NCBI RefSeq assembly: GCF_014349105.1
Contig: NZ_JACSJI010000003.1
Span: forward strand, 62,001 to 126,000
Reading direction: 5' to 3'
DNA: 64,000 nucleotides
DNA from: Caulobacter sp. 17J80-11
Lineage (GTDB): Bacteria; Pseudomonadota; Alphaproteobacteria; Caulobacterales; Caulobacteraceae
The notes beneath the pieces are model-generated. The model worked only from the letters and a program-made list of their open reading frames with translations, was not told the origin of the DNA and did not search any database. The position numbers and the translations under genes were made by a program. This document shows, piece by piece, positions 1 through 64,000 of this stretch. Position 1 is the first letter of the stretch; each line of letters starts with the position of its first letter.

Positions 1-124
1 GGAACAGCCGCTCGACGACCGCCGCCGGGTCCTCGCCGGCCAGGGCGCGCCCGCCCAGCGCCGTCGCCGCGCTCAGTCCGAGCGCCGCGCCCAGGAGGCC
101 GCGCCGATTCATCGTCTCGATCAT
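1..124 (-). CDS. N-terminus of a secreted protein, cut by window edge
   Basis: Only the first roughly 41 codons are present; the rest lies left of position 1. The N-terminus begins MIETMNRRGLLGAALGLS, a twin-Arg-like RR pair followed by a hydrophobic stretch and a likely AxA cleavage site (GRALA), then GEDPAAVVERLF. That is a signal peptide, possibly Tat-type. Two in-frame ATGs exist, at 124 and 112; the second places the signal peptide in a more usual position. The mature domain is not visible, so no function is assigned. Confidence 0.6.
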   Translation of the reverse strand, partial: MIETMNRRGLLGAALGLSAATALGGRALAGEDPAAVVERLF

Positions 125-205
125 GGAAGTCCCCCGCCTTGTCCGGCGATGTCGCGGCGCGGGGGCGGGGGTGTCAAATGAACGATCGGTAGGGCGAGGC
201 CGACC

Positions 206-1000
206 TCAGCCGGTGAAGCGCATAAGCCGGGCGCGCAAGCGGTCGGCGGCTTCGCTTTCCTTCGGCTTGTCCGGCTCGAGCACGGTGGGCTCTGCCTTGG
301 GCCGGGCCGGCTCGGCGTCGATGATCGGGGCCTGGGCCTTGGCGTCCGGGGCGAGGTTGCGCATCGGCCGGGCCGAGCCGGCCGTCGGAACGGGGCCGGG
401 CGCCTCTACGGGGGCGGCGGCCGCCGCTGCGGCCGCTGCGGTCGCGGCAGGTCCCTCGCGGCGGGGCGGAGCGTTGTGGTCTTTGACCATGCGCAGGATC
501 GCGTCGGCCGCGCGGGCCAGGCGCACCATCTCCGGCGGCGCGTCGTGCGGGGCGTCGGCGACCGCCTCGGCCAACTCCTCGGCCAGCCGCATCAGCTTGG
601 GCGAGGCGCCGATCAGCCGGGCCTGGAACTCGATCTTGTGCGGGTCGCGGTCGTATTCCGCGCCCGGCACGCGCCAGCCGCCCCAGTCGTTCGGGTCGGT
701 GACCACCACCGGATAGCTGCCCGGATAGGGGTGGTGGCCGCACTCTTCCGGCTGCTGCCACTTGTTCTTGGCGCGCAGCATCCGCCACTCGCCGGCCTTG
801 GCGGCGGAAGGCGCGTCGTCGCCGCGCTCGGCCTCCAGCTCGTCGGCCAGGAACTCGCGCCCGAAGCCGACGTCGTAGGAGATGCGCACGGGCTCGTCGA
901 AGCCCTTGGCCCAGACCGGCTGGACCTTCTCGACGACCGCCCAGGCGCCGACGCACTCGACCCAGACTTTCTGACCCTTTTGGAACTGCGCCTTCGCCAT
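206..1000 (-). CDS. Conserved-looking hypothetical protein, 264 aa
   Basis: I do not recognise a named family. Residues 1-60 are rich in Val, Trp, Tyr and Gly and could form a small SH3-like beta-barrel. Residues about 85-115 contain conserved-looking Trp, His and Pro-Gly motifs (CGHHPYPGSYPVVV). A charged helical segment follows (about 130-175), then a low-complexity Ala/Pro linker of about 20 Ala residues, and a charged C-terminus ending RLRARLMRFTG. There is no signal peptide or membrane segment, so it is probably cytosolic. It is monocistronic on the minus strand, with its upstream region in 1001-1065. Codon use matches the neighbours, so it is likely real. Confidence 0.7.
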   Translation of the reverse strand: MAKAQFQKGQKVWVECVGAWAVVEKVQPVWAKGFDEPVRISYDVGFGREFLADELEAERGDDAPSAAKAGEWRMLRAKNKWQQPEECGHHPYPGSYPVVVTDPNDWGGWRVPGAEYDRDPHKIEFQARLIGASPKLMRLAEELAEAVADAPHDAPPEMVRLARAADAILRMVKDHNAPPRREGPAATAAAAAAAAAPVEAPGPVPTAGSARPMRNLAPDAKAQAPIIDAEPARPKAEPTVLEPDKPKESEAADRLRARLMRFTG

Positions 1001-1065
1001 TGCCGCGGACCTGAAGAAATTCAGGACCCATCCTGCAGGCCAAGGGTTAGCGGAGGGCTAAGGGT

Positions 1066-1491
1066 TTACGCGTGCCCTGCGGCCGGCTTGGAGATCGCCT
1101 CCAGGGCCTCGCCGGCGTAGCGTTCCTTCACCTTGGCGGCCATGTCGCCGATCGAGACCACGCCGCACAGGTCGCGCGCGTCGTTGACGATCGGCAGGCG
1201 GCGGATCTGTTCGCCGCTCATCTTGTTGAGCACGGTTTCGAGGTCGTCGTTTTCATTCAGGAAGCTGACGTCGCGGGTCATAACCTCGCCGACCGGGGTG
1301 GACGGCGGCAGGGCGCCGGCGACGGCGCGGATGGCCAGGTCGCGGTCGGTGACGGCGCCGATCAGCCGCTTGCCGTCGACCACCGGCATGAAGCCGAAGT
1401 CGCCGCGGGCCATGCGCTGGGCGACGCTCTGGATCGGCTCCTCGGGCCGCGCCACCTCCACGTCGCGGGTCATCAAGTCACGGACTTTCAT
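1066..1491 (-). CDS. CBS-domain protein (stand-alone CBS pair)
   Basis: A 141-residue protein made of two CBS motifs, about residues 7-60 and 72-128, with typical endings (IGAVTDRDLAIRAVA and CGVVSIGDMA). CBS pairs bind adenine nucleotides or SAM and act as energy sensors; stand-alone pairs of this size are common in Proteobacteria and their partners are usually unknown. The start ATG at 1491 has a clear AGGAGA ribosome-binding site seven bases upstream. No enzyme domain is fused, so the target cannot be read from the sequence. Confidence 0.9.
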   Translation of the reverse strand: MKVRDLMTRDVEVARPEEPIQSVAQRMARGDFGFMPVVDGKRLIGAVTDRDLAIRAVAGALPPSTPVGEVMTRDVSFLNENDDLETVLNKMSGEQIRRLPIVNDARDLCGVVSIGDMAAKVKERYAGEALEAISKPAAGHA

Positions 1492-1563
1492 GGGAAATCT
1501 CCTGGGGTGAGCGGGGTGGCCCCGAACAAACCCCTAGAGCGGAGCCGGGTTCCGGCCCTCCCG

Positions 1564-2628
1564 TCAGGCCAGATGCAGCAGCTTGACCAGGACCAAGCCC
1601 GCCAGGGCCAGGCCGATCACCGAGCCGGTGGCCGCCGCCGCTACGCGCGGGCCGGCCTTGGCCACCGTGCGGACGTCGACGCCGAGGCCGAGCGCGGCCA
1701 TGGAGACCACGGTCAGCAGCTTGGCGGTCGAGGCCATGGGCGTGGCCAGGGCGTGCGGGATCGCGCCCAGCGAGTTGAGGACGGCCAGCAGCAGGAAGGC
1801 AACGACGAACCACGGCACCAGCTTGTGCAGGGGCGGGCGGGCCAGGGTCTCGCCGGCCGCGGCCGCGCGGCGGTTCTGCAGCAGCGAGAAGCCGACCACG
1901 ACCGGGCCCAGCATCAGCACGCGGGCGAGCTTGACCAGGGTGCCGACCTGCAGGGCGAGGGGCCCGACCGGGGCGGTGGCGGCCAGCACCTGCGGCACGG
2001 CGTAGACCGTCAGGCCGGCGATGGTCCCGTACTGCAGCTGGCTGAGGTGAAGGGCCGGGACCAGCAGGGGCAGGGCCAGCACCACGATCACGCCCAGCAC
2101 GGCGGTGAAGGCGATGGCCGAGCCGACTTCCTCGGGCTCGGCCTTGATCACCGGCGCGACGGCGGCGATGGCCGAGTTGCCGCAAATGGCGTTGCCGGTC
2201 GCCACCAGCGCGGCGGTGCGGCGCGGCAGGCCCAGCGTGCGGCCGAGGCCGTAGCCGCCGACGAGCGCGATCACAACGACGGCCGCGATGCCGGCCAGCA
2301 GGCCCGGGCCGGCGGCCAGCAGGGCCGCGGCGCTGAGGCCGGCGCCCAGCAGGGCCACGGCGATCTCCAGCAGGGTCTTGGCGCTGAAGCCGACGCCGGC
2401 GCTCCAGGCCGCGCCGGGCTTCCAGGCTGTGCGCACGGCCGTTCCGATCAGGATGGCCAGCACCAGGCCCTCGATCCAGGCGCGCCCGAACAGGCGCTCC
2501 TCCAGAGCTTGCACGCCCATGGCCGCCAGGGTGACGGCCAGGCACAGGGCGACGCCGGGGGCCAGGCGCCGGGCCTGTTCGCTCAGGCGGCGGAGGGAAG
2601 GCGCGGACGGAAGGGCGAGGGTGGTCAT
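1564..2628 (-). CDS. yeiH: YeiH/YadS-family (UPF0324) putative sulfate exporter-like membrane protein
   Basis: A 354-residue polytopic membrane protein with about nine or ten hydrophobic segments. It has the family features around GNAICGNSAIAAVAPVI (about residues 145-165) and GLGVDVRTVAKAG near the C-terminus. The family is often labelled putative sulfate exporter, but the substrate is not firmly established. The gene is divergent from a LysR regulator at 2733, the same pairing as E. coli yeiH with yeiE. That supports the family call and suggests control by this LysR protein. The start at 2628 is an ATG with purine-rich sequence upstream. Confidence 0.85.
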   Translation of the reverse strand: MTTLALPSAPSLRRLSEQARRLAPGVALCLAVTLAAMGVQALEERLFGRAWIEGLVLAILIGTAVRTAWKPGAAWSAGVGFSAKTLLEIAVALLGAGLSAAALLAAGPGLLAGIAAVVVIALVGGYGLGRTLGLPRRTAALVATGNAICGNSAIAAVAPVIKAEPEEVGSAIAFTAVLGVIVVLALPLLVPALHLSQLQYGTIAGLTVYAVPQVLAATAPVGPLALQVGTLVKLARVLMLGPVVVGFSLLQNRRAAAAGETLARPPLHKLVPWFVVAFLLLAVLNSLGAIPHALATPMASTAKLLTVVSMAALGLGVDVRTVAKAGPRVAAAATGSVIGLALAGLVLVKLLHLA

Positions 2629-2674
2629 GGGGACTCGGGCCGGCGACGGCTGCGAACCTGCGCCGAACGCCGAT

Positions 2675-2731
2675 GATCGGACAAACGAGTTGTCGCGCTT
2701 GATCTGATCGGAAATTATGATTGATTGTCCG
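2675..2731. promoter_or_regulatory. Divergent yeiH/LysR control region with inverted CGGACAA/TTGTCCG
   Basis: The 104 bases between yeiH and the LysR gene are AT-richer than their surroundings. They contain CGGACAA near 2677 and its inverted copy TTGTCCG at 2725-2731, plus TGATCTGATCGGAAATTATGATTG between them. LysR proteins typically bind two dyads in such a divergent region. The exact operator cannot be fixed by eye, and the second copy lies within the alternative 2721 start. Confidence 0.35.
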
Positions 2732-2732
2732 G

Positions 2733-3608
2733 ATGACCCTGGAACAGCTCCGCGTGTTCGTCGCCGTCGCCGAGCGTCTGCACATGACCCGCGCGGCCGA
2801 AGCCCTGAACCTGACCCAGTCGGCGGCCAGCGCGGCGGTGGCCGCGCTGGAGGCGCGTCACGGGGTGCGGCTTTTCGACCGGGTGGGCCGGGGCCTCGTG
2901 CTGTCGCCGGAGGGCCGGGCTTTCCTGCCGGAGGCGCAGGCGGTGCTGGCGCGGGCGGCGGCGGCGGCCCAGGTGCTCGACGACCTGGCCGGGCTGCGGC
3001 GCGGCGCGGTGGCGATCTACGCCAGCCAGACCATCGCCAGCTACTGGCTGCCGCCGCGGCTGGTGCGGTTCCGGCAGGCGCACCCGGCGGTGGAGGTGCG
3101 GCTCTCGGTCGGCAACACCGCCCAGGTCGCCGCGGCGGTGGCGGCCGGCGAGGTCGACCTCGGCTTCGTCGAAGGCCCGGTGGAGGACGCCACGTTGGAG
3201 CGCACCCGCGTGGGCGCCGACCGACTCGCCGTGGTGGTGGGCGTCGACCACCCGTGGGCGGCCGGCGCGGCGATCGCGCCCGCCGAGCTGGCGAAGGGGC
3301 CCTGGGTGCTGCGCGAGCCGGGCTCGGGCACGCGCTCCGAGTTCGAGCAGGCCCTGCGCCGGCGCGGGCTGGATCCGGCCGGGATCGAGGTCGCGGCCGA
3401 ACTGCCGTCGAACGAGGCGGTGCTGGCGGCGGTGCGGGCCGGCGGCCTGGCGGCGGCGGTCTCGGAGTTGGCGGCCGAACCCATGCTGGGCGCGGGCGTG
3501 CTCAGGCGCGCCGCGTTCGAGTTTCCGGAGCGGGCGTTCGAACTGCTGCGCCACCCGCAGCGCCACCGCAGCCGCGCGGCCGAGGCGCTGATCGGGACGC
3601 TGGGTTAG
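2733..3608 (+). CDS. LysR-family transcriptional regulator
   Basis: Residues 1-60 are a LysR winged-helix DNA-binding domain (MTLEQLRVFVAVAERLHMTR, then a Q-S-A-A-S-A-A-V recognition helix region). Residues about 90-291 are the type-2 periplasmic-binding-like effector domain. An in-frame ATG at 2721 would add MIVR; 2733 gives the canonical family N-terminus, although neither start has a strong ribosome-binding site. It is divergent from the YeiH-type transporter, as in E. coli yeiE/yeiH, and probably controls that gene and itself. Its TAG stop interlocks with the TAA stop of the convergent rluD at 3605-3608. Confidence 0.9.
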   Translation: MTLEQLRVFVAVAERLHMTRAAEALNLTQSAASAAVAALEARHGVRLFDRVGRGLVLSPEGRAFLPEAQAVLARAAAAAQVLDDLAGLRRGAVAIYASQTIASYWLPPRLVRFRQAHPAVEVRLSVGNTAQVAAAVAAGEVDLGFVEGPVEDATLERTRVGADRLAVVVGVDHPWAAGAAIAPAELAKGPWVLREPGSGTRSEFEQALRRRGLDPAGIEVAAELPSNEAVLAAVRAGGLAAAVSELAAEPMLGAGVLRRAAFEFPERAFELLRHPQRHRSRAAEALIGTLG

Positions 3609-4615
3609 ATCTCCGCCAGCCGCCGCTCCAGCTCGGCCATGTCGGCCGGCGGCGGGGTTTCGAAGCGCAGGGCCTCGCCGGTCACGGGGTGCACGAAGCC
3701 CAGCACGGCGGCGTGCAGGGCCTGGCGGCCGAGGCCGCTGGCCTCCAGCGCTTCCTGCACCGGCTTGGCCGGCTTGCCGGAGCCGTAGACCGGGTCGCCG
3801 AGGCAGGGCGCGCCCTTGTGGGCCATGTGCACGCGAATCTGGTGGGTGCGGCCGGTCTGCAGCCGGCAGGCGACGCGCGCGGCCAGCGGCTTGTCGGCCG
3901 GGCCGAAGGCGCGCTCGACCTTGTAGAAGGTCACCGCCTCGCGGCCGCCGGACTTCAGCACCGCCATCTTCTTGCGGTCGCCGGGCGAGCGGCCGATTCG
4001 GGTCTCGACCGTGCCGCGCGCCGGAGCGGGGGCGCCGCGGGTGAGCGCCACGTAGACCCGTTCGATGTCGTGGCGCGCGAACAGGGCCGAGAGCCCGGCG
4101 TGGGCGGCGTCGGTCTTGGCCGCGACCATGACCCCGGAGGTGTCCTTGTCGAGCCGGTGGACGATGCCCGGGCGCGCCACCCCGCCGACGCCGGAGAGCG
4201 AGCCGGCGCAGTGGTGGAGCAGGGCGTTGACCAGGGTGCCGCGCTCGCAGCCGGGGGCCGGGTGCACGGCCATGCCGGCCGCCTTGTCCAGCACGATCAG
4301 GTGGGCGTCCTCGTAGAGCACCGTGATCGGAATCGCTTCCGCCTCGGGCTCCGCCGGCGCGGGGGCCGGCACGGCGATGCGGTAGATCCCGGGTTTCGCC
4401 TTGGCCGAACCCGAGGTGACCGGCGCGCCGTCCAGGGTGACCGCGCCCTCGTCGATCAGGGCCTGCAGGCGCGCGCGTGACAGATCGGCGACCGCCTCGG
4501 CCAGGGCCTTGTCCAGCCGCACGCCGGCCTGGTCGGGGCCGAGCACGGCCTCGATCTCGCGCTCGGGGGCGAGGTCGTCGGCCTCCAGGTCGGGCTCGAA
4601 GTCGTCGGGCTTCAT
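3605..4615 (-). CDS. rluD: RluA/RluD-family 23S rRNA pseudouridine synthase
   Basis: A 336-residue enzyme with an N-terminal S4 RNA-binding domain (about residues 30-80, following VLGPDQAGVRLDKALAEA). The catalytic domain carries HRLDKDTSGVMV, whose Asp is the catalytic residue, and RTHQIRVHM further on. RluD-type enzymes make the helix-69 pseudouridines of 23S rRNA; RluD fits better than RluC by the acidic N-terminal extension and overall architecture, but the choice within the family is inferred. It probably starts its own transcript, with about 73 bases to exbD upstream. The stop interlocks with the LysR gene's stop. Confidence 0.9.
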   Translation of the reverse strand: MKPDDFEPDLEADDLAPEREIEAVLGPDQAGVRLDKALAEAVADLSRARLQALIDEGAVTLDGAPVTSGSAKAKPGIYRIAVPAPAPAEPEAEAIPITVLYEDAHLIVLDKAAGMAVHPAPGCERGTLVNALLHHCAGSLSGVGGVARPGIVHRLDKDTSGVMVAAKTDAAHAGLSALFARHDIERVYVALTRGAPAPARGTVETRIGRSPGDRKKMAVLKSGGREAVTFYKVERAFGPADKPLAARVACRLQTGRTHQIRVHMAHKGAPCLGDPVYGSGKPAKPVQEALEASGLGRQALHAAVLGFVHPVTGEALRFETPPPADMAELERRLAEI

Positions 4616-4637
4616 CGGGCGGGGCGCTCAAAAGCGA

Positions 4638-4664
4638 AAGGCCCGGACTTGCGATCCGGGCCTT
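4638..4664 (-). terminator. Intrinsic terminator after exbD
   Basis: A perfect 10-bp stem (AAGGCCCGGA at 4638-4647, TCCGGGCCTT at 4655-4664) with a 7-base loop. On the minus strand the stem is followed by TTTCGCTTTT. It lies 25 bases beyond the exbD stop and before rluD, so it separates the two genes. Confidence 0.85.
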
Positions 4665-4688
4665 CCAAACTCTGCCGATCCGAAAGGA

Positions 4689-5132
<444 letters not shown>

Positions 5133-5281
5133 TCGCGTACTTCTCCCCATTGAGCGCGCCTTCGGGGCGCAGCTCTGATCTTAAATTCGGCCGGACATTC
5201 GCTCCGACGTCAACCGATGTAAAGCCTCGTGACGTTCGGAGGTTGCGCTTTCATGCCGCAGGCGAATGAAGCGAGGCTTAA

Positions 5282-5905
5282 TCAGCCCCGTTGGGTCATC
5301 CGCAAGAAGCGTTCCTGCGCACTCTTGTCCGACTTGAACACCCCAGTGAACCGCGTGGTTATGGTCGAAACATGGCGGTGGTGGACGCCGCGGGTGGTCA
5401 TGCACTGGTGCTCGGCGTCGATCAGCACCGCCACGCCGGCCGGGTTCAGGCTCTCGGTGATGGCGTCGGCGATCTGGGCGGTGAGGGTCTCCTGGGTCTG
5501 CAGGCGCTTGGAGAAGATCTCCACCACGCGCGCGATCTTGGAGATGCCCACGACCTTGTCGGTCGGCAGGTAGGCCACGTAGGCCTTGCCGAGGAACGGG
5601 GCCATGTGGTGCTCGCAGTGGCTCTCCACCTCGATGTCGCGCAGCATGACCATGTCGTCGTAGCCCTGCACGTCCTCGAAGGTGCGGGCCAGTTCCTTGG
5701 CCGGATCGGCGTCGTAGCCCTCGAACCACTCCTGGAAGGCGTCGACCACGCGCTTGGGCGTGTCGAGCAGGCCTTCGCGGGCCGGATCGTCGCCGGTCCA
5801 GGCGATCAGGGTGCGAACCGCCTGCATGGCTTCTTCGCGGGTCGGCTTTTTCGGGGCGAGGTCGACGGCCTTCAGAGCGGCGCGGTCCTGGGCGAAAGCG
5901 TCCAT
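5282..5905 (-). CDS. folE: GTP cyclohydrolase I
   Basis: A 207-residue enzyme that opens GTP to 7,8-dihydroneopterin triphosphate, the first step of folate (tetrahydropterin) synthesis. The zinc ligands are visible in [10 protein letters not shown] and [10 protein letters not shown]. The family motifs [13 protein letters not shown] and [14 protein letters not shown] are intact, and the length is typical. The ATG at 5905 has GGAGAG eight bases upstream. The gene is monocistronic on the minus strand. Downstream (5222-5279) a long interrupted stem with arms AAGCCTCG/CGAGGCTT could assist termination, but its loop is very large. Confidence 0.97.
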
Positions 5906-6082
5906 ACTTTTTCTCTCCGGGCCGGCTTAGTGGCGCCGGGACGATGGTCCCGGAATGACGCGTGCCGCCCTTTGCATCGCGGGAATGGATGACGGGGGGA
6001 CCTTCGAGGTTCCCGTCCCGGTTTTCCCGGAGGCCGCGAAGCTATATGGGACGCATCCCCGATCCGGCAACACGGCCCGACC
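5906..6082. other. folE/cysS divergent intergenic region with small palindromes
   Basis: This 177-base region should hold promoters for folE (minus) and cysS (plus). It contains a perfect hairpin CCGGGAC-GATG-GTCCCGG at 5936-5953 followed by AATGACG. Similar CCGGGATGACG text occurs near 11071, which resembles decayed dispersed palindromic repeats. I see no strong -35/-10 pair or coding sequence. Confidence 0.4.
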
Positions 6083-7468
6083 ATGAAGCTCGCCCTCTAC
6101 GACACCCTGTCGCGCGAAAAGCGCGATTTCGAGCCGCAGGACCCGAAGCGGGTGACGCTCTACGTCTGCGGGCCGACGGTCTACGACTGCGCCCACATCG
6201 GCAACGCCCGCCCGGCGGTGGTGTTCGACGTGCTGAACCGCGTGCTGAGGAAGCTCTACGGGGCCGAGCACGTGGTCTACGCGCGCAACGTCACGGACGT
6301 GGACGACAAGATCAACGCCAAGGCGGCGGCCGAAGGCGTGCCGATCGGGGAGATCACCGCCCGCTACGAGAAGATCTATCTCGAGGACATGGGCCGGCTG
6401 AACGTGATCGCGCCGACGCTCGCCCCGCACGCCACCGACCACATCGGCGCCATCGTCGAGCAGATCGGCGCCCTGGTGGCGCGCGGCCACGCCTATGCGG
6501 CCGAAGGCCACGTGCTGTTCGACGTCGGCAGCTACGGCGACTACGGCGCCCTGTCGGGCCGCTCGGTCGAGGACATGATCGCCGGCGCCCGCGTCGAGGT
6601 CGCGCCCTACAAGAAGCACCCCGCCGACTTCGTGCTGTGGAAGCCCTCCAAGCCCGGCGAGCCGGTGTGGGAGAGCCCGTGGGGCGCGGGCCGGCCGGGC
6701 TGGCACATCGAATGCTCGGCCATGATCGAGGCCAACCTCGGCATGCCGATCGACATCCACGGCGGCGGGCACGACCTGATCTTCCCGCACCACGAGAACG
6801 AGATCGCCCAGGGCCGCTGCGCCCACGGCGCCCAGACCTATGCGCGCTACTGGGTGCACAACGGCTTCCTGACCATGGACGCCGAGAAGATGTCCAAGAG
6901 CCTGGGCAACGTCCTTTTGGTCCACGACCTGGTGAAGAGCGTGCCGGGCGAGGTGGTGCGCTGGGCCCTGCTGGCCGCCCACTACCGCGCGCCGCTGGAC
7001 TGGACCGACGACCTGCTGACCCAGTCGCGCAAGAATCTCGACCGCCTGTACGGCGCACTGCGCCGCGCCCAGGGCGTGGAGGTCGAGCCGGTCGAGCCGC
7101 CGGCCGCCTTCATGGAGGCGCTGCTGGACGACATGAACACCCCGCGCGCGGTGGCCGAGCTGTTCGCGCTGGGCAAGGCGCTGGAGACCGCCGAATCGGG
7201 CGGCGCGCGCCGCAAGGCGAAGGCCGAGCTGCTGGCCGCCGCCGAGCTGCTGGGCGTGCTGACCGGCGACCCGGACGCCTGGTTCGAGGCGGGCGTGGAC
7301 GACGACTTCCGCGCAAAGGTCGACGCGCTGATCCAGGCCCGCGGCGAGGCCCGCGCCACCAAGAACTGGCCCGAGGCCGACCGCATCCGCGGCGAGCTGA
7401 CCGCGCTGAACGTCGAGGTGATGGACGGCCCGACGGGCGCCACCTGGCGGATGAAGGAGCCGGGGTGA
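6083..7468 (+). CDS. cysS: Cysteinyl-tRNA synthetase
   Basis: A 461-residue class I synthetase that charges tRNA-Cys in the cytosol. It has the zinc-binding Cys in YVCGPTVYD, a HIGH variant in CAHIGNARPAVVF, further zinc ligands in HIECSAM and HHENE, and KMSKS (EKMSKSLGNV, about residue 270). The length is typical. Its TGA stop overlaps the ATG of the next gene by one base (TGATG), so the DinB-family gene is probably translationally coupled. Confidence 0.98.
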   Translation: MKLALYDTLSREKRDFEPQDPKRVTLYVCGPTVYDCAHIGNARPAVVFDVLNRVLRKLYGAEHVVYARNVTDVDDKINAKAAAEGVPIGEITARYEKIYLEDMGRLNVIAPTLAPHATDHIGAIVEQIGALVARGHAYAAEGHVLFDVGSYGDYGALSGRSVEDMIAGARVEVAPYKKHPADFVLWKPSKPGEPVWESPWGAGRPGWHIECSAMIEANLGMPIDIHGGGHDLIFPHHENEIAQGRCAHGAQTYARYWVHNGFLTMDAEKMSKSLGNVLLVHDLVKSVPGEVVRWALLAAHYRAPLDWTDDLLTQSRKNLDRLYGALRRAQGVEVEPVEPPAAFMEALLDDMNTPRAVAELFALGKALETAESGGARRKAKAELLAAAELLGVLTGDPDAWFEAGVDDDFRAKVDALIQARGEARATKNWPEADRIRGELTALNVEVMDGPTGATWRMKEPG

Positions 7469-7980
7469 TGACCCTCGACCGCTATCGCATGTTCGCGGCC
7501 TACAACGCCTGGGCCAACGGACGGATCTACGACGCCTGCGCGAGCCTGCCGGAGGCGGCGTACAAGGCCGACCGCAATGCGTTCTTCGGCTCGCTGCACG
7601 GGACGCTGACCCACGTGCTGGTCGCCGACCGGATATGGATGCGGCGGCTGACCGGGGAGGGGCCGAGCTACGACCGCCTGGACGTCGAGTTGGCCGACGA
7701 CCTCGCGACCCTGCAGGCCATGCGCCTGATCGAGGACGCGCGGATCAGGGCCTATGTCGACGCGATCGACCCGGCCGCGCTCGACGAGCCCTACGGCTAC
7801 GCGAACATGAGCGGGGTGGCGCTGGAGCAGACGCTTTCGAGCGCGCTGGACCACGTCTTCAACCACCAGACCCACCACCGCGGCCAGGCCCACGGCCTGC
7901 TGTCGCTGGCCGGCGTCGAGCCGCCGGCGCTGGACCTGGTCTACTTCCAGCGCGAGGCGGGGATCACGCGGACGGTGTGA
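7468..7980 (+). CDS. DinB-family protein (putative metal-dependent hydrolase)
   Basis: A 170-residue four-helix-bundle protein of the DinB/YfiT type. The His residues expected to hold a divalent metal are visible in HGTLTHVLVADRIWMRRL (about residue 45) and in HVFNHQTHHRGQAH (about 125-138). Members include thiol-dependent transferases and uncharacterised hydrolases; the substrate here is unknown. It starts inside the cysS stop (TGATG), so it is co-transcribed with cysS. Confidence 0.88.
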   Translation: MTLDRYRMFAAYNAWANGRIYDACASLPEAAYKADRNAFFGSLHGTLTHVLVADRIWMRRLTGEGPSYDRLDVELADDLATLQAMRLIEDARIRAYVDAIDPAALDEPYGYANMSGVALEQTLSSALDHVFNHQTHHRGQAHGLLSLAGVEPPALDLVYFQREAGITRTV

Positions 7981-8090
7981 GGCGCGGGCCCGCCCTCGTT
8001 GTTCGGCTGAGGGCTACTGAACCGCCGCGCTCGGCGATAAACAGCTCGGATTCCGGCGTTCGCCGGCGTGAGCGAATACGGGGGATGTCC

Positions 8091-9938
8091 ATGAACAAGC
8101 TGGCCGTGTCCGTGGCGGCGATCGCCGTCGCGCTGGGCGCCTTCGGCGTCGCGCAGGCGCAGACCAAGGCGCCCTGGGAAACCGACATCCTGCCGCCCGC
8201 CCTGGCCTGGCACGGCAAGAGCGAGAAGCTGATCGCCAAGCCGAACGACCCGTGGATCACGCCGTCGGAGACGACCGGGATCACCGCAACCCCGACCTAC
8301 GCCGAAACCCGCGCCTTCATCGAGAAGCTGGACGCCGCCTCGCCGCTGCTGACCCTGTCGACCTTCGGCAAGTCGGCCCAGGGCCGCGAGCTGATGGTGG
8401 TCTACGCCACCAAGGACCCGGTGGTGGGCGGCCGCCCCCAGTTCGATCCGAAGAAGCCGGTGCTGCTGGTCCAGGCCGGCATCCACGCCGGCGAAATCGA
8501 CGGCAAGGACGCGGGCCTGATGCTGCTGCGCGACATCGCCTTCAAGGGCAAGGACGGCCTGCTCGACAAGGTGAACCTCGTGTTCGTGCCGATCTTCAAC
8601 GTCGACGGCCACGAGCGGACCTCGCCCTACAGCCGCCCCAACCAGCGCGGGCCGGTCAGCCAGGGCTGGCGCACCACCGCCCAGAACCTCAACCTGAACC
8701 GCGACTACGCCAAGGCCGACGCGCCGGAGATGCAGGCCATGATCGGCCTGATCCGGGCGGTTAACCCCGACCTCTACATCGACCTGCACGTCACCGACGG
8801 CGTCGACTACCAGTACGACGTCACCTTCGGCTACGAGGCCGAGGACGGTCGCACGGGCCGTTCGCCGGCCGGCGGCGCCTGGCTGGACCAGGTCTATCGC
8901 CCGGCGGTGGAGAAGGCGCTCAAAAGCCAGGGCCACATCCCCGGCAAGCTGGTGTTCGGCGTCGACGATCGCAATCCGGACACGGGCCTGGCCAGCGTGG
9001 CTTCGCCGCCGCGCTTCTCGACCGGCTATGGCGACGCCATCCGCGTGCCGACCGTGCTGGTCGAGAACCACTCGCTGAAGCCCTACAAGCAGCGCGTGCT
9101 GGGCATGTACGTGCTGATGGAGCAGTCGCTGAAGTCGCTGGCCGCCGACGGCGCGGCGCTGAAGACGGCCGAAGCCCAGGACGACGCGCGCCGCCCGACC
9201 CAGGTCATGGCCAACGCTCAGCCCGGGAAGGCGCCGACCGGCCAGCGCGATTTCGCGCGGATCGCCTTCGAGAAGTACCGCTCGGAAGCCTCCGGCGGCG
9301 ACGAGGTGCGCTGGCTGGGAAAGCCGGCGGAAACCAAGCCGCTGCCGCTGTTCACCGACGCCCCGACGTTGGCGCTCGACGTACCGGCCGCCTACTGGGT
9401 GCCGGCCACCAAGCCGGAGGTGATCGAGCGCCTGAAGGTGCACGGGATCAAGATGGAGACCCTGACCGCGCCGCGCACGGTCCAGGTCGACATGACCCGC
9501 TTCGGCTCGGCCAAGCCGGCCGCGCGGGTCAACGAGGGCCACGTGCCGATCGAAGCCGAAGGCTTCAAGCACGAGCGCCGGACCGAGACCTATCCGGCCG
9601 GCTCGGTGCGGGTGCCGACCGACCAGCCGCTGGGCGAGCTGGCCGTGCTGCTGTTGGAGCCGCAGAGCGAAGACTCCTTCTTCGCCTGGGGCTTCTTCCC
9701 CGAGCTGCTGCAGCGGACCGAATACATCGAGGGCTACGCCATCGCGCCGCTGGCCGAGCGCATGCTGGCCGCCGACCCGAAGCTGAAGGCCGAATTCGAG
9801 GCCAAGCTGAAGGCCGAGCCGGACTTCGCCAAGGACCCGGACGCGCGTCTCGCTTGGTTCTACGCGCGCACGCCTTATTACGACGACCGCTACCTGCTCT
9901 ATCCGGTGGGCCGGGAGATTTCTGGAGAGCCGCGCTGA
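8091..9938 (+). CDS. Secreted M14-family zinc carboxypeptidase-like protein
   Basis: A protein of about 615 residues with a Sec signal peptide (hydrophobic core, then VAQAQT). The M14 catalytic domain spans about residues 60-370. The zinc ligands are in HAGEIDGKDAG (His and Glu), a third His in DLHVTDG, and the likely catalytic Glu in VLVENHSL. A C-terminal region of about 250 residues has no motif I recognise. The family hydrolyses C-terminal peptide bonds; exact specificity is unknown. The start at 8091 is chosen because GGGG sits six bases upstream; an ATG at 8085 would add two residues. The stop overlaps the next gene (TGATG). Confidence 0.9.
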   Translation: MNKLAVSVAAIAVALGAFGVAQAQTKAPWETDILPPALAWHGKSEKLIAKPNDPWITPSETTGITATPTYAETRAFIEKLDAASPLLTLSTFGKSAQGRELMVVYATKDPVVGGRPQFDPKKPVLLVQAGIHAGEIDGKDAGLMLLRDIAFKGKDGLLDKVNLVFVPIFNVDGHERTSPYSRPNQRGPVSQGWRTTAQNLNLNRDYAKADAPEMQAMIGLIRAVNPDLYIDLHVTDGVDYQYDVTFGYEAEDGRTGRSPAGGAWLDQVYRPAVEKALKSQGHIPGKLVFGVDDRNPDTGLASVASPPRFSTGYGDAIRVPTVLVENHSLKPYKQRVLGMYVLMEQSLKSLAADGAALKTAEAQDDARRPTQVMANAQPGKAPTGQRDFARIAFEKYRSEASGGDEVRWLGKPAETKPLPLFTDAPTLALDVPAAYWVPATKPEVIERLKVHGIKMETLTAPRTVQVDMTRFGSAKPAARVNEGHVPIEAEGFKHERRTETYPAGSVRVPTDQPLGELAVLLLEPQSEDSFFAWGFFPELLQRTEYIEGYAIAPLAERMLAADPKLKAEFEAKLKAEPDFAKDPDARLAWFYARTPYYDDRYLLYPVGREISGEPR

Positions 9939-10366
9939 TGGCGTTTCGCGTCGAGTACCGCATCGGAATCAAGGCCACCTCCGACGCCATCTGGGAGGTG
10001 CTGTCCGACCTGGAGAGCTGGGGGACGTGGAACCCGGTCCACCCCAAGGCCTCCGGCAAGATCGGCATCGGCCAGCCGCTGTCGGTGCGCGAGACCATCG
10101 CGGGCCTGCCGGAGCGCGACTTCAACGCGACGGTGGTGGAGTGGGTGCCCCGCCAGCAGCTGATCTGGGCGGAGAAGCGCGGGTTCATGTCGCGCTCGGT
10201 CCGCTATTTCGAGATCGAGGAGTTGGAGCCCGGCAGCTGCATCTTCGCCATCGGCGAGATCTTCGAGGGCGCCCTCGGCGAGGTGGAAGGCAAACGCACG
10301 AAGCGCGTCCGCAAGGCCGCCTTCGAGCAGCTCGCTGAGGCGCTGCGGGCCAAGGTCGACGGCTGA
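9938..10366 (+). CDS. SRPBCC (START-like) domain protein
   Basis: A 142-residue protein with the polyketide-cyclase/START-like fold signature: an N-terminal strand (VEYRIGIKATSDAIWEVLSD), WNP after the first helix, and a long C-terminal helix. The fold binds hydrophobic ligands; such small proteins range from lipid carriers to cyclases, so the ligand is unknown. A GGAGAG ribosome-binding site lies inside the end of the peptidase gene and the ATG overlaps its TGA by one base, so it is translationally coupled to the M14 gene. Confidence 0.85.
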   Translation: MAFRVEYRIGIKATSDAIWEVLSDLESWGTWNPVHPKASGKIGIGQPLSVRETIAGLPERDFNATVVEWVPRQQLIWAEKRGFMSRSVRYFEIEELEPGSCIFAIGEIFEGALGEVEGKRTKRVRKAAFEQLAEALRAKVDG

Positions 10367-10431
10367 CGCGTCGGCCTTGCGCGCAGCTTGAGAACCATGT
10401 TCTCTGTCTGTTCGCAATCTCCGGAGCCGCC

Positions 10432-11025
10432 ATGCTGACCCTGTTCCACGCGCCGCGTTCGCGTTCGACCCGCTTCCTGTGGCTGCTGGAGGAGCTGGGC
10501 GCGCCCTACGAGGTGCGGAAGGTCGACATCCGGCGCACGGGCGGGCCGCTGGCCGGGACGGGGGCGCGCGATCCGGCCAACCCGCACCCGCACGGCCAGG
10601 TGCCGGCCCTGCTGGACGACGGCGCCCTGGTCACGGAATCGGCGGCCATCGCGCTGTACCTGACCGACAAGTTCCCCGATGCGAAGCTGGGCTTCACGGT
10701 GGGCGAGCCGCAGCGCGGCCCCTACCTCAGCTGGCTGGCCTACTACGCGGGCGTGCTGGAGCCGGTGATCACCGCCCATTTCAAGGGCTCGGCCGACCCC
10801 GCCGACAAGGCGGCCTACGAAGCCATGGAAGAGCGTCTTCGCACCACGCTCGAGGGTTCGCCCTGGCTGCTGGGCGAGCGGTTCACCGCCGCCGACATCC
10901 TGTTCGTCTCCCTGCTGCAGTTCGCCCGCCAGGCCCTGCCGGCGCACGCGGTCTATGACGACTGGCTGGCCCGCGCGAACGCCCGCCCGGCGCTGGCCCG
11001 GGCGCTGGCCAAGGACGACGCGTGA
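10432..11025 (+). CDS. Glutathione S-transferase family protein
   Basis: A 197-residue protein with an N-terminal thioredoxin-like domain (MLTLFHAPRSRSTRFLWLLEELG; GQVPALLDDGALVTESAAI binds the glutathione gamma-glutamyl group). A helical C-terminal domain carries the usual FTAADILFVSLL motif. The Ser/Thr run at positions 10-13 is the likely catalytic site. The substrate is unknown; detoxification or thiol chemistry in the cytosol is expected. The start has GGAG six bases upstream and lies 65 bases after the SRPBCC gene. Confidence 0.93.
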   Translation: MLTLFHAPRSRSTRFLWLLEELGAPYEVRKVDIRRTGGPLAGTGARDPANPHPHGQVPALLDDGALVTESAAIALYLTDKFPDAKLGFTVGEPQRGPYLSWLAYYAGVLEPVITAHFKGSADPADKAAYEAMEERLRTTLEGSPWLLGERFTAADILFVSLLQFARQALPAHAVYDDWLARANARPALARALAKDDA

Positions 11026-11116
11026 GCGAGATCAGCTGATCCCCAAGGTTCGCTTCGCTCAGCTGCGGCCGGGATGACGGTAGATTTGAGAACGTGACGG
11101 CCCCATATTCCGCCCG

Positions 11117-11566
11117 ATGCTGGACGAGCTCTACTCCGCCAAGATCCTGAACCTGGCCGCGCACCTGCCGCGGGCCGGGCGTCTGGCCGCGCCCGACGCC
11201 TCGGCCGAGCGGATCGCCAAGCTGTGCGGCAGCCGGGTGGTGGTCGACGTGGTGGTCGAGGACGGCCGGGTCATGGACCTGGCCCAGGACGTCCAGTGCT
11301 GCGCGCTGGGCCAGGCCGCCGCCTCGGTGCTGGGGGCCCAGGCCGTGGGCGCCACGGTCGCCGAGCTGGAAGCCGCCCGCGACCAGCTGCGCGCCATGCT
11401 GAAGTCCGACGGCCCCGCGCCGACCGGTCGTTTTTCCGACCTCGCCGTGCTGGAGCCGGTGAAGGCCTATCCCGCCCGCCACGCCTCGACCCTGCTGCCG
11501 TTCGAGGCCGCGGTCGCCGCCGCGCGGCAGGCCATCGAGCGAACTAGCTGCGCCGGCGCGGCTTGA
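11117..11566 (+). CDS. NifU/IscU-like Fe-S scaffold homologue, incomplete ligand set
   Basis: A 149-residue protein aligning with the IscU/NifU N-terminal fold. The family's three cluster-binding Cys positions appear as CGS (Cys kept, following Asp lost), QCCALGQAAAS (Cys kept, doubled) and RHASTLLPFEA, where the usual HCS is HAS, so the third Cys is Ala. Proteins of this kind are often found beside yidD and thrS in alphaproteobacteria (from memory, not checked). A bona fide scaffold role is doubtful; it may be a carrier, a regulator or a diverged homologue. It lies 58 bases before yidD, in the same direction. Confidence 0.8.
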   Translation: MLDELYSAKILNLAAHLPRAGRLAAPDASAERIAKLCGSRVVVDVVVEDGRVMDLAQDVQCCALGQAAASVLGAQAVGATVAELEAARDQLRAMLKSDGPAPTGRFSDLAVLEPVKAYPARHASTLLPFEAAVAAARQAIERTSCAGAA

Positions 11567-11624
11567 TCGGCCCTTTTCGCAAGTGCGATAAGCGCGCCGA
11601 ACCGTCGTTCGCGGTCGCCCCGGC

Positions 11625-11876
11625 ATGACACTCTATGAACGCGCCGTCCGCTTGAGCCTCCGGGCCTACAAGCTGACGCTTTCGCCCCTGATCGGGCGGC
11701 AGTGCCGCTTCCTTCCGACCTGTTCGGAATATGCGGCCGAAGCCCTGATCGCACACGGGTTCTGGCGCGGCTCCTACCTCGCCGCCCACCGCGTGTGCCG
11801 ATGCAATCCCTGGGGCGGGTCTGGCTACGACCCCGTCCCGCCGCCGCAGAGCGGCAAACTGAAGTGTGAGACATGA
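11625..11876 (+). CDS. yidD: Membrane protein insertion efficiency factor YidD
   Basis: An 83-residue member of the YidD family. Its motifs are intact: [45 protein letters not shown] and GGSGYDPVP. YidD assists YidC in membrane protein insertion. In many bacteria it sits by rnpA and yidC; here it precedes thrS instead, with a four-base ATGA overlap. It probably forms an operon with the NifU-like gene and thrS. Confidence 0.95.
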
Positions 11877-13795
11877 TCGACCTGGTGTTTCCCGACGGCG
11901 CCGTCCGCCAGTACCCGCAGGGTTCAACGGGCAAGGACGTGGCGCAGTCGATTTCGCCTTCGCTGGCCAAGAAGGCGGTGATGGTGAAGCTGGACGGCGA
12001 GCTGCGCGACCTGAACCGGCCGCTCGCCAGCGGCAAGCTCGAGATCGTCACGCGGGACAGCCCCGAGGCGCTGGAGACCATCCGCCACGACGTCGCCCAC
12101 GTGCTGGCCGAGGCCGTGCAGGAGCTGTTCCCCGGCACGCAGGTCACCATCGGCCCGTCGATCGAGGACGGGTTCTATTACGACTTCGCCCGCGAGGAGC
12201 CGTTCTCCATCGACGACTTCGAGAAGATCGAAGCCAAGATGCGCGAGATCGTCGACCGCGACGAACCGATCCTGCGCGAGGTCTGGAACCGCGACGACGC
12301 GATCAAGTACTTCGAGTCGATCGGCGAGACGTACAAGGCCGAGATCGTCCGCGACCTGCCGCCCAGCGAGGAGATCACGGTCTACTCGCAGGGCCGCTGG
12401 AAGGACCTGTGCCGCGGGCCGCACCTGCCGTCGACCAAGCACGTCGGCAAGGCCTTCAAGCTGACCAAGCTGGCCGGCGCCTATTGGCGCGGCGACCACC
12501 GCAACGCCCAGCTGCAGCGCATGTACGGCACGGCCTGGGCCAACGAGGCCGACCTCGAGGCCTACCTCAAGCGCGTCGAGGAGGCCGAGAAGCGCGACCA
12601 CCGCAAGCTCGGCCGGGCCATGAGCCTCTTCCATATGCAGGAAGAGGGCCGCGGCATGGTGTTCTGGCACCCCAAGGGCTGGGTCCTGTGGCGCGTGCTC
12701 GAGGCCTATATGCGCCGCCGCCTCGACGCGGCCGGCTATGTCGAGGTGAAGACCCCGCAGGTGCTGGACCGCAAGTTCTGGGAGGCCTCGGGTCACTGGG
12801 ACAAGTACCGCCCCAACATGTTCGTCTGCGAGACGGTCGAGGGCGAGACCCTGTCGCTCAAGCCGATGAACTGCCCGGGCCACGTGCAGATCTTCGACCA
12901 GGGCCAGAAGTCGTATCGCGACCTGCCGCTGCGCATGGCCGAGTTCGGCGCCTGCCACCGCTACGAGCCGTCGGGGGCGCTGCACGGCCTGATGCGCGTG
13001 CGCGGCTTCACCCAGGACGACGCGCACATCTTCTGCCGCGAGGACCAGATCGTCGAAGAGACGGCCGCGTTCATCAAGCTGGCGAAGAGCATCCACGCCG
13101 ACCTCGGCATGGAGACGGCCTACATCAACCTGGCCACCCGCCCCGAAGTCCGCGCCGGTTCGGACGCGTTCTGGGACAAGGCCGAGGCGCAGATGGCCGA
13201 GGCCGCCCGCGCGGCCGGCGTCGAACCCGTGATCGCCGAGGGCGATGGCGCCTTCTACGCGCCGAAGCTGGACTTCATCGTCAAGGACGCCATCGGCCGC
13301 GAATGGACCTGCGGCACCATCCAGCTGGACTACGTCCTGCCGGAGCGGCTGGGCGCCGAGTACGTGGCCGAAGACGGCTCCAAGCAGCGGCCGGTGATGC
13401 TGCATCGGGCGATCCTGGGCTCGTTCGAGCGCTTCATCGGCATCCTGATCGAGAACTACGGTGGGGCTTTCCCCCTGTGGCTCGCGCCTACGCAGGTCGT
13501 CGTGGCGACGATCACCTCCGACGCCGACGCCTTCGCCGAGGAGGCCGCCAGCGCCCTGCGCGCCGCCGGCCTGCGGGTGGAGACCGACCTGCGCAACGAG
13601 AAGATCAACTACAAGGTCCGCGAGCACTCGCTGGGCAAGACCCCGGTCATCGCCGTGGTCGGCCGCAAGGAAGCCGAGAACCGCACGGTCGCCCTGCGTC
13701 GCCTGGGCTCCCAGGACCAGACCTTGATCAGCCTGGACGAGGCGGTGGCGCAGCTGGTCGCCGAGGCCACGCCGCCGGACCTGCGCAGGGCCTGA
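11873..13795 (+). CDS. thrS: Threonyl-tRNA synthetase
   Basis: A 640-residue class II synthetase. The domains in order are TGS (residues 1-64), the editing domain (about 65-225, with the HxxxH motif [10 protein letters not shown]), the catalytic core (about 240-530, with [10 protein letters not shown] supplying a zinc ligand) and the anticodon-binding domain (about 540-640). It charges tRNA-Thr and edits Ser-tRNA-Thr in the cytosol. The ATG overlaps the yidD stop. A strong intrinsic terminator follows at 13818. Confidence 0.98.
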
Positions 13796-13817
13796 TCGGC
13801 CAGACGACCCGGACTTC

Positions 13818-13853
13818 AGCGCCCGCGGCCTCCCGGCCGCGGGCGCTTTCGTT
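13818..13853 (+). terminator. Intrinsic terminator of thrS
   Basis: A perfect 13-bp stem (AGCGCCCGCGGCC at 13818-13830, mirrored at 13835-13847) with a TCCC loop, followed by TTTCGTTCGT. It ends the NifU-like, yidD, thrS operon. Confidence 0.9.
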
Positions 13854-13896
13854 CGTGCCCCGGAACGTCCGCGCCGCTCGGGGTGTTTTCGAGCGC

Positions 13897-13929
13897 AGCC
13901 GGACGCCGGGCGACGCTCGGCGTCCGGCT
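13897..13929. repeat. Inverted repeat upstream of GT2 gene
   Basis: AGCCGGACGCC at 13897-13907 and its exact inverse at 13919-13929 enclose an 11-base loop. Outer TTTTCG/CGAAAA extend the pairing after a five-base bulge. It lies about 50 bases before the glycosyltransferase start. It may be a second terminator, although its tail GGGGACAA is not U-rich, or a regulatory hairpin in that gene's leader. Confidence 0.5.
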
Positions 13930-13981
13930 CGAAAAGGGGACAACCCGCCTATTCCCGGATTTGCGCAGCGCGGAGCCGGCC

Positions 13982-14914
13982 ATGGACACCCGTGTCCGAA
14001 CCAACCACACCGTGGTCGCCTTCGCGCCGGCGCGCGCGCCTGTCGCCGACGTGGCGGTCGTCATGGTGGTCTATCGCACCGGACCGGTCCTGTTCGACGC
14101 CGTGGACCGGGTGCTGAAGACGACGCGGGCCGGCGAGCTGGTCCTGGTCGACAACGGCTCCAGTCCCGAGGACGCCGCCCGCCTGGTCGAGATCGCCACG
14201 CGCGAGCCGCGGGTTCGGCTGCTGCAGGGCCACGGCAATGTCGGCTTCGCGCGCGGGGCCAATCTGGGCGCGTCCAGCGCCACCGCGCGCTGGCTGGTGT
14301 TCCTCAATCCCGACGCCCTGCTGGAGGACGGCTGCCTGGACGCCCTGGTCGCTGCGGCCGCCAACCGGCCCGGCCCCTGCGTGGTCGGCGCGCGCGTTCT
14401 CAATCCTGATCGCAGCGAACAGCGCGGCGCGCGGCGGGGGGAGGTGACGCCGGTCACGACCTTGCTCACCCTCTCGCGCCTGACCGCCGTGTTCGGCTTC
14501 CTGCGCGGGTTCGAGATCCACCACGAAGACCAGCCGGAGCCCGACGGCCCGGCCGAGGTGCCGACCATATCGGGCGCCTGCTTCTGCATGTGCCGCGACG
14601 ACTTCCACGCGCTGGGCGGGTTCGACGGCCGCTACTTCCTGCACGTGGAGGACGTGGACCTGTGCTGGCGCGCCCGCCAGGCCGGCGGGTCGGTCTGGTT
14701 CCAGCCCAGGGCCGAGGTCGTCCACCTGGGCCACACCAGCCTGGCCGAGCCGGTGTTCGTGGAGTTCCACAAGGGCAGGGGCCTGGCCCGCTACTTCCGC
14801 AAGCGCGCCGACAATCCCGCCCGCCTGGCCCTGGCCTGGGCGCTGGGGCCGCTGATCGTGATGGCCGCGGTGCTGCGCCCCGCGCTTCGGAAGGTCACCG
14901 GAAAGGCGGGCTAG
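13982..14914 (+). CDS. Family 2 glycosyltransferase (rhamnosyltransferase-like)
   Basis: A 310-residue GT-A enzyme. It has the nucleotide-sugar motif VDNGSSPEDAA, the metal-binding region FLNPDALLEDG, and the acceptor/catalytic motif FLHVEDVDLCWRA with the ED pair. The C-terminus has a hydrophobic helix (LALAWALGPLIVMAAVL) that probably anchors it to the inner membrane. It resembles WbbL-type rhamnosyltransferases of O-antigen or cell-surface polysaccharide synthesis; donor and acceptor are unknown. It is monocistronic and convergent with the following gene. Confidence 0.88.
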   Translation: MDTRVRTNHTVVAFAPARAPVADVAVVMVVYRTGPVLFDAVDRVLKTTRAGELVLVDNGSSPEDAARLVEIATREPRVRLLQGHGNVGFARGANLGASSATARWLVFLNPDALLEDGCLDALVAAAANRPGPCVVGARVLNPDRSEQRGARRGEVTPVTTLLTLSRLTAVFGFLRGFEIHHEDQPEPDGPAEVPTISGACFCMCRDDFHALGGFDGRYFLHVEDVDLCWRARQAGGSVWFQPRAEVVHLGHTSLAEPVFVEFHKGRGLARYFRKRADNPARLALAWALGPLIVMAAVLRPALRKVTGKAG

Positions 14915-14918
14915 GGCC

Positions 14919-15836
14919 TCAGGCGGCGGGGCGGAACGGCCCGGCCTTCGACAGCTTCGACGGCGGCGCCTTGCCCAGCTTTCCGCCGACCCAGCGGGCC
15001 GTCTCGATCAGGGCGTCGAGGTCGTAGCCGGTTTCGAAGCCGGCGCGATGCAGGGCGAAGACCAGGTCCTCGGTCGCCACGTTGCCGGTGGCGTTGGGCG
15101 CGAACGGGCAGCCGCCGATGCCGCCGCAGGAGGCGTCCAGCACGTCCACCCCGGCCTCGACGCCGGCATAGGCGTTGGCCACGCCGGTGTTGCGGGTGTC
15201 GTGGAAGTGCAGGCGCAGGGTCGCGTCGCCGGCCGCGGCGCGCACGGCCTCGATGCGCCGGCGCACGGTCCAGGGATCGCCCACGCCGATGGTGTCGGCC
15301 AGACCGATCTCGCGCACGCCCAGCGCGGCGATGTCGCGGACGATCGCCGCCACCTGGCCGTCGGACACTTCGCCGTCGAACGGGCAGCCCCAGACCACCG
15401 ACAGGGTGGCCGACAGCTTCGGCCCCGCGCCGGCGCCGGACAGGTTGTGGGTGCGCTCGACGATCTGGCCCAGCATGTCGACCTGCTGGGCGACGCTCAG
15501 GCCCTGGTTCTTCAGGCCGAAGCCGTCGGTGGCCGACATGGCCACATTGACCTCGTCGCAGTCGGCCGCGACCGCGCGGTCGAAGCCCTTCAGGTTCAGG
15601 GCCAGGCCGATGCGCGAACGGCCGGCGTCCTTCGGCAGGCCGGCCATCACCGTCTCGGCCTCGGCCATCTGCGGGACCAGTTTGGGATGGACGAAGGAGA
15701 CCGCCTCGATGCGCCGCGCGCCGGCGTCCTCCAGCTTGCGGACGAACTCGATCCGGTCCTCGGGCGCGAGGACGACGGCCTCGTTCTGCAGGCCGTCGCG
15801 GGGCCCGACTTCGACGATCTCGATACGGCGGCTCAT
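14919..15836 (-). CDS. mvaB: Hydroxymethylglutaryl-CoA lyase
   Basis: A 305-residue HMGL-like TIM-barrel protein. The N-terminus has the family motif VGPRDGLQNE. Metal ligands are in LHFHDTRNTG, and the HMG-CoA lyase active-site Cys lies in GGIGGCPFAPNATGN. It cleaves HMG-CoA to acetyl-CoA and acetoacetate, the last step of leucine degradation. No other leucine-degradation genes are nearby, so it stands apart from liu-type clusters. The GT39 gene ends 18 bases from its start on the same strand, so the two are probably co-transcribed. Confidence 0.93.
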   Translation of the reverse strand: MSRRIEIVEVGPRDGLQNEAVVLAPEDRIEFVRKLEDAGARRIEAVSFVHPKLVPQMAEAETVMAGLPKDAGRSRIGLALNLKGFDRAVAADCDEVNVAMSATDGFGLKNQGLSVAQQVDMLGQIVERTHNLSGAGAGPKLSATLSVVWGCPFDGEVSDGQVAAIVRDIAALGVREIGLADTIGVGDPWTVRRRIEAVRAAAGDATLRLHFHDTRNTGVANAYAGVEAGVDVLDASCGGIGGCPFAPNATGNVATEDLVFALHRAGFETGYDLDALIETARWVGGKLGKAPPSKLSKAGPFRPAA

Positions 15837-15853
15837 GGAACTCTACAGGCGCT

Positions 15854-17521
15854 TCAGGGGCGGGCGACGTCGGCCTGATATAGGGTCAGGCGCACGCGTT
15901 TGCCGTTGGAATAGTTGCGGCCCTCGACCACGTCCACCGAACGCACCTTGAGCTTCCGCTGGGCGAGGGCTTGCTGGAAGCTGTTCTCCTCGCGCCCTTC
16001 GATCAGCACTGGACGGCCCTGGGCCACGGCGGGAATCGCGTCCGCGCCCGTGGCCAGCAGTTCGGTGCGGGTGCCCAGCAGGAACACCAGGCTGGGCTCG
16101 GCGTAGCCGGCGACGGCCACCGGGCCGGGCACGACGCCCTCGCGCGGATCGAGGTCGGCCTTGCGCAGCGCCTTCTCGATGCGCGGCGAGACCTGCAGGG
16201 GCTGCAGGCTGCTGGCCACGCCCACCAGGGCGGCGTGGGCGAGCACGCCGAAGGCGCAGGCGACCACCATGGCCGTGCGGGCCGCCCGGTTCAGCAGGAG
16301 ATAGGCGCCGACGAAGGCGCCGATCATGGCGAATTCGACGGTGAGCGAGACCCAGAAGGTGTCCGACTTGTCGCCGAACTGGGTCAGCCCGCCGACCGCG
16401 ACGGCGCTGACGCCCAGCACCGCCAGGCAGGCCAGCACCACCCCGGTCCAGCGGGCGCGGGGGCCGATCGGCTGGGTCAGGGCCGCCGCCGCCAGCCAGG
16501 CGATCGCGCCGTAGGTCGGCAGGGGATAGTGGGGGAGCTTGGTGGGGACGAGCTCGAACACCACGAAGGCGGGCAGGAACCAAGCGATGGCGAAGCGCAC
16601 GGCCGGCTCGGCGCGGCGCGTCCAGGCGGTCACGGCGGCGGCGGCCAGCAGCAGGGTGCCCGGATAGAACAGCAGGGGCAGCAGCAGAGTGTGCAAGCCC
16701 GGCGGCACGCCGTGACCCTCCTGGCCGCCGGCGACCTTCGCGGCCATGTCGCCGCCGATCGAGGTGCCCCAGAAGGCGCCGTCCGTGGCGACGGTGATCG
16801 CCACCGCCCACGGGCCGACGACGGCCAGCACGATCGCCAGGCCCCAGCCCCAGCCGAGGCCTTTCAGCCAGCGCCACTTCCGGTCCCAGAGGCCGAGCGT
16901 GATCATGGCCAGGCCCGCGACCATCGGGCCGATCGGGCCCTTGACCAGGATGGCCACGGCCATCGCCGTCCAGAACAGCAGCTTGGTCTTGCGCCCGGCC
17001 GAGATCCCCTCGCCGCGCGAGGCGAGGTAAAGCCGCGCCAACGCGGCCATGGCCAGGGTCACGGTTCCGCACAGGACCGCGTCGGTCTTGGCGATGAAGG
17101 CCTCGGTCGAGAGCAGGAAGCTCGCGCCCAGCATCACGCCGGCCAGCACGCCGGCGCGCGCGCCCCAGATCGCCGTCGCGCCCCAGGCGCAGGCGGCCGC
17201 GGCCAGCATGGCCCCCAGCAGAGAGGGAATGCGGTAGGCCCAGATGTCGCGCGCTTCCGGGCTGGAGAGGGCCGACACGGCGGCGGCCTGCAGCCAGTGG
17301 ATGCCGACCGGCTTCTTGTGCCGCGGCTGGTCCTGGAACTGGATGTTCACGAAGTCGTCGGTTTCGAGCATCTGCGCCGTCGCCTGGGCGAAGCGCGACT
17401 CGTCGCGGTCCAGCGGCGGCATGGCGAACACGCCGGGCAGGCCCGCGATCAGGGCGACCAGGGCGGCCAGCAGCGGGCCTCGCCAGCCCGCGATCCAACG
17501 ATCAATGTCGAAGCGCGTCAT
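15854..17521 (-). CDS. GT39/ArnT-like membrane glycosyltransferase
   Basis: A 555-residue integral membrane enzyme with about 11-13 hydrophobic segments. The first periplasmic loop carries the catalytic-type acidic motif LDRDESRFAQATAQM, followed by QFQDQPRHKKPVGIHWL, which is diagnostic of the ArnT/PMT class. These enzymes transfer sugars from polyprenyl-phosphate donors to lipid A or glycans on the periplasmic face. The ATG at 17521 is preferred over an upstream TTG. It faces a divergent GT2 enzyme at 17608 that could make the lipid-linked sugar donor, so the two form a plausible donor-and-transferase pair. Confidence 0.9.
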   Translation of the reverse strand: MTRFDIDRWIAGWRGPLLAALVALIAGLPGVFAMPPLDRDESRFAQATAQMLETDDFVNIQFQDQPRHKKPVGIHWLQAAAVSALSSPEARDIWAYRIPSLLGAMLAAAACAWGATAIWGARAGVLAGVMLGASFLLSTEAFIAKTDAVLCGTVTLAMAALARLYLASRGEGISAGRKTKLLFWTAMAVAILVKGPIGPMVAGLAMITLGLWDRKWRWLKGLGWGWGLAIVLAVVGPWAVAITVATDGAFWGTSIGGDMAAKVAGGQEGHGVPPGLHTLLLPLLFYPGTLLLAAAAVTAWTRRAEPAVRFAIAWFLPAFVVFELVPTKLPHYPLPTYGAIAWLAAAALTQPIGPRARWTGVVLACLAVLGVSAVAVGGLTQFGDKSDTFWVSLTVEFAMIGAFVGAYLLLNRAARTAMVVACAFGVLAHAALVGVASSLQPLQVSPRIEKALRKADLDPREGVVPGPVAVAGYAEPSLVFLLGTRTELLATGADAIPAVAQGRPVLIEGREENSFQQALAQRKLKVRSVDVVEGRNYSNGKRVRLTLYQADVARP

Positions 17522-17607
17522 AGGCGCGCTATTAGCACGCAATTCGACGTGCGCCCTCCCGTAAAGCCGCGAAGCGCGGTAAGAGGCGCGGGAACTCAGA
17601 GGCCCGA

Positions 17608-18327
17608 ATGACGCCCGAAATCTCTATCGTCGTCCCGGTTTACAACGAAGAAGGCGCCGCGGCTTCGCTGGCGCGCGAGATCGCCGCCGCGTTCGACGGC
17701 CGCGACTACGAGATGATTTTCGTCAACGACGCGAGCCGCGATTCGACCCTGGCCGAACTCGAGGCGCTGAAGGCCGAACTGCCGCGCCTGCGGGTGCTGA
17801 CCCACAAGTCCAACGCCGGCCAGAGCCGCGCCGTGCGCACCGGCGTGCTGGCCGCGCGCGGCCCGATCGTGGTCACCATGGACGGCGACGGCCAGAACCC
17901 GCCGGCCGACGCGCCCAAGCTGGCCGACGCGCTGAGGGCCGCGCCGGGCGAGGTCGCCCTGGTCGGCGGCCGGCGCGCCAAGCGCCAGGACAGCGCCGCC
18001 AAGCGCTACGCCTCACGCTGGGCCAACGGCATCCGCAAGAAGCTGCTGAACGACCAGGCTGACGACACCGGCTGCGGCCTGAAGGCCTTCCGCCGCGAGT
18101 CGTTCCTGCTGCTGCCCTACTTCGATCACATGCACCGCTACCTGCCGGCGCTGATGATCCGCGAAGGCTACCAGGTGCGCTTCGAGGACGTCGGCCACCG
18201 CCCGCGCACCACGGGCGCGTCGAAGTACACCAACCTGGGCCGGCTGTGGGCGGCCTTCTCGGATCTGGCCGGGGTGATGTGGCTGCGTTCGCGGGCCCGC
18301 AATCCGGGCGGCGCGGTCGAGGTCTGA
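17608..18327 (+). CDS. Family 2 glycosyltransferase (ArnC/dolichol-phosphate-mannose-synthase-like)
   Basis: A 239-residue soluble GT-A enzyme (ISIVVPVYNEEG; VNDASRDSTL; DXD-type metal site in TMDGDGQNPP; TGCGLKAFRRE; HRPRTTGASKY). It lacks the C-terminal membrane helices of some relatives. Such enzymes move a sugar onto polyprenyl phosphate, which fits the divergent ArnT-like GT39 gene. The sugar is unknown. The start ATG at 17608 lies 87 bases from the GT39 start. A 48-bp palindromic repeat follows the stop. Confidence 0.93.
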   Translation: MTPEISIVVPVYNEEGAAASLAREIAAAFDGRDYEMIFVNDASRDSTLAELEALKAELPRLRVLTHKSNAGQSRAVRTGVLAARGPIVVTMDGDGQNPPADAPKLADALRAAPGEVALVGGRRAKRQDSAAKRYASRWANGIRKKLLNDQADDTGCGLKAFRRESFLLLPYFDHMHRYLPALMIREGYQVRFEDVGHRPRTTGASKYTNLGRLWAAFSDLAGVMWLRSRARNPGGAVEV

Positions 18328-18344
18328 TCCGCTCCAGGTGATTG

Positions 18345-18392
18345 GAGCGCGACGGCCGCCGAAACCGGCCTCCACTTTCGGCTGTCGCGCTC
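18345..18392. repeat. 48-bp palindromic dispersed repeat, copy 1
   Basis: The left arm starts GAGCGCGACGGCC and continues GCCGAAA, and the right arm is TTTCGGCTGTCGCGCTC, around an 11-base loop. A copy of identical length and layout occurs at 47255-47302. By my count 38 of 48 positions match, and the arms match better than the loop. It resembles REP/BIME-like extragenic palindromes of alphaproteobacteria. It lies between two convergent genes and could act as a transcription or mRNA-end barrier. Confidence 0.65.
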
Positions 18393-18953
18393 TTACGAGC
18401 GCAGGATCATCGAGTCCGGGGTGGCTTCCAGCCGCGACAGGCGGCCCAGATAGCTCATGCCTAAAAGCGAGGTCTCCAGGCCCTTCTCCATGACCAGGGC
18501 CTGGACCTTCTCCACGCGCGCGCCGGCGACCGACACGTAGTCGAGCTCGACCAGGGCGGCGCGGATCTCGCCGGCCGCGGTCTTAACCGGATGGCTGAAG
18601 TCCAGCCGTGAGGCGTCGATGCCCAGGCGCTTGGCGTCGGCGGCGGTCAGGGCGACGGTGGTCGCGCCGGTGTCGACCAGGAAGCGGACGTGCCGGCCCT
18701 CCACGGTCGCCTCGGCCCAGAAGTGGCCGTCCTTGGCTTTGGTGATGGCCGCGGCGGCGGAGCTCGGGGCGGCGGTCTCGATCATCGGCTCGGCCGAAGC
18801 CGTCGCCTGTTCCTCGACGGAGACCAGCGGTGCGGCGAAGGGAATGCTCACCCGCGGCAGGTCGTAGACCGAGTCCAGGGCCACCACGGCTCCCCCGGCG
18901 CCCAGGGCGGACACGACGGCGGCGGCGGCGATGACGGCGGCGTTCTTGAGCAT
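18393..18953 (-). CDS. Retropepsin-like aspartic protease, membrane-anchored (clan AA)
   Basis: A 186-residue protein with an N-terminal hydrophobic anchor (about residues 5-25), a linker, and a retropepsin-like domain. The active-site motif is FLVDTGATTVALTAADAKRLG, where DTGA holds the single catalytic Asp; the protein would act as a dimer. It belongs to the TIGR02281-like group of periplasm-facing proteases whose substrates are unknown. A flap-like LVELDYVSVAG and the closing LLGMSYLGRLSR are present. It is 90 bases from the DUF1289 gene in the same direction. Confidence 0.88.
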   Translation of the reverse strand: MLKNAAVIAAAAVVSALGAGGAVVALDSVYDLPRVSIPFAAPLVSVEEQATASAEPMIETAAPSSAAAAITKAKDGHFWAEATVEGRHVRFLVDTGATTVALTAADAKRLGIDASRLDFSHPVKTAAGEIRAALVELDYVSVAGARVEKVQALVMEKGLETSLLGMSYLGRLSRLEATPDSMILRS

Positions 18954-19043
18954 GCGGACTCTCGTGACGCCGCTTCTCGGCGCCAGGACACCCTAGCCGC
19001 CTGGGGTTTGCATCCGGTGAATCAGAGGTTGTCGAGTCGTGAA

Positions 19044-19247
19044 TCAAAGCCCCAGCTTGCGGGGGTCGATCCGGCTCCGCCGGGCGGGCAGTTCGGCCAT
19101 GATCTCGGCCCGGCGCTCGGCGGTCAGCTTCGCCCAGCCGGCGATCTCCGGAAGGGTGCGGAAGCAGCCCAGGCAAAGGCCGCTCTCGCCGTCGACGGCG
19201 CAGACCTTCACACACGGGGTGACGATAGGGGCGGGGACGGGGTTCAT
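19044..19247 (-). CDS. DUF1289 small Cys-rich protein
   Basis: A 67-residue protein with the DUF1289 pattern: TPCVKVCAVD, CLGCFRTLPEIAGW and a C-terminal KLTAERRAEIMAELP helix. The four Cys residues (CxxxC and CxxC) probably bind a metal. The role is unknown. The reading frame, the length and the absence of alternatives support a real gene. It reads away from the unusual 19.25-20.04 kb region, so its promoter must lie just right of 19247. Confidence 0.9.
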   Translation of the reverse strand: MNPVPAPIVTPCVKVCAVDGESGLCLGCFRTLPEIAGWAKLTAERRAEIMAELPARRSRIDPRKLGL

Positions 19248-19259
19248 GTCCGTAAGTGA

Positions 19260-19450
19260 TCGAAGCTAATGTATGATCGCCCTAAGTTTTCCGGGCGGCG
19301 CGGGCAAGCCTTGCAGGGAATTAACTTGTCCCGGCGGGGCCGTCGCGCGAAGTTGTTCTCAACGGCGTCGGTGGTTGTATCGAGCATCCCGACGTACGTG
19401 TTCTTGCTGGTTTCCTCAAAGCCCCGGCCCGCGCCGGGGCTATTTTTTTT
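19260..19450 (+). ncRNA. Candidate small RNA ending in an orphan intrinsic terminator
   Basis: The strong plus-strand terminator at 19420-19450 follows no plus-strand gene: the nearest one, at 17608-18327, ends over 1 kb upstream, beyond two opposite-strand genes. Something transcribed rightward must therefore start within or before this stretch. Directly before the terminator is GGTTTCCTCAAAG, whose UUUCCUC could pair with ribosome-binding sites. TTGTTC at 19353 and TTGTAT at 19375, spaced 16, could be a weak promoter giving an RNA of about 64 bases. The 5' end is not established, so the left boundary is only the limit of the gene-free region. The call rests mainly on the terminator. Confidence 0.4.
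19420..19450 (+). terminator. Strong intrinsic terminator without an upstream gene
   Basis: AGCCCCGGC at 19420-19428, loop CCGC, GCCGGGGCT at 19433-19441, then A and eight T residues (19443-19450). This is the most canonical terminator in the window. On the minus strand the hairpin is followed only by TTTGAGG, so it acts rightward. Confidence 0.92.
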
Positions 19451-19582
19451 GCGCGTCGCGCGGCGAGGCGCGGGGACCTGCGGTGACCTGAATTCACGCT
19501 TTCGCGCTGAAATGCGCGCTTTGGCGCCGGACGAGGTTCTCTGTAACAAGTTGTTTCGTCGCGGAAATCTCGACAATCCCCA
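19451..19582. other. Gene-free stretch between orphan terminator and leader
   Basis: I see no convincing gene here. It begins with a GC-rich run of CG-containing palindromes (GCGCGTCGCGCGGCG), then turns more AT-rich. Short self-complementary pieces such as GCGCGC and GGCGCC occur. The reading frames crossing it have no ribosome-binding site and atypical codon use. Confidence 0.4.
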
Positions 19583-19591
19583 CGCAAAAAA

Positions 19592-19623
19592 TTGATGTTT
19601 TTTGATCCGAACCCGGATTAATT
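19592..19623 (+). promoter_or_regulatory. Possible promoter for the structured leader and mini-ORF
   Basis: This is an AT-rich island in very GC-rich DNA, with A and T runs. TTGATG at 19592-19597 and GATTAA at 19616-19621 are spaced 18 bases and could be a vegetative -35/-10 pair. A second TTGATC lies at 19602. Transcription would then start near 19628, giving a leader of about 120 bases before the ATG at 19747. Confidence 0.4.
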
Positions 19624-19746
19624 CTTGTCAATTTCGCGCGCGGCGCCAGAGTGAGTGTCGACGCGCCAGACGACTGGGAGGGTGAAAGTCCCTGGGAGCC
19701 GCGACGTGTCTCTTACTGGCTTGACCGGCTGGCTTAGGAGACGCCG
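19624..19746 (+). promoter_or_regulatory. Structured 5' leader with a stem over the ribosome-binding site
   Basis: The leader contains a CCAG-ACGA-CTGG tetraloop hairpin (19666-19677), then AGGG-TGAAAGT-CCCT (19679-19693). A third stem pairs GTGTCTCTTA (19706-19715) with TAGGAGACGC (19735-19744): ten consecutive pairs including two G-U, with a 19-base loop. Its 3' strand contains the whole GGAG ribosome-binding site of the ORF at 19747. The ligand-domain-then-sequestering-stem layout is like a translational riboswitch or thermosensor. It matches no riboswitch class that I can recognise. The pairings were worked out by eye. Confidence 0.5.
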
Positions 19747-19887
19747 ATGAAAGACAAAGACAAGAACATGCAGCACGCGATGTTCTCGTTCGCCTTGCTG
19801 GGAGGGCTGCTGGTCGGCTCCAAGGGCAAGGACAGGCTTGGTGGCAGGCCTCTGGACTTCAGTCCGCTCCCGCGTAAGCCGCGCTAG
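19747..19887 (+). CDS. 46-residue putative small membrane protein
   Basis: The ATG is preceded by TTAGGAGACGCCG, with AGGAG correctly spaced. The protein starts with a charged stretch (MKDKDKNMQHAM), then a short hydrophobic segment (FSFALLGGLLVG, about residues 13-24), then a basic tail ending PRKPR. This looks like a single-pass or membrane-associated small protein. Its codons are less biased than those of neighbouring genes (AAA, CTT, GGT, CCT and AGT occur), so it could be a poorly expressed gene or a chance ORF. No family is recognised. The structured leader upstream is the main reason to believe it. Confidence 0.5.
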   Translation: MKDKDKNMQHAMFSFALLGGLLVGSKGKDRLGGRPLDFSPLPRKPR

Positions 19888-19925
19888 ACCGTCTTCGACG
19901 TGCTTGCAGCGGACCGCCCCGGCCC

Positions 19926-19965
19926 CCGGGCCTGATCCGATCCGCTTGGATCGGATCAGGCCCGG
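19926..19965. repeat. Perfect 18-bp inverted repeat
   Basis: CCGGGCCTGATCCGATCC at 19926-19943 and its exact inverse at 19948-19965 enclose the loop GCTT. It is the longest perfect stem in the window. No T-tract follows on either strand, so it is not a textbook terminator. It could stop Rho-dependent or weakly paused transcription of the mini-ORF, or stabilise its mRNA end. Confidence 0.8.
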
Positions 19966-19979
19966 AAGTCTCGGAGTGA

Positions 19980-20026
19980 GCGCATTTTCTTCGCCGAACC
20001 GTCGGCCACTTCGGCGAAAAATGCGC
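19980..20026. repeat. Second palindrome after the mini-ORF
   Basis: GCGCATTTTCTTCGCCGAA at 19980-19998 pairs with TTCGGCGAAAAATGCGC at 20010-20026 apart from a two-base CT bulge, with an 11-base loop. It lies 14 bases after the perfect 18-bp palindrome and 35 bases before the hydratase start. Confidence 0.7.
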
Positions 20027-20061
20027 TAAGGCCGGGCTTTCGTATGTGCGGAGCGCGCGCC

Positions 20062-20859
20062 GTGGGCCTGATCCAGATCGAACGCCGGGGGCCGATCGCC
20101 CTCCTGACCCTCAACCGCCCCGACAAGCTCAACGCCATTCCCGAACTGGACGACGGCGAGGCCTTCGCCGCCGCCTGCGAACAGCTGAACGTCGACCGCG
20201 AGGTGCGCTGCGCGGTGATCACCGGCGCCGGCCGGGCCTTTTCGGCCGGCGGCGACGTGAAGGCCATGCAGGCCAAGACCGACCTGTTCGAGGGCGACGG
20301 CATGGCGCTGCGCGACCGCTATCGCCGCATCGTCCACCGGATCGTGCGCTCGGTGTACGCCCTGGACGTGCCGCTGATCGCCGCCGTCAACGGGCCGGCG
20401 GTGGGCCTGGGCTGCGGGTTGGCGGGCCTCGCCGACATCCGCATCGCTTCGGACCAGGCGCGCTTCGGCGTGCCGTTCCTGAAGCTCGGCATCCTGCCCG
20501 GCGACGGCGACGCCTGGATGCTGCCGCGGCTGGTCGGCTATCCGCGCGCGGCCGAGCTGCTGTTCACCGGCGACCTGATCGACGCCGACACCGCCGAGCG
20601 CTGGGGCCTGGTCAACCGGGTGGTCCCGCATGAGCGGCTGATGGAGGAGGCGATGGCCATGGCCGAGAAGATCGCCGCCCAGGCCCCGCACGCGCTTCGC
20701 CTGACCAAGGCCCTGCTGCGCCAGGGCCGCGAGGGCTCGTTCGAGGCCCTGCTGGAGACCACCGCCGCGGCCCAGGCGCTCGCTCACCTGACCGCCGACC
20801 ACCACGAGGGCGTCAGCGCCCACGTCGAGCGCCGCAAGCCGGAGTTCCGGGGGGAGTAG
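20062..20859 (+). CDS. Enoyl-CoA hydratase/isomerase family (crotonase) protein
   Basis: A 265-residue crotonase-fold enzyme. The oxyanion-hole motifs are AFSAGGDVKAM and the segment around AAVNGPAVGLGCGLAGLADI; the C-terminal helices follow. Typical hydratase Glu positions are not cleanly kept: GILPGDGDAW has Gly-Asp where Glu is usual, so it could be an isomerase, a hydrolase or another activity on acyl-CoA. The GTG at 20062 has GGAG eight bases upstream and gives a normal N-terminus (GLIQIERRGPIALLTLNRP). An ATG at 20044 would add six odd residues. Confidence 0.87.
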   Translation: MGLIQIERRGPIALLTLNRPDKLNAIPELDDGEAFAAACEQLNVDREVRCAVITGAGRAFSAGGDVKAMQAKTDLFEGDGMALRDRYRRIVHRIVRSVYALDVPLIAAVNGPAVGLGCGLAGLADIRIASDQARFGVPFLKLGILPGDGDAWMLPRLVGYPRAAELLFTGDLIDADTAERWGLVNRVVPHERLMEEAMAMAEKIAAQAPHALRLTKALLRQGREGSFEALLETTAAAQALAHLTADHHEGVSAHVERRKPEFRGE

Positions 20860-20865
20860 AGCGCT

Positions 20866-20900
20866 TCTCCTCCCCCGCAGCTCCGCTGCAGGGGAGGAGA
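20866..20900. terminator. Hairpin between convergent genes, probable bidirectional terminator
   Basis: TCTCCTCCCC (20866-20875) and GGGGAGGAGA (20891-20900) pair perfectly, enclosing a C/A mismatch, a GCAG/CTGC inner stem and the loop CTCCG. It sits in the 48 bases between the hydratase and the convergent S46 peptidase. There is no T-tract on either side, so the terminator function is inferred from position. Confidence 0.5.
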
Positions 20901-20907
20901 GTTGGAC

Positions 20908-22956
20908 TCACTTCGCGTTCAGCTCTTTCACCAACGCGTCGCGGCCATAGACCTTGAGCAGGGCTTCCTGGATGCCCGACGCCGCCACGTGGACCGAGCG
21001 GTTCAGCACCGGGTCGTAGCCGTAGGCGCCGCCCAGCGAGTGGATGTTGCCGTCGAACACGGCCCCGATCACCTCGCCCTTTGCGTTCAGGGTCGGCGAG
21101 CCGGAGGCGCCGCCGATGATGTCGCCGCTGCCGGAGAAGTTGAACACGACCCTCTTGTCGATCTTCGACTCCGCCGCCAGCCAGCTCGGCGGCAGGTCGT
21201 ACGGGGCCTGGCCGGTGTTCCGAGCGTAGAGGCCGCCGATTTCGGTGAAGGGCGCGATCGGCTGACCTCGCTCGGTCCAGCCCTTCACCGAGCCGTAGGT
21301 CAGGCGCAGCGAGAAGGTGGCGTCCGGATAGATGGCGTCGCCGTAGGCGGCGAAGCGGGCCTTGGCGACGTCGGCCGCGGCCTTGGCGGTCGGGCCGGTC
21401 ACCCGGCTCTCCCAGGCGGCGCGCGCCTCGCGGGCGGCCGGGTCAAGGCTCAGCACGTACTGGATCAGCGGGTCGTCCGACGCGCGAACCGCCTCGATCC
21501 CGCCGTCCCACAGCGCCTTGCGCACGGCCGGGTCGGCCAGCTTGCTGCCGGCCACCAGGCGCGCGGCCTTGGCCTCCGGGCTCTCGCGGCCCAGCAGCAG
21601 CTTGGTGACCTGGTCGTCGGCGGTCAGGTGCTCGCGCGCCTTCGACAGCCAGAACGACAGGTACAGCTCCTCAAGCCCGGCCTGCACCGGCGTCTCGGCC
21701 TGCAGGTTGCGGCCCATGCGGGCCAGGGCGGCGTCGTCATAGCCGCCCAGCCGCTCGGCCGCCGGCCTGGTCCGCTCGGTCGCGCCGCGGACGATGGTCT
21801 GGGCGTAGCCGTAGAGCTTGGAGGCGTCGCCGGCGTTCGCTTCCAGGAAGTAGTAGGGCAGGTAGAGGTCGCGGTAGGCCGCCTGCGCCGCCTCGATGTC
21901 CGCCCACGGCTTCTGGTTGGCGGTCTTGGCGCGCAGGTCTTGCTCCTCGCGCTGCTTGGTCCCGAAGAACGCCTTGTCGGACAGGGCTTTCAGCTTACCC
22001 CAGTTCACCTTGTATCCGTTCTCCAGGAAGGTGATCGGGTCCTGGGCGACGCGCGCGTTCTCGGCCGACTGCTGCGAGAAGCCGATCAGCCGGCCGCGCT
22101 TCTCGGCGGTGTTGACCAGCGAGAAGGGAAGGGTGAAGTCGCGCAGCGTCTCCAGCTGGCTCACGGTCAGCAGGCGCTGGGTCGAGCCCGGGTTGCCGGC
22201 CACGAAGATCGGCTCGCCGGCCTTCGGCGCGGCCGGGTTCCACTTCAGGTGGTTGGGGGTCGAGACCGGCTTGCCGTCGGCGTAGAGGCGCAGGAAGCCG
22301 ATATCGAGGTTGAAGCGCGGGAAGTTGAAGTTGTCCGGATCGCCGCCGAAGAAGCCGGTCTTGAACTCCGGCGCGAACACCAGGCGCACGTCCTCGTAGC
22401 GGCGGTACTTGTAGAGCTTGTACTGGCCGCCGCCGTAGAAGCTGATGACCTGGCAGCGCACGCCGGCCTGGCCGTCGCAGTTCTCCTTCTCGATCGCCGA
22501 GGTGGCGGTCGACAGCGCCTGCACCAGGTCGGCCCCGCTCTTGCCCTCGCCGGCCGCCTTCACCTTCGCGGTCACGTCGGTGATGCCCTCCAGGATCTCG
22601 GCGGTCATTCCCGCGCAGCGCTTCTCTTCCTCGCGGGTGGCGGTCAGGAAGCCGGCCTTCAGGTAGTCCTGCTGGGCGGTGGACAGGTCCTGCGCGCAGT
22701 GGGTGACGCAGTGGTAGTTGGTCAGCATCAGGCCGTCGGAGGAGACCACCGAGGCCGAGCAGCCCGGGATGCGGGCGGCCGCGCCGCGCACCCGGTCCAG
22801 CCAGGCCTGGTCGACGGTCACGCCGTAGGTCTGTTTCACCTTGGCCGACGGGAAGTTGTCGAGCGTCCACATGCCTTCGTCGGCGTGGGCGGCGCTGGCG
22901 GCGCACGCCACCGCGGCGGCGGCGGCGGACGCGAGAAGTTGCTTGGTCAGACGCAT
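20908..22956 (-). CDS. S46-family dipeptidyl-peptidase (DPP7-like), copy A
   Basis: A 682-residue secreted or periplasmic serine peptidase with a Sec signal peptide (cleavage near SAAHA). The chymotrypsin-like triad is His82 in TNYHCV, an Asp in FNFPRFNLDIGFLR and Ser618 in GGASGSP. S46 enzymes release dipeptides from peptide N-termini. The residue 18 after the catalytic Ser is Gly, as in DPP7-type enzymes with broad hydrophobic preference; DPP11 has Arg there and prefers acidic residues. It is a tandem paralogue of the gene at 23088. The start has GGAG eight bases upstream. Confidence 0.93.
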   Translation of the reverse strand: MRLTKQLLASAAAAAVACAASAAHADEGMWTLDNFPSAKVKQTYGVTVDQAWLDRVRGAAARIPGCSASVVSSDGLMLTNYHCVTHCAQDLSTAQQDYLKAGFLTATREEEKRCAGMTAEILEGITDVTAKVKAAGEGKSGADLVQALSTATSAIEKENCDGQAGVRCQVISFYGGGQYKLYKYRRYEDVRLVFAPEFKTGFFGGDPDNFNFPRFNLDIGFLRLYADGKPVSTPNHLKWNPAAPKAGEPIFVAGNPGSTQRLLTVSQLETLRDFTLPFSLVNTAEKRGRLIGFSQQSAENARVAQDPITFLENGYKVNWGKLKALSDKAFFGTKQREEQDLRAKTANQKPWADIEAAQAAYRDLYLPYYFLEANAGDASKLYGYAQTIVRGATERTRPAAERLGGYDDAALARMGRNLQAETPVQAGLEELYLSFWLSKAREHLTADDQVTKLLLGRESPEAKAARLVAGSKLADPAVRKALWDGGIEAVRASDDPLIQYVLSLDPAAREARAAWESRVTGPTAKAAADVAKARFAAYGDAIYPDATFSLRLTYGSVKGWTERGQPIAPFTEIGGLYARNTGQAPYDLPPSWLAAESKIDKRVVFNFSGSGDIIGGASGSPTLNAKGEVIGAVFDGNIHSLGGAYGYDPVLNRSVHVAASGIQEALLKVYGRDALVKELNAK

Positions 22957-23013
22957 GGACGGAGCTCCCCCTGGGGCGGCCTTTGCGGCCGGGCTTTGCC
23001 CTGCGTCTAAGGC

Positions 23014-23045
23014 AAAAACGCGGGCGCCCGAAGAGCGCCCGCGTT
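23014..23045 (-). terminator. Intrinsic terminator after S46 peptidase copy B
   Basis: AACGCGGGCGC (23017-23027) and GCGCCCGCGTT (23035-23045) form an 11-bp stem with a 7-base loop, followed on the minus strand by a TTTTT tail. It separates the two tandem S46 genes, so each has its own transcript. Confidence 0.88.
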
Positions 23046-23087
23046 ACCGTTACGTAATGTTGGCTCCCCGCGGTCGCGGGCGGGGCC

Positions 23088-25157
23088 TCACTTGGCGTTC
23101 AGCTCCTTCACCAGGTGGTCCTGGCCGTAGAGCTTCAGCAGGGCCTGCTGCACCATGGCGGCCGAGACCGCGACGGTGCGATTGGTCGTGCCGTCATAGC
23201 CGTAGGCGCCGCCCAGCGAGGGCAGGTTGCCGTCGAACACCGCCCCGATCACTTCGCCCTTGGCGTCGATCAGCGGCGAGCCGGAATTGCCGCCGATGAT
23301 GTCGTTGGTGGTGGCCACGGTGAAGATCGTGGCCGGGTCCAGCTGCGCCTTGCGCTCGGCGAACTTGGCCGACAGATCGAACGGCGCCGCGCCGGTGGCG
23401 CGCTCGTAGAGGCCCGCCACGTTGGTGGTCGGCGCGACCTCGCGATCGCCGTCCTTCCAGCCCGCGATCCGGCCGTAGGACAGGCGCAGAGAGCCGGTGG
23501 CGTCCGGATAGACCCTGTCGCCGTAGACCTTGAAGCGGGCCAGGGCCAGGCGCTCGGCGGCGCGGTCGGTCGGGCCCTCCACCCGCTCCTCCCAGGCCGC
23601 TCGGGCCGCGCGCGCGTCGGCGTCGGTCTTCAGCACGAACTGGATCAGCGGGTCGTCGGACGCCGTGATCGCGTCCAGACCGCCCGCCCACAGGGCGGCG
23701 CGCACGGCCGGGTCGCCCAGCTTGGTGGCGGCCACCATGCGCGCGGCCATCGCCTCGGGCGACTCCTTGCCCAGCATGGTCTGGACCGACGGGGCGTCGG
23801 TGCCCAGCGCCTCGCGGGTCTTGTTCAGCCAGAAGGCCAGATAGAGCGTCTCCAGCTCCGGCTCGATCCGGCGCGGGTCCAGGGTGCGCTTCTCCGCCAG
23901 GGGCAGGCGCGCCTCGGTGTAGTCGAGCAAGCGCTCGCCGTTGGGCTTGGTCTTCTCCTGGGCGGCGCGCACCAGGGTGCGGGCGTAGCCGTACAAGGCC
24001 GAGCCCTGGCCGGCCTGGGTCTCCAGCTGCTCGTAGCGGGGCAGCAGGACGGCGACGTCGTCCTGCAGGGCGGCGATCTCGCCCCACGGGTCGCCGGTGG
24101 CTGCCAAGGCCGGATCGGCCGCGACCTGGGCGCGGAACTTCGCCTCTTCGGTCCGCTTGGCGTCCATGAAGCTGGTCGTGGCCAGCGCCTGGTGCATGCC
24201 GTAGGCGCGCTTCAGGTTGTTCTCCACGCCGCGCAGGGCGTCGCGGGTCTGGCGGCGGTGGTCGTCGCTCTCCTCGGCGTAGCGGATCAGCCGGCCGCGC
24301 AGCTCCGACAGGCGCTTGATGGTGGCCGGCAGCATCCAGTCGCGTTCGGCGTCGAGCTGGGCGACGGTCTTCAGGCGCGAGGTCGAGCCCGGGTTGCCGG
24401 CCACGAAGGTCGGCTCGCCCGGCTTCGGCGCGCGCGGGTTCCACTTCAGGTGGTTAGGCGTCTTGGCCGGCTTGCCGTCCTCGTAGACGCGCAGGAAGGC
24501 GGCATCGAGCGCGTAGCGCGGGAAGTTGAAGTTGTCCGGGTCGCCGCCGAACACAACGGCCTGGGCCTCGGGCGCGTAGACCAGGCGCACGTCGGCGTAC
24601 TTGCGGTACTTGTAGAGCTTGTACTGGCCGCCGCGGTGGAGCGAGATCACCTGGCAGCGCAGCTTCGCGTCGGTCCCGCAGCCTTCCTTCTCGATCAGGC
24701 CGATCTCGGCGTCGCGCGCCTTCACGAAGGCCTGGCCGGTCTTGCCGGCGGCGGCGCCGCTCACCCGTGGCGTGACGTCGACGATCTCCAGCAGGATCTC
24801 GGCGGTCTGGCCCGCGCAGACCCGCTCGTCCTCGCGGCCGGTGGTGAAGAAGCCCTCGCGCACCACGTCGCGTTCCGGCGTGGAGAAGGTCTGGGCGCAG
24901 GACCGCACGCAGTGCTGGTTGGTCAGTACCAGTCCCTCGGACGAGACCAGCGAGGCGGAGCAGCCGCTGATCCGCACGGCGCCCAGGCGGACCTTGTCCA
25001 GCCAGGCCTGGTCCACGTGCGTGTCCAGCTCGGCGTTGATCTGGGCGACCGGGGCGGCGTCGAAGGTCCACATGCCTTCTTCGGCCGAGGCGCCGGACGC
25101 GACGGCCGACAGGGCGAAGGCCGCGCCCGCGGCCAGCCAGGATTTCAGGGTTCGCAC
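23088..25157 (-). CDS. S46-family dipeptidyl-peptidase (DPP7-like), copy B
   Basis: A 689-residue paralogue of copy A with the same layout: signal peptide (SGASA cleavage region), His82 in TNQHCV, the Asp region FNFPRYALDAAFLR, and Ser625 in GGNSGSP. The residue 18 after Ser is again Gly, which suggests hydrophobic rather than acidic specificity. The start is a GTG at 25157 with GGGAGGG six bases upstream. The two copies have diverged clearly, so the duplication is old; different peptide preferences are likely. Confidence 0.93.
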   Translation of the reverse strand: MRTLKSWLAAGAAFALSAVASGASAEEGMWTFDAAPVAQINAELDTHVDQAWLDKVRLGAVRISGCSASLVSSEGLVLTNQHCVRSCAQTFSTPERDVVREGFFTTGREDERVCAGQTAEILLEIVDVTPRVSGAAAGKTGQAFVKARDAEIGLIEKEGCGTDAKLRCQVISLHRGGQYKLYKYRKYADVRLVYAPEAQAVVFGGDPDNFNFPRYALDAAFLRVYEDGKPAKTPNHLKWNPRAPKPGEPTFVAGNPGSTSRLKTVAQLDAERDWMLPATIKRLSELRGRLIRYAEESDDHRRQTRDALRGVENNLKRAYGMHQALATTSFMDAKRTEEAKFRAQVAADPALAATGDPWGEIAALQDDVAVLLPRYEQLETQAGQGSALYGYARTLVRAAQEKTKPNGERLLDYTEARLPLAEKRTLDPRRIEPELETLYLAFWLNKTREALGTDAPSVQTMLGKESPEAMAARMVAATKLGDPAVRAALWAGGLDAITASDDPLIQFVLKTDADARAARAAWEERVEGPTDRAAERLALARFKVYGDRVYPDATGSLRLSYGRIAGWKDGDREVAPTTNVAGLYERATGAAPFDLSAKFAERKAQLDPATIFTVATTNDIIGGNSGSPLIDAKGEVIGAVFDGNLPSLGGAYGYDGTTNRTVAVSAAMVQQALLKLYGQDHLVKELNAK

Positions 25158-25307
25158 GAAAGTCCCTCCCGACAGGGTGTTTGCGCCGGCTTAGCGCGGC
25201 TTCGGGCCGGTCCGCCAGTAGGCACTGGCGCGCAACTCGTTACCCGGATTTAACTTTGCCGTGGCTCCGCTTAAGGTCACAAGTCGCGCCATGGGGGGTG
25301 GTCGCGG

Positions 25308-26444
25308 ATGTCGCTCGCGCTATCGACGCTGATTTATGAATGGCGCCGCTACACTGCGGCGATCGTCGCGCTGTCCATGGCCGGCGTGCTGGTGCTCGCC
25401 CAGGTCGGCCTGTTCATGGGCATCAACAAGGCGTTCACGGCCACGATCGACCGGTCGCCGGCCCACATCATGATCCTCGGGCCGAAGTCCGAGAGCATGC
25501 TGCAGGGCACCGGCGTGCCGCGCCGGATCAAGCCGCAGATCTATCTGAACCCCGAAGTGGTTGCGGTCTCCGACCTCGACGGCGACGGCGCGCGCTGGAA
25601 CAACCTGCCGACCGACGGCTCCAAGCAGAAGCGCGAGTTCGTCAACATCATCACCGTCGACCCGATCCCCGGCGCGGTCACCCTGCCGACCGATTTCCCG
25701 GAGGCCGCCCGCGAGGCCATCACCGAGCCGCGCTCGGTGGTCGTCGACCGCTCGGCCCTGACCCGTCTGGGCGTCAAGCTCGGCGATCAGGCGCTGATGA
25801 ACGGCAAGAAGGTGCGGGTGGTGTACGTGGTCGAAACCTACCCCAACCTGGCCCAGCCGATGGTGTTCGTTTCGCGCGACACCCTGCAGATGCTGGGGCT
25901 GAACCGGAAGGGCCCCGACGGCGCGGCCCTGGTCGTGAAGGTCGCCGACCCGGCGCGGGCTGAGATCGTGCGCGACCAGCTGAACGCCGTCTCCAAGGGG
26001 CAGTACCGGGCCTGGACCCGCGAGGAACTGTCGAAGGCCAACGAGCAGGCGCTGCTGAAGGACCAGTTCATCGGCCTGTTCCTGGTCGCTTCGGTGATCC
26101 TCGGCCTGTTCATCGGCGTCATCATCACCTTCATGACCCTGCGCGGGGCGGTGTTCGCCAACATCAAGGAGTTCGCCAGCCTCAGGGCGCTCGGGGTCTC
26201 GATGGGGTCGCTGCGCTGGATCGTCATCGAGCTGTCGTTCTGGGTCGGCGTGTTCGGCCTGGGCTCGACCTGGGTGGTGATGTGGGGGGTGACCGCGCTC
26301 GGCGCGGCCAACGGCCTGCCCATGGCCTATCCGCTGTGGTCGGTGATCCTGGCGGTGATGATGCTGATGACCATCGCCGTCCTGTCGGGCGTGTTCTCGC
26401 TCGGCATTCTCAAGAAAGCCCAGCCCGCGGACCTGCTGCGATGA
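25308..26444 (+). CDS. ABC transporter permease, FtsX/MacB-like (DevC type)
   Basis: A 378-residue permease with the FtsX-like topology: one N-terminal membrane helix (about residues 18-38), a large periplasmic domain (about 40-255), and three C-terminal helices (about 258-280, 305-325 and 350-370). DevC/MacB-type permeases power the export of lipids or small molecules through a periplasmic adaptor. It overlaps the ATPase gene by four bases (ATGA), and the adaptor follows, so the three form one operon. The substrate is unknown, and no outer-membrane factor is encoded nearby. Confidence 0.88.
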   Translation: MSLALSTLIYEWRRYTAAIVALSMAGVLVLAQVGLFMGINKAFTATIDRSPAHIMILGPKSESMLQGTGVPRRIKPQIYLNPEVVAVSDLDGDGARWNNLPTDGSKQKREFVNIITVDPIPGAVTLPTDFPEAAREAITEPRSVVVDRSALTRLGVKLGDQALMNGKKVRVVYVVETYPNLAQPMVFVSRDTLQMLGLNRKGPDGAALVVKVADPARAEIVRDQLNAVSKGQYRAWTREELSKANEQALLKDQFIGLFLVASVILGLFIGVIITFMTLRGAVFANIKEFASLRALGVSMGSLRWIVIELSFWVGVFGLGSTWVVMWGVTALGAANGLPMAYPLWSVILAVMMLMTIAVLSGVFSLGILKKAQPADLLR

Positions 26445-27160
26445 GCAAGAAAGCGATCGAGGCCAAGGGCCTGAGCAAGCGGTTCAAGACCGGCCGCTCC
26501 TATGTCGAGGTGCTGAAGGCGATCGACTTCGACGCCGACCACGGCGACGTGACCATGGTCATGGGGCCGTCGGGCTCCGGCAAGTCGACCCTGGTGGCCG
26601 CCCTGTCGGGCCTGCTGCGGCCCGACACCGGCGACGTCACCGCGCTGGACACCAAGATCTGGAAGCTCAGCTCGGGGCGCATGGACAAGTTCCGCCTCGA
26701 CCACTGCGGCTTCATCTTCCAGGGCTTCAACCTGTTCCCGGCTCAGACCGCCCTGCAGCAGGTCTCGACCGTGTTGCGCTTCAAGGGCCAGGACGCGGCG
26801 GCGGCCAAGGCGCGGGCCAAGGTGGCCCTGGACGAAGTGGGCCTGGGCCACCGCATCAATCAGCGGCCGGCCGAGCTGTCCGGCGGCGAGAAGCAGCGCG
26901 TCGCCATCGCCCGCGCGCTGGCCAAGGAACCCAAGCTGATCTTCGCCGACGAGCCGACCTCCGCCCTCGACAGCGAGAACGGCCAGGTGGTGATCCGCCT
27001 GCTGCACCGCGCGGCCAAGGAGCACGGCGCGGCGGTGATCTGCGTGACCCACGACCCGCGTCTGCAAAGCTTCGCGGACCGCATCATCCACATCGAAGAC
27101 GGCCGTATTCTGGACGACGTCCGCCAAACGCCGAGCGCCCCCACCGGGGCCGGGCACTGA
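26441..27160 (+). CDS. ABC transporter ATP-binding protein (MacB/LolD/DevA type)
   Basis: A 239-residue ATPase. Walker A is MGPSGSGKST, the Q-loop is in IFQGFNLFPAQT, the signature is LSGGEKQRVAIARAL, Walker B is LIFADEPTSALD, and the H-loop is CVTHDPR. The sequence is closest in style to the LolD/MacB/DevA branch, which fits the FtsX-like permease upstream. It starts at 26441 inside the permease stop (ATGA), so translation is coupled. It supplies the energy for the exporter at the inner membrane. Confidence 0.95.
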   Translation: MSKKAIEAKGLSKRFKTGRSYVEVLKAIDFDADHGDVTMVMGPSGSGKSTLVAALSGLLRPDTGDVTALDTKIWKLSSGRMDKFRLDHCGFIFQGFNLFPAQTALQQVSTVLRFKGQDAAAAKARAKVALDEVGLGHRINQRPAELSGGEKQRVAIARALAKEPKLIFADEPTSALDSENGQVVIRLLHRAAKEHGAAVICVTHDPRLQSFADRIIHIEDGRILDDVRQTPSAPTGAGH

Positions 27161-27180
27161 CCATTCGGGGCTAGAGAGCA

Positions 27181-28182
27181 ATGTTCGGCATCTTCCGCAG
27201 CAAGGCCTTCTGGGTCGTCGTGTTCCTGCTGGTGGTCGGCGGCGGCGGCTTCTTCATGATGAGCAAGAAGGCCGAAGCCGAGAAGCAGAAGGCGGCCGCG
27301 GCCGCCGCGGCCCCGAAGGTCGTCACCCCCTATGCGGCCATCGCAAACGGTAAGGCCGACGTGGAGGGCGGCATCATCCAGGTGGCCGCCCGCCGCGCCG
27401 GCATCGTCGAGGAGGTGCTGGTCCAGGAAGGCGAGGCGGTGACCAAGGGCCAGGTGCTGGCCCGCCAGGAGAGCAACGATCCGCGCCTTGCGGTCGAGCG
27501 CGCCCGCGCCGAGGTCGGCCAGGCCCAGGCGCAGATCGCCGCCACCGAGGTGCAGCTGGTCGCCGCGCGCCGCGAGTACGACCGGATGCGCCGCCTGTCC
27601 GACACCAACTACATCGCCGCCCAGAAGCTGGACGAGGCGCGTGACGCGGTGCGCACCGCCGAGGCCACCCTGCAGGCCCAGCGCGCGGCCGTCGCCACCG
27701 CTCAGGCCCGGCAGAACGAAGCCCAGTACGACCTGGAGCTGACCGTGGTCCGCGCGCCGGCCGACGGCGTCATCGTGCGCCGCTACGCCAACCCCGGCGC
27801 CGGCGCCTCGACGCTGAACGTCTCCAACATGTTCGACCTGGAGCCGAAGGCGGCCCGCATCGTGCGCGCGGAAATCACCGAGAGCGCCATCCCGTCGGTC
27901 ACCATCGGCCAGGAGGTCGAGATCGTCCCCGAGTCGGACGAGACCAAGGTCTACGTCGGCCAGGTCCTGCGCCGCGCCGCGGTGTTCGGGGCCCGCAAGC
28001 TGCAGTCGGACGACCCGTCCGAGCGCACCGACGACCGCGTCGTCGAGGTCGTGGTGTCGGCCGACGGCGCGCCCTTCCTGATCGGCCAGCGCGTGCTGGT
28101 GAAGTTCATGAAGCCGGGCGAGAAGGCCGGCGTGAAGCGCGCCGCGCCGAAGCCGGCCGCCGGGCCGCAGGCCAAGGGCTGA
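27181..28182 (+). CDS. HlyD/DevB-like periplasmic adaptor (membrane fusion protein)
   Basis: A 333-residue adaptor. It has an N-terminal membrane anchor (about residues 5-25), a Lys/Ala-rich linker, a lipoyl-like half (AGIVEEVLVQEGEAVTKGQVL), an alpha-helical coiled-coil hairpin (about 95-185, Ala/Gln/Arg rich), the second lipoyl half (RAPADGVIVRR) and a beta-barrel. It would bridge the DevC/DevA-like inner-membrane pump to an outer-membrane TolC-type channel encoded elsewhere. It follows the ATPase by 20 bases. A perfect 12-bp hairpin lies just after its stop. Confidence 0.92.
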   Translation: MFGIFRSKAFWVVVFLLVVGGGGFFMMSKKAEAEKQKAAAAAAAPKVVTPYAAIANGKADVEGGIIQVAARRAGIVEEVLVQEGEAVTKGQVLARQESNDPRLAVERARAEVGQAQAQIAATEVQLVAARREYDRMRRLSDTNYIAAQKLDEARDAVRTAEATLQAQRAAVATAQARQNEAQYDLELTVVRAPADGVIVRRYANPGAGASTLNVSNMFDLEPKAARIVRAEITESAIPSVTIGQEVEIVPESDETKVYVGQVLRRAAVFGARKLQSDDPSERTDDRVVEVVVSADGAPFLIGQRVLVKFMKPGEKAGVKRAAPKPAAGPQAKG

Positions 28183-28189
28183 TCTGAGG

Positions 28190-28219
28190 CTCCCGCTCCC
28201 TTGATCGAGGGAGCGGGAG
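28190..28219. terminator. Hairpin after the ABC operon, terminator-like
   Basis: CTCCCGCTCCCT (28190-28201) and AGGGAGCGGGAG (28208-28219) form a perfect 12-bp stem with a 6-base loop, starting eight bases after the adaptor stop. The following ACACCCGC has no T-tract, so termination efficiency is uncertain. Confidence 0.55.
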
Positions 28220-28290
28220 ACACCCGCTAAACGGTCGCTGCGACCGGTCGAAGGGTTCACAACCGCGGCTGAGGCGCTAAGACCTGCGCC

Positions 28291-29172
28291 ATGGCCGTTT
28301 CCTCCGAACTCGTGTCTGCGGCGAGCGCGACCCTGGGCGTGGACGCCCGTCTGTTGCCGAAGCTGGCGGACGCCGCCGGCGACCTGGCGCTGAACCTGGT
28401 CACCGCCGCGCTGATTCTCGTCGTCACCTGGTTCGTGGCGCGCTGGGCCGTGGCCCTGACCCGCCGGGCCTTGCAGCGCATCCGCGCCACCCGCAACGAC
28501 CGCACCCTGCAGGGCTTCGCCGTGCAGGTCGTGCGCGTGGCGGTCTACATCGTGGGCCTGGTTGCGGTGCTGAACCGCCTGGGCGTGCAGACCACCTCCA
28601 TCGTCGCCGTGCTGGGCGCCGCATCCCTGGCCATCGGCCTGGCCATGCAGGGCGCCCTGTCGAACGTGGCGGCCGGCGTGCTGCTCTTGCTCCTGCGGCC
28701 TTACAAGGTCGGCGACGCCATCGAGGTGGCGGGCCGCACCGGCACGGTGCGGCGGCTGGACCTGTTCACCACCGAGCTGGCCACCAGCGACAACATCAAG
28801 ATCGTCGCGCCCAATTCCAAGGTGCTGGGCGACGTCATCGTCAACTTCAGCGCTCACCCAAGCCGCCGAATCGAGCTCAGTTTCGACGTCGAGTACGAAG
28901 CGGACATCCAGCAGGTCTACGACCTCATGCGCCAGACCGCCGCCGCCAACGCCAAGGTTCTGGCCGACCCCGCCCCGTGGGCGGGGGTGACGGCGCTGAA
29001 GGAGTCCGCGGTGGTGGTCACCCTGCACGCCTGGGTCGCCAACCCGGACTGGTTCGAGACCAAGGCCGCCCTGATCCGCGCGGTGAAGGAGGCCTTCGAG
29101 CGCGAGGGCTTGTCCATCCCGTACCCGCACCAAGTTCAAGTCGAGAAACACCCCGCCGGAAAGGCCGCCTGA
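28291..29172 (+). CDS. mscS: MscS-family small-conductance mechanosensitive channel
   Basis: A 293-residue channel with three membrane helices. The pore helix has the Gly/Ala-rich pattern GAASLAIGLAMQGALSNVAAG, followed by LLLLLRPYKVGDAIEVAG of the beta domain. The C-terminal alpha/beta cytoplasmic domain follows. It opens under membrane tension to release solutes during hypo-osmotic shock. The start is an ATG at 28291. Only one base separates its stop from the next GTG start, so the aldolase may be co-transcribed. Confidence 0.95.
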   Translation: MAVSSELVSAASATLGVDARLLPKLADAAGDLALNLVTAALILVVTWFVARWAVALTRRALQRIRATRNDRTLQGFAVQVVRVAVYIVGLVAVLNRLGVQTTSIVAVLGAASLAIGLAMQGALSNVAAGVLLLLLRPYKVGDAIEVAGRTGTVRRLDLFTTELATSDNIKIVAPNSKVLGDVIVNFSAHPSRRIELSFDVEYEADIQQVYDLMRQTAAANAKVLADPAPWAGVTALKESAVVVTLHAWVANPDWFETKAALIRAVKEAFEREGLSIPYPHQVQVEKHPAGKAA

Positions 29173-29173
29173 C

Positions 29174-30190
29174 GTGCGTTACGATTTCGCCTCGGACAAC
29201 ACCGCCGGCATGGCGCCGGAAGCCCTCGACGCGCTGGTGCGCGCCAACGCCGGGTTCCAGCGGGCCTACGGCGCCGACGACCACACCGCGCGCGCGGCCG
29301 ACCTGATCCGTCAGAAGCTCGACGCCGACGCCGAGGTGCGGTTCGTGTTCTCCGGCACGGCGGCCAATTCCATCGCCCTGTCCATGCTGGCCCAGCCGTT
29401 CGAGGCGGTGCTGGCCCATCAGGCCGCCCACGTCTGCACGGACGAGACCGGCGCGCCCGGCTTCTTCGGCCACGGGGTCGGTCTGATCGGCCTGCCGGGC
29501 TTCTCGGGCAAGATTGACCTCAAGGCGCTGAAGTCCGCGCTGGACGAGCCGATCGTCGGCCACCGCCAGCCGCCGGCGGCCCTGTCCCTGACCCAGGCCA
29601 CCGAGTACGGCGCGGTCTACACCGTCGACGAGCTGCGCCGGCTGATCGAGCCGGTGAAGGCCAAGGGCTACGGCGTGCACATGGACGGGGCGCGCTTGGC
29701 CAATGCGGCGGCGGCCGGCTTCGACCTGACCGAGATCGCCCGCCTGGGCGTCGACGTGCTGGTGCTGGGCGGGGCCAAGGCCGGCGGCCTGTGCACCGAG
29801 GCCCTGGTCATGTTCGATAAGTCGCTGGCCCGGCGCGTGGACAACCGGCTGAAGCAGGCCGGGCAGGTGTCCTCCAAGACCCGTTTCCTGGCCGCGCCGC
29901 TGCTGGGCCTGCTGGAGAGCGGCGCCTGGGAGGGCCACGCCGCCCACGCCAACCTGATGGCCGAGCGCCTGGCCGAGGCGATCGTGAAGCGCACCCGCTT
30001 CGTGGTGGCCCATCCGGTCGAGGCCAACACCGTGTTCGTGCGCATGCCCGAGGACGCCCACCAGCGCCTGCTGGCCGAGGGCTGGGCCTGCTACCGCTTC
30101 GACGACGGTTCGGTGCGGTTCGTCTGTTCGTGGGCGACCACGGAAGAGGCGATCGAGGAGCTGGCCTTCGCCATGACGCGGGGCCAGTAA
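29174..30190 (+). CDS. ltaE: Low-specificity threonine aldolase / beta-eliminating lyase family
   Basis: A 338-residue PLP fold-type I enzyme. The PLP lysine is at about residue 202 in LGGAKAGG, the cofactor Asp in HMDGARLANAA, and the N-terminal FASDNTAGMAPE matches threonine aldolases. It would split threonine to glycine and acetaldehyde, or act on related beta-hydroxy amino acids. The start is a GTG at 29174, one base after the mscS stop. The specific substrate is inferred from the family. Confidence 0.9.
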   Translation: MRYDFASDNTAGMAPEALDALVRANAGFQRAYGADDHTARAADLIRQKLDADAEVRFVFSGTAANSIALSMLAQPFEAVLAHQAAHVCTDETGAPGFFGHGVGLIGLPGFSGKIDLKALKSALDEPIVGHRQPPAALSLTQATEYGAVYTVDELRRLIEPVKAKGYGVHMDGARLANAAAAGFDLTEIARLGVDVLVLGGAKAGGLCTEALVMFDKSLARRVDNRLKQAGQVSSKTRFLAAPLLGLLESGAWEGHAAHANLMAERLAEAIVKRTRFVVAHPVEANTVFVRMPEDAHQRLLAEGWACYRFDDGSVRFVCSWATTEEAIEELAFAMTRGQ

Positions 30191-30200
30191 GCCCCAGCCG

Positions 30201-30497
30201 TCACCAAGCCGGCTTGCGCGCCTTGAAGCGCATGCCGCAGCGCGGGCAGGCCCGGTCCGGCGGCGCGAAGTGCCAGCGGATGCGGAAGCGGCCGGGCAGG
30301 CCGCTGGGCCGATAGAACACCGGCAGGGCGCATTTCGGGCAGCGGCAGGCCACCCAGATCACGAGGGTGAGGGCGGGCAGGGCCCAGATCGGGACGTGCA
30401 CCGCCCCGACCTGGCCTGCGATCAAGAGGCCCAGCCAGAAGCCGGCCAGCAGCCACCAGGCCGCCGTGATCAGTCGTGCGATGAATTCGCCGTTCAA
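30201..30497 (-). CDS. Small membrane protein with C-terminal zinc ribbon
   Basis: A protein of about 98 residues. Two hydrophobic helices (AAWWLLAGFWLGLLIAG and IWALPALTLVIWVA) are followed by a four-Cys zinc ribbon (CRCPKC and, 30 residues later, CPRCGMRF). The start is inferred: TTG at 30497 overlaps the accA stop (TTGA), and no ATG or GTG lies nearby in frame. It is unrecognised as a named family. Translational coupling to accA is likely, but there is no evidence that it acts with the carboxylase. Confidence 0.65.
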   Translation of the reverse strand: MNGEFIARLITAAWWLLAGFWLGLLIAGQVGAVHVPIWALPALTLVIWVACRCPKCALPVFYRPSGLPGRFRIRWHFAPPDRACPRCGMRFKARKPAW

Positions 30498-31465
30498 GCC
30501 AATCCAGCACGCCCGATCGCATAGAACCGATCGGCGCGCTGCTTCCTGAGTTCGTCGGCGGACAGCGGCGCGAGCATGCGCAGTTCCTGCTCGAGCACGT
30601 CCCCGACATTGCGGATAGCGGTTTCGGGATCGGAATGCGCGCCGCCGGTCGGCTCTTCGACGATACGGTCGACGATGCCGAGACCGATCAGGTCCTGGGC
30701 GGTGATCTTCATGGCGGCTGCCGCGTCCCTGGCGCGCGAGCCATCCCTCCACAGGATGGACGCCGCGCCCTCAGGGGAAATCACCGAGTAGATGGAATGT
30801 TCCAGGATCAGGACACGATTTGCGGCGGCCAGCGCGATGGCGCCGCCCGAACCGCCTTCGCCGGTGACCGTGGCGACCATCGGCGTGCCCAGCGTCAGGC
30901 CGCGTTCGGTCGACCGGGCGATGGCCTCGGCCTGGCCGCGCTCCTCGGCGCCGATGCCGGGATAGGCCCCGGCGGTGTCGACGAAGGTGACCACCGGCAG
31001 GCCGAACTGCTCGGCCATGTCCATCAGGCGCACCGCCTTGCGGTAGCCCTCGGGGCGGGCCATGCCGAAGTTGTGCTTCAGGCGGGTGGTGGTGTCCCAG
31101 CCCTTTTCGTGGCCCATGACCACGACCGGCTGGCCGCGGAACTTGCCCAGGCCGCCGACGATCGCCTGGTCGTCGCCGAACGAGCGGTCGCCGCGCAGCT
31201 CGACGAACTCGTCGATCAGGCCGGCCAGGTAGTCGCGCAGGTGCGGACGCTCCGGATGGCGCGCCACCTGAGTCTTCTGCCAGGGGTCGAGCTTGGAATA
31301 GGCGTCCTTGCGCAGGTCCACGACCCGGGCGCGCAGGGCGGCGATTTCCGCGTCGAAGGCGCCGGCGCCGGCGGTCTCCGACAGACGGGACAGTTCTTCG
31401 ATCTTGGCTTCGAGGTCGGCGATCGGCCGCTCGAATTCGAGATAGTGGCGCACGGGCGCGATCAT
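30494..31465 (-). CDS. accA: Acetyl-CoA carboxylase carboxyltransferase subunit alpha
   Basis: A 323-residue carboxyltransferase alpha subunit of bacterial acetyl-CoA carboxylase, which makes malonyl-CoA for fatty-acid synthesis. It has the N-terminal helical region (LEFERPIADLEAKIEELSRL), the crotonase-like core (TFVDTAGAYPGIGAEERGQAEAIA), the oxyanion motif VTGEGGSGGAIALAAANRVL, and the standard C-terminus. It would work with AccD, BirA and AccB/AccC encoded elsewhere. The start ATG is at 31465. Confidence 0.97.
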   Translation of the reverse strand: MIAPVRHYLEFERPIADLEAKIEELSRLSETAGAGAFDAEIAALRARVVDLRKDAYSKLDPWQKTQVARHPERPHLRDYLAGLIDEFVELRGDRSFGDDQAIVGGLGKFRGQPVVVMGHEKGWDTTTRLKHNFGMARPEGYRKAVRLMDMAEQFGLPVVTFVDTAGAYPGIGAEERGQAEAIARSTERGLTLGTPMVATVTGEGGSGGAIALAAANRVLILEHSIYSVISPEGAASILWRDGSRARDAAAAMKITAQDLIGLGIVDRIVEEPTGGAHSDPETAIRNVGDVLEQELRMLAPLSADELRKQRADRFYAIGRAGLA

Positions 31466-31605
31466 TCAGGAGCCTGACGCAGCGTCAAAAACAAGCGCCG
31501 GAACCTAGGCCCAAGCGCCGCGGCTCACAAGCGGTCCGGTACCGAGGCCAGAAGCTTTGGGCGCCGCGCTCGGTTTCCTGGGGCCGTTCGCGGGCGCCAT
31601 GAAAA

Positions 31606-31637
31606 TTGACAGCGCTGTCATCATGACGTCCGATAGC
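31606..31637 (+). promoter_or_regulatory. Promoter with LacI-type operator palindrome
   Basis: TGACAGCGCTGTCA at 31607-31620 is a perfect 14-bp palindrome with the central CG typical of LacI/GalR operators. It overlaps a perfect TTGACA -35 hexamer (31606-31611). A possible -10 (GATAGC near 31632) has a long spacer. The site lies 61 bases before the acyltransferase ATG, so a LacI-family repressor would block that promoter. No LacI gene is in the window. Confidence 0.6.
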
Positions 31638-31680
31638 TGGGCCGCAGCCACGGAAGATGGTGCGGCGCGGGGGGCGAGCG

Positions 31681-32811
31681 ATGACTTCGAAAACGGCCGA
31701 CGGCTACCTGCCGTCGTTGACGGCCCTGCGCGGCGTCGCCGCCGTCTGGGTGATGCTGTTCCACATCGACGTCAGCCTCTTCTATCGGGATCTGGGCCCG
31801 CTGGTCCCGCACGCCTGGACCGGCCTGATCACCAGCGGCTACCTCTGGGTCGACTTCTTTTTCATCCTCAGCGGCTTCGTCATCGCCCACGTCTACGGGG
31901 ACGACTTCGCCGGCGGCGTGCGGCTGCGGTCGGCGTTCGGGTATCTGAAGGCCCGCTTCTTTCGCATCTACCCGCTGCACCTGTTCACCCTGCTGCTGCT
32001 GATCGCCTTCGCGCGGTGGGTGGCGGCGTCTCAGCCGTCGCTCGTCGACGGCAGCGTCGAGAGCTTCTTCGCCGACAAGGCGCTGCCCAGCAATTTCCTG
32101 CTGACCAACGCCATGAACCAGCACGTCTACCTGTCCTGGAACATCGTCTCCTGGTCGATCGGCGCGGAGTGGTGGACCTACTTCATCGGCGTCGGGCTGC
32201 TGGCGGCGACGGGTCGGACCTGGCGCGGCGCGCTGCTTCTGATCGGCGGGTATGTTCTGCTGGTCGGACTGGTCCTGCTGCGGCCCGCCGGCAACCTGGA
32301 CATCACCTTCGATTACGGCTTCTTCCGGTGCCTGTTCGGCTTCACGATGGGGGTCGGGTTACACGCGCTGTATCGGCGCGGCTGGGCGCGCGCCTGGTTG
32401 GCGAGCGACGCCGCCGTGGCCGCCGTCCTCCCGCTGCTGGCGATGAAGTTCCACTGGGGATGGCACGACCTGGTCGCGCCGCCGCTGTTCGCGATGCTGG
32501 TGCTCGCGGGCGCCTACAACCAGGCCGGCTTCGCGCGCCTGATGGCGGCGCGGCTACCCCAGTACCTGGGGCGGATCTCCTACTCGATCTACCTGATGCA
32601 CGGGGTCTGGTTCATGGTGTTCTGGACCTTCCTGCCGCGCCTGAAGGCCGCCTTCCACCTGGAGCGGCTGCCGCCGGCCTGGAGCGTGGCCTATGCGGTC
32701 CTGTTCGTGGCGCTCAGCATCGGGTCCGCCGCCTTGACCTACCGGCTTGTCGAAGTGCCCGGCCGGCGGCTGTTCCGGACGCGCCGGACGTTCGCCGTCG
32801 CCTCCGCCTAG
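31681..32811 (+). CDS. Acyltransferase-3 family membrane protein (OafA/NodX-like)
   Basis: A 376-residue protein with about ten membrane helices. It opens with the family motif [20 protein letters not shown], whose His is the proposed catalytic residue. [18 protein letters not shown] and [14 protein letters not shown] follow. Such enzymes O-acylate sugars of envelope polysaccharides or other extracytoplasmic molecules. The ATG at 31681 has GGGGGG six bases upstream and is preferred over 31657. A LacI-like operator upstream suggests sugar-responsive control. The stop interlocks with that of the convergent xerD (CTAG at 32808-32811). Confidence 0.88.
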
Positions 32812-33713
32812 TCCTTCGCCAGCGGGTGGGCGCTCTCGACCACCGCGCGCAGCCGGTCGGTGGCCACATGGGTGTAGATCTGGGTGGTGGCGATGTCGGC
32901 GTGGCCGAGCAGGGTCTGCACGATCCGCAGGTCCGCGCCGCCCTCCAGCAGGTGGGTGGCGAAGGCATGGCGCAGCACGTGCGGGCTGACCCGGGCCGGG
33001 TCGACGCCGGCGTCCAGCGCGGCGGCGTCCAGCAGCTGGGCGAACCGCCGCGCGCTTAGCCGGCCGCCGGCGCCGCGCGAACAGAACAGCCAGGGATTGG
33101 CCTTGTCGCCCTTGGGCAGGAAGCTAGGGCGGACCTGCAGATAGGCCCTCACGGCCGTGCGCGCCGCGTCGTTCAGCGGGGCCAGCCGCTCCTTGCCGCC
33201 CTTGCCCTTGACCACGAGGTAGGCCGGGTCGCGCGCCAGCGCGTCCAGCCGCAGGCCCATCAGCTCGGAGACGCGCAGCCCCGAGGCGTAGAGCAGCTCG
33301 ATCATGCAGGCCAGGCGCGCGCCCTGCGCCCCGTCGCGCGCGCCGGCCGCGGCGATCAGGCCGTCGACCTCCTCGCGGGTCAGGACCTTCGGCAGGGGGC
33401 GGCCCTGCTTGGGCGCCTCCAGCCGGCGGGACGGGTCGTCCTCTCGCCAGCCTTCGCCCAGGCAGAAACGGTAGAACTGGCGCACGGCCGAACGCCGGCG
33501 CGCGGCCGTGGCGGCCGACAGGCCGCGAAGGTCCAGGTCTCGATACCAGGCCTCCACGTCCTCCGTCCCCGCCTTCTCCAGCCCGCCGCGGTCGGCCAGG
33601 AATCCCTCCGCGTCGGTCAGGTCCCGCTCGTAGGCGGCCAGGGTGTGCGGCGAGGCGTTGCGCTCGACCGCCATCATTTCGAGGAAGGCCTCGACCTTGG
33701 GAGAGACGCTCAT
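32808..33713 (-). CDS. xerD: Tyrosine recombinase XerD
   Basis: A 301-residue site-specific recombinase. It has an N-terminal SAM-like domain (residues 1-95) and a catalytic domain with Arg in [10 protein letters not shown], Lys in VKGKGGKER, HxxR in [14 protein letters not shown], His in [11 protein letters not shown] and the nucleophile Tyr in IYTHV. XerD with XerC resolves chromosome dimers at dif; the XerD assignment over XerC is inferred from the [16 protein letters not shown] region. The start overlaps the stop of the secreted protein gene (ATGA), so the two are co-transcribed. Confidence 0.93.
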
Positions 33714-35371
33714 CGACCTTGCGCGGCGACCAGGCCTTCCAGAGCGATGCGGGTGGCGTCCTCCTTCAGGCCCGCGTCGGCCAGCGCGCGAACCACGGCG
33801 GCCCGGTCGGGGACGGACAGGGCGTTCGGCTGCTGGCGCGCGATCGACAGGGCGTAGAGCGCGGTCTCGCCCGGCAGCTTGGCCCGGGCGGCGTCGGCGA
33901 GCGCGGCCAGGCGCGCCGGCGAGGTCTTGCCGGCCGGTGGATCGAAGGCGGCGAACTGGGTCCGGGCCGCAGGCGTCATCGGCGCGCCGACGGCGGCCAG
34001 CAGCAGGGCGGCGGACTGCGGCCGGGCGCGGTCCTTGGCCTCGCCGACGCCGCCGCGCTCGACCACCCGGTCCAGGGTCGGGCCGCCTTGTCCGCCGGCG
34101 GCGATCAGGGCGTCCAGCAGGGCCAGGCCCAGGGGATCGGCGCCAGGCGCCGCGCCCTGCTCGATGTTGCTGCGGATGGCCGTGGCGGTCGTCGCGTCGC
34201 CGGCCGCGGCGGCGGCCGAGGCGAAGGTCACCGGGTCTTCGAGCGCGACCTTGGCCTCGACCAGCTCGGCGATGCGCGGGCGGACGAGCCGGGCCACGGC
34301 CTGGAACTCGGCGGCGCTCTTGGTGCGGCCCAGCAGGATGCGCACGGCGCTCTGGCGGGTGGCCGGGTCCGGGGTGAGGGCGGCCAGGGTGGCCAGCGCC
34401 GCCTCGCCTTCGCCGCCGGGAGTCTGGGCCAGGGCGGGGAGGTCGCTGGACGGCGGCGGCGGGGCGGCGGCGTCGGTCGCGGCCGGCGCGCCGACCGCGG
34501 CGGCCGGGGTGTAGACGGCGCGGGCCTCGATCGGAGAGACCACGCCGGCGCGCAGGCCGCGGAACACCGCCTCGCGGCGGGCGGCGTCGGCGGCGGAGGT
34601 GTCCTGGGCGACCGCGGCCAGCACGGCCGGCGGCGCCGACGCGAGGGCCGGCGTCAGGTCCAGCTGCAGCCGCCGCGACAGGGCGTATTCCAGCGGGTCG
34701 TTCAGCGACGCCTTGGCCGAGACGTCGGCCGCGGCCAGCGCCGAGGCCAGTTTTTCGAAGGCCGCGTCCTTGCCGCCCTGCTGGCGCCAGAGGTCGAGCG
34801 TCAGCTGGGCCGAGAGCGGGTCGCCGGAGATCAGGTGACAGAAGGTGCGCAGCTTCAGCCACCAGATACCGTCGCGGTTCTGCTGCAGGCGCTGCCCGGT
34901 CTCGCAGGCGCGTTCGTCGCGGCCGAGCAGCAGGGCCGCCTCGGCCTGGGCCCGCGACAGGCCTTCGTCGGCCTCCACCTGCGGGGTGCGGTCCAGAATG
35001 CGGGTCGCGGCCACCGGATCGCCCAGCGCAATCAGAGCGCGCACGCGCAGCGCGGCCAGGCTGGCGTCCGCACCCGCCCCTTCGGGCGCGGCCGCGCCGG
35101 TGGCCAGCACCCGCCGGCCGAGCTCGGCGAGGGCGGGGTTGAGCGGCTTCTGGCCGAGGTCGGTCAGCACGTTGCGGGCGAGGTCGGCGGAGGCGCCGCG
35201 CCAGAGATCGGCGCCGAGGCCGGTGTCGTCGCCCGGCGGCGACCACAGGTCCAGCGCGGCCAGGCTCTGGCTCTGCACCTGCGCGGCCGCGGGCAGGGCC
35301 AGGCTCAGCAGCGCGGCAGCCGAAACGCTGGATAGAATCTGTCGCGTTCGTGTAAAGGCGAACAGGTTCAT
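33710..35371 (-). CDS. Secreted Ala-rich protein of unknown function, 553 aa
   Basis: This begins with a Sec signal peptide (ILSSVSAAALLSLALPAAAQ). The mature protein is helical and Ala/Leu rich, with a short Pro/Ala linker (TDAAAPPPPSSDLP) near the middle. Repeating helical hairpins suggest a TPR-like or alpha-solenoid scaffold in the periplasm; I cannot name a family. It overlaps xerD by four bases and shares a CATG with the aroK start on the other strand (35369-35372). Its promoter must therefore lie inside aroK. AGAGGA six bases upstream supports the ATG. Antisense transcription with aroK is expected. Confidence 0.8.
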   Translation of the reverse strand: MNLFAFTRTRQILSSVSAAALLSLALPAAAQVQSQSLAALDLWSPPGDDTGLGADLWRGASADLARNVLTDLGQKPLNPALAELGRRVLATGAAAPEGAGADASLAALRVRALIALGDPVAATRILDRTPQVEADEGLSRAQAEAALLLGRDERACETGQRLQQNRDGIWWLKLRTFCHLISGDPLSAQLTLDLWRQQGGKDAAFEKLASALAAADVSAKASLNDPLEYALSRRLQLDLTPALASAPPAVLAAVAQDTSAADAARREAVFRGLRAGVVSPIEARAVYTPAAAVGAPAATDAAAPPPPSSDLPALAQTPGGEGEAALATLAALTPDPATRQSAVRILLGRTKSAAEFQAVARLVRPRIAELVEAKVALEDPVTFASAAAAAGDATTATAIRSNIEQGAAPGADPLGLALLDALIAAGGQGGPTLDRVVERGGVGEAKDRARPQSAALLLAAVGAPMTPAARTQFAAFDPPAGKTSPARLAALADAARAKLPGETALYALSIARQQPNALSVPDRAAVVRALADAGLKEDATRIALEGLVAAQGR

Positions 35372-35969
35372 GAACGATCCTCTCGACGCGCCGCGTGCCA
35401 CACCCCAGCCCGGATCGCCGCCTCCCGCGGTAGATCCCGAGCTTTGCCGCCGCACCATAGCGCTGGTCGGGCTGATGGGCGTGGGAAAAACAACCGTCGG
35501 GCGTCGTCTGGCCAAGGTTTTGAGCCTGCCTTTCCGCGACGCCGACGTCGAAATCGAGAAGGCCGCCGGCCGCAGCGTCTCCGACATCTTCGCCGACCTG
35601 GGCGAACCTGAGTTCCGCGCCGGCGAGCACCGGGTGATCGCCCGCCTGCTGAACGGCCCGCCGCAGGTGCTGGCGACCGGCGGCGGCGCCTTCGTGCACG
35701 AGAAGACCCGCGCCCTGCTGCGCGAGAAGGCGATCACCGTCTGGTTGAAGACGGACCTGGAGATCCTGGCCCGCCGCGTGACGCGCAAGGACACCCGCCC
35801 GCTGCTGCGCGGCAAGGACCCGCTGGCGGTGCTCAAGGCCCAGGCGGAGGTGCGCTATCCCCTGTACGCCGAGGCGGACCTGATCGTGGACACCGGCGAC
35901 GGCTCGCACGGCCGGGCGGTCGATGCGGTCCTGTCGGCCCTGAAACAGCATCTGCGGGGGGCGGCGTGA
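35370..35969 (+). CDS. aroK: Shikimate kinase
   Basis: A 199-residue kinase: a proline-rich N-terminal extension (about 28 residues), P-loop [27 protein letters not shown] (shikimate-binding Asp), the TGGGAF motif and the lid RPLLRG. It phosphorylates shikimate in the chorismate (aromatic amino acid) pathway. The start overlaps the divergent secreted-protein start by two bases (CATG). The stop overlaps the aroB GTG start (GTGA), giving an aroK-aroB-CorC-type operon. Confidence 0.96.
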
Positions 35970-37060
35970 GGACGATCGGAGTGTCGGGGGAGGGCTTCCG
36001 GCCCTATGAGGTCCTGGTCGGCGCCGGCCTGATCGCCAGCGCAGGCCAGCTGATCCGCCCGTTAGCCCGCGGGGGTCGAGCGGCGGTGGTGGCTGATGAG
36101 ACGGTGGCCGGCCTCTACGGCTCAGCCATCGTGCAGGCGCTGGCCGACGCCGGCCTGCGGGTGAGCCTCGTGACCGTGCCGCCGGGGGAGGGCTCCAAGT
36201 CCTTCGCCGAGCTGGAGCGCCTGTGCGACCGGCTGCTGGGGCTGGGCCTGGACCGCAAGGACCTGATCGTGGCCGTGGGCGGCGGAGTGATCGGCGACCT
36301 GGCCGGCTTTGCGGCGGCGATCTACATGCGAGGGATCGACGTCGTGCAGATCCCGACCTCGCTGCTGGCCCAGGTCGACTCCTCGGTCGGCGGCAAGACC
36401 GCCATCGACACCCCGCGCGGCAAGAACCTGATCGGCGCTTTCTGGCAGCCCCGGCTGGTGCTGGCCGATCTGGACGTGCTGGCCACCCTGCCGGAACGGG
36501 AGCTGAAGGCCGGCTGGGCCGAGGTGGTGAAGTACGGCCTGCTGGGCGACGCGGACTTCTTCGCCCGGCTGGAGGCCGACGGCATCGGCGGCGACCTGGC
36601 CCACGCGGTCGCCCGCTCGGTCGAGATGAAGGCCGAGATCGTGGCCGAGGACCCGCGCGAGACCGGCCGGCGCGCCCTGCTGAACCTGGGGCACACCTTC
36701 GCCCACGCGCTTGAAGCGGAGGCCGGCTTCGACGGCTCGCTGCTGCACGGCGAGGCGGTGGCGATCGGCATGGCCCAGGCCTTCCGCCTGTCGGCGCGGC
36801 TGGGCCTCTGCCCCGAGGCCGACGCGCGCCGGGCCGAGGCCGCCCTGGCCGCCGCCGGCCTGCCGACCACGATGGCCGAGGTCAAAGGCGCGCCGTTCGC
36901 GGCCGAGCGCCTGATCGATCACATGGCCCGCGACAAGAAGGCGGAGGCCGGCCAGCTGGTGCTGGTGCTGGCGCGCGGGATAGGCGACGCCTTCGTGGCC
37001 CGCGGCGTCGATCGCGCGGCCGTGCGCGACTTCCTGATCGCCGAGGGCGCGCGGCCATGA
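35966..37060 (+). CDS. aroB: 3-dehydroquinate synthase
   Basis: A 364-residue NAD- and metal-dependent enzyme of the shikimate pathway that converts DAHP to 3-dehydroquinate. The family motifs are intact: [35 protein letters not shown], and the metal-binding [12 protein letters not shown]. The start is a GTG overlapping the aroK stop, and the stop overlaps the CorC-type gene by four bases (ATGA). Coupled expression with aroK makes pathway sense. Confidence 0.97.
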
Positions 37061-38346
37061 TCGCCGGGACCTTCGTGGTGCTGGCGGTGACGCTGGTGGT
37101 GCTGCTCAGCGTCTCCGGCCTGATCTCGGCGGCCGAGACCTCGATGACCGCCTCCAGCCGCGGGCGCATGCACCAGCTGGAGCGCGAGGGCGACCGGCGG
37201 GCGCGGCGGGTCAACCGGCTGAACGACGACCAGGAGCGGATGATCGGCGCGATCCTGCTCTCCAACAACGTGGTCAACATCCTGGCCTCGGCCCTGACCA
37301 CGGCGGTGCTGTCGCGGGTCTTCCCGGGCGCGCTGGGCGTGGTCCTGGCCACCGTGGTGATGACCGTGCTGATCGTGGTGTTCTCGGAGATCCTGCCGAA
37401 GACGCTGGCGCTGACCCGCGCCGACGACGTGGCCCGCACCCTGTCGGGGCCGACCGTGTGGATCGTGAAGGTCTTCGGGCCGCTGGCCTGGGGCGCGCAG
37501 TGGATCGTGCGCCACACGCTGCGGCCCTTCGGCGTGAACCTGTCGATGGAGACCGACGTGCTGGCCGCCCACGAGGAGATCCGCGGCGCGGTCGAGTACC
37601 ACCATTCGGAAGGCAAGGTGGAGGCGAGCGACCGGGACATGTTCCGCGGCGTGCTCGACCTGGGCGAGCGGACCGTCGAGCAGATCATGGTCCACCGCAA
37701 GAACATCGCCACCCTGGACGCCGGCCTGCCGGCCGCCGAGCTGGTCGAGGAAGCGCTGGACATCGGCCACACCCGCATCCCGCTGTGGCGCGACAATCCG
37801 GAGAACATCGTCGGCGTGCTGCACGCGCGCGACCTGATGGCGGCGGTGACGCGCGCCGGGGGCGACCTGTCGGGCCTGGACGTGCCGGCCATCGCCCGCG
37901 AGCCGTGGTTCGTGCCCGAGACCACCAATCTGAAGGACCAGCTGAACCTGTTCCTGAAGAAGCGCAGCCACTTCGCCCTGGTCGTCGACGAGTACGGCGG
38001 CCTGCAGGGCCTGGTGACCCTGGAGGACATCCTCGAGGAGATCGTCGGCGAGATCGAGGACGAGCACGACTTCGCCGTCCAGGGCGTGCGCAAACAGGAC
38101 GACGGTTCGGTGCACGTCGACGGCGTGGTGCCGATCCGCGACCTGAACCGCGCCATGGACTGGGACCTGCCCGAGGACGAGGCGGTGACGGTGGCCGGCC
38201 TGGTCATCCACGAGGCCCAGACCATCCCCGAGCCCGGCCAGACCTTCATCTTCCACCGCCACCGGTTCCAGGTCCTGCGCCGCCAGCGCAACCAGATCAC
38301 CGCGCTCCGCGTGTCGGCCCCGCTGGAAGGCGACGAGCAGGCCTGA
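37057..38346 (+). CDS. CNNM/CorC-type membrane protein (DUF21, CBS pair, CorC/HlyC domain)
   Basis: A 429-residue protein. It has an N-terminal DUF21 domain with three or four membrane helices (about residues 1-150; [14 protein letters not shown] and [13 protein letters not shown]). Two CBS motifs follow (about 205-330; [28 protein letters not shown]), then the C-terminal CorC_HlyC domain (about 345-425). The family is linked to Mg2+/Co2+ export and resistance to stress; the exact role is unproven. It is the third gene of the aroK-aroB operon, an arrangement I recall as common in alphaproteobacteria. Confidence 0.93.
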
Positions 38347-38426
38347 GCCGGCAACAATCCGGCGCCGAAGTTCATTCGCGCCGGCGACTGCGGAACGGCA
38401 AAGGTGGCGCCTCTCCGGGGGTGACC

Positions 38427-39014
38427 ATGCATCTGACCGCCCGGCCGCTGACCGGCCGTTTCGTTCGTCTCGAACCCTATTCCGAAGACCTGAAGGCCGA
38501 GGTGCGCGCGGCGCTCGACCAGGACCCTGAGGCCTGGTCGATCATGTCGGTCACCGCCTATGGCGAAGGCTTCGAGGCCTGGTGGTCGGACGCCATGGCC
38601 GGCCTGGCGTCGGGCAAGCGCATCCCCTTCGCCGTGCGCCGGCTGTCGGACGACAAGATCGTGGGCACCACCAGCTTCCACGACCCCCGTGCGGGGCATC
38701 GCGGGGTGGAGATCGGCTACACCTTCTACGCGCCGGAGGCGCGTTCCGGTCCGGTCAATCCTGAGTGCAAGCTGCTGCTGCTGCGCGAAGCCTTCGACGC
38801 CGGCGCGCTTCGGGTCGAGTTCTTCGTCGACAGCCGCAACGCCCGCAGCCAGGCGGCGGTGAGCAAGCTGGGCGCGGTGCGCGAGGGCGTTCTGCGCGCC
38901 CACAAGGTCACCTACACCGGTTATGTCCGCGACACCGTGGTGTTCTCGATCACCGCGCCCGAGTGGCCGGCCGTGCGACAGCGGCTCCAGACGCGGGTGG
39001 ATCTGGCGGCCTAG
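38427..39014 (+). CDS. GNAT N-acetyltransferase (RimJ/RimL type)
   Basis: A 195-residue acetyltransferase of the Acetyltransf_3 kind: LTARPLTGRFVRLEPYSEDL at the start, EIGYTFYAPEARSGPVNPECK in the acetyl-CoA region, and VDSRNARSQAAVSKLGAVREG as the family's C-terminal motif. The substrate may be a protein N-terminus, an amino acid or an antibiotic. The ATG has GGGG six bases upstream. Its TAG interlocks with the stop of the convergent flavoprotein (CTAG at 39011-39014). Confidence 0.9.
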   Translation: MHLTARPLTGRFVRLEPYSEDLKAEVRAALDQDPEAWSIMSVTAYGEGFEAWWSDAMAGLASGKRIPFAVRRLSDDKIVGTTSFHDPRAGHRGVEIGYTFYAPEARSGPVNPECKLLLLREAFDAGALRVEFFVDSRNARSQAAVSKLGAVREGVLRAHKVTYTGYVRDTVVFSITAPEWPAVRQRLQTRVDLAA

Positions 39015-39937
39015 GCCCAGGGCGCGACCAGGCCTTCGGCCTCGCGCAGGCGGTTGTGGATGGCGGTGGAGGCGATGACCGCGTCGGCCATGGCCACCAC
39101 GATCTGGTTCAGTCCTTTCACGAGGTCGCCGGCGGCGTAGAGGCCCGACACTGACGTCTGCTGGTGGGCGTCGACCTCGAGGCAGCCTTCGCGGTTGGTG
39201 CGCGCCCCGACCTTTTCGGCCAGCAGGCTCTGTGGCGTCGCGCCCAGGGCCGAATAGACGGTGTCGAACACGTGCCGGTGGCCGGCGGAGCTGAAGGCGA
39301 CGATGCGGTCGCCCTCCAGTTCGACCGCGTCGATCGGCGTGTCGATCACGGTGATCCTGCGCTCGGCCAGGCAGGCGCGGTGTTCCGGTTTCAGGTTCGC
39401 CGGCGCGCCGACGTGCAGCAGGGTCAGCTTGTCGGTGTAGGTCTTCAGGAACAGGGCCTCGCGCGCGCCCTTCTCTCCGGCCCCGATGACGCCCACGCGG
39501 CTGTCGACGGCCTCGAAGGCGTCGCAGATCGGGCAGATGCGGATCAGGCCCCGCTGCACCGCCCCGAACACGTCGGGCAGGTCGGGCTCGGCGTCCTTCA
39601 CCCCGGTGGCCAGCAGCACGGTGCGCGCGTGCAGGGTCGCGCCGTCGAGGCCGACCGCGAAGCCGCCCTCCACGATCTCCAGCGTCTCGACCCGCGCCTC
39701 GCGCAGCTCCGCCCCGTGGCGGCGCGCCTGCGCGGCGATGCCGGCCAGCAGGTCGGGACCCTCGATGCCGTCGGGATAGCCCGGCAGGTTGCGGGTGCGC
39801 GGGATCCAGGCCGCGCGGGAAGAGCCGTCGTGGACCAGTACGAAGCGCCGGCGAAAGCGGGCCAGGTACACCGCCGCGCTCAGGCCCGCCGGCCCGGCGC
39901 CGATCACCACGCAGTCCAGCCAGTCTCGGTCGGCCAC
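39011..39937 (-). CDS. FAD/NAD(P)-dependent oxidoreductase, thioredoxin-reductase-like
   Basis: A 308-residue flavoprotein. It has an N-terminal FAD motif (VVIGAGPAGLSAAVYLARF), an NAD(P)H domain (VGVIGAGEKGAREALFL), a redox-type dithiol CPIC in RICPICDAFE, and the C-terminal FAD motif SGLYAAGDLVKGLNQI. Classical thioredoxin reductase has CATC at this place; CPIC suggests a related disulfide reductase with a different partner. The GTG at 39937 has GGAG six bases upstream and gives a normal N-terminus. Convergent with the GNAT gene. Confidence 0.88.
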   Translation of the reverse strand: MADRDWLDCVVIGAGPAGLSAAVYLARFRRRFVLVHDGSSRAAWIPRTRNLPGYPDGIEGPDLLAGIAAQARRHGAELREARVETLEIVEGGFAVGLDGATLHARTVLLATGVKDAEPDLPDVFGAVQRGLIRICPICDAFEAVDSRVGVIGAGEKGAREALFLKTYTDKLTLLHVGAPANLKPEHRACLAERRITVIDTPIDAVELEGDRIVAFSSAGHRHVFDTVYSALGATPQSLLAEKVGARTNREGCLEVDAHQQTSVSGLYAAGDLVKGLNQIVVAMADAVIASTAIHNRLREAEGLVAPWA

Positions 39938-39992
39938 GACAGACTCCGTCCCTGCTCCGGGAGCAAACGAAGTCGGGCGAGGGCGGTTCGCT

Positions 39993-40478
39993 CTAGAACG
40001 CAGCCTCAGCCTTGGCGGGCTTGCGCCGGGCCCGGAAGAAATCGCGCAGCAGGGTCGCGCTCTCCGCTCCCAGCACGCCGGCCTCGACCTCGGGGCGCCA
40101 GTGGCAGGTCTTCTGCTCGAAGAAGCGCGGGCCGTGCGCCACGGCGCCGCCCTTCGGGTCCTCGGCCCCGTAGACGACGCGGCCGATGCGCGCATGGCTG
40201 ATGGCGCCCGCGCACATGGCGCAGGGCTCCAGCGTGACGACGAGGGTCAGGCCGGTCAGCCGGTAGTTTCCAAGCCTTTGCGCGGCCTCGCGCATGACCA
40301 GGATCTCGGCGTGGGCGGTCGGGTCGGACCGTGAAATGGGGGCGTTGCCGGCCCGGGCCAGCACCTCGCCGGTGGCCGGATCGACCAGCACGGCGCCGAT
40401 CGGCGCCTCGCCTTTGTCGGCGGCGGCTTGCGCTTCTTCCAGCGCTATGCGCATCAGAGCCCGATCATGGTCCGTCAT
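39993..40478 (-). CDS. tadA: tRNA(Arg) adenosine-34 deaminase
   Basis: A 161-residue deaminase with the zinc and catalytic motifs HAEI (His, Glu) and PCAMCAGAI (two Cys), and the TadA-type ending CHWRPEVEAGVLGAESATLLRDFF. It converts A34 of tRNA-Arg to inosine in the cytosol and is essential in many bacteria. Its ATG at 40478 lies inside the first codons of the divergent rluB gene, a 12-base 5' overlap. Confidence 0.95.
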   Translation of the reverse strand: MTDHDRALMRIALEEAQAAADKGEAPIGAVLVDPATGEVLARAGNAPISRSDPTAHAEILVMREAAQRLGNYRLTGLTLVVTLEPCAMCAGAISHARIGRVVYGAEDPKGGAVAHGPRFFEQKTCHWRPEVEAGVLGAESATLLRDFFRARRKPAKAEAAF

Positions 40479-42296
40479 ACCCGCGAAAGCGGCGCGAAGT
40501 CCCGCGCCGGTCAAGAAAAATCCGCCAAGCCGGCCGCGCCGAAGTCCGAGCGCGTCGCCAAGGCCCTCGCTCGCGCCGGCATCGCCTCGCGCCGCGAGGT
40601 CGAGCGCCTCATCAGCCTGGGCAAGGTGGCCGTGAACGGCCGCATCCTGGAAAGCCCCGCGGTGCTGGTCACCCGCGAAGACGTGCTGACCGTCGACGGC
40701 AAGGTGGTCAACGAGCCCGAGCCGACCCGCCTGTGGCGCTATCACAAGCCCGTCGGCCTGGTGACCACCCACAAGGACCCGGAAGGCCGCCCGACCGTGT
40801 TCGAGCACCTGCCCGAGGGCCTGCCGCGCGTGCTGTCCGTCGGTCGCCTGGACCTGAATTCCGAGGGCCTGCTGCTCCTGACCAACGACGGCGAGCTGGC
40901 CCGCGCCCTGGAGATGCCCTCGACCGGCTGGCCGCGCCGCTATCGCGTGCGCGCGCTGGGCAGCATCACCCAGCAGAAGTTGGACAAACTGCAGGACGGC
41001 ATCAGCGTCGACGGCGTCCACTACGGCTCGATCGAAGCCAAGCTGGACAAGGTCAAGGAAGGCGAGCGCGGGGCCAACGTCTGGATCACCGTGACCCTGA
41101 CCGAGGGCAAGAACCGCGAAATCCGTAAGGTGTTCGAGGCGCTGGGCCTGAAGGTCAATCGCCTGATCCGCCTGGCCTACGGTCCGTTCCAGCTGGGCAC
41201 GCTGGAAGACGGGGCGGCCGAGGAAGTCGGTCCCCGCGTGATCCGCGAGCAGCTGGCCGATTTCATCGCGCCGGAAAACCTGCCGACCGGCGACCGCACC
41301 ACCGGCCCGCTGGCCGCGCCCGGCCGTCGCCCGGCCGGCGGCAAGGCCGCCGCGCGCCTGGCCACCGGCAACGCCCTGGCCGACCCGACCCGCAAGCCCT
41401 CGCGCGTGCGCGCCCAGGCCGCTCGCGACGAGGCGGCCGGCGAGCACGCGCCCGAGATCGAGTGGGGCCCGAAGCGCCCGGCCCGTCGCGACGGCGAAGG
41501 CGGCGGCTTCCGCAGCCGCGAGGGCGGCGACCGCCCGGGCTTCAAGCCCCGCGCCGGCGGCCCGCGTCGCGAAGGTCCCGGCGGCTTCCGCCCGCGCGCC
41601 GAAGGCGACCGCCCGCGCGGCCCGCGTCGCGACCGCGAGGAAGGCGGCTTCCGCGAAGGCGGCGAACGCGATTTCAAGCCGTGGGACGAGGCGGCCCGCC
41701 AGCGCCGCGAGCGCGAGGAGGGCGGGGCCGAGCGTCCGCGTCCGCCGCGCCGCGACCGCGAGGAGGGCGGCTTCCGCCCGCGCGCCGAGGGCGACCGCCC
41801 GCGTGGGCCGCGTCGTGAAGGCGAAGGCGGCGGCTATGGTTCGCGCGCCGAGGGCGACCGCCCGCGCGGCCCGCGTCGCGAAGGCGAGGGCGGCGGCTAC
41901 GGCTCGCGCGCCGGCGGCGAGCGTGGCGGCTTCAAGCCGCGCGCTGAGGGCGACCGCCCGCGTGGCCCCCGTCGTGAGGGTGAGGGCGGCGGCTTCAAGC
42001 CGCGTGCGGAAGGCGATCGTCCGCGCGGTCCGCGTCGCGAAGGCGAGGGCGGCGGCTTCAAGCCGCGTGCGGAAGGTGACCGTCCGCGCGGTCCGCGTCG
42101 TGACGGCGAAGGCGGCGGCTACAAGCCTCGCGCCGAAGGCGACCGCCCGCGCGGTCCGCGTCGTGAAGGCGAGGGCGGCGGCTACAAGCCCCGCGCGGAA
42201 GGCGACCGCCCGCGCACTCCGCGTCCGGGCGGCAAGCCGTTCGCCGGCAAGCCTGGGGGCAAGCCCGGCGGCGGTCCGCGCAAGCCGCGCGGCTAG
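40467..42296 (+). CDS. rluB: 23S rRNA pseudouridine synthase RluB with long Arg/Gly repeat tail
   Basis: A 609-residue protein. Residues about 25-90 are an S4 RNA-binding domain and about 90-270 the RsuA/RluB-type catalytic domain (VGRLDLNSEGLLLLTNDG, with the catalytic Asp; GKNREIRKVFEALGL). E. coli RluB is about 291 residues; here roughly 300 extra residues follow. The tail is low complexity, with near-exact 21-residue repeats (core KPRAEGDRPRGPRREGE) ending in Gly/Lys/Pro. It is strongly basic and probably disordered, and could bind rRNA or drive condensation. The ATG at 40467 is the only usable start. It overlaps tadA head to head, and its stop interlocks with the next gene. Confidence 0.9.
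   Translation: MVRHTRESGAKSRAGQEKSAKPAAPKSERVAKALARAGIASRREVERLISLGKVAVNGRILESPAVLVTREDVLTVDGKVVNEPEPTRLWRYHKPVGLVTTHKDPEGRPTVFEHLPEGLPRVLSVGRLDLNSEGLLLLTNDGELARALEMPSTGWPRRYRVRALGSITQQKLDKLQDGISVDGVHYGSIEAKLDKVKEGERGANVWITVTLTEGKNREIRKVFEALGLKVNRLIRLAYGPFQLGTLEDGAAEEVGPRVIREQLADFIAPENLPTGDRTTGPLAAPGRRPAGGKAAARLATGNALADPTRKPSRVRAQAARDEAAGEHAPEIEWGPKRPARRDGEGGGFRSREGGDRPGFKPRAGGPRREGPGGFRPRAEGDRPRGPRRDREEGGFREGGERDFKPWDEAARQRREREEGGAERPRPPRRDREEGGFRPRAEGDRPRGPRREGEGGGYGSRAEGDRPRGPRREGEGGGYGSRAGGERGGFKPRAEGDRPRGPRREGEGGGFKPRAEGDRPRGPRREGEGGGFKPRAEGDRPRGPRRDGEGGGYKPRAEGDRPRGPRREGEGGGYKPRAEGDRPRTPRPGGKPFAGKPGGKPGGGPRKPRG
41575..42220 (+). repeat. Tandem repeat encoding RluB's Arg/Gly tail
   Basis: About eight copies of a roughly 63-bp unit encode a 21-residue peptide with the invariant core RAEGDRPRGPRR followed by EGEGGG. 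The middle copies near 41940-42190 are almost identical in DNA as well as protein. Two copies are interrupted by degenerate segments. Such arrays change length by slippage, so tail length may differ among strains. Confidence 0.85.
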
Positions 42297-42961
42297 GCGT
42301 CTTCGCTGAGCGCCGTCGCCAGACGGGCGGTGCGGTTCCAGACGGTGAGGGCGGTGAGCGCGGCCATGAGGCCGAGCCCGCCCAGCATCGTCTGGCCGTG
42401 CCAGCCCCAGGCGCTCTCGAACAGCGACACCAGGGCCATCACGCTGAGCAGGCCCATGCGCTGGGGCTTGGCCAGCGGGCCGGAGAAGTCGGCCGGCTTG
42501 TCCAGCGCGCGGCCCAGTTCGCGCACATAGGCGGTCAGCACCGCCAGCACGGCGCACAGCCAGCCCAAGGCCGGACCGAGCTGGGGCGCGGAGTCGCTGG
42601 CGGCGTAGCCGGCGCCGATCAGGAACAGGGCGTCCGACAGCCGGTCGGGCAGCTCGTTCCACACCGGGCCCAGCGGCCCGCCCTTGCCGTGCTCGACCGC
42701 CACCAGGCCGTCCAGCACGTTGCACAGCAGGCGCATCTGGATCGAGACCACGGCCAACAGCAGCAGCACGCCGCGCCCCAACCCGAAGCTGACCCCCGAC
42801 AGGGCCAGCGCCGCGCAGCCCATCACCGCGAAGGCCACGCTGAGCGCCGAGATCACGTCCGGCGACACCCCTTGGCGCGCCAGCAGGGCGGCCAGGGCCT
42901 GGGCCCAGCGCCGGGCGCGGAACTTGACCGGGCGGCGGTTGGAGAGGTCGGGATCGGTCAC
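42293..42961 (-). CDS. CDP-alcohol phosphatidyltransferase-like protein with altered active-site motif
   Basis: A 222-residue membrane protein of the CDP-alcohol phosphotransferase fold. The family motif D-x2-DG-x2-AR-x8-G-x3-D-x3-D appears as N-VL-DG-LV-AV-x8-G-PVW-N-ELP-D. The first and third Asp are thus Asn and the Arg is Val; the fourth (catalytic) Asp is kept. It is either a distinct subfamily with changed metal binding or a diverged enzyme. Its GTG start overlaps the upstream gene's stop (GTGA). The divergent cdsA and plsC genes make CDP-diacylglycerol and phosphatidate, so a lipid role is likely. Confidence 0.75.
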   Translation of the reverse strand: MTDPDLSNRRPVKFRARRWAQALAALLARQGVSPDVISALSVAFAVMGCAALALSGVSFGLGRGVLLLLAVVSIQMRLLCNVLDGLVAVEHGKGGPLGPVWNELPDRLSDALFLIGAGYAASDSAPQLGPALGWLCAVLAVLTAYVRELGRALDKPADFSGPLAKPQRMGLLSVMALVSLFESAWGWHGQTMLGGLGLMAALTALTVWNRTARLATALSEDA

Positions 42962-43353
42962 CGGGGCTCCTTGGCGGGCAGCGTCGCCGTGTAGACGAAC
43001 GCATACAGCGTCGAGGCGGTCCACGGCAGGGCCACGGTCCTGAGGAGCTCCGGCGTGCCGGCCAGCGCGTGGACGGCGCTCAGCACCCCGGCGATCAGGG
43101 TGCAGCTGATCAGGGGCGGCGCGATCCGGGCCGCCGGTCCCGGCAGACGCGCGTAGAGCGCCTCCAGCCCGCGCTTGAGCAACAACATCAAAACCGCGGA
43201 CAGCGCGCCCTGGACCAGGAAGGCCGGGAGCATGGCGCGGGGGCCGTGGGCGCTGTTGGCGAAGGCGGCCCAGCCCCCCATCGCCACGAAAGCCACAGCC
43301 ACGTGCAGCGGCGTGGACCGTGCGGTCTGGGACATGGACGAGCTTTGCGCCAT
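42958..43353 (-). CDS. Unknown four-helix membrane protein, 131 aa
   Basis: About four hydrophobic segments (near residues 17-35, 43-62, 78-97 and 105-124) and short loops; no motif recognised. It is translationally coupled to the CDP-alcohol transferase-like gene (GTGA). Head to head with cdsA: its ATG at 43353 lies within a CATG that could also start cdsA at 43352. The context suggests a helper of phospholipid synthesis, but nothing in the sequence proves it. Confidence 0.75.
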   Translation of the reverse strand: MAQSSSMSQTARSTPLHVAVAFVAMGGWAAFANSAHGPRAMLPAFLVQGALSAVLMLLLKRGLEALYARLPGPAARIAPPLISCTLIAGVLSAVHALAGTPELLRTVALPWTASTLYAFVYTATLPAKEPR

Positions 43354-43390
43354 GCTTTCCTCGAATCAGTCGGGCTTTTCGAGACTAGCC

Positions 43391-44356
43391 ATGCCGGCGC
43401 CGTCGGTCGAAATCGGTCTGCACCTGCCCTCCGCCCTCGCCTGGGGGCTGGGCGGCGTCGTCGGCGCGCTCGTGCTCGGCACGCTCGCCGCCTTGCTGGC
43501 GCCGCGGTTCAAGCCCGGCAAGGACTTCAGCGAGCTGCGCCTGCGGGTCTGGTCCTGGTGGGTGATGGTCGCCCTGGTGGCCGCCGCCCTGGTCGCCGGC
43601 TGGCCGGCGCTCACCTTGCTGTTCGCCTTCGTGTCGTTCGTGGCGCTCAGGGAATTCCTGTCGCTGGCCCCGATCCGGTCGGAAGACCGGCTGGTGGTGC
43701 TGTTCGCCTATCTGAGCGTGCCGGTGGCCTACGGCCTGGTCGCCGCCGACCTCTACGGCATCTACCTGGTCGCCATTCCGGTCTGGTTCTTCCTGATCAC
43801 GCCCTTCCTGATGGCGCTGGCCGGCCAGACGCGCGGCTATCTGCCGACCGTCTCGGTGTTCAACTGGGGCGTGGTGACCTGCGTGTACAATCTCGGCGTC
43901 ATCCCGATGTTGATGCGCACGCCTGACGCCGAGGCCCCGGCCGGGGCGGCCGGCATGGTGTTCCTGCTGCTGTTCGCCACCGAGGCCAACGACGTGCTGC
44001 AGTACGTCTGCGGCAAGCTGTTCGGCCGTCACAAGATCCTGCCCAAGGTCAGCCCCAACAAGACCTGGGAAGGCTTCCTGGGCGGCTGGGCGCTGACCGC
44101 CCTGCTGATCGCCTTCCTGGCCCCGCTGTTCACGCCGCTGGCGCTGGGACCTTCGGTGCTGCTGGCGGTGTTGCTGCCGCTGGCCGGATTCGCCGGCGAC
44201 GTGACCATGTCGGCGGTGAAGCGGGACCTGGGCGTGAAGGACACCTCGCACTTCATCCCCGGCCACGGGGGCGTGCTGGACCGGGTCGACAGCCTGACCT
44301 TCACAGCGCCGCTCTATTTCCACGTGCTGGCCTACTATGCCCTCGCCAAGTACTGA
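43391..44356 (+). CDS. cdsA: Phosphatidate cytidylyltransferase
   Basis: A 321-residue membrane enzyme that makes CDP-diacylglycerol from phosphatidate and CTP. It has about eight membrane helices and the C-terminal family signature SAVKRDLGVKD followed by HFIPGHGGVLDRVDS. KVSPNKTWEGFLGG is also present. An in-frame ATG at 43352 would add 13 residues and interlock with the divergent gene; neither start has a strong ribosome-binding site. The end overlaps plsC by 20 bases. Confidence 0.92.
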   Translation: MPAPSVEIGLHLPSALAWGLGGVVGALVLGTLAALLAPRFKPGKDFSELRLRVWSWWVMVALVAAALVAGWPALTLLFAFVSFVALREFLSLAPIRSEDRLVVLFAYLSVPVAYGLVAADLYGIYLVAIPVWFFLITPFLMALAGQTRGYLPTVSVFNWGVVTCVYNLGVIPMLMRTPDAEAPAGAAGMVFLLLFATEANDVLQYVCGKLFGRHKILPKVSPNKTWEGFLGGWALTALLIAFLAPLFTPLALGPSVLLAVLLPLAGFAGDVTMSAVKRDLGVKDTSHFIPGHGGVLDRVDSLTFTAPLYFHVLAYYALAKY

Positions 44357-44993
44357 CCCGTCGCCGTTCCGGGTGCTGTTCCTGCGCCTGCTGGCCCGGC
44401 CGGTCGCGCGCTTCCTGACCGGGGCGGACGTGATCGGGCGCGAGAAGCTGCCCTTGGCCGGGCCGGCCATCGTGGCGGCCAACCACAACAGCCACATGGA
44501 CACCTTCCTGCTGCTGTCGGTGTTTCCGCCGGAGGTGTTGGCCAAGGTGCGTCCGGTGGCGGCGGCCGACTACTTCCTGGCCGGCCCCGCCCTGTCGTGG
44601 TTCGCGCGGCGGATGATCGGCATCACGCCGATTTCGCGGTCGGCGGCCCGGGGCGAGGACGTGCTGGCCCCGGCCAAGGCGGCGCTGGCGCGGGGCGAGA
44701 TCATCGTGGTGTTTCCCGAGGGCACGCGCGGCGCGCCCGAGGAACTGGCCCCGCTGAAGAGCGGCGTGGCGCGCCTGGCCGAGGCGTTCCCGGAGGCGCC
44801 GGTGGTGCCGGTATGGATCCAGGGAGCCGGGCGCGTGCTGCCCAAGGGCGCGATCGTCCCGGTGCCGATGAACTGCTCGGTTCAGGTCGGCGAGGCCCTG
44901 CGCTGGGGCGGCGACAAGCCGGGCTTCATGTCGGCGCTTCGTGATCGGCTGGCGGAGCTGCAGGCGTCGGCGCCGCCGCTGCGCTGGCGCTGA
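44337..44993 (+). CDS. plsC: 1-acyl-sn-glycerol-3-phosphate acyltransferase (PlsC-like)
   Basis: A 218-residue LPLAT-family acyltransferase. The catalytic HX4D motif is in NHNSHMDTF, and the lysophosphatidate-binding motif is FPEGTRG. It would acylate lysophosphatidate to phosphatidate, the substrate of the overlapping cdsA product. The 20-base overlap with cdsA means coupled translation. The gene converges with the CPBP protease gene and shares 68 bases with it at the 3' ends. Confidence 0.9.
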   Translation: MPSPSTDPSPFRVLFLRLLARPVARFLTGADVIGREKLPLAGPAIVAANHNSHMDTFLLLSVFPPEVLAKVRPVAAADYFLAGPALSWFARRMIGITPISRSAARGEDVLAPAKAALARGEIIVVFPEGTRGAPEELAPLKSGVARLAEAFPEAPVVPVWIQGAGRVLPKGAIVPVPMNCSVQVGEALRWGGDKPGFMSALRDRLAELQASAPPLRWR

Positions 44994-45882
44994 CCCGCCG
45001 GGCCAGGAGCTCGATCACCGCGACGGCGACCAGGGTGGTGGTGACGTCGGCGACGAGGAAGACCGGCGGGTAGCCCTGGCCGGGCTGGGCGGCCTCCGAG
45101 AAGGGCTGGAAGAACCAGGCCAGGGCCAGGTTGTTGGCCCAGTGGGCGCCGACGGCGAACTCCAGTCCGCCCAGCCGCAGGGTCGCCCAGGCGAACAGGA
45201 AGCCGGACAGCCCCCGCGCGATGAAGGCGGCCGGGTCCGGGTCGACGTGCACGGCGGCGAAGATCAGGCCGTTGATCGCGCTCAGCACCAGGATGCGGCG
45301 GCTGAAGGCGCCGCTGATCTGCAGCAGCACGCCCCGGCAGAAGGCTTCCTCGGCCGCCGCCGCGATCAGCAGCAGCGGCGCGGCGGCGGCGGCGTAGGCC
45401 AGGCGCGAGGCCAGAGGCCAGCCGACGTCCAGCACCGGCGGGGACAGGCGCTCGCCGGTCAGCACGCTTTCGACCCAGACCGAGCCGAGCACCAGCGCGC
45501 CCAGGGTGACGAAGCCCGCCAGCGCGAGCGTCAGCTTCGGGCGGCGTACGGCGAGGAAGCTCGACATCGGGCGCTGGAAGCAGGCCGACGCGGCCAGCAC
45601 GAAGGAGCCTGCGGTCATGGTCAGCACCAGGGCGAGCACGCCCATGAACGGCACTTCCAGCCACAGGCGGTTCACGCCTTCGGGCACCGGCTCCATGTCG
45701 GAGAAGATGGCCAGGAACTGCGGGGAGACGACGCCGAGGATGACGCCCAAAGCCGCGGTGCCGGCGAAGCTCAGCGCGCAGCCCAGGAAGAACCAGGCCA
45801 CGATCCACTTCGGTTTGCGCTCCCGCGCCCCCACGGGCGCGAGGAAGGCGGGGACGGGCGCGCGCTCGGCGATGTCGGGCAT
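44926..45882 (-). CDS. CPBP-family intramembrane metalloprotease
   Basis: A 318-residue polytopic protein with about eight membrane helices. The CPBP (Abi/CAAX protease) motifs are EEAFCRG (EExxxR type), FAAVHVDPDP and GAHWANNLAL (HxxxN/B type). Some members process prenylated proteins, others confer bacteriocin immunity; the substrate here is unknown. The start ATG is at 45882. It overlaps plsC convergently by 68 bases, which is unusually long for this window. Confidence 0.88.
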   Translation of the reverse strand: MPDIAERAPVPAFLAPVGARERKPKWIVAWFFLGCALSFAGTAALGVILGVVSPQFLAIFSDMEPVPEGVNRLWLEVPFMGVLALVLTMTAGSFVLAASACFQRPMSSFLAVRRPKLTLALAGFVTLGALVLGSVWVESVLTGERLSPPVLDVGWPLASRLAYAAAAAPLLLIAAAAEEAFCRGVLLQISGAFSRRILVLSAINGLIFAAVHVDPDPAAFIARGLSGFLFAWATLRLGGLEFAVGAHWANNLALAWFFQPFSEAAQPGQGYPPVFLVADVTTTLVAVAVIELLARRVSASAAAAPTPAAPPADHEAPT

Positions 45883-45943
45883 CGGGAGGCCGGAGCTCCT
45901 TCGGCTTGCTAAGGCGCGGTCGGCCGTGCGACCCGAATGGGCA

Positions 45944-46510
45944 ATGCGAATCGTGTCCGGAAAGTTTCGAGGCAAGGGGCTCTCCACGCCCCCGGGGCAG
46001 GGTACGCGGCCGACGTCGGACCGCGCCCGCCAGGCCGTGTTCAACATCCTGGAGCATGCGGAGTGGTCGCCCGGCCTGCACGAGCGGCGGGTGATCGACC
46101 TGTTCGCCGGCTCCGGCGCGCTGGGGCTGGAGGCCATGTCGCGCGGCGCGGCCTTCTGCCTGTTCGTGGAGACCGACGAGGCGGCGCGCGGGGCCATCCG
46201 CGACAACGTCGAGGCTATGGGCCTGTTCGGCGTCACCCGGGTGCACCGGCGCGACGCCACCGACCTCGGCGTACGCCCTGGCTCGGCCGGGCCGGCGTTC
46301 GACCTGGCCTTCCTGGATCCGCCCTACCGCAAGGGCCTGGGCGAGCGCGCACTGGCCAAGCTGGCGGAAGGCGGCTGGCTGGAGCCCGGCGCGATCGTCA
46401 TGCTGGAGCGGGCGTCGGACGAGGCCGATCCGGAGCTGCCCGGCTACGAGCGGCTGGACGCGCGCGACTACGGCGCCGCGCGGGTGTTCTTCCTGCGTTA
46501 CGCCGGCTGA
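45944..46510 (+). CDS. rsmD: 16S rRNA (guanine-966-N2)-methyltransferase
   Basis: A 188-residue class I SAM methyltransferase: the family N-terminus MRIVSGKFRGKGLSTPP, TRPTSDRARQAVFNILEH, SAM-binding VIDLFAGSGALGLEAMSRG, and the catalytic LDPPYRKG. It methylates G966 of 16S rRNA. It is divergent from the CPBP gene and convergent with the HAD gene 12 bases downstream. Confidence 0.95.
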   Translation: MRIVSGKFRGKGLSTPPGQGTRPTSDRARQAVFNILEHAEWSPGLHERRVIDLFAGSGALGLEAMSRGAAFCLFVETDEAARGAIRDNVEAMGLFGVTRVHRRDATDLGVRPGSAGPAFDLAFLDPPYRKGLGERALAKLAEGGWLEPGAIVMLERASDEADPELPGYERLDARDYGAARVFFLRYAG

Positions 46511-46522
46511 ACCAGCCCAGAC

Positions 46523-47179
46523 TCAGCCTTGGGCGCGGCGGCCTTCCCCGGCCGGCAGCAGCAGCTGGGCCAGGTCGTCCAGGGTCGGGAAGTAGTGAGT
46601 CGGCTTGCCGGCCTGCAGGGCGTCGGGATGGGTGTAGCCCCAGCCCACCGCGCCGAAGGCGGCGCGCACCTTGCGGGCGGCGTCCAGGTCGCGCAGCTCG
46701 TCGCCGACGCACAGGGTCTGGGCCGGCGTGGCGCCCAGGCGCTTCATGGTCTTGCGGAATTTCGACGCCTTGCCGAACACCGACGCGCCGCAGTCGAAGT
46801 GCTCGATGCGGGTGCAGGCGCTCTCGCCCAGGATCAGGCGGGCGTTGGCTTCGGAATTCGAGGTCACCAGCGCGACGCGCAGGCCAGCGTCGGACAGCTG
46901 GTCCAGCAGGTCGGCGACGCCGGGGAATGGACGGATCTGCTCTGCGTCGGCGGCCATCAGCTCGTGCAGGCGCATGGCCGCGCGCGGCAGCTTCCACGGC
47001 GCGACGCGCTGGCGCTTGATGATCTGGCGCGCCGACATGTGGCGCAGCTCTTCCAGCTCATGGTCGGCGATCGTGCGCAGACCGCACTCCTCCGCCACCT
47101 GGTTCATCACCGAGAGGAACCACGGGAAAGAGTCGGCCAAGGTGCCGTCGAAATCAAAAATGACGAGCTTGTAGGTCAC
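46523..47179 (-). CDS. HAD-family phosphatase (phosphoglycolate-phosphatase-like)
   Basis: A 218-residue HAD-IA hydrolase. Motif I is DFDGTLADS with the nucleophile Asp, an alpha-helical cap occupies about residues 17-80, motif II is VALVTSNSEA, motif III a Lys in ASKFRKTMKRL, and motif IV CVGDELRDLDAAR. Substrates may be phosphoglycolate or another small phosphate; the sequence does not decide. The start is a GTG at 47179. A 48-bp palindromic repeat lies upstream. Confidence 0.88.
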   Translation of the reverse strand: MTYKLVIFDFDGTLADSFPWFLSVMNQVAEECGLRTIADHELEELRHMSARQIIKRQRVAPWKLPRAAMRLHELMAADAEQIRPFPGVADLLDQLSDAGLRVALVTSNSEANARLILGESACTRIEHFDCGASVFGKASKFRKTMKRLGATPAQTLCVGDELRDLDAARKVRAAFGAVGWGYTHPDALQAGKPTHYFPTLDDLAQLLLPAGEGRRAQG

Positions 47180-47254
47180 GCCCCGCCCCTAGAGCCTTCC
47201 CGCTTCGAATGGACCTGTTCGCCGCGGATCAGAAGGCCCGAAATCCTAAGTTCA

Positions 47255-47302
47255 GAGCGCGATCAGCGCCGAAATCCGCATTCAGTTTCGGCTGTCACGC
47301 TC
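47255..47302. repeat. 48-bp palindromic dispersed repeat, copy 2
   Basis: Left arm GAGCGCGATCAGCGCCGAAA, 11-base loop, right arm TTTCGGCTGTCACGCTC, in the same orientation and with the same length as the copy at 18345. It lies between the HAD gene and mutL, which point the same way. It may attenuate mutL read-through into the HAD gene. Confidence 0.65.
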
Positions 47303-47327
47303 CAGACTGCGCCGTTCTGTATCCGGC

Positions 47328-49181
<1,854 letters not shown>

Positions 49182-49210
49182 GTGTGGAAGCCCAGAAGAG
49201 CCTCGAAAAA

Positions 49211-49247
49211 CCAAAAGGGCCGCTCAGGATATCCCGAGTCGGCCCTT
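49211..49247 (-). terminator. Intrinsic terminator after the DUF3035 gene
   Basis: AAGGGCCG (49215-49222) pairs with CGGCCCTT (49240-49247), with inner CTC/GAG and GG/CC pairs. On the minus strand TTTTGGTTTTT follows. It separates the DUF3035 lipoprotein gene from mutL, with its tail running into the mutL leader. Confidence 0.82.
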
Positions 49248-49271
49248 GAAGCGGTCGCTTGAGGCTGCGGC

Positions 49272-49817
49272 TTAGAGGCCCGGCAGCTTCAGCTTGTTTT
49301 CCTTCTTGGCGATGACCACCGGCTGGCCTCCGGTCAGGCCCTTGACCCGCTCGGCTTCCTTGGCGGCGTCGACCGGATCGGCGCTCTCGGTCGGCTGCGC
49401 GGCCTCGCCCTTGTCGTTCTTCCAGAACAGGACTTTGTCGGCGAAGCTCTTTTCCTTGTAGGCCAGGTCGCCGTTCTCGTCGTCGACGACGTAGCGGGCC
49501 AGCGGGTCGGCCTTGTCGGCGCCGGCCTTGGCGGCCAGCAGCTTCTCGCCTTCCGAGCGCATCTGGTTCTGGCGCTGGCCCAGCAGGACCTGACGCGCCG
49601 AGCTTTCCGGCTGCAGCTCTTCGGGGCGCGGCTCGCCCGGCGTCGGCGGACGCAGGGCGAAGTCCGGCGGCACCACCAGCGGGGCCTTGGAGACGACGCG
49701 GAACTCGTCCGGCGTGACCTTGGTCATGCCGAGCGCCTGGCGGGTCGACTGGCAGGCCGTGGCGCCAAGCGCCGCCGCCGTCAGGATCGCCACGGTGATC
49801 ACGCGGTTGATATTCAT
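49272..49817 (-). CDS. DUF3035 lipoprotein
   Basis: A 181-residue protein with a lipoprotein signal (hydrophobic core, then ALGATAC; Cys at about residue 22). The mature part has the DUF3035 features: a TPDEFRVVSKAPLVVPPDF motif followed by PEELQPES, then a charged, probably disordered region. The role is unknown; it would be processed by LspA, whose gene lies 41 bases upstream in the same direction. GGAG seven bases upstream supports the ATG. Confidence 0.9.
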   Translation of the reverse strand: MNINRVITVAILTAAALGATACQSTRQALGMTKVTPDEFRVVSKAPLVVPPDFALRPPTPGEPRPEELQPESSARQVLLGQRQNQMRSEGEKLLAAKAGADKADPLARYVVDDENGDLAYKEKSFADKVLFWKNDKGEAAQPTESADPVDAAKEAERVKGLTGGQPVVIAKKENKLKLPGL

Positions 49818-49858
49818 GCCCTGCTCCGAAGACCCGTCCCGGTGGGAGTGCTCAATCG

Positions 49859-50380
49859 TCAGTTAACCCGATCCCGGCGGGAAGCCAACACTTCCCGCGC
49901 GCTGGGCCAAAAGGTCTCAACCAGCAGCAGGATGACGCCCACGGTGATGGCGCTGTCGGCCACGTTGAACACCCACGGGAACATCAGCCCTGAGAAATCA
50001 AGGAAGTCGACCACCTTGCCGAAGCGCACGCGGTCGATCACGTTGCCCAGCGCCCCGCCCATGACCAGGCCCAGCGACCAGGCGGTCCAGCGGGAGGTGG
50101 TTTGCCGCACCCACCAGCCGATGGCGATCGACACGCCGACGGCGAAGACGGTGAAGAACCAGCGGCCGAACTGGCCGCCGGACTGGCCGAGCCCGAAGCT
50201 CATGCCCTGGTTCCACACCATGCGCAGGTCGAAGATCGGGGTCAGTTCGACGAAGCCGCGCTCGCGCAGCTTCACCCCGTAGAGGATCCAGGCCTTGGAG
50301 AGCTGGTCGAGCACGATCACGCTGGCGGCGATCGCAAAGGCCATGCGCCCCTGCCGGGAGGTTTGAGTCTTTAGGTCCAT
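49859..50380 (-). CDS. lspA: Lipoprotein signal peptidase (signal peptidase II)
   Basis: A 173-residue inner-membrane aspartic protease with four helices. The two catalytic Asp residues are in GGALGNVIDRV and FNVADSAITVG. It removes signal peptides from prolipoproteins after lipidation. It lies 27 bases after ileS in the same direction, the classical ileS-lspA arrangement, and before a lipoprotein gene. Confidence 0.97.
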   Translation of the reverse strand: MDLKTQTSRQGRMAFAIAASVIVLDQLSKAWILYGVKLRERGFVELTPIFDLRMVWNQGMSFGLGQSGGQFGRWFFTVFAVGVSIAIGWWVRQTTSRWTAWSLGLVMGGALGNVIDRVRFGKVVDFLDFSGLMFPWVFNVADSAITVGVILLLVETFWPSAREVLASRRDRVN

Positions 50381-50407
50381 GTGCGTGTTAAACCCCGAAC
50401 CTGTGCC

Positions 50408-53347
50408 TCAGGCCACCGCTTCGTTTCGACGCGCGTCCCACCAGGCCACCGCGTCGGCGTCGCGCAGGGACAGGTCCGGATAGCGGGGATCGGTCCCCAC
50501 CTCCGGCAGCACCCGCCAGGAGCGCGCGCACTTGCGGCCTTCGGCCTTGTGCGGGGCGACCCACACGCCGGCGATCTCCGGCATGGCGAACAGGCCTTCG
50601 GTCGCTGGCGCCGCGTCGACCTTCTCCAGCTTCGCGGCGCTGGTGCGGAACACCTCGGCCGGGTCGACCGGGGGCAGGCCCGCGCCGCCCGCGAAGGCGT
50701 CGAGCAGGGTGGCGTCGACGGTGTAGAGCGTCGGCGCGGCGTCCAGCGCCGAGCCGATGCGCTTCTCGCGACGCTCGACCTCCAGTGCGCCGGTCACCAC
50801 CCGCAGGCCGCGGTCGATGTGGGTCCAGCGCTCGAACTCCGGCGTGTTGCGCCATTGCTCCGGCGTCTCCGGGAAGACGCGCAGGCAGTTGGAGCCGGCT
50901 TCCGGGAAGCGCGTTGTCCACGCCTCTTCGGTGGTGAAGGGCACGAGCGGCGACAGCCAGATGGTCAGGCGTTCGAACACCAGGTCCATCACCGTGCGCG
51001 CGGCGCGACGGCGGTCGCTGTCGGGACGGTCGCAATAGAGGCTGTCCTTGCGGACGTCGAAGTACAGAGCCGACAGCTCGTTGGAGCAGAACTCGGCCAC
51101 CGGCCGGATCACGTCCGAGAAGCGATAGGCGCCGTAGGCTTCGCGCACCTGGCCGTCCAGTTCCTGCAGGCGGTGCAGAACGAACCGCTCCAGCGGCGGC
51201 ATGGCCTCGTAGCCGACCCGCTCGGCCTCCTCGAAGCCGGCCAGGGCGCCCAGCAGGTAGCGGAGCGTGTTGCGCAGCTTGCGGTAGGCGTCGACCGTGG
51301 TCTGCAGGATCTGTTTGCCGATCCGCAGGTCGTCCTCGTAGTTCGACAGGGCCACCCAAAGCCGCAGGATCTCGACCCCGCTCTCCTTGGCGACGTCCTG
51401 CGGGGCGACGACGTTGCCCTTGGACTTCGACATCTTCTCCCCGGCCTCGTCGAGCACGAAGCCGTGGGTCAGCACCGCCTCGTAGGGCGCGCGGCCGCGC
51501 GTGCCGCAGGCTTCCAGCAGCGAGGACTGGAACCAGCCGCGGTGCTGGTCGGAGCCTTCCAGGTAGAGGTCGGCCGGCCAGCGGCTGTCGGCCCGGCCTT
51601 CCAGGGTGAAGGCGTGGGTCGAGCCGGAGTCGAACCAGACGTCGAGGATGTCCTCGACCTTCTCGTAGCGCTCGGGATCGTGGTTGCCGAGGAACTCGCG
51701 GGCGTCTTTGGTGAACCAGGCGTCGGCGCCTTCGGCGGTGATCGCCGCGACGATGCGGGCGTCCACGTCGGCGTCGTGCAGCGGCTGGCCGGTGTTCTTG
51801 TCGATGAACATGGCCAGCGGCGTGCCCCAGGCGCGCTGGCGGCTGATCAGCCAGTCGGGCCGGCCTTCCACCATCGAGCGGATGCGGGTCTTGCCGGCGG
51901 CCGGGAAGAACTGGGTCGCCTCGATGGCGTCCAGGGCGGTGTCGCGCAGGCTCCGGCCGGACGGCAGCGGCTGGCCGTCCATGCGCACGAACCACTGCGG
52001 CGTGTTGCGGAAGATCACCGGGGCCTTCGAGCGCCAGCTGTGCGGATAGCTGTGCTCCATCCGCCCGCGGGCCAGTAGGCGGCCGGCCTCGATCAGCTTC
52101 TCCACGACGGCGCCGTTTGCCGGGCCGAACTTGCCGGCCTTCTTGCCCTCGGTCTCCAGCACCTTCAGGCCGCCGAACAGCGGCACGTGCGCATAGTAGG
52201 CGCCGTCCGGATCGACGGTGTCGGGGATCTCGTGGTGGCCGTGGGCGCGCCAGACGTCGAAGTCGTCGGCGCCGTGGCCGGGCGCGGTGTGCACGAAGCC
52301 GGTGCCGGCGTCGTCGGTGACGTGGTCGCCGGCCAGCATGGGCACGCTGAAGCCGTAGCCGCCGTCCAGCGCCGCCAGCGGGTGGCTCAGCACCGCGCCC
52401 TGCGGGTCGAAGCGGTCGACCTTGCGCCATTCGGCGATCTTGGCGGCCTGGCGCACGTCCTCCGCCAGCTTCTCGGCGACGATCAGCCGGTCGCCGGGCT
52501 TGGCCCAGGGCTCGAACGGCAGGTCGGTCTCCATCGCCTCGACCTCGTAGACGCCGTAGGCGATGTCGGGGCCGTAGGACACGGCGCGGTTGGCCGGGAT
52601 GGTCCAGGGGGTGGTGGTCCAGATCACCACGTCGGCGCCGACGGCGCTGTCCTGGCCCTGCACGACCGGGAAGCGCACCCAAACGGTCGGCGAGACGTGG
52701 TCGTGGTACTCGACCTCGGCGTCGGCCAGGGCGGTGCGCTCCACCGGGCTCCACATCACCGGCTTGGAGCCGCGGTAGAGCTGGCCGGAATTCTTGAAGG
52801 CGTGGAATTCACGAACGATCGCCGCCTCGGTGGCGAAGTCCATGGTCGCGTAGGGGCGCTCCCAGCGGCCCAGCACGCCGAGCCGCTTGAACTCGACGCG
52901 CTGCTTGTCGATCCACTCGGCGGCGTAGGCGCGGCAGCGCTCGCGGAACTCGGCCTTGGAGACCTCGTCCTTGCGCCGGCCCTTGGCCCGGAACTCCTCC
53001 TCGATCTTCCACTCGATCGGCAGGCCGTGACAGTCCCAGCCGGGCACGTAGTCGACGTCGTAGCCCATGGCGAAGCGCGAGCGGACCACGAAGTCCTTCA
53101 GCGTCTTGTTCAGGGCGTGGCCGATGTGGATGGCCCCGTTGGCGTAGGGCGGGCCGTCGTGCAGCACGTAGAGCGGCGCCCCGGCCGCCTGGCGCTCGCG
53201 CCGCAGGGTCTCATAGAGCTTGATGTCTTCCCAGCGGGCCAGGGTCTCCGGCTCGCGCTGGGGCAGGCCCGCGCGCATGGGGAAGGGCGTTTCGGGCAGG
53301 AAAACGGTGTCGCGGTAATCGCGGGCGGATTTGACGTCGTCGGCCAT
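50408..53347 (-). CDS. ileS: Isoleucyl-tRNA synthetase
   Basis: A 979-residue class I synthetase. It has the N-terminal HIGH motif in PPYANGAIHIGHALNK, the editing domain (about residues 200-390), KMSKS in GEKMSKSKGNVVAP, an anticodon-binding helical domain, and a shortened C-terminus with only part of the usual zinc-binding Cys set (EGRKCARSW). It charges tRNA-Ile and edits Val. The ATG at 53347 gives MADDVKSARDYRDTVFLP, a typical start; GGGA is seven bases upstream. Confidence 0.98.
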   Translation of the reverse strand: MADDVKSARDYRDTVFLPETPFPMRAGLPQREPETLARWEDIKLYETLRRERQAAGAPLYVLHDGPPYANGAIHIGHALNKTLKDFVVRSRFAMGYDVDYVPGWDCHGLPIEWKIEEEFRAKGRRKDEVSKAEFRERCRAYAAEWIDKQRVEFKRLGVLGRWERPYATMDFATEAAIVREFHAFKNSGQLYRGSKPVMWSPVERTALADAEVEYHDHVSPTVWVRFPVVQGQDSAVGADVVIWTTTPWTIPANRAVSYGPDIAYGVYEVEAMETDLPFEPWAKPGDRLIVAEKLAEDVRQAAKIAEWRKVDRFDPQGAVLSHPLAALDGGYGFSVPMLAGDHVTDDAGTGFVHTAPGHGADDFDVWRAHGHHEIPDTVDPDGAYYAHVPLFGGLKVLETEGKKAGKFGPANGAVVEKLIEAGRLLARGRMEHSYPHSWRSKAPVIFRNTPQWFVRMDGQPLPSGRSLRDTALDAIEATQFFPAAGKTRIRSMVEGRPDWLISRQRAWGTPLAMFIDKNTGQPLHDADVDARIVAAITAEGADAWFTKDAREFLGNHDPERYEKVEDILDVWFDSGSTHAFTLEGRADSRWPADLYLEGSDQHRGWFQSSLLEACGTRGRAPYEAVLTHGFVLDEAGEKMSKSKGNVVAPQDVAKESGVEILRLWVALSNYEDDLRIGKQILQTTVDAYRKLRNTLRYLLGALAGFEEAERVGYEAMPPLERFVLHRLQELDGQVREAYGAYRFSDVIRPVAEFCSNELSALYFDVRKDSLYCDRPDSDRRRAARTVMDLVFERLTIWLSPLVPFTTEEAWTTRFPEAGSNCLRVFPETPEQWRNTPEFERWTHIDRGLRVVTGALEVERREKRIGSALDAAPTLYTVDATLLDAFAGGAGLPPVDPAEVFRTSAAKLEKVDAAPATEGLFAMPEIAGVWVAPHKAEGRKCARSWRVLPEVGTDPRYPDLSLRDADAVAWWDARRNEAVA

Positions 53348-53583
53348 GACAGGTCCCGGCGGAAGTTCGGACGAAAATGGTGCGAAAGCGGGTAGCCCGG
53401 CGCGCGCTGGGACACGTCCCGGCGGCGTCACGCCGGGGAAGTAATTCGCTTCGCGGGGAGGGTCCGAAGAGCCATGCGCGGCGGTGTAACAGAGGGCAGG
53501 GGGAGGGGGAAGGGCGGCCCGTCGGCTGATCGGACGCCGCCGCCGGCCAGGAACCCCGGGGCCGGAGTCGATGCTGTCAGCCC
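53348..53583. other. ileS/TMEM175 divergent intergenic region
   Basis: A 236-base gap that should contain the promoters of ileS (minus) and the TMEM175 gene (plus). It has purine-rich runs (GGGGGAGGGGGAAGGG near 53501) and short inverted pieces, but no clear terminator, T-box-like element or conserved -35/-10 pair that I can support. Confidence 0.35.
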
Positions 53584-54213
53584 ATGGAGCGCACCTACAA
53601 CCGCATCGCCGGAAGCGGCGTGGAGCGTCTGGCGGCGCTGAGCGACGGCCTGTTCGCCATCGCCATGACCCTGATCGTGCTGCAGATCGAGGTGCCGGAC
53701 CCCGGGGCGATCCGGTCGGAGGCGCAGCTGGTGCGCGCGCTCGTCGCGCTCGCGCCGCCGATCGTGACCTACCTGATGAGCTTCATGACGCTGGGGATTT
53801 TTTGGGTCGGCCAGCAGACCCAGCTCAACCAGCTGGCCCGCAGCGACCGCAACCTGACCTGGCTTCACCTCGGCTTCCTGGCCGCGACGGCGACCATGCC
53901 GTTCTCGACCGGCCTCCTGGCCGAGTTCATCACCTATCGGCTGGCGCTGGTGATCTACTGGCTGAACATCGCCCTGCTCGGGGGGATGCTCTACGCCACC
54001 TGGATCTACGCGGTCGGCGCCGCCGTCCTGAAGCCCGACGTGTCCGAGGAGATCTCGCTCGCGGTGAAGCGGCGCATCGTGGTCGCCCAGTCGCTCTACG
54101 CCGTCGGCGCGGCCCTGTGTCTGATCCACCCGGGCTGGAGCATCGCCTTCCTGTTCCTCGTGCAGCTGAACTACGTGATCGCGCCGCGGCTGCCGTGGAT
54201 CTGGAAGACCTGA
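53584..54213 (+). CDS. TMEM175-family (DUF1211) potassium-channel-like protein
   Basis: A 209-residue membrane protein with about six helices. The family motif RxxxxSDxxFAIAxT is present as RLAALSDGLFAIAMTLIVLQI in the first helix, which lines the pore of TMEM175 channels. The bacterial TMEM175 proteins are K+-selective channels; ion preference here is not provable. It is a single plus-strand gene inserted between ileS and ribF, interrupting the usual ribF-ileS-lspA order. Confidence 0.9.
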   Translation: MERTYNRIAGSGVERLAALSDGLFAIAMTLIVLQIEVPDPGAIRSEAQLVRALVALAPPIVTYLMSFMTLGIFWVGQQTQLNQLARSDRNLTWLHLGFLAATATMPFSTGLLAEFITYRLALVIYWLNIALLGGMLYATWIYAVGAAVLKPDVSEEISLAVKRRIVVAQSLYAVGAALCLIHPGWSIAFLFLVQLNYVIAPRLPWIWKT

Positions 54214-54215
54214 CC

Positions 54216-55157
54216 CTAGAGGGGCGGCAGCAGCAGGTCGCGGGCGGCCTGGGCGTCGGCGGCGATCTGGGCCTTCAGGGCGTCCAGGCCGTCGAACTTC
54301 TGCTCCGGGCGCAGGAAGGCCAGCAGCGCCGTCTCCACGGTCTGGCCGTAGAGGTCCTCGTCGAAGTCGAACAGGTGCGTCTCCAGCCGCTCGTCGGCGC
54401 CGTTCACGGTGGGGCGGCGACCCAGGTTGGAGACGCCCGGAACCTCGCGGCCGTCCTCCAGCCGGGTGCGGGTGGCGTAGACTCCGAAGGCCGGGCGAAC
54501 GTAGTCGCTCAGGGACACGTTCAGGGTCGGGAACCCGATGGTGCGGCCGCGCTTGTCGCCGTGGACGACCTGCCCCTCGATCGCGAACGGACGACCCAGG
54601 ATCTCGCCCGCCTCCTCGGGACGTCCGGCCTTCAGGGCGTCACGCACCGCCGAGGAGGAGTACTTCACGTCGCGGTCGTCGGCGGCCCGCTCGGCCACCG
54701 AGACGCTGAAGCCCAGCCGCCGGCCGTCTTCGGCCAGGGACTGGGGACTGCCGGTGCGGCCCTTGCCGTAAGTGACGTCGAAGCCGACGGCCACGTGGCG
54801 CGCGCCCAGGCCTTGCGCCAGCACCTGTTCGGCGAAGGCGTGGTCGCTCATGGCGGCCATCTCGGCGTCGAACGGCAGGACGTAGAACAGGTCCACGCCC
54901 AGCGCCTCGAGTGCGCGGGCCTGCTGGCCCAGGCTCATGACGTGGAACGGCTCCGCGTCCGGCTGGAACAGCCGGCGCGGATGCGGGTCGAAGCTGATCA
55001 CCCCCAGCGGCGCCTTGAGGCGGGCGGCGGCCTGGGCGGCGTCGGCGATCACGCGGCGGTGGCCGCGGTGCACGCCGTCGAAATTGCCGAGCGCGACCGA
55101 CGCGCCGCGGACCTCAGCCGGCAGGTCGCGCCAGCCTTTGACGACGGTCAGGCTCAA
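54216..55157 (-). CDS. ribF: Bifunctional riboflavin kinase / FAD synthetase
   Basis: A 313-residue enzyme that makes FMN and FAD. The N-terminal adenylyltransferase has GNFDGVHRGHR, and the C-terminal kinase has GDKRGRTIGFPTLNV, the segment around YATRTRLEDG, and a typical Glu-containing ETHLFDFDEDLYG. The start TTG at 55157 overlaps the stop of the MaoC gene (TTGA), so translation is coupled; no nearer ATG or GTG exists. Confidence 0.95.
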   Translation of the reverse strand: MSLTVVKGWRDLPAEVRGASVALGNFDGVHRGHRRVIADAAQAAARLKAPLGVISFDPHPRRLFQPDAEPFHVMSLGQQARALEALGVDLFYVLPFDAEMAAMSDHAFAEQVLAQGLGARHVAVGFDVTYGKGRTGSPQSLAEDGRRLGFSVSVAERAADDRDVKYSSSAVRDALKAGRPEEAGEILGRPFAIEGQVVHGDKRGRTIGFPTLNVSLSDYVRPAFGVYATRTRLEDGREVPGVSNLGRRPTVNGADERLETHLFDFDEDLYGQTVETALLAFLRPEQKFDGLDALKAQIAADAQAARDLLLPPL

Positions 55158-55597
55158 GCGACGGCGCCTTCCGCCTTGGCGCGGCGCGGCGCCTGCACCA
55201 TGGCCTCGCCCTCGACCACGGCCTTGCCGTTCACCAGGCAGGTGGTGTCGAGCCAGACGAAGCCGCGGCGCTCGTCCAGCTTGGTCACCTCGATGCGGGT
55301 GACCACCTCGTCGCCCGGGCGCACCGGGCGTTTGAACTTCAGGTTCTGGGACAGGTAGACCGAGCCGGGCCCGGGCAGTTTGTTGGCCAGGGCCGCGGAG
55401 ATGAAGGCGCCGGACAGCATCCCGTGGGCGATGCGGCCCTTGAACGGCGTGGTCTGGGCGTAGGCCTCGTCGAGGTGGACCGGGTTGAAGTCGCCCGAGG
55501 CCTCCGCGAACTTCACGATGTCGGCGTCGGTGACGACATGCGCGACCTCGACCCGACGGCCGACGGCCAGGTCCTCGAGAAACAGCCCTTCCGACAT
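55154..55597 (-). CDS. MaoC-like (R)-specific enoyl-CoA hydratase
   Basis: A 147-residue hot-dog-fold protein. The hydratase-2 motif is ASGDFNPVHLDEAYAQ with the catalytic Asp and His, followed by RIAHGMLSGAFISA. Such enzymes (PhaJ-like) hydrate trans-2-enoyl-CoA to (R)-3-hydroxyacyl-CoA in fatty-acid or polyhydroxyalkanoate metabolism. The ATG at 55597 is chosen (GGAT upstream); a GTG at 55609 would add MDDP. The stop overlaps the ribF TTG start. Confidence 0.88.
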   Translation of the reverse strand: MSEGLFLEDLAVGRRVEVAHVVTDADIVKFAEASGDFNPVHLDEAYAQTTPFKGRIAHGMLSGAFISAALANKLPGPGSVYLSQNLKFKRPVRPGDEVVTRIEVTKLDERRGFVWLDTTCLVNGKAVVEGEAMVQAPRRAKAEGAVA

Positions 55598-55672
55598 CGG
55601 ATCATCCACTCCGCAAGCAGGCGGGGTGTTTAGCGCGTTTTCCGGCGAAGGGGAGGGGCGGCGTGACCGCCT

Positions 55673-56182
55673 TCAGATCGCGACGTAGTCGGTCGCCGCG
55701 CGGTCGGTCGAGCGACGCAGCGGGCCGGCGTAGGCCGGGTCGGGCTGCCGACGACGGTCCGGGCCGAAATAGCTTTCGGTGCGGATGAAGGGACGCGGAT
55801 GGAAGATCACCGCGTTCAGCCGGCTCAGCAGCGCCTTGGCGGTGACCGGCTTGACCACGAATTCGGTCACGCCGGCGTCGCGGGCCTCGACCACGCGCGA
55901 GCGCTCGGAGTGGCCGGTCATCATAATGATCGGCAGGAACGGATTGGGGCTGTCGGCCGAATTGCGCACCAGCTTGGTGAACTGCACCCCGTCCAGCGGG
56001 AACATGTTGAAGTCGACGATGGCGATGTCGGCCGGCCGGTGACGCAACTGGGTCAGGGCCTCGGAGCCGTCGCCGACCTCGCGGATATTGTTCACGCCCG
56101 CGCCGCGCAGCACGGCGACCACGATCCGCCGCATGTACGGATTGTCGTCGACCAGCAGGATGTCGAGGGCGTCCAGGGCCAT
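55673..56182 (-). CDS. Stand-alone CheY-like response regulator with Arg-rich tail
   Basis: A 169-residue protein: a full receiver domain (acidic pair Asp12/Asp13, phospho-acceptor Asp57 in VDFNM, Thr90 in MMTGHS, Lys112 in VVKPV) followed by about 45 residues without an output domain. The tail has FIRTESYFGPDRRRQPD and PLRRSTDR. It resembles the group of alphaproteobacterial CheY-like proteins that includes the Caulobacter Cle c-di-GMP effectors, whose binding uses an Arg-rich C-terminal segment. Whether this one binds c-di-GMP is an inference. It is unlinked to chemotaxis genes. Confidence 0.85.
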   Translation of the reverse strand: MALDALDILLVDDNPYMRRIVVAVLRGAGVNNIREVGDGSEALTQLRHRPADIAIVDFNMFPLDGVQFTKLVRNSADSPNPFLPIIMMTGHSERSRVVEARDAGVTEFVVKPVTAKALLSRLNAVIFHPRPFIRTESYFGPDRRRQPDPAYAGPLRRSTDRAATDYVAI

Positions 56183-56256
56183 CAGCGCTCGGCGGGGTGG
56201 GCGGAAGGGGGACTATGCCCTTGAGTCGGCTCGAAGTCTCCTCCGAACGAACGCGT

Positions 56257-57105
56257 TCAGGCGGGCGCGCGGGCCCCCACCATCAGGCTGGGATCGAGGT
56301 TGCGGCCCCGCCACTTCATGCGCCAGCACAGGTGCGGGCCGGTGGCCCGGCCGGTCTTGCCGACCGCGCCGATCAGCTGGCCGCGCGCGACCCGATCGCC
56401 CGCTCGGACCGCTTGCGCCGACTGGTGCAGGTAGATGGAGATGAGGCCTTGTCCGTGGTCGATGGCGGTGATGCCGCCTTCGAAGTGCATGTCCGGCTCG
56501 GCCAGCACCACCAGGCCCGGGGCCGGGGCCCGGATCGGCGCGCCGACTGGAGCGGCCATGTCGAGGCCGTAGTGCGGACGCGCGGGCGTGCCGTTGAGGA
56601 TGCGCTGCGAGCCCCAGGCGCTGGTCACCCGCACCTCGCTCAGCGGCCAGGCGAAGCCGTCGCGGAAGTCGTCGCCGGGTGCGATGCTGGCGAAGGCGGC
56701 GGCCTTCACCTCGGTCTCCCGGCGGATACGCTCCAGCACGGCCGGGTCGGTCGGCTCGACCGTCTGCGGCGGCAGGCCGTCGATGCGCTGTTCGGGAAAG
56801 GCGCCCCTTTCAATGGCCAGGGCGCGGACGAAGGCGTCGGCCCCGCCGCGCACCTCCAGCGTCGCGCTGGGCGCGGCGTCGCGGTCGAAGCCGATCACGA
56901 ACAGTCCTGAAGGGGCCGCCTGGGCGACGGTGTCGTCGAGCCGGACCTCGGCGCCCGGTCGGGCGCGGCCGAACAGGAAACCGCCCTGGACGGAGCGGCC
57001 CGACAGCGGCAGGTCGGCGGCCCGCACCGGGCCGGCCAAGCCCAGCGCCGCGGCCGAGGCCAGCGCGCCGCGGCGCGTCAGGCCTTTTCGTTCAGCTCTT
57101 TCCAT
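56257..57105 (-). CDS. Secreted M23-family metallopeptidase (LytM/peptidoglycan hydrolase-like)
   Basis: A 282-residue protein with a twin-Arg-like signal (GLTRRGALASAAALGLAGPVRAA). A beta-rich N-terminal domain lies at about residues 30-150, and the LytM domain at the C-terminus. Metal ligands are in PHYGLDMA (HxxxD). The second motif, normally HxH, is HLCW: the catalytic-type first His is kept, and the zinc-ligand His is Cys. The enzyme may be active with a Cys ligand or may be a regulator. It overlaps the DUF2093 gene by 28 bases. Confidence 0.85.
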   Translation of the reverse strand: MERAERKGLTRRGALASAAALGLAGPVRAADLPLSGRSVQGGFLFGRARPGAEVRLDDTVAQAAPSGLFVIGFDRDAAPSATLEVRGGADAFVRALAIERGAFPEQRIDGLPPQTVEPTDPAVLERIRRETEVKAAAFASIAPGDDFRDGFAWPLSEVRVTSAWGSQRILNGTPARPHYGLDMAAPVGAPIRAPAPGLVVLAEPDMHFEGGITAIDHGQGLISIYLHQSAQAVRAGDRVARGQLIGAVGKTGRATGPHLCWRMKWRGRNLDPSLMVGARAPA

Positions 57106-57296
57106 CGCTTCAGGGCCTGTTCCGGACCGGCGTAGGCTTCCTGAAGCTTCGGGTTCCAATAGCGCAGGCCGTCGAGCGGAATCTGCTCGCCGCTCACCGC
57201 GCACAGCACGTAGCGGCCGGGCTTGAGCACCACGTACTCGCCGTCGCCGTAATGGACGACCGCCTGTCCCCCGAGGTCTCGATCGAAAGCGTTCAT
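57078..57296 (-). CDS. DUF2093 small protein
   Basis: A 72-residue protein matching the DUF2093 pattern: ALRYGDGEY-like start (AVVHYGDGEYVVLKPG), YVLCAVSGEQIPLDGLRYWN, and a helical end. No function is known. The ATG at 57296 is used; an upstream TTG would add three residues. It overlaps the M23 gene by 28 bases, so the two are translated from one message. Confidence 0.88.
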   Translation of the reverse strand: MNAFDRDLGGQAVVHYGDGEYVVLKPGRYVLCAVSGEQIPLDGLRYWNPKLQEAYAGPEQALKRWKELNEKA

Positions 57297-57341
57297 GGCC
57301 GCCAATCTAGTGGTTCGCCCGTTCGGGCGGAACCCCGCGCG

Positions 57342-58880
57342 TCAGAACAGGTCGCCTTGCCGCGTGTCGGGCTTGGCCGCCGGCTTGGGCGCGGGTTTGG
57401 CCGTGGGCTTAGGGGCGGGCGTCGGCGGCGCGGGCGGGGCCTCGCCGTCGACCACCGCGGCGCGGTCGCCGTCGTGGAAGACCAGGCGCACCGCTTCGCC
57501 GGCGGTCAGCTCGCCTGCGCCATGCGCCAGCGCGCCGTCCGCCTTGTGCACGCGGGCGAAGCCGCGCTTGAGCGGCCGGTTCGGGTCCAGCGAATTGCGC
57601 AGCTGGTCCAGCGAGGCCAGCCGGTCGGACGCCATGCGCAGGCGCCGACCGACAGCCGCCGCCATGCGTTCGTCCAGCTCCGGCAGGCGGGCGCGGCGCT
57701 CGGCGTTCTCGCGGGCGCGCAGGGCTGCGGAGTCCAGGCGGGACGACAGCTCGGCCAGCCGCTCGGCCTTCAGCCGGCGCGGGCGATCCAGCAGCCCCGG
57801 GGTGAGACGCGAGGCCCAGCGCAGCAGGTCGCGCTCGTGGGCGGCGGTGTTGCGCTCCAGCGCCGAGGCCAGACGGCCGGCGACCAGGTCGAAGCGCTGG
57901 CTGGCCATGGCCAGCAGGTCGGCCGGTCGCGGCAGGCCGCGAGCGGCGGCGTTGAGCCGATGGCGGCGGTCCTCCAGCGTGCGCGCGGCGCTGCGCATCA
58001 GCCGGCGCTCATAGTCGGCGGTGGCCGCCTTAAGTTCGGCCAGCACCGGCGTGGCCATTTCGGCGGCGCCGGTCGGCGTCGGGGCGCGACGATCGGAGAC
58101 GTAGTCGATCAGGGTGGTGTCGGTCTCGTGCCCCACGGCCGAGATCAGCGGGATGCGCCCTTCTGCGACCGTGCGGGCCAACGCTTCGTCGTTGAACGGC
58201 CACAGGTCCTCGATCGAGCCGCCGCCGCGGGCGACGATCAGCACGTCGGGGCGCGGCACGGGCCCGCCCGTGGCCGGCAGGGCGTTGAAGCCGCGCACGG
58301 CGGCGGCCACCTGGGCGGCGGCCTGGTCGCCCTGCACGATCACCGGCCAGACCACCACGCGGCAGGGCCAGCGGTCGCGGATGCGGTGCAGGATGTCGCG
58401 GATCACCGCGCCGGTCGGACTGGTGATCACCCCGATGGTCGAGGGCATGCGCGGCAGCGGCCGCTTGTGCTCGGCGGCGAACAGCCCCTCGCCGTGCAGC
58501 TTGGCCTTCAGCCGCTCCAGCTGGGCCAGGAGCGCGCCCATGCCGGCGTGCTCCATGGTCTCGATGACGATCTGGTACTTGGACGAGGCCGGGAAGGTGG
58601 TGATCCGCCCGGTGACGATCACCTCCAGACCCTGCTCGGGCTGGGCCTTCAGGCCGCGGACCTGACCCTTCCAGATCACCCCGTCGATGCAGGCGCGTTC
58701 GTCCTTGATCGACAGATAGACGTGGCCGGAGGAGTGGCGGGTCACCTTCGACAGCTCGCCGCGCAGGCGCACGAAGCCGTAGGCGTCCTCCAGCGTGCGC
58801 TTCAGCGCCATCGCCAGTTCGGACACCGAGTAGGACGGCGCGTTGCCTTCGTTCTGCGGAGCTGAATCGACCAGGGACAT
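57342..58880 (-). CDS. xseA: Exodeoxyribonuclease VII large subunit
   Basis: A 512-residue protein: an N-terminal OB-fold ([20 protein letters not shown]), the catalytic core with [14 protein letters not shown] and [16 protein letters not shown], a long coiled coil (about residues 260-430), and a Pro/Ala/Lys tail ending DTRQGDLF. With XseB it degrades single-stranded DNA to oligonucleotides. The ATG at 58880 gives MSLVDSAP; upstream starts exist at 58898 and 58943 but lack good ribosome-binding sites. It is divergent from a small membrane-protein gene and purD. Confidence 0.96.
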
Positions 58881-58948
58881 CCCCGACCTATAGCGCATCG
58901 GAACGGGCCGTCGCGCCGCTCGTTCGATCCGCGAAAGGATCACCGCGT

Positions 58949-59221
58949 ATGTCCCGCGTTCCGGAGCCGCTGTCCGAGCCTTCCCCGCCCCCGCATCCGC
59001 CCGCCGCGCCCGCAGAACTGCAGGCCGACCCGGCCGCCGCGCTCTCGGCCGACGAGATGGACGTCTTCGACCCCGCCGCCGGACTGACCGCCGACGAGAT
59101 GGACACCTACGAGCCCGTCGAGCCGGCGCGGACGCCAGAACGGCGGCTGGGACCGGGCCTCGTCCTGCTGATGGTCGGGGCGGTGCTGCTGGTGGCGCTG
59201 GCGTTCACCTTCTTGAAGTGA
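58949..59221 (+). CDS. Small tail-anchored protein with internal repeat, 90 aa
   Basis: Residues 1-40 are Pro/Ala/Glu rich and probably disordered. Residues about 34-59 contain a direct repeat, [14 protein letters not shown] and [13 protein letters not shown]. After a basic stretch (RTPERRLG), a single C-terminal helix (about 69-88) should anchor the protein with its bulk in the cytosol. Unknown family. It lies 45 bases upstream of purD on the same strand and is divergent from xseA; its promoter must be in 58881-58948. Confidence 0.7.
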
Positions 59222-59265
59222 CGCGACCGCTTGACCGCGCACGCGACGCGGGCGAGACGCGGGGC

Positions 59266-60549
59266 ATGAACATCCTCGTCGTCGGTTCCGGCGGCCGCGA
59301 ACACGCGCTGGCCTGGAAGATCAAACAGTCCCCGCTGGTGAAGCGCCTGGTCGTGGCGCCCGGCAACCCAGGCATGGACCACCTGGCCGAGCTGCATCCG
59401 GTCAAGGCGACCGACGTCGACGGCCTGGTGGCGCTGGCGCGCGAGATGCGCGCCGACCTGGTGGTGGTGGGACCGGAAACCGCGCTGGAGACCGGACTGG
59501 CCGATCGTCTGGCCGCCGTCGGGATCCCCTGCTTCGGGCCGACCGCCAAGGCCGCGCAGCTGGAGACCTCCAAGGCCTTCACCAAGGCGTTCTGCGACCG
59601 GCACAACATCCCGACCGCGGCCTACGGCGTGTTCGAGGACGAAGCGCAGGCCAAGGCCTTCCTGTCCAACTTCCAGCCGCCCTACGTGATCAAGGCCGAC
59701 GGCCTGGCCGCCGGCAAGGGCGTGGCCATCTCGCCGGACCGCCGCGACGCCGAGGCCGAGATCGAGGCCCGCATCGGCGGCCGCTTCGGCGGCGGCCCGG
59801 GCGCGCGGGTGGTGATCGAGGAGTTCATGGCCGGCGAGGAGGCCTCGCTGTTCGCCCTGTGCGACGGCGAGCGCGCCCTGCTGTTCGGCGGCGCCCAGGA
59901 CCACAAGCGCGCCTTCGACGGCGACGCCGGCCCCAACACCGGCGGCATGGGCTCCTATTCGCCGACCTCGGCCTTCACCGACACGGTGGTCGAGGCGGCC
60001 CGCACGAAGATCGTCGAGCCGACCGTGCGGGGCATGGCGGCCGAGGGCGCGCCGTTCCGCGGCGTGCTCTACGCCGGCCTGATGATCGGCGAGGGCGGGC
60101 AGCCGCGGCTGGTCGAATACAACACCCGCTTCGGCGACCCGGAATGCCAGGTGCTGATGATGCGCCTGAAGAGCGACATCGTCCCGTTCCTGCATGCGGC
60201 CGCCACCGGCAACCTGGCCAAGGTCGGCCAGCCCCAATGGCGCCCCGAGGCGGCGGTCTGCGTGGTCATGGCCGCGCGCGGCTATCCGGACAGCCCGATC
60301 CCGGGCTCGGTGATCCGTGGGGCGGAGCAGGACTTCGGCCCCGACGTCACCGTCTTCCACGCCGGCACCAGCCGGCGCGCCGACGGCACGCTGACCGCGG
60401 CCGGCGGGCGCGTGCTGAACGTCTGCGCGCTGGGCGCCGACTTCGCCGAGGCGCGCAACAAGGCCTATGCGGCCGTGGGCCAGATCGACTGGCCGGGCGG
60501 CTTCTACCGCACCGACATCGGCTGGCGCGAGCTGGCGCGCCAGCGCTAG
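59266..60549 (+). CDS. purD: Phosphoribosylamine-glycine ligase
   Basis: A 427-residue ATP-grasp enzyme of de novo purine synthesis. It begins MNILVVGSGGREHALAWKI and has KADGLAAGKGV (ATP-binding) and LVEYNTRFGDPECQ (metal-binding). The start ATG is at 59266; the frame extends upstream to a TTG-like start without a ribosome-binding site. It converges with the L,D-transpeptidase gene, seven bases apart. Confidence 0.97.
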   Translation: MNILVVGSGGREHALAWKIKQSPLVKRLVVAPGNPGMDHLAELHPVKATDVDGLVALAREMRADLVVVGPETALETGLADRLAAVGIPCFGPTAKAAQLETSKAFTKAFCDRHNIPTAAYGVFEDEAQAKAFLSNFQPPYVIKADGLAAGKGVAISPDRRDAEAEIEARIGGRFGGGPGARVVIEEFMAGEEASLFALCDGERALLFGGAQDHKRAFDGDAGPNTGGMGSYSPTSAFTDTVVEAARTKIVEPTVRGMAAEGAPFRGVLYAGLMIGEGGQPRLVEYNTRFGDPECQVLMMRLKSDIVPFLHAAATGNLAKVGQPQWRPEAAVCVVMAARGYPDSPIPGSVIRGAEQDFGPDVTVFHAGTSRRADGTLTAAGGRVLNVCALGADFAEARNKAYAAVGQIDWPGGFYRTDIGWRELARQR

Positions 60550-60556
60550 GTCAGGT

Positions 60557-61258
60557 TCACGCCGCCGCGAACAGCAGCCGCCCCTCGCCCAGGCGCGGGC
60601 GCAGGGTCTGCAGGTCGGCGCTGGCGGTGGCGAAGCAGCCGTAGCTGCGGCCCAGCTTTCCGTGCGTCTCCAGGTACGCCGGCTCGCAGTAGTCGGCGCC
60701 GTGGACGATGATCGCCCGGGCGCGCGCGGCCGAGTTGGTCGGGTCCAGGCCTTCCAGGATGGTGTTCGGGCCGTGCTTGGCCCCCATGCCCGGGCCGCCG
60801 GTGACGTACGCGCCGACCGACGAGGCGTGCGAGTCCGCCACGTTGGAGAACAGCCGCGCGAAGCCGCTGTGGTTCGGATCGGACCCCTGGCCGTGGGCGG
60901 TGCGGAAGCGGCGCACGTCGCCCGAGTGCATGTCCAGTTCGAACAGGCGCTGCTGGCTGGAGTGCTTGCTGAAATCGACCAGGTAGATCCGGTCGCGGTT
61001 GGTCAGGCTTCGGCCGTGACGCTCGTAGGCCTCCAGGCCGGCCTGGAGCAGCGGCTGGCGGATCCAGCCCTTGGGGTCGTAATTGGTCTGCGCCGCAGCC
61101 ACGACGTTGAGCGTCGCGCGGGCCGGAGGCAGCACGGGCGCGGTCGGGGGCGGCGGGGCGGCCGCTTGCAGAACCGGAGACGGACGCCGACCGGCCGTCG
61201 CACAGGATCCGGCCAGGGCCGCGCACCCCAGGATCAGTCCTCGACGCGACAGGTCCAT
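60557..61258 (-). CDS. Secreted L,D-transpeptidase-like (YkuD_2) protein
   Basis: A 233-residue protein with an N-terminal signal (DLSRRGLILGCAALAGSCATAG) that is either a Tat-type or lipoprotein signal (LAGSC could be a lipobox). A Pro-rich linker follows, then the YkuD_2 catalytic domain with IVHGADYCEP (His) and GKLGRSYGCFAT (the catalytic Cys). These proteins cross-link or modify peptidoglycan; some members are called murein L,D-transpeptidase catalytic domain family. Substrate not proven. Confidence 0.87.
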   Translation of the reverse strand: MDLSRRGLILGCAALAGSCATAGRRPSPVLQAAAPPPPTAPVLPPARATLNVVAAAQTNYDPKGWIRQPLLQAGLEAYERHGRSLTNRDRIYLVDFSKHSSQQRLFELDMHSGDVRRFRTAHGQGSDPNHSGFARLFSNVADSHASSVGAYVTGGPGMGAKHGPNTILEGLDPTNSAARARAIIVHGADYCEPAYLETHGKLGRSYGCFATASADLQTLRPRLGEGRLLFAAA

Positions 61259-61380
61259 TTACAAACTCTCGAAAACGCTAAACTTTCGCTATTTGGGCGA
61301 GTCCTTTGGGCCAACGAAAGGCGCCCTTGGCGTCTGAGGCTGCGGCCTTATGCTGCACTTCGTATTGTTGGAGGGGATTC

Positions 61381-62676
61381 ATGAAGCGTCTGATCGTCGC
61401 GGCCAGCCTGGCCGCCCTGTTGGGGACCGGCCCCGCTGCGTTCGCTCAAACTGCTCCGGCCGGAGCTAAGTTCATCCAGGTCGGTCGCCTGATGGCCGAT
61501 CCGGCCACCGGGAAGGTCGAGACGAACAAGACTCTGGTGGTCGTGGACGGGAAGGTCGTGGAGATCCGCGACGGCTTCGTCGGCGAAGGCCAGGTCGTCG
61601 ACCTGCGCGACAGCTTCGTCCTGCCGGGCCTGATCGACAGCCACGTGCACCTGACCAGCCAGCAGGGCGCCAACGCCCGCCTGGACGAGGTGACCCAGTC
61701 CTCCGCCGACCAGGCGATCATCGGCGCGGCCTACGCCGCCAAGACCCTGCGGGCCGGCTTCACCACCGTCGCGGACCTGGGCGCTGAGAACGACGCCATC
61801 TTCGCCCTGCGCGACGGCATCCGCGCCGGCAAGGTCCCGGGCCCGCGCATCCTGGCGGCCGGCTCGGCCATCACCCCGGACGGCGGCCACGCCGACGCCC
61901 ACGGCTTCCGCGAAGACATCCTGCACGTCATCTCCTCGCCGACCGCCTGCTCGGGCGCCGACGAGTGCCGCAAGGCCGTGCGCATGCAGGTCAAGTACGG
62001 CGCGGACCTGATCAAGATCACCGCCACCGGCGGCGTGCTGTCCAACACCAAGGCGGGCCTGGGCCAGCAACTGGCCGACGACGAGCTGGTCGCCATTGTG
62101 GAAGCCGCCCACTCGCTGGGCCGCCGGGTGACCGCCCACGCCCACGGCGTCGACGGCATCAACGCCGCCCTGGCCGCCGGCGTGGACTCGATCGAGCACG
62201 GCACCTTCGCCGACGCGGAGTCGTTCAAGCTCTACAAGAAGAACGGCGCCTACCTGATCCCGACCCTGATGGCCGGCGACTTCGTCACCCGCGTCGCCAA
62301 CAGCCCGAACAACTTCTTCTCGCCGGCCCAGACGGCCAAGGCCAGGGAAGCCGGGCCGAAGATGCTGGACATGGCCCGCCGCGCCCACGACGCCGGCATC
62401 AAGATCGCCTTCGGCACCGACTCCGGCGTCTCCGCCCACGGCGACAACGCCCAGGAGTTCGCCCTGCTGGTGAAGGCGGGCCTGAGCCCGCTGGAGGCCA
62501 TCCAGGCCGCCACCGTGCGCGCCGCCGACCACCTGCAGATCTCCGACGAGGTCGGCGCCCTGAAGCCCGGCATGGCCGCCGACCTGGTGGCGGTGAAGGG
62601 CGATCCGCTGGCCGACGTCACCGTGCTGGAGCACGTCGCGTTCGTCATGAAGGGCGGCGAAATCTACAAGAACTGA
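61381..62676 (+). CDS. Secreted amidohydrolase (Xaa-dipeptidase/carboxypeptidase-like)
   Basis: A 431-residue TIM-barrel amidohydrolase with a Sec signal peptide (AALLGTGPAAFAQ). Metal ligands: the HxH in DSHVHLTS, the carbamylated-type Lys in DLIKITATGG, His in VTAHAHGVDG and SIEHGTFAD, and Asp in FGTDSGVSAHG. Caulobacter enzymes of this type (such as Cc2672) cleave Xaa-Arg/Lys dipeptides; that activity is a reasonable guess from the family, not proven. It is the gene upstream of the heat-shock promoter. Confidence 0.9.
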   Translation: MKRLIVAASLAALLGTGPAAFAQTAPAGAKFIQVGRLMADPATGKVETNKTLVVVDGKVVEIRDGFVGEGQVVDLRDSFVLPGLIDSHVHLTSQQGANARLDEVTQSSADQAIIGAAYAAKTLRAGFTTVADLGAENDAIFALRDGIRAGKVPGPRILAAGSAITPDGGHADAHGFREDILHVISSPTACSGADECRKAVRMQVKYGADLIKITATGGVLSNTKAGLGQQLADDELVAIVEAAHSLGRRVTAHAHGVDGINAALAAGVDSIEHGTFADAESFKLYKKNGAYLIPTLMAGDFVTRVANSPNNFFSPAQTAKAREAGPKMLDMARRAHDAGIKIAFGTDSGVSAHGDNAQEFALLVKAGLSPLEAIQAATVRAADHLQISDEVGALKPGMAADLVAVKGDPLADVTVLEHVAFVMKGGEIYKN

Positions 62677-62686
62677 GCTGGAAAAA

Positions 62687-62722
62687 GGTCGCCGCCTCGC
62701 TTGGGGTGAAGGGGCGGCGACC
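62687..62722. repeat. Inverted repeat containing the hsp20 promoter
   Basis: GGTCGCCGCC (62687-62696) and GGCGGCGACC (62713-62722) form a perfect 10-bp stem with a 16-base loop, starting ten bases after the amidohydrolase stop. The following CCATATATTTCTT is T-rich enough to allow weak termination. The loop and right arm contain the promoter-like hexamers described at 62700, so one element may end the upstream gene and start the next. Confidence 0.6.
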
Positions 62723-62728
62723 CCATAT
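62700..62728 (+). promoter_or_regulatory. Heat-shock sigma-32-like promoter of hsp20
   Basis: CTTGGGG (62700-62706), 14-base spacer, CCCCATAT (62721-62728). The RpoH consensus is CTTGAAA, 13-14 bases, CCCCATNT: the -10 box matches fully and the -35 box matches in CTTG. The start would fall near 62735, giving a 5' leader of about 140 bases. Confidence 0.65.
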
Positions 62729-62735
62729 ATTTCTT

Positions 62736-62867
62736 GTCGCCGAGGCCTCCAGGGGGCTTCGGCGGCGGCCCCCGAGGCGACCCAGCCTGCGGCGCCGCCG
62801 CGTCCCTTTCGGACGAGACGACACCACGACTTCGCCAGCTTCGAGCGGCTCCACTCTTAGAGAGGAG
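62736..62867 (+). promoter_or_regulatory. Structured hsp20 leader with hairpin over the ribosome-binding site
   Basis: Hairpin I pairs GTCGCC (62736-62741) with GGCGAC (62776-62781) and, inside, GGGGGC (62752-62757) with GCCCCC (62768-62773). The last hairpin pairs CTCC (62849-62852) and CTC (62854-62856) with GAG (62860-62862) and GGAG (62864-62867) around an A/A mismatch and a TTA loop. GGAG is the hsp20 ribosome-binding site. A short, mismatched stem on that site is the design of RNA thermometers (ROSE or FourU class); the sequence is not a clear member of either. Confidence 0.5.
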
Positions 62868-62874
62868 ATGTGAG

Positions 62875-63456
62875 ATGCTACGCGATCTCGCGCCCTGGAC
62901 GCCTGAACGAAACCTCATCCCGCGTGGGATGGATTCCGTCCTGACGCTCAACAGGGAAATGACTCGCCTGTTCGAGCGCCTGGCCCGCGACGGTTTTGAC
63001 CTCGCCTATCCTGCCTACGCCTACCGGGCGGACACTCCCGCCGCCTCGGTCTGGCCGCAGGTCGAGATTTACGAAGCCGAGACCGGCTACAAGGTCAGCG
63101 CCGAACTGCCCGGAGTCGACGAGAAGGATGTCGAAGTCCTGCTCGAAGACGACGGGACCCTGATGATCAGGGGCGACAAACACGTCGAACATGAAGGCGT
63201 CGGAGCCTTCAGCGAACGCATGTACGGGCATTTCGAACGCACCATCGCGCTCGGACCGGCCGTTGATGCCACCCGCTGCGGGGACGACTGCAAGGCGACC
63301 TTCAAGAACGGCGTCCTGACCGTCTTCATTCCGAAGGCGGCCGAGGCCTCCCAGTACCGGAAGATTCCGGTCAACGGGGCGGCCGACAAGCAAGCGGCCC
63401 CGGCCCCGCAAGGCGCCGAAGCCGAAACGGCCGCGCCTTTCCGTAAGGCGGCGTGA
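62875..63456 (+). CDS. hsp20: Small heat-shock protein (Hsp20/alpha-crystallin family)
   Basis: A 193-residue protein. Residues 1-55 are a variable N-terminal arm, about 60-160 the alpha-crystallin domain (VWPQVEIYEAETGYKVSAEL; LMIRGDKH; FKNGVLTVFIPK with the GVL motif), and the rest an Ala/Pro-rich tail. It holds unfolding proteins in an ATP-independent way. The ATG at 62875 has AGAGGAG seven bases upstream, inside a hairpin. A sigma-32-like promoter precedes it, so it should be heat-induced. Confidence 0.93.
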   Translation: MLRDLAPWTPERNLIPRGMDSVLTLNREMTRLFERLARDGFDLAYPAYAYRADTPAASVWPQVEIYEAETGYKVSAELPGVDEKDVEVLLEDDGTLMIRGDKHVEHEGVGAFSERMYGHFERTIALGPAVDATRCGDDCKATFKNGVLTVFIPKAAEASQYRKIPVNGAADKQAAPAPQGAEAETAAPFRKAA

Positions 63457-63459
63457 CCG

Positions 63460-64000
63460 TCAAGCCGGCGGCGAAATCTCCGCAAGGAGCGCCTTCGCCG
63501 CCGGTTCGTCGTCGAAGCGCGCGCGGATACGCCAGGGGCTCACCCGCGCGCGCCAGCGGGGCGGCAGTCGCACCCAATCCTTTTCCGTCGTCACCAGCCC
63601 GGCGCCTGACGCCTCAGCGCGCCCGGCGAGGCGCTTCAGCGTGACCTCGTCGTAGGCGGCGTGGTCGGGGAACGGCTCGAAGGCGACCAGCTCCGCGCCG
63701 GCGGTGGTGATTGCGCGCTCGAACTTCCACGGCTTGGCGATGCCGGCGAAGCCGACCAGCGGCCCGGGCGGCGGCGGGGCGGCCTGCTCCAGCCGCGCGA
63801 CCAGCACCGGCTTGCCGACGAACATTTCCAGCAGTTCCGGGTCGGGCGCGGCGAGGTCGGCCGGCAGCAGCACGATCACCGCGTCGGCGCGGGCGAGGCC
63901 CGCGGCCAGCGGCTCGCGCATCGGGCCGACCGGGAACACCGAGCCGTCGCCGAACGGCCACTCGCCGCCGCGGGTCTCGCCATCCACGACCACCAGAGAC
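63460..64000 (-). CDS. lpxK: Tetraacyldisaccharide 4'-kinase, C-terminal part
   Basis: The C-terminal 180 residues of LpxK, which phosphorylates the lipid A precursor at 4'; the N-terminal P-loop half lies beyond position 64000. Visible family features are VVDGETRGG, VFPVGPMREPLAAGLARADAV, VGFAGIAKPWKFE and TTEKDWVRLPP. The frame is open to the window edge (codons continue as SLVVVDGE). It converges with hsp20 three bases from its stop. Confidence 0.93.
   Translation of the reverse strand, partial: SLVVVDGETRGGEWPFGDGSVFPVGPMREPLAAGLARADAVIVLLPADLAAPDPELLEMFVGKPVLVARLEQAAPPPPGPLVGFAGIAKPWKFERAITTAGAELVAFEPFPDHAAYDEVTLKRLAGRAEASGAGLVTTEKDWVRLPPRWRARVSPWRIRARFDDEPAAKALLAEISPPA

Follow-up and report, generated by a model that had tools for sequence, protein, structure and literature searches.

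A conserved leader RNA of Caulobacteraceae with two mutually exclusive helices, probably a translational switch ahead of a mini-protein gene

Translational riboswitches that sequester the Shine-Dalgarno sequence (SD) have exclusive folds that share a strand, with the SD hidden in one of them, whereas RNA thermometers such as ROSE and 4U hold the SD in a stem with G-U pairs adjoining the start codon. Guanidine-II (mini-ykkC) RNAs consist of two hairpins with ACGR loops. We analysed a leader in a 64,000-nt stretch of the Caulobacter sp. 17J80-11 genome (hereafter the window; all features lie on its forward strand) that resembles each of these in part. The arrangement of exclusive folds is common to this leader and to SD-sequestering riboswitches, as are a 5' domain whose purine-rich internal loop is conserved and a terminal loop that varies. 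It differs from them in having no Rfam match, in preceding one ORF family nearly always, in an internal loop that is shrunk in some genomes, and in being confined to one bacterial family in the samples searched. The thermometer-like stem is also present, but the anti-SD strand is here contested by a conserved strand lying upstream; to our knowledge, thermometers need neither such a decoy nor an aptamer-like loop.

A preliminary description of the locus, made from its sequence, had reported two small hairpins in the leader, the first with an ACGA tetraloop. Direct reading finds both in the window (CCAG-ACGA-CTGG at 19666-19677 and AGGG-N7-CCCT at 19679-19693). The second, which contains helix P2, is conserved, but the first is not: among 100 aligned leaders it occurs only in the window and in L010, from the sister genome, and in relatives the ACGAC bases are part of an inner helix, P1b. 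The tetraloop closed by 4 bp recalls mini-ykkC, a reading that we rejected on this distribution and on the lack of an Rfam match.

Like that description, which could assign the leader to no riboswitch class, we found no known counterpart. Rfam 15 (4227 families, curated thresholds) gave no match in the window, a lax search of 19230-20050 gave a single overlap with the leader (WT1-AS_4, 12.7 bits against the 60 required), and none of the six matches at E<=1 in 14 relatives fell on the leader. Among the matches listed from the open-licence literature, none described the leader or its peptide. A study of C. crescentus (PMC4117421) reports 94 new, mostly small coding regions and sought riboswitches through Rfam.

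Two helices that compete for one strand

The 10-bp stem previously proposed to hide the ribosome-binding site is present, and the positions given for it and for the other elements all proved correct on direct reading and folding. Its anti-SD strand GTGTCTCTTA (19706-19715) pairs with the SD strand TAGGAGACGC (19735-19744), two G-U pairs included, and covers the SD AGGAG (19736-19740). The stem appears in both the minimum free energy (MFE) and the centroid fold of the window leader; folding also places an upper hairpin of 6 bp between its strands (19716-19732, loop 19722-19726), which is variable among relatives. The ATG of the 46-codon ORF follows at 19747, and the ORF extends to 19887. Taken alone, the window leader barely folds better than its shuffles (z -0.88 and -1.45; 35/200 and 16/200 shuffles equally good), and it is conservation across leaders that places the SD stem above chance.

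The preliminary description lacked the upstream strand GACGCG (19660-19665), which pairs with CGTGTC (19705-19710) to form helix P1 and is the element that would make the leader a switch. Five of the bases that it pairs with, 19706-19710, are also needed by the SD stem, so that the two helices exclude each other; GACGC of the P1 5' strand repeats GACGC of the SD strand. Inside P1 lie P1b (5' strand CGACT, 19671-19675, with A19673 unpaired; 3' strand AG-C-CG, 19697-19701, from alignment reading), a 4x4 internal loop (RNGA, 19676-19679; UGNR, 19693-19696) and P2 (GGG, 19680-19682; CCC, 19690-19692), whose terminal loop (19683-19689) is variable and reaches about 30 nt in some Asticcacaulis.

We aligned 100 leader loci (A5) and held out 24 more leaders, mostly lower-scoring and mostly from genus g3, together with ten ORF-only loci, 27 of the hold-out being counted. 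A further alignment (A6) comprised 49 sequences, the window plus 48 of 74 distinct aptamers, with duplicates and long loops removed. By comparison, the leader, both helices, the strand that they share and the linked ORF are conserved. The constant parts of the 100 leaders, each with exceptions, are GACGCG, ACGACU-RNGA-GGG, CCC-UGNR-AG-(C)CGC, CGYGUCUCUU and, ahead of the start codon, AAGGAGACGC; the variable loop lies between the second and the third. P1 is formed by GACGCG with CGYGUC and the SD helix by GYGUCUCUU with AGGAGACGC. Over P1, P2 and part of P1b 98.7% of 1098 cells are paired, and in the SD helix 99.1% of 891, with 10 double-change cells.

As the leaders are related, we used a tree-based null in which each column evolved independently, with its own number of changes, in 1000 runs on a tree built from the very alignment tested. 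Broken cells were rarer than expected in P1 (5 observed, 25.8 expected; 14/1000 runs as good), in P2 (9 and 39.1; 7/1000) and in the SD helix (8 and 43.8; 5/1000), and P1b as a helix found no support (33 and 36.5; 568/1000). Double-change cells were not significant in any helix, null runs reaching the observed number in 310 (P1), 116 (P1b), 115 (P2) and 62 (SD helix) of 1000.

The canonical pairs are near-constant, with 0-7 inferred changes per column, and no such pair is significant singly because they hardly vary. In a tree-aware scan of all pairs (60 null alignments), only columns 26/92 fell below E 0.05, the next pair, columns 18-100, having E 0.067. Columns 26/92 correspond to G19676 and G19696, with which the 4x4 internal loop begins and ends; they are G.G in 45 and A.A in 48 of 100 leaders, and identical purines in 93/99, a figure that 0/1000 null runs reached (null maximum 84). 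The strongest covariation in the leader is thus a non-canonical purine pair in an internal loop.

Column 107 sits in both helices, with column 12 as its partner in P1 and column 155 in the SD helix. The triple 12/107/155 reads G/C/G in 79 of the 100 leaders, G/U/G in 9, G/U/A in 8, G/U/C in 2 and A/U/G in 1, with one gap. In the hold-out, leader L160 (genome G138) has GACACG, CGUGUC and GGAGACAC, giving A/U/A: all three strands are changed, A-U-A for G-C-G, and both pairings are kept. GACACG occurs solely with CGUGUC (L080, L201, L160), and in L080 and its relatives L200 and L201 the SD strand and its partner have been rewritten jointly. The complementary SD strand is also kept in L082 and L083 despite extra sequence between the strands; these two are miscounted or uncounted in the SD measures because the true SD strand lies outside the aligned part of A5. 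L029 and L110 break one pair in both helices because they carry CGCAUC at the shared base, and in L035 and L085 the SD helix is broken at column 155. The hold-out counts of 226/243 and 159/162 are rough, since strands were misplaced by the script, the SD strand in four leaders (L153, L154, L156, L201) and the P1 strand in one (L200); by eye, L153, L154 and L156 have 9/9 SD pairs.

Energies were computed for both states, leaving aside the non-canonical loop and any ligand. The state with P1 enforced averages 2.2 kcal/mol above the SD-paired state, which is the lower one in 79/100 leaders. Enforcing P1 reduces the mean SD opening energy from 5.1 to 2.7 kcal/mol, and the cost drops by more than 2 kcal/mol in 56/99 leaders and increases in 0/99. 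P1 takes the opening energy of the window leader from 7.4 to 4.2 kcal/mol, with a probability of 0.05 that the SD is unpaired; it is mostly paired even with P1, and full opening in this species therefore needs more than P1.

Distribution, losses and the linked mini-protein

Searches with the 46-residue protein and with 299 bases of DNA matched 8/60 and 10/60 genomes, the own genome counted. We built a covariance model (R1) from twelve oriented loci that aligned over the leader; at E<=0.01 it matched 217 of 390 Caulobacteraceae genomes, in 10 of 22 genera. Eleven weak matches (E 0.0014-0.0098; two of the 11 read) were set aside, which leaves 206/390 genomes with strong leaders. A profile of the mini-ORF matched 212/388 family genomes, again in 10/22 genera, in a sample not identical to that used for the leader. 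Comparison of the lists gave 202 genomes with both, 4 with the leader only and 10 with the ORF only. A direct search found the ORF in two of the four leader-only genomes (G149, G158), nothing in G288 and a match no better than chance in G304 (E 0.031), so that the mini-ORF family is present in 204/206 strong-leader genomes. That the ORF lies directly behind the leader was checked in the aligned loci; for the remaining genomes the figure is one of co-occurrence within the genome. The absence of stem and ORF from close relatives, which the preliminary description would have taken as refutation, is not what we found, and the layout of a translational switch that it proposed is supported by a leader conserved in Caulobacteraceae.

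We accepted no homologue of the leader outside this family, either in the order-level sample searched with R1 or among 385 genomes of the class searched with an aptamer-only model (R2). R1 matched 55/299 genomes of the order and, among the matches listed, all those below E 1e-6 are in Caulobacteraceae. Twelve matches lay outside the family (best E 3.9e-6) and were rejected as homologues after eight of them had been read: three are at the beginning of a gene which, from its sequence, we take to encode ribosomal protein bL9, and the other five, by eye, are without the ACGACU-loop region. R2 matched four genomes of the family and one outside; the latter (E 0.005 per genome, with about two such expected over 385) was judged on reading to be chance, and a second R2 match in G012 (E 0.015) was also dropped, the rest of the leader being missing.

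The ten ORF-only genomes include three with diverged leaders (G123, G131, G219), two with the switch deleted and five with it replaced or reduced. In G247 (L204) and G268 (L203) all sequence that separates the 5' GACG from the GACG repeat in the SD strand is gone and promoter, SD and ORF remain, which looks like a deletion between short repeats. G291 keeps the SD hairpin without the 5' domain, and G273, G347, G396 and G096 have other leaders ahead of a retained ORF. The gene is thus kept without the leader in some genomes, and the switch is therefore an add-on to a gene viable without it. Loop variants occur as well. Four leaders of genus g14 (L006, L140, L086, L087) have an enlarged P2 terminal loop, and as their inserts differ, the tip of this loop is variable.

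By a motif rule 94/100 leaders are followed by the mini-ORF, and by eye four more are (L037, L143, L082 and, its start changed, L083). The remaining two, L114 and L134 (G288 and G304, genus g22), are full leaders before an unrelated 38-residue ORF (MTIQVHVPTASDQFERLYKV...); either the switch was re-used or the ORF was replaced. The mini-ORF is under purifying selection, with a pooled pN/pS of 0.17 (14 chosen pairs, uncorrected distances). The family has a QHAMxSFALxGG-like core followed by a basic, proline-containing tail. The protein carries a 15-residue hydrophobic stretch (Kyte-Doolittle mean 1.85), most of which is held by the one helix of the predicted model (residues 3-23; mean pLDDT 69.6, a modest confidence), and on these two grounds it is likely to be located in the membrane. 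Nothing worth keeping was found for it in Pfam (0/5 proteins), NCBIfam (one match, E 0.13, in 1/5), PHROGs (1/19, E 0.14) or PDB chains (none at E<=1). SidA is a small inner-membrane protein of Caulobacter; the mini-protein can be likened to it in being very short with one hydrophobic helix.

A probable two-state switch and its alternatives

Comparative sequence evidence shows the leader to be a conserved regulatory RNA, in our view a new family among RNAs of a familiar type. Because its helices compete, a cis-acting two-state translational switch is the best explanation, and we consider it probable. For this switch we infer a polarity, a promoter, a start site and the existence of an effector. 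The RNA would begin at or beside GACGCG (19660). In the ON state, P1 would close a 51-nt hairpin domain (P1, P1b, the purine-rich 4x4 internal loop and P2) and remove half of the anti-SD strand, making the SD easier to open; in the OFF state, the same bases within GTGTCTCTTA would be base-paired to the SD strand, preventing initiation. OFF would be the default, and ON would follow on stabilisation of the 5' domain. As OFF is the lower state by computed energy in most leaders, something should stabilise this domain for ON. Given such a switch, a small molecule or ion is a real possibility as the effector, at close to an even chance; temperature or folding kinetics alone seem doubtful, and a protein or small RNA (sRNA) rather unlikely.

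Two criteria for a riboswitch can be compared with the leader. That two mutually exclusive helices can form, the SD being hidden by one of them, is conserved, as both comparison and computed energies indicate. As for a conserved aptamer core, there is a conserved loop with purine-pair covariation, yet this internal loop is shrunk in L153, L154, L156 and L161, which would be difficult to reconcile with a ligand pocket of fixed form. Conserved loop and covariation speak for a ligand and the shrunken loops against one; the genomes that retain the ORF without the leader also count against a strict ligand pocket. We therefore put forward only tentatively that this is a new riboswitch class, found only in Caulobacteraceae, in which a 51-nt aptamer is built round the covarying homopurine pair and a metabolite or ion turns on a mini-membrane protein. 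The shrunken loops would suit a bistable RNA that responds to no effector and serves as a thermometer or folding timer, as would L209, which has the SD hairpin only and no 5' domain, and the lower energy of the SD state (by 2.2 kcal/mol on average). In the timer version, P1 would form first, the SD would be briefly free and the RNA would then drop into the stabler SD-paired state, and the order of the sequence is such that P1 is complete before the SD strand is transcribed. A bare timer, however, would have no need for purine-pair covariation or for the conserved ACGAC and AGCCGC within the 5' domain, and we regard the effector-free reading, like its timer version, as unlikely.

Proteins can bind at internal loops that are rich in purines and contain G.G or A.A pairs, and the loop here could be such a site. 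A protein, perhaps the mini-protein itself with its basic tail (net +5 beyond the hydrophobic stretch), or an sRNA might bind the 5' domain or a competing strand. Autoregulation is hard to reconcile with L114 and L134, whose leaders precede the unrelated ORF in genomes without an acceptable mini-ORF match, and the one upstream sRNA-like pattern looked for was found only at the window, which argues against an sRNA; control of this kind appears quite unlikely. If the SD stem just kept translation low, GACGCG would owe its conservation to something else, such as a role in the promoter or as the first bases transcribed. Its near-invariance, its place at the predicted RNA 5' end and the few events on which P1 covariation rests would be consistent with such static attenuation, but GACACG is found only with CGUGUC in three leaders and broken P1 cells are rarer than under the tree null, and we hold this explanation to be improbable.

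As a two-state translational switch, the leader would be a conserved and compact device with three-strand logic in a family with members used as laboratory models, linked to a conserved mini-protein family for which we found no annotation. Were the trigger a metabolite, the ligand would indicate the pathway of the mini-protein; were it temperature or folding kinetics, the leader would offer a clean natural case of a decoy strand at an mRNA 5' end.

Flanking sequences

By eye, and with the upstream regions of relatives for comparison, a putative -35 element (TTGTCA, 19625-19630) was placed ahead of a weak putative -10 element (AGAGTG, 19648-19653), a placement that would set the RNA 5' end near 19660. 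Many relatives, also by eye, have TTGnnn, about 17 nt and then a CATATT-, CATAGT- or TATATA-like hexamer. Just 5' of the -35 is a palindrome, ATCCGAACCCGGAT (TCCG-N4-CGGA, 19605-19618), which upstream comparison suggests as a possible operator. Within about 80 nt 5' of the 100 leaders, exact TCCG-N4-CGGA occurs once in 62, twice in 3 and not at all in 35; with up to one mismatch, at least one copy is present in 96/100 and two in 25/100. The palindrome is retained in the switch-less loci L203, L204, L207 and L208. In the own genome, ATCCGAACCCGGAT has three exact copies, a longer pattern of palindrome plus TTCTTG is mismatch-free solely at this locus, and ATCCG-N4-CGGAT is found at six places, none of which beyond the window's has a clear promoter partner. 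No promoter emerged from a strict consensus scan, which classed the palindrome as terminator-like, within chance expectation.

Among the 24 usable loci out of 29, some of which share a genome, gene neighbours have little in common across genera. ORFs of one homologous group, taken from their sequence for a putative enoyl-CoA hydratase, follow in the window, L013, L014 and L017; the downstream gene points to no pathway. Upstream of the leader, 19396-19456 resembles the suhB/mmgR sRNA family (19.5 bits, 41 needed) and ends in a terminator-like stem (19420-19441); among 99 loci with sufficient upstream DNA, this pattern is seen in the window only. Downstream, two strong hairpins at 19925-20030 (Rfam naRNA4, 25.9 bits, under the threshold of 59.5) form a dispersed REP-like repeat, with 15 matches in the own genome at E<=0.001, reverse self-matches counted, at about ten separate places.
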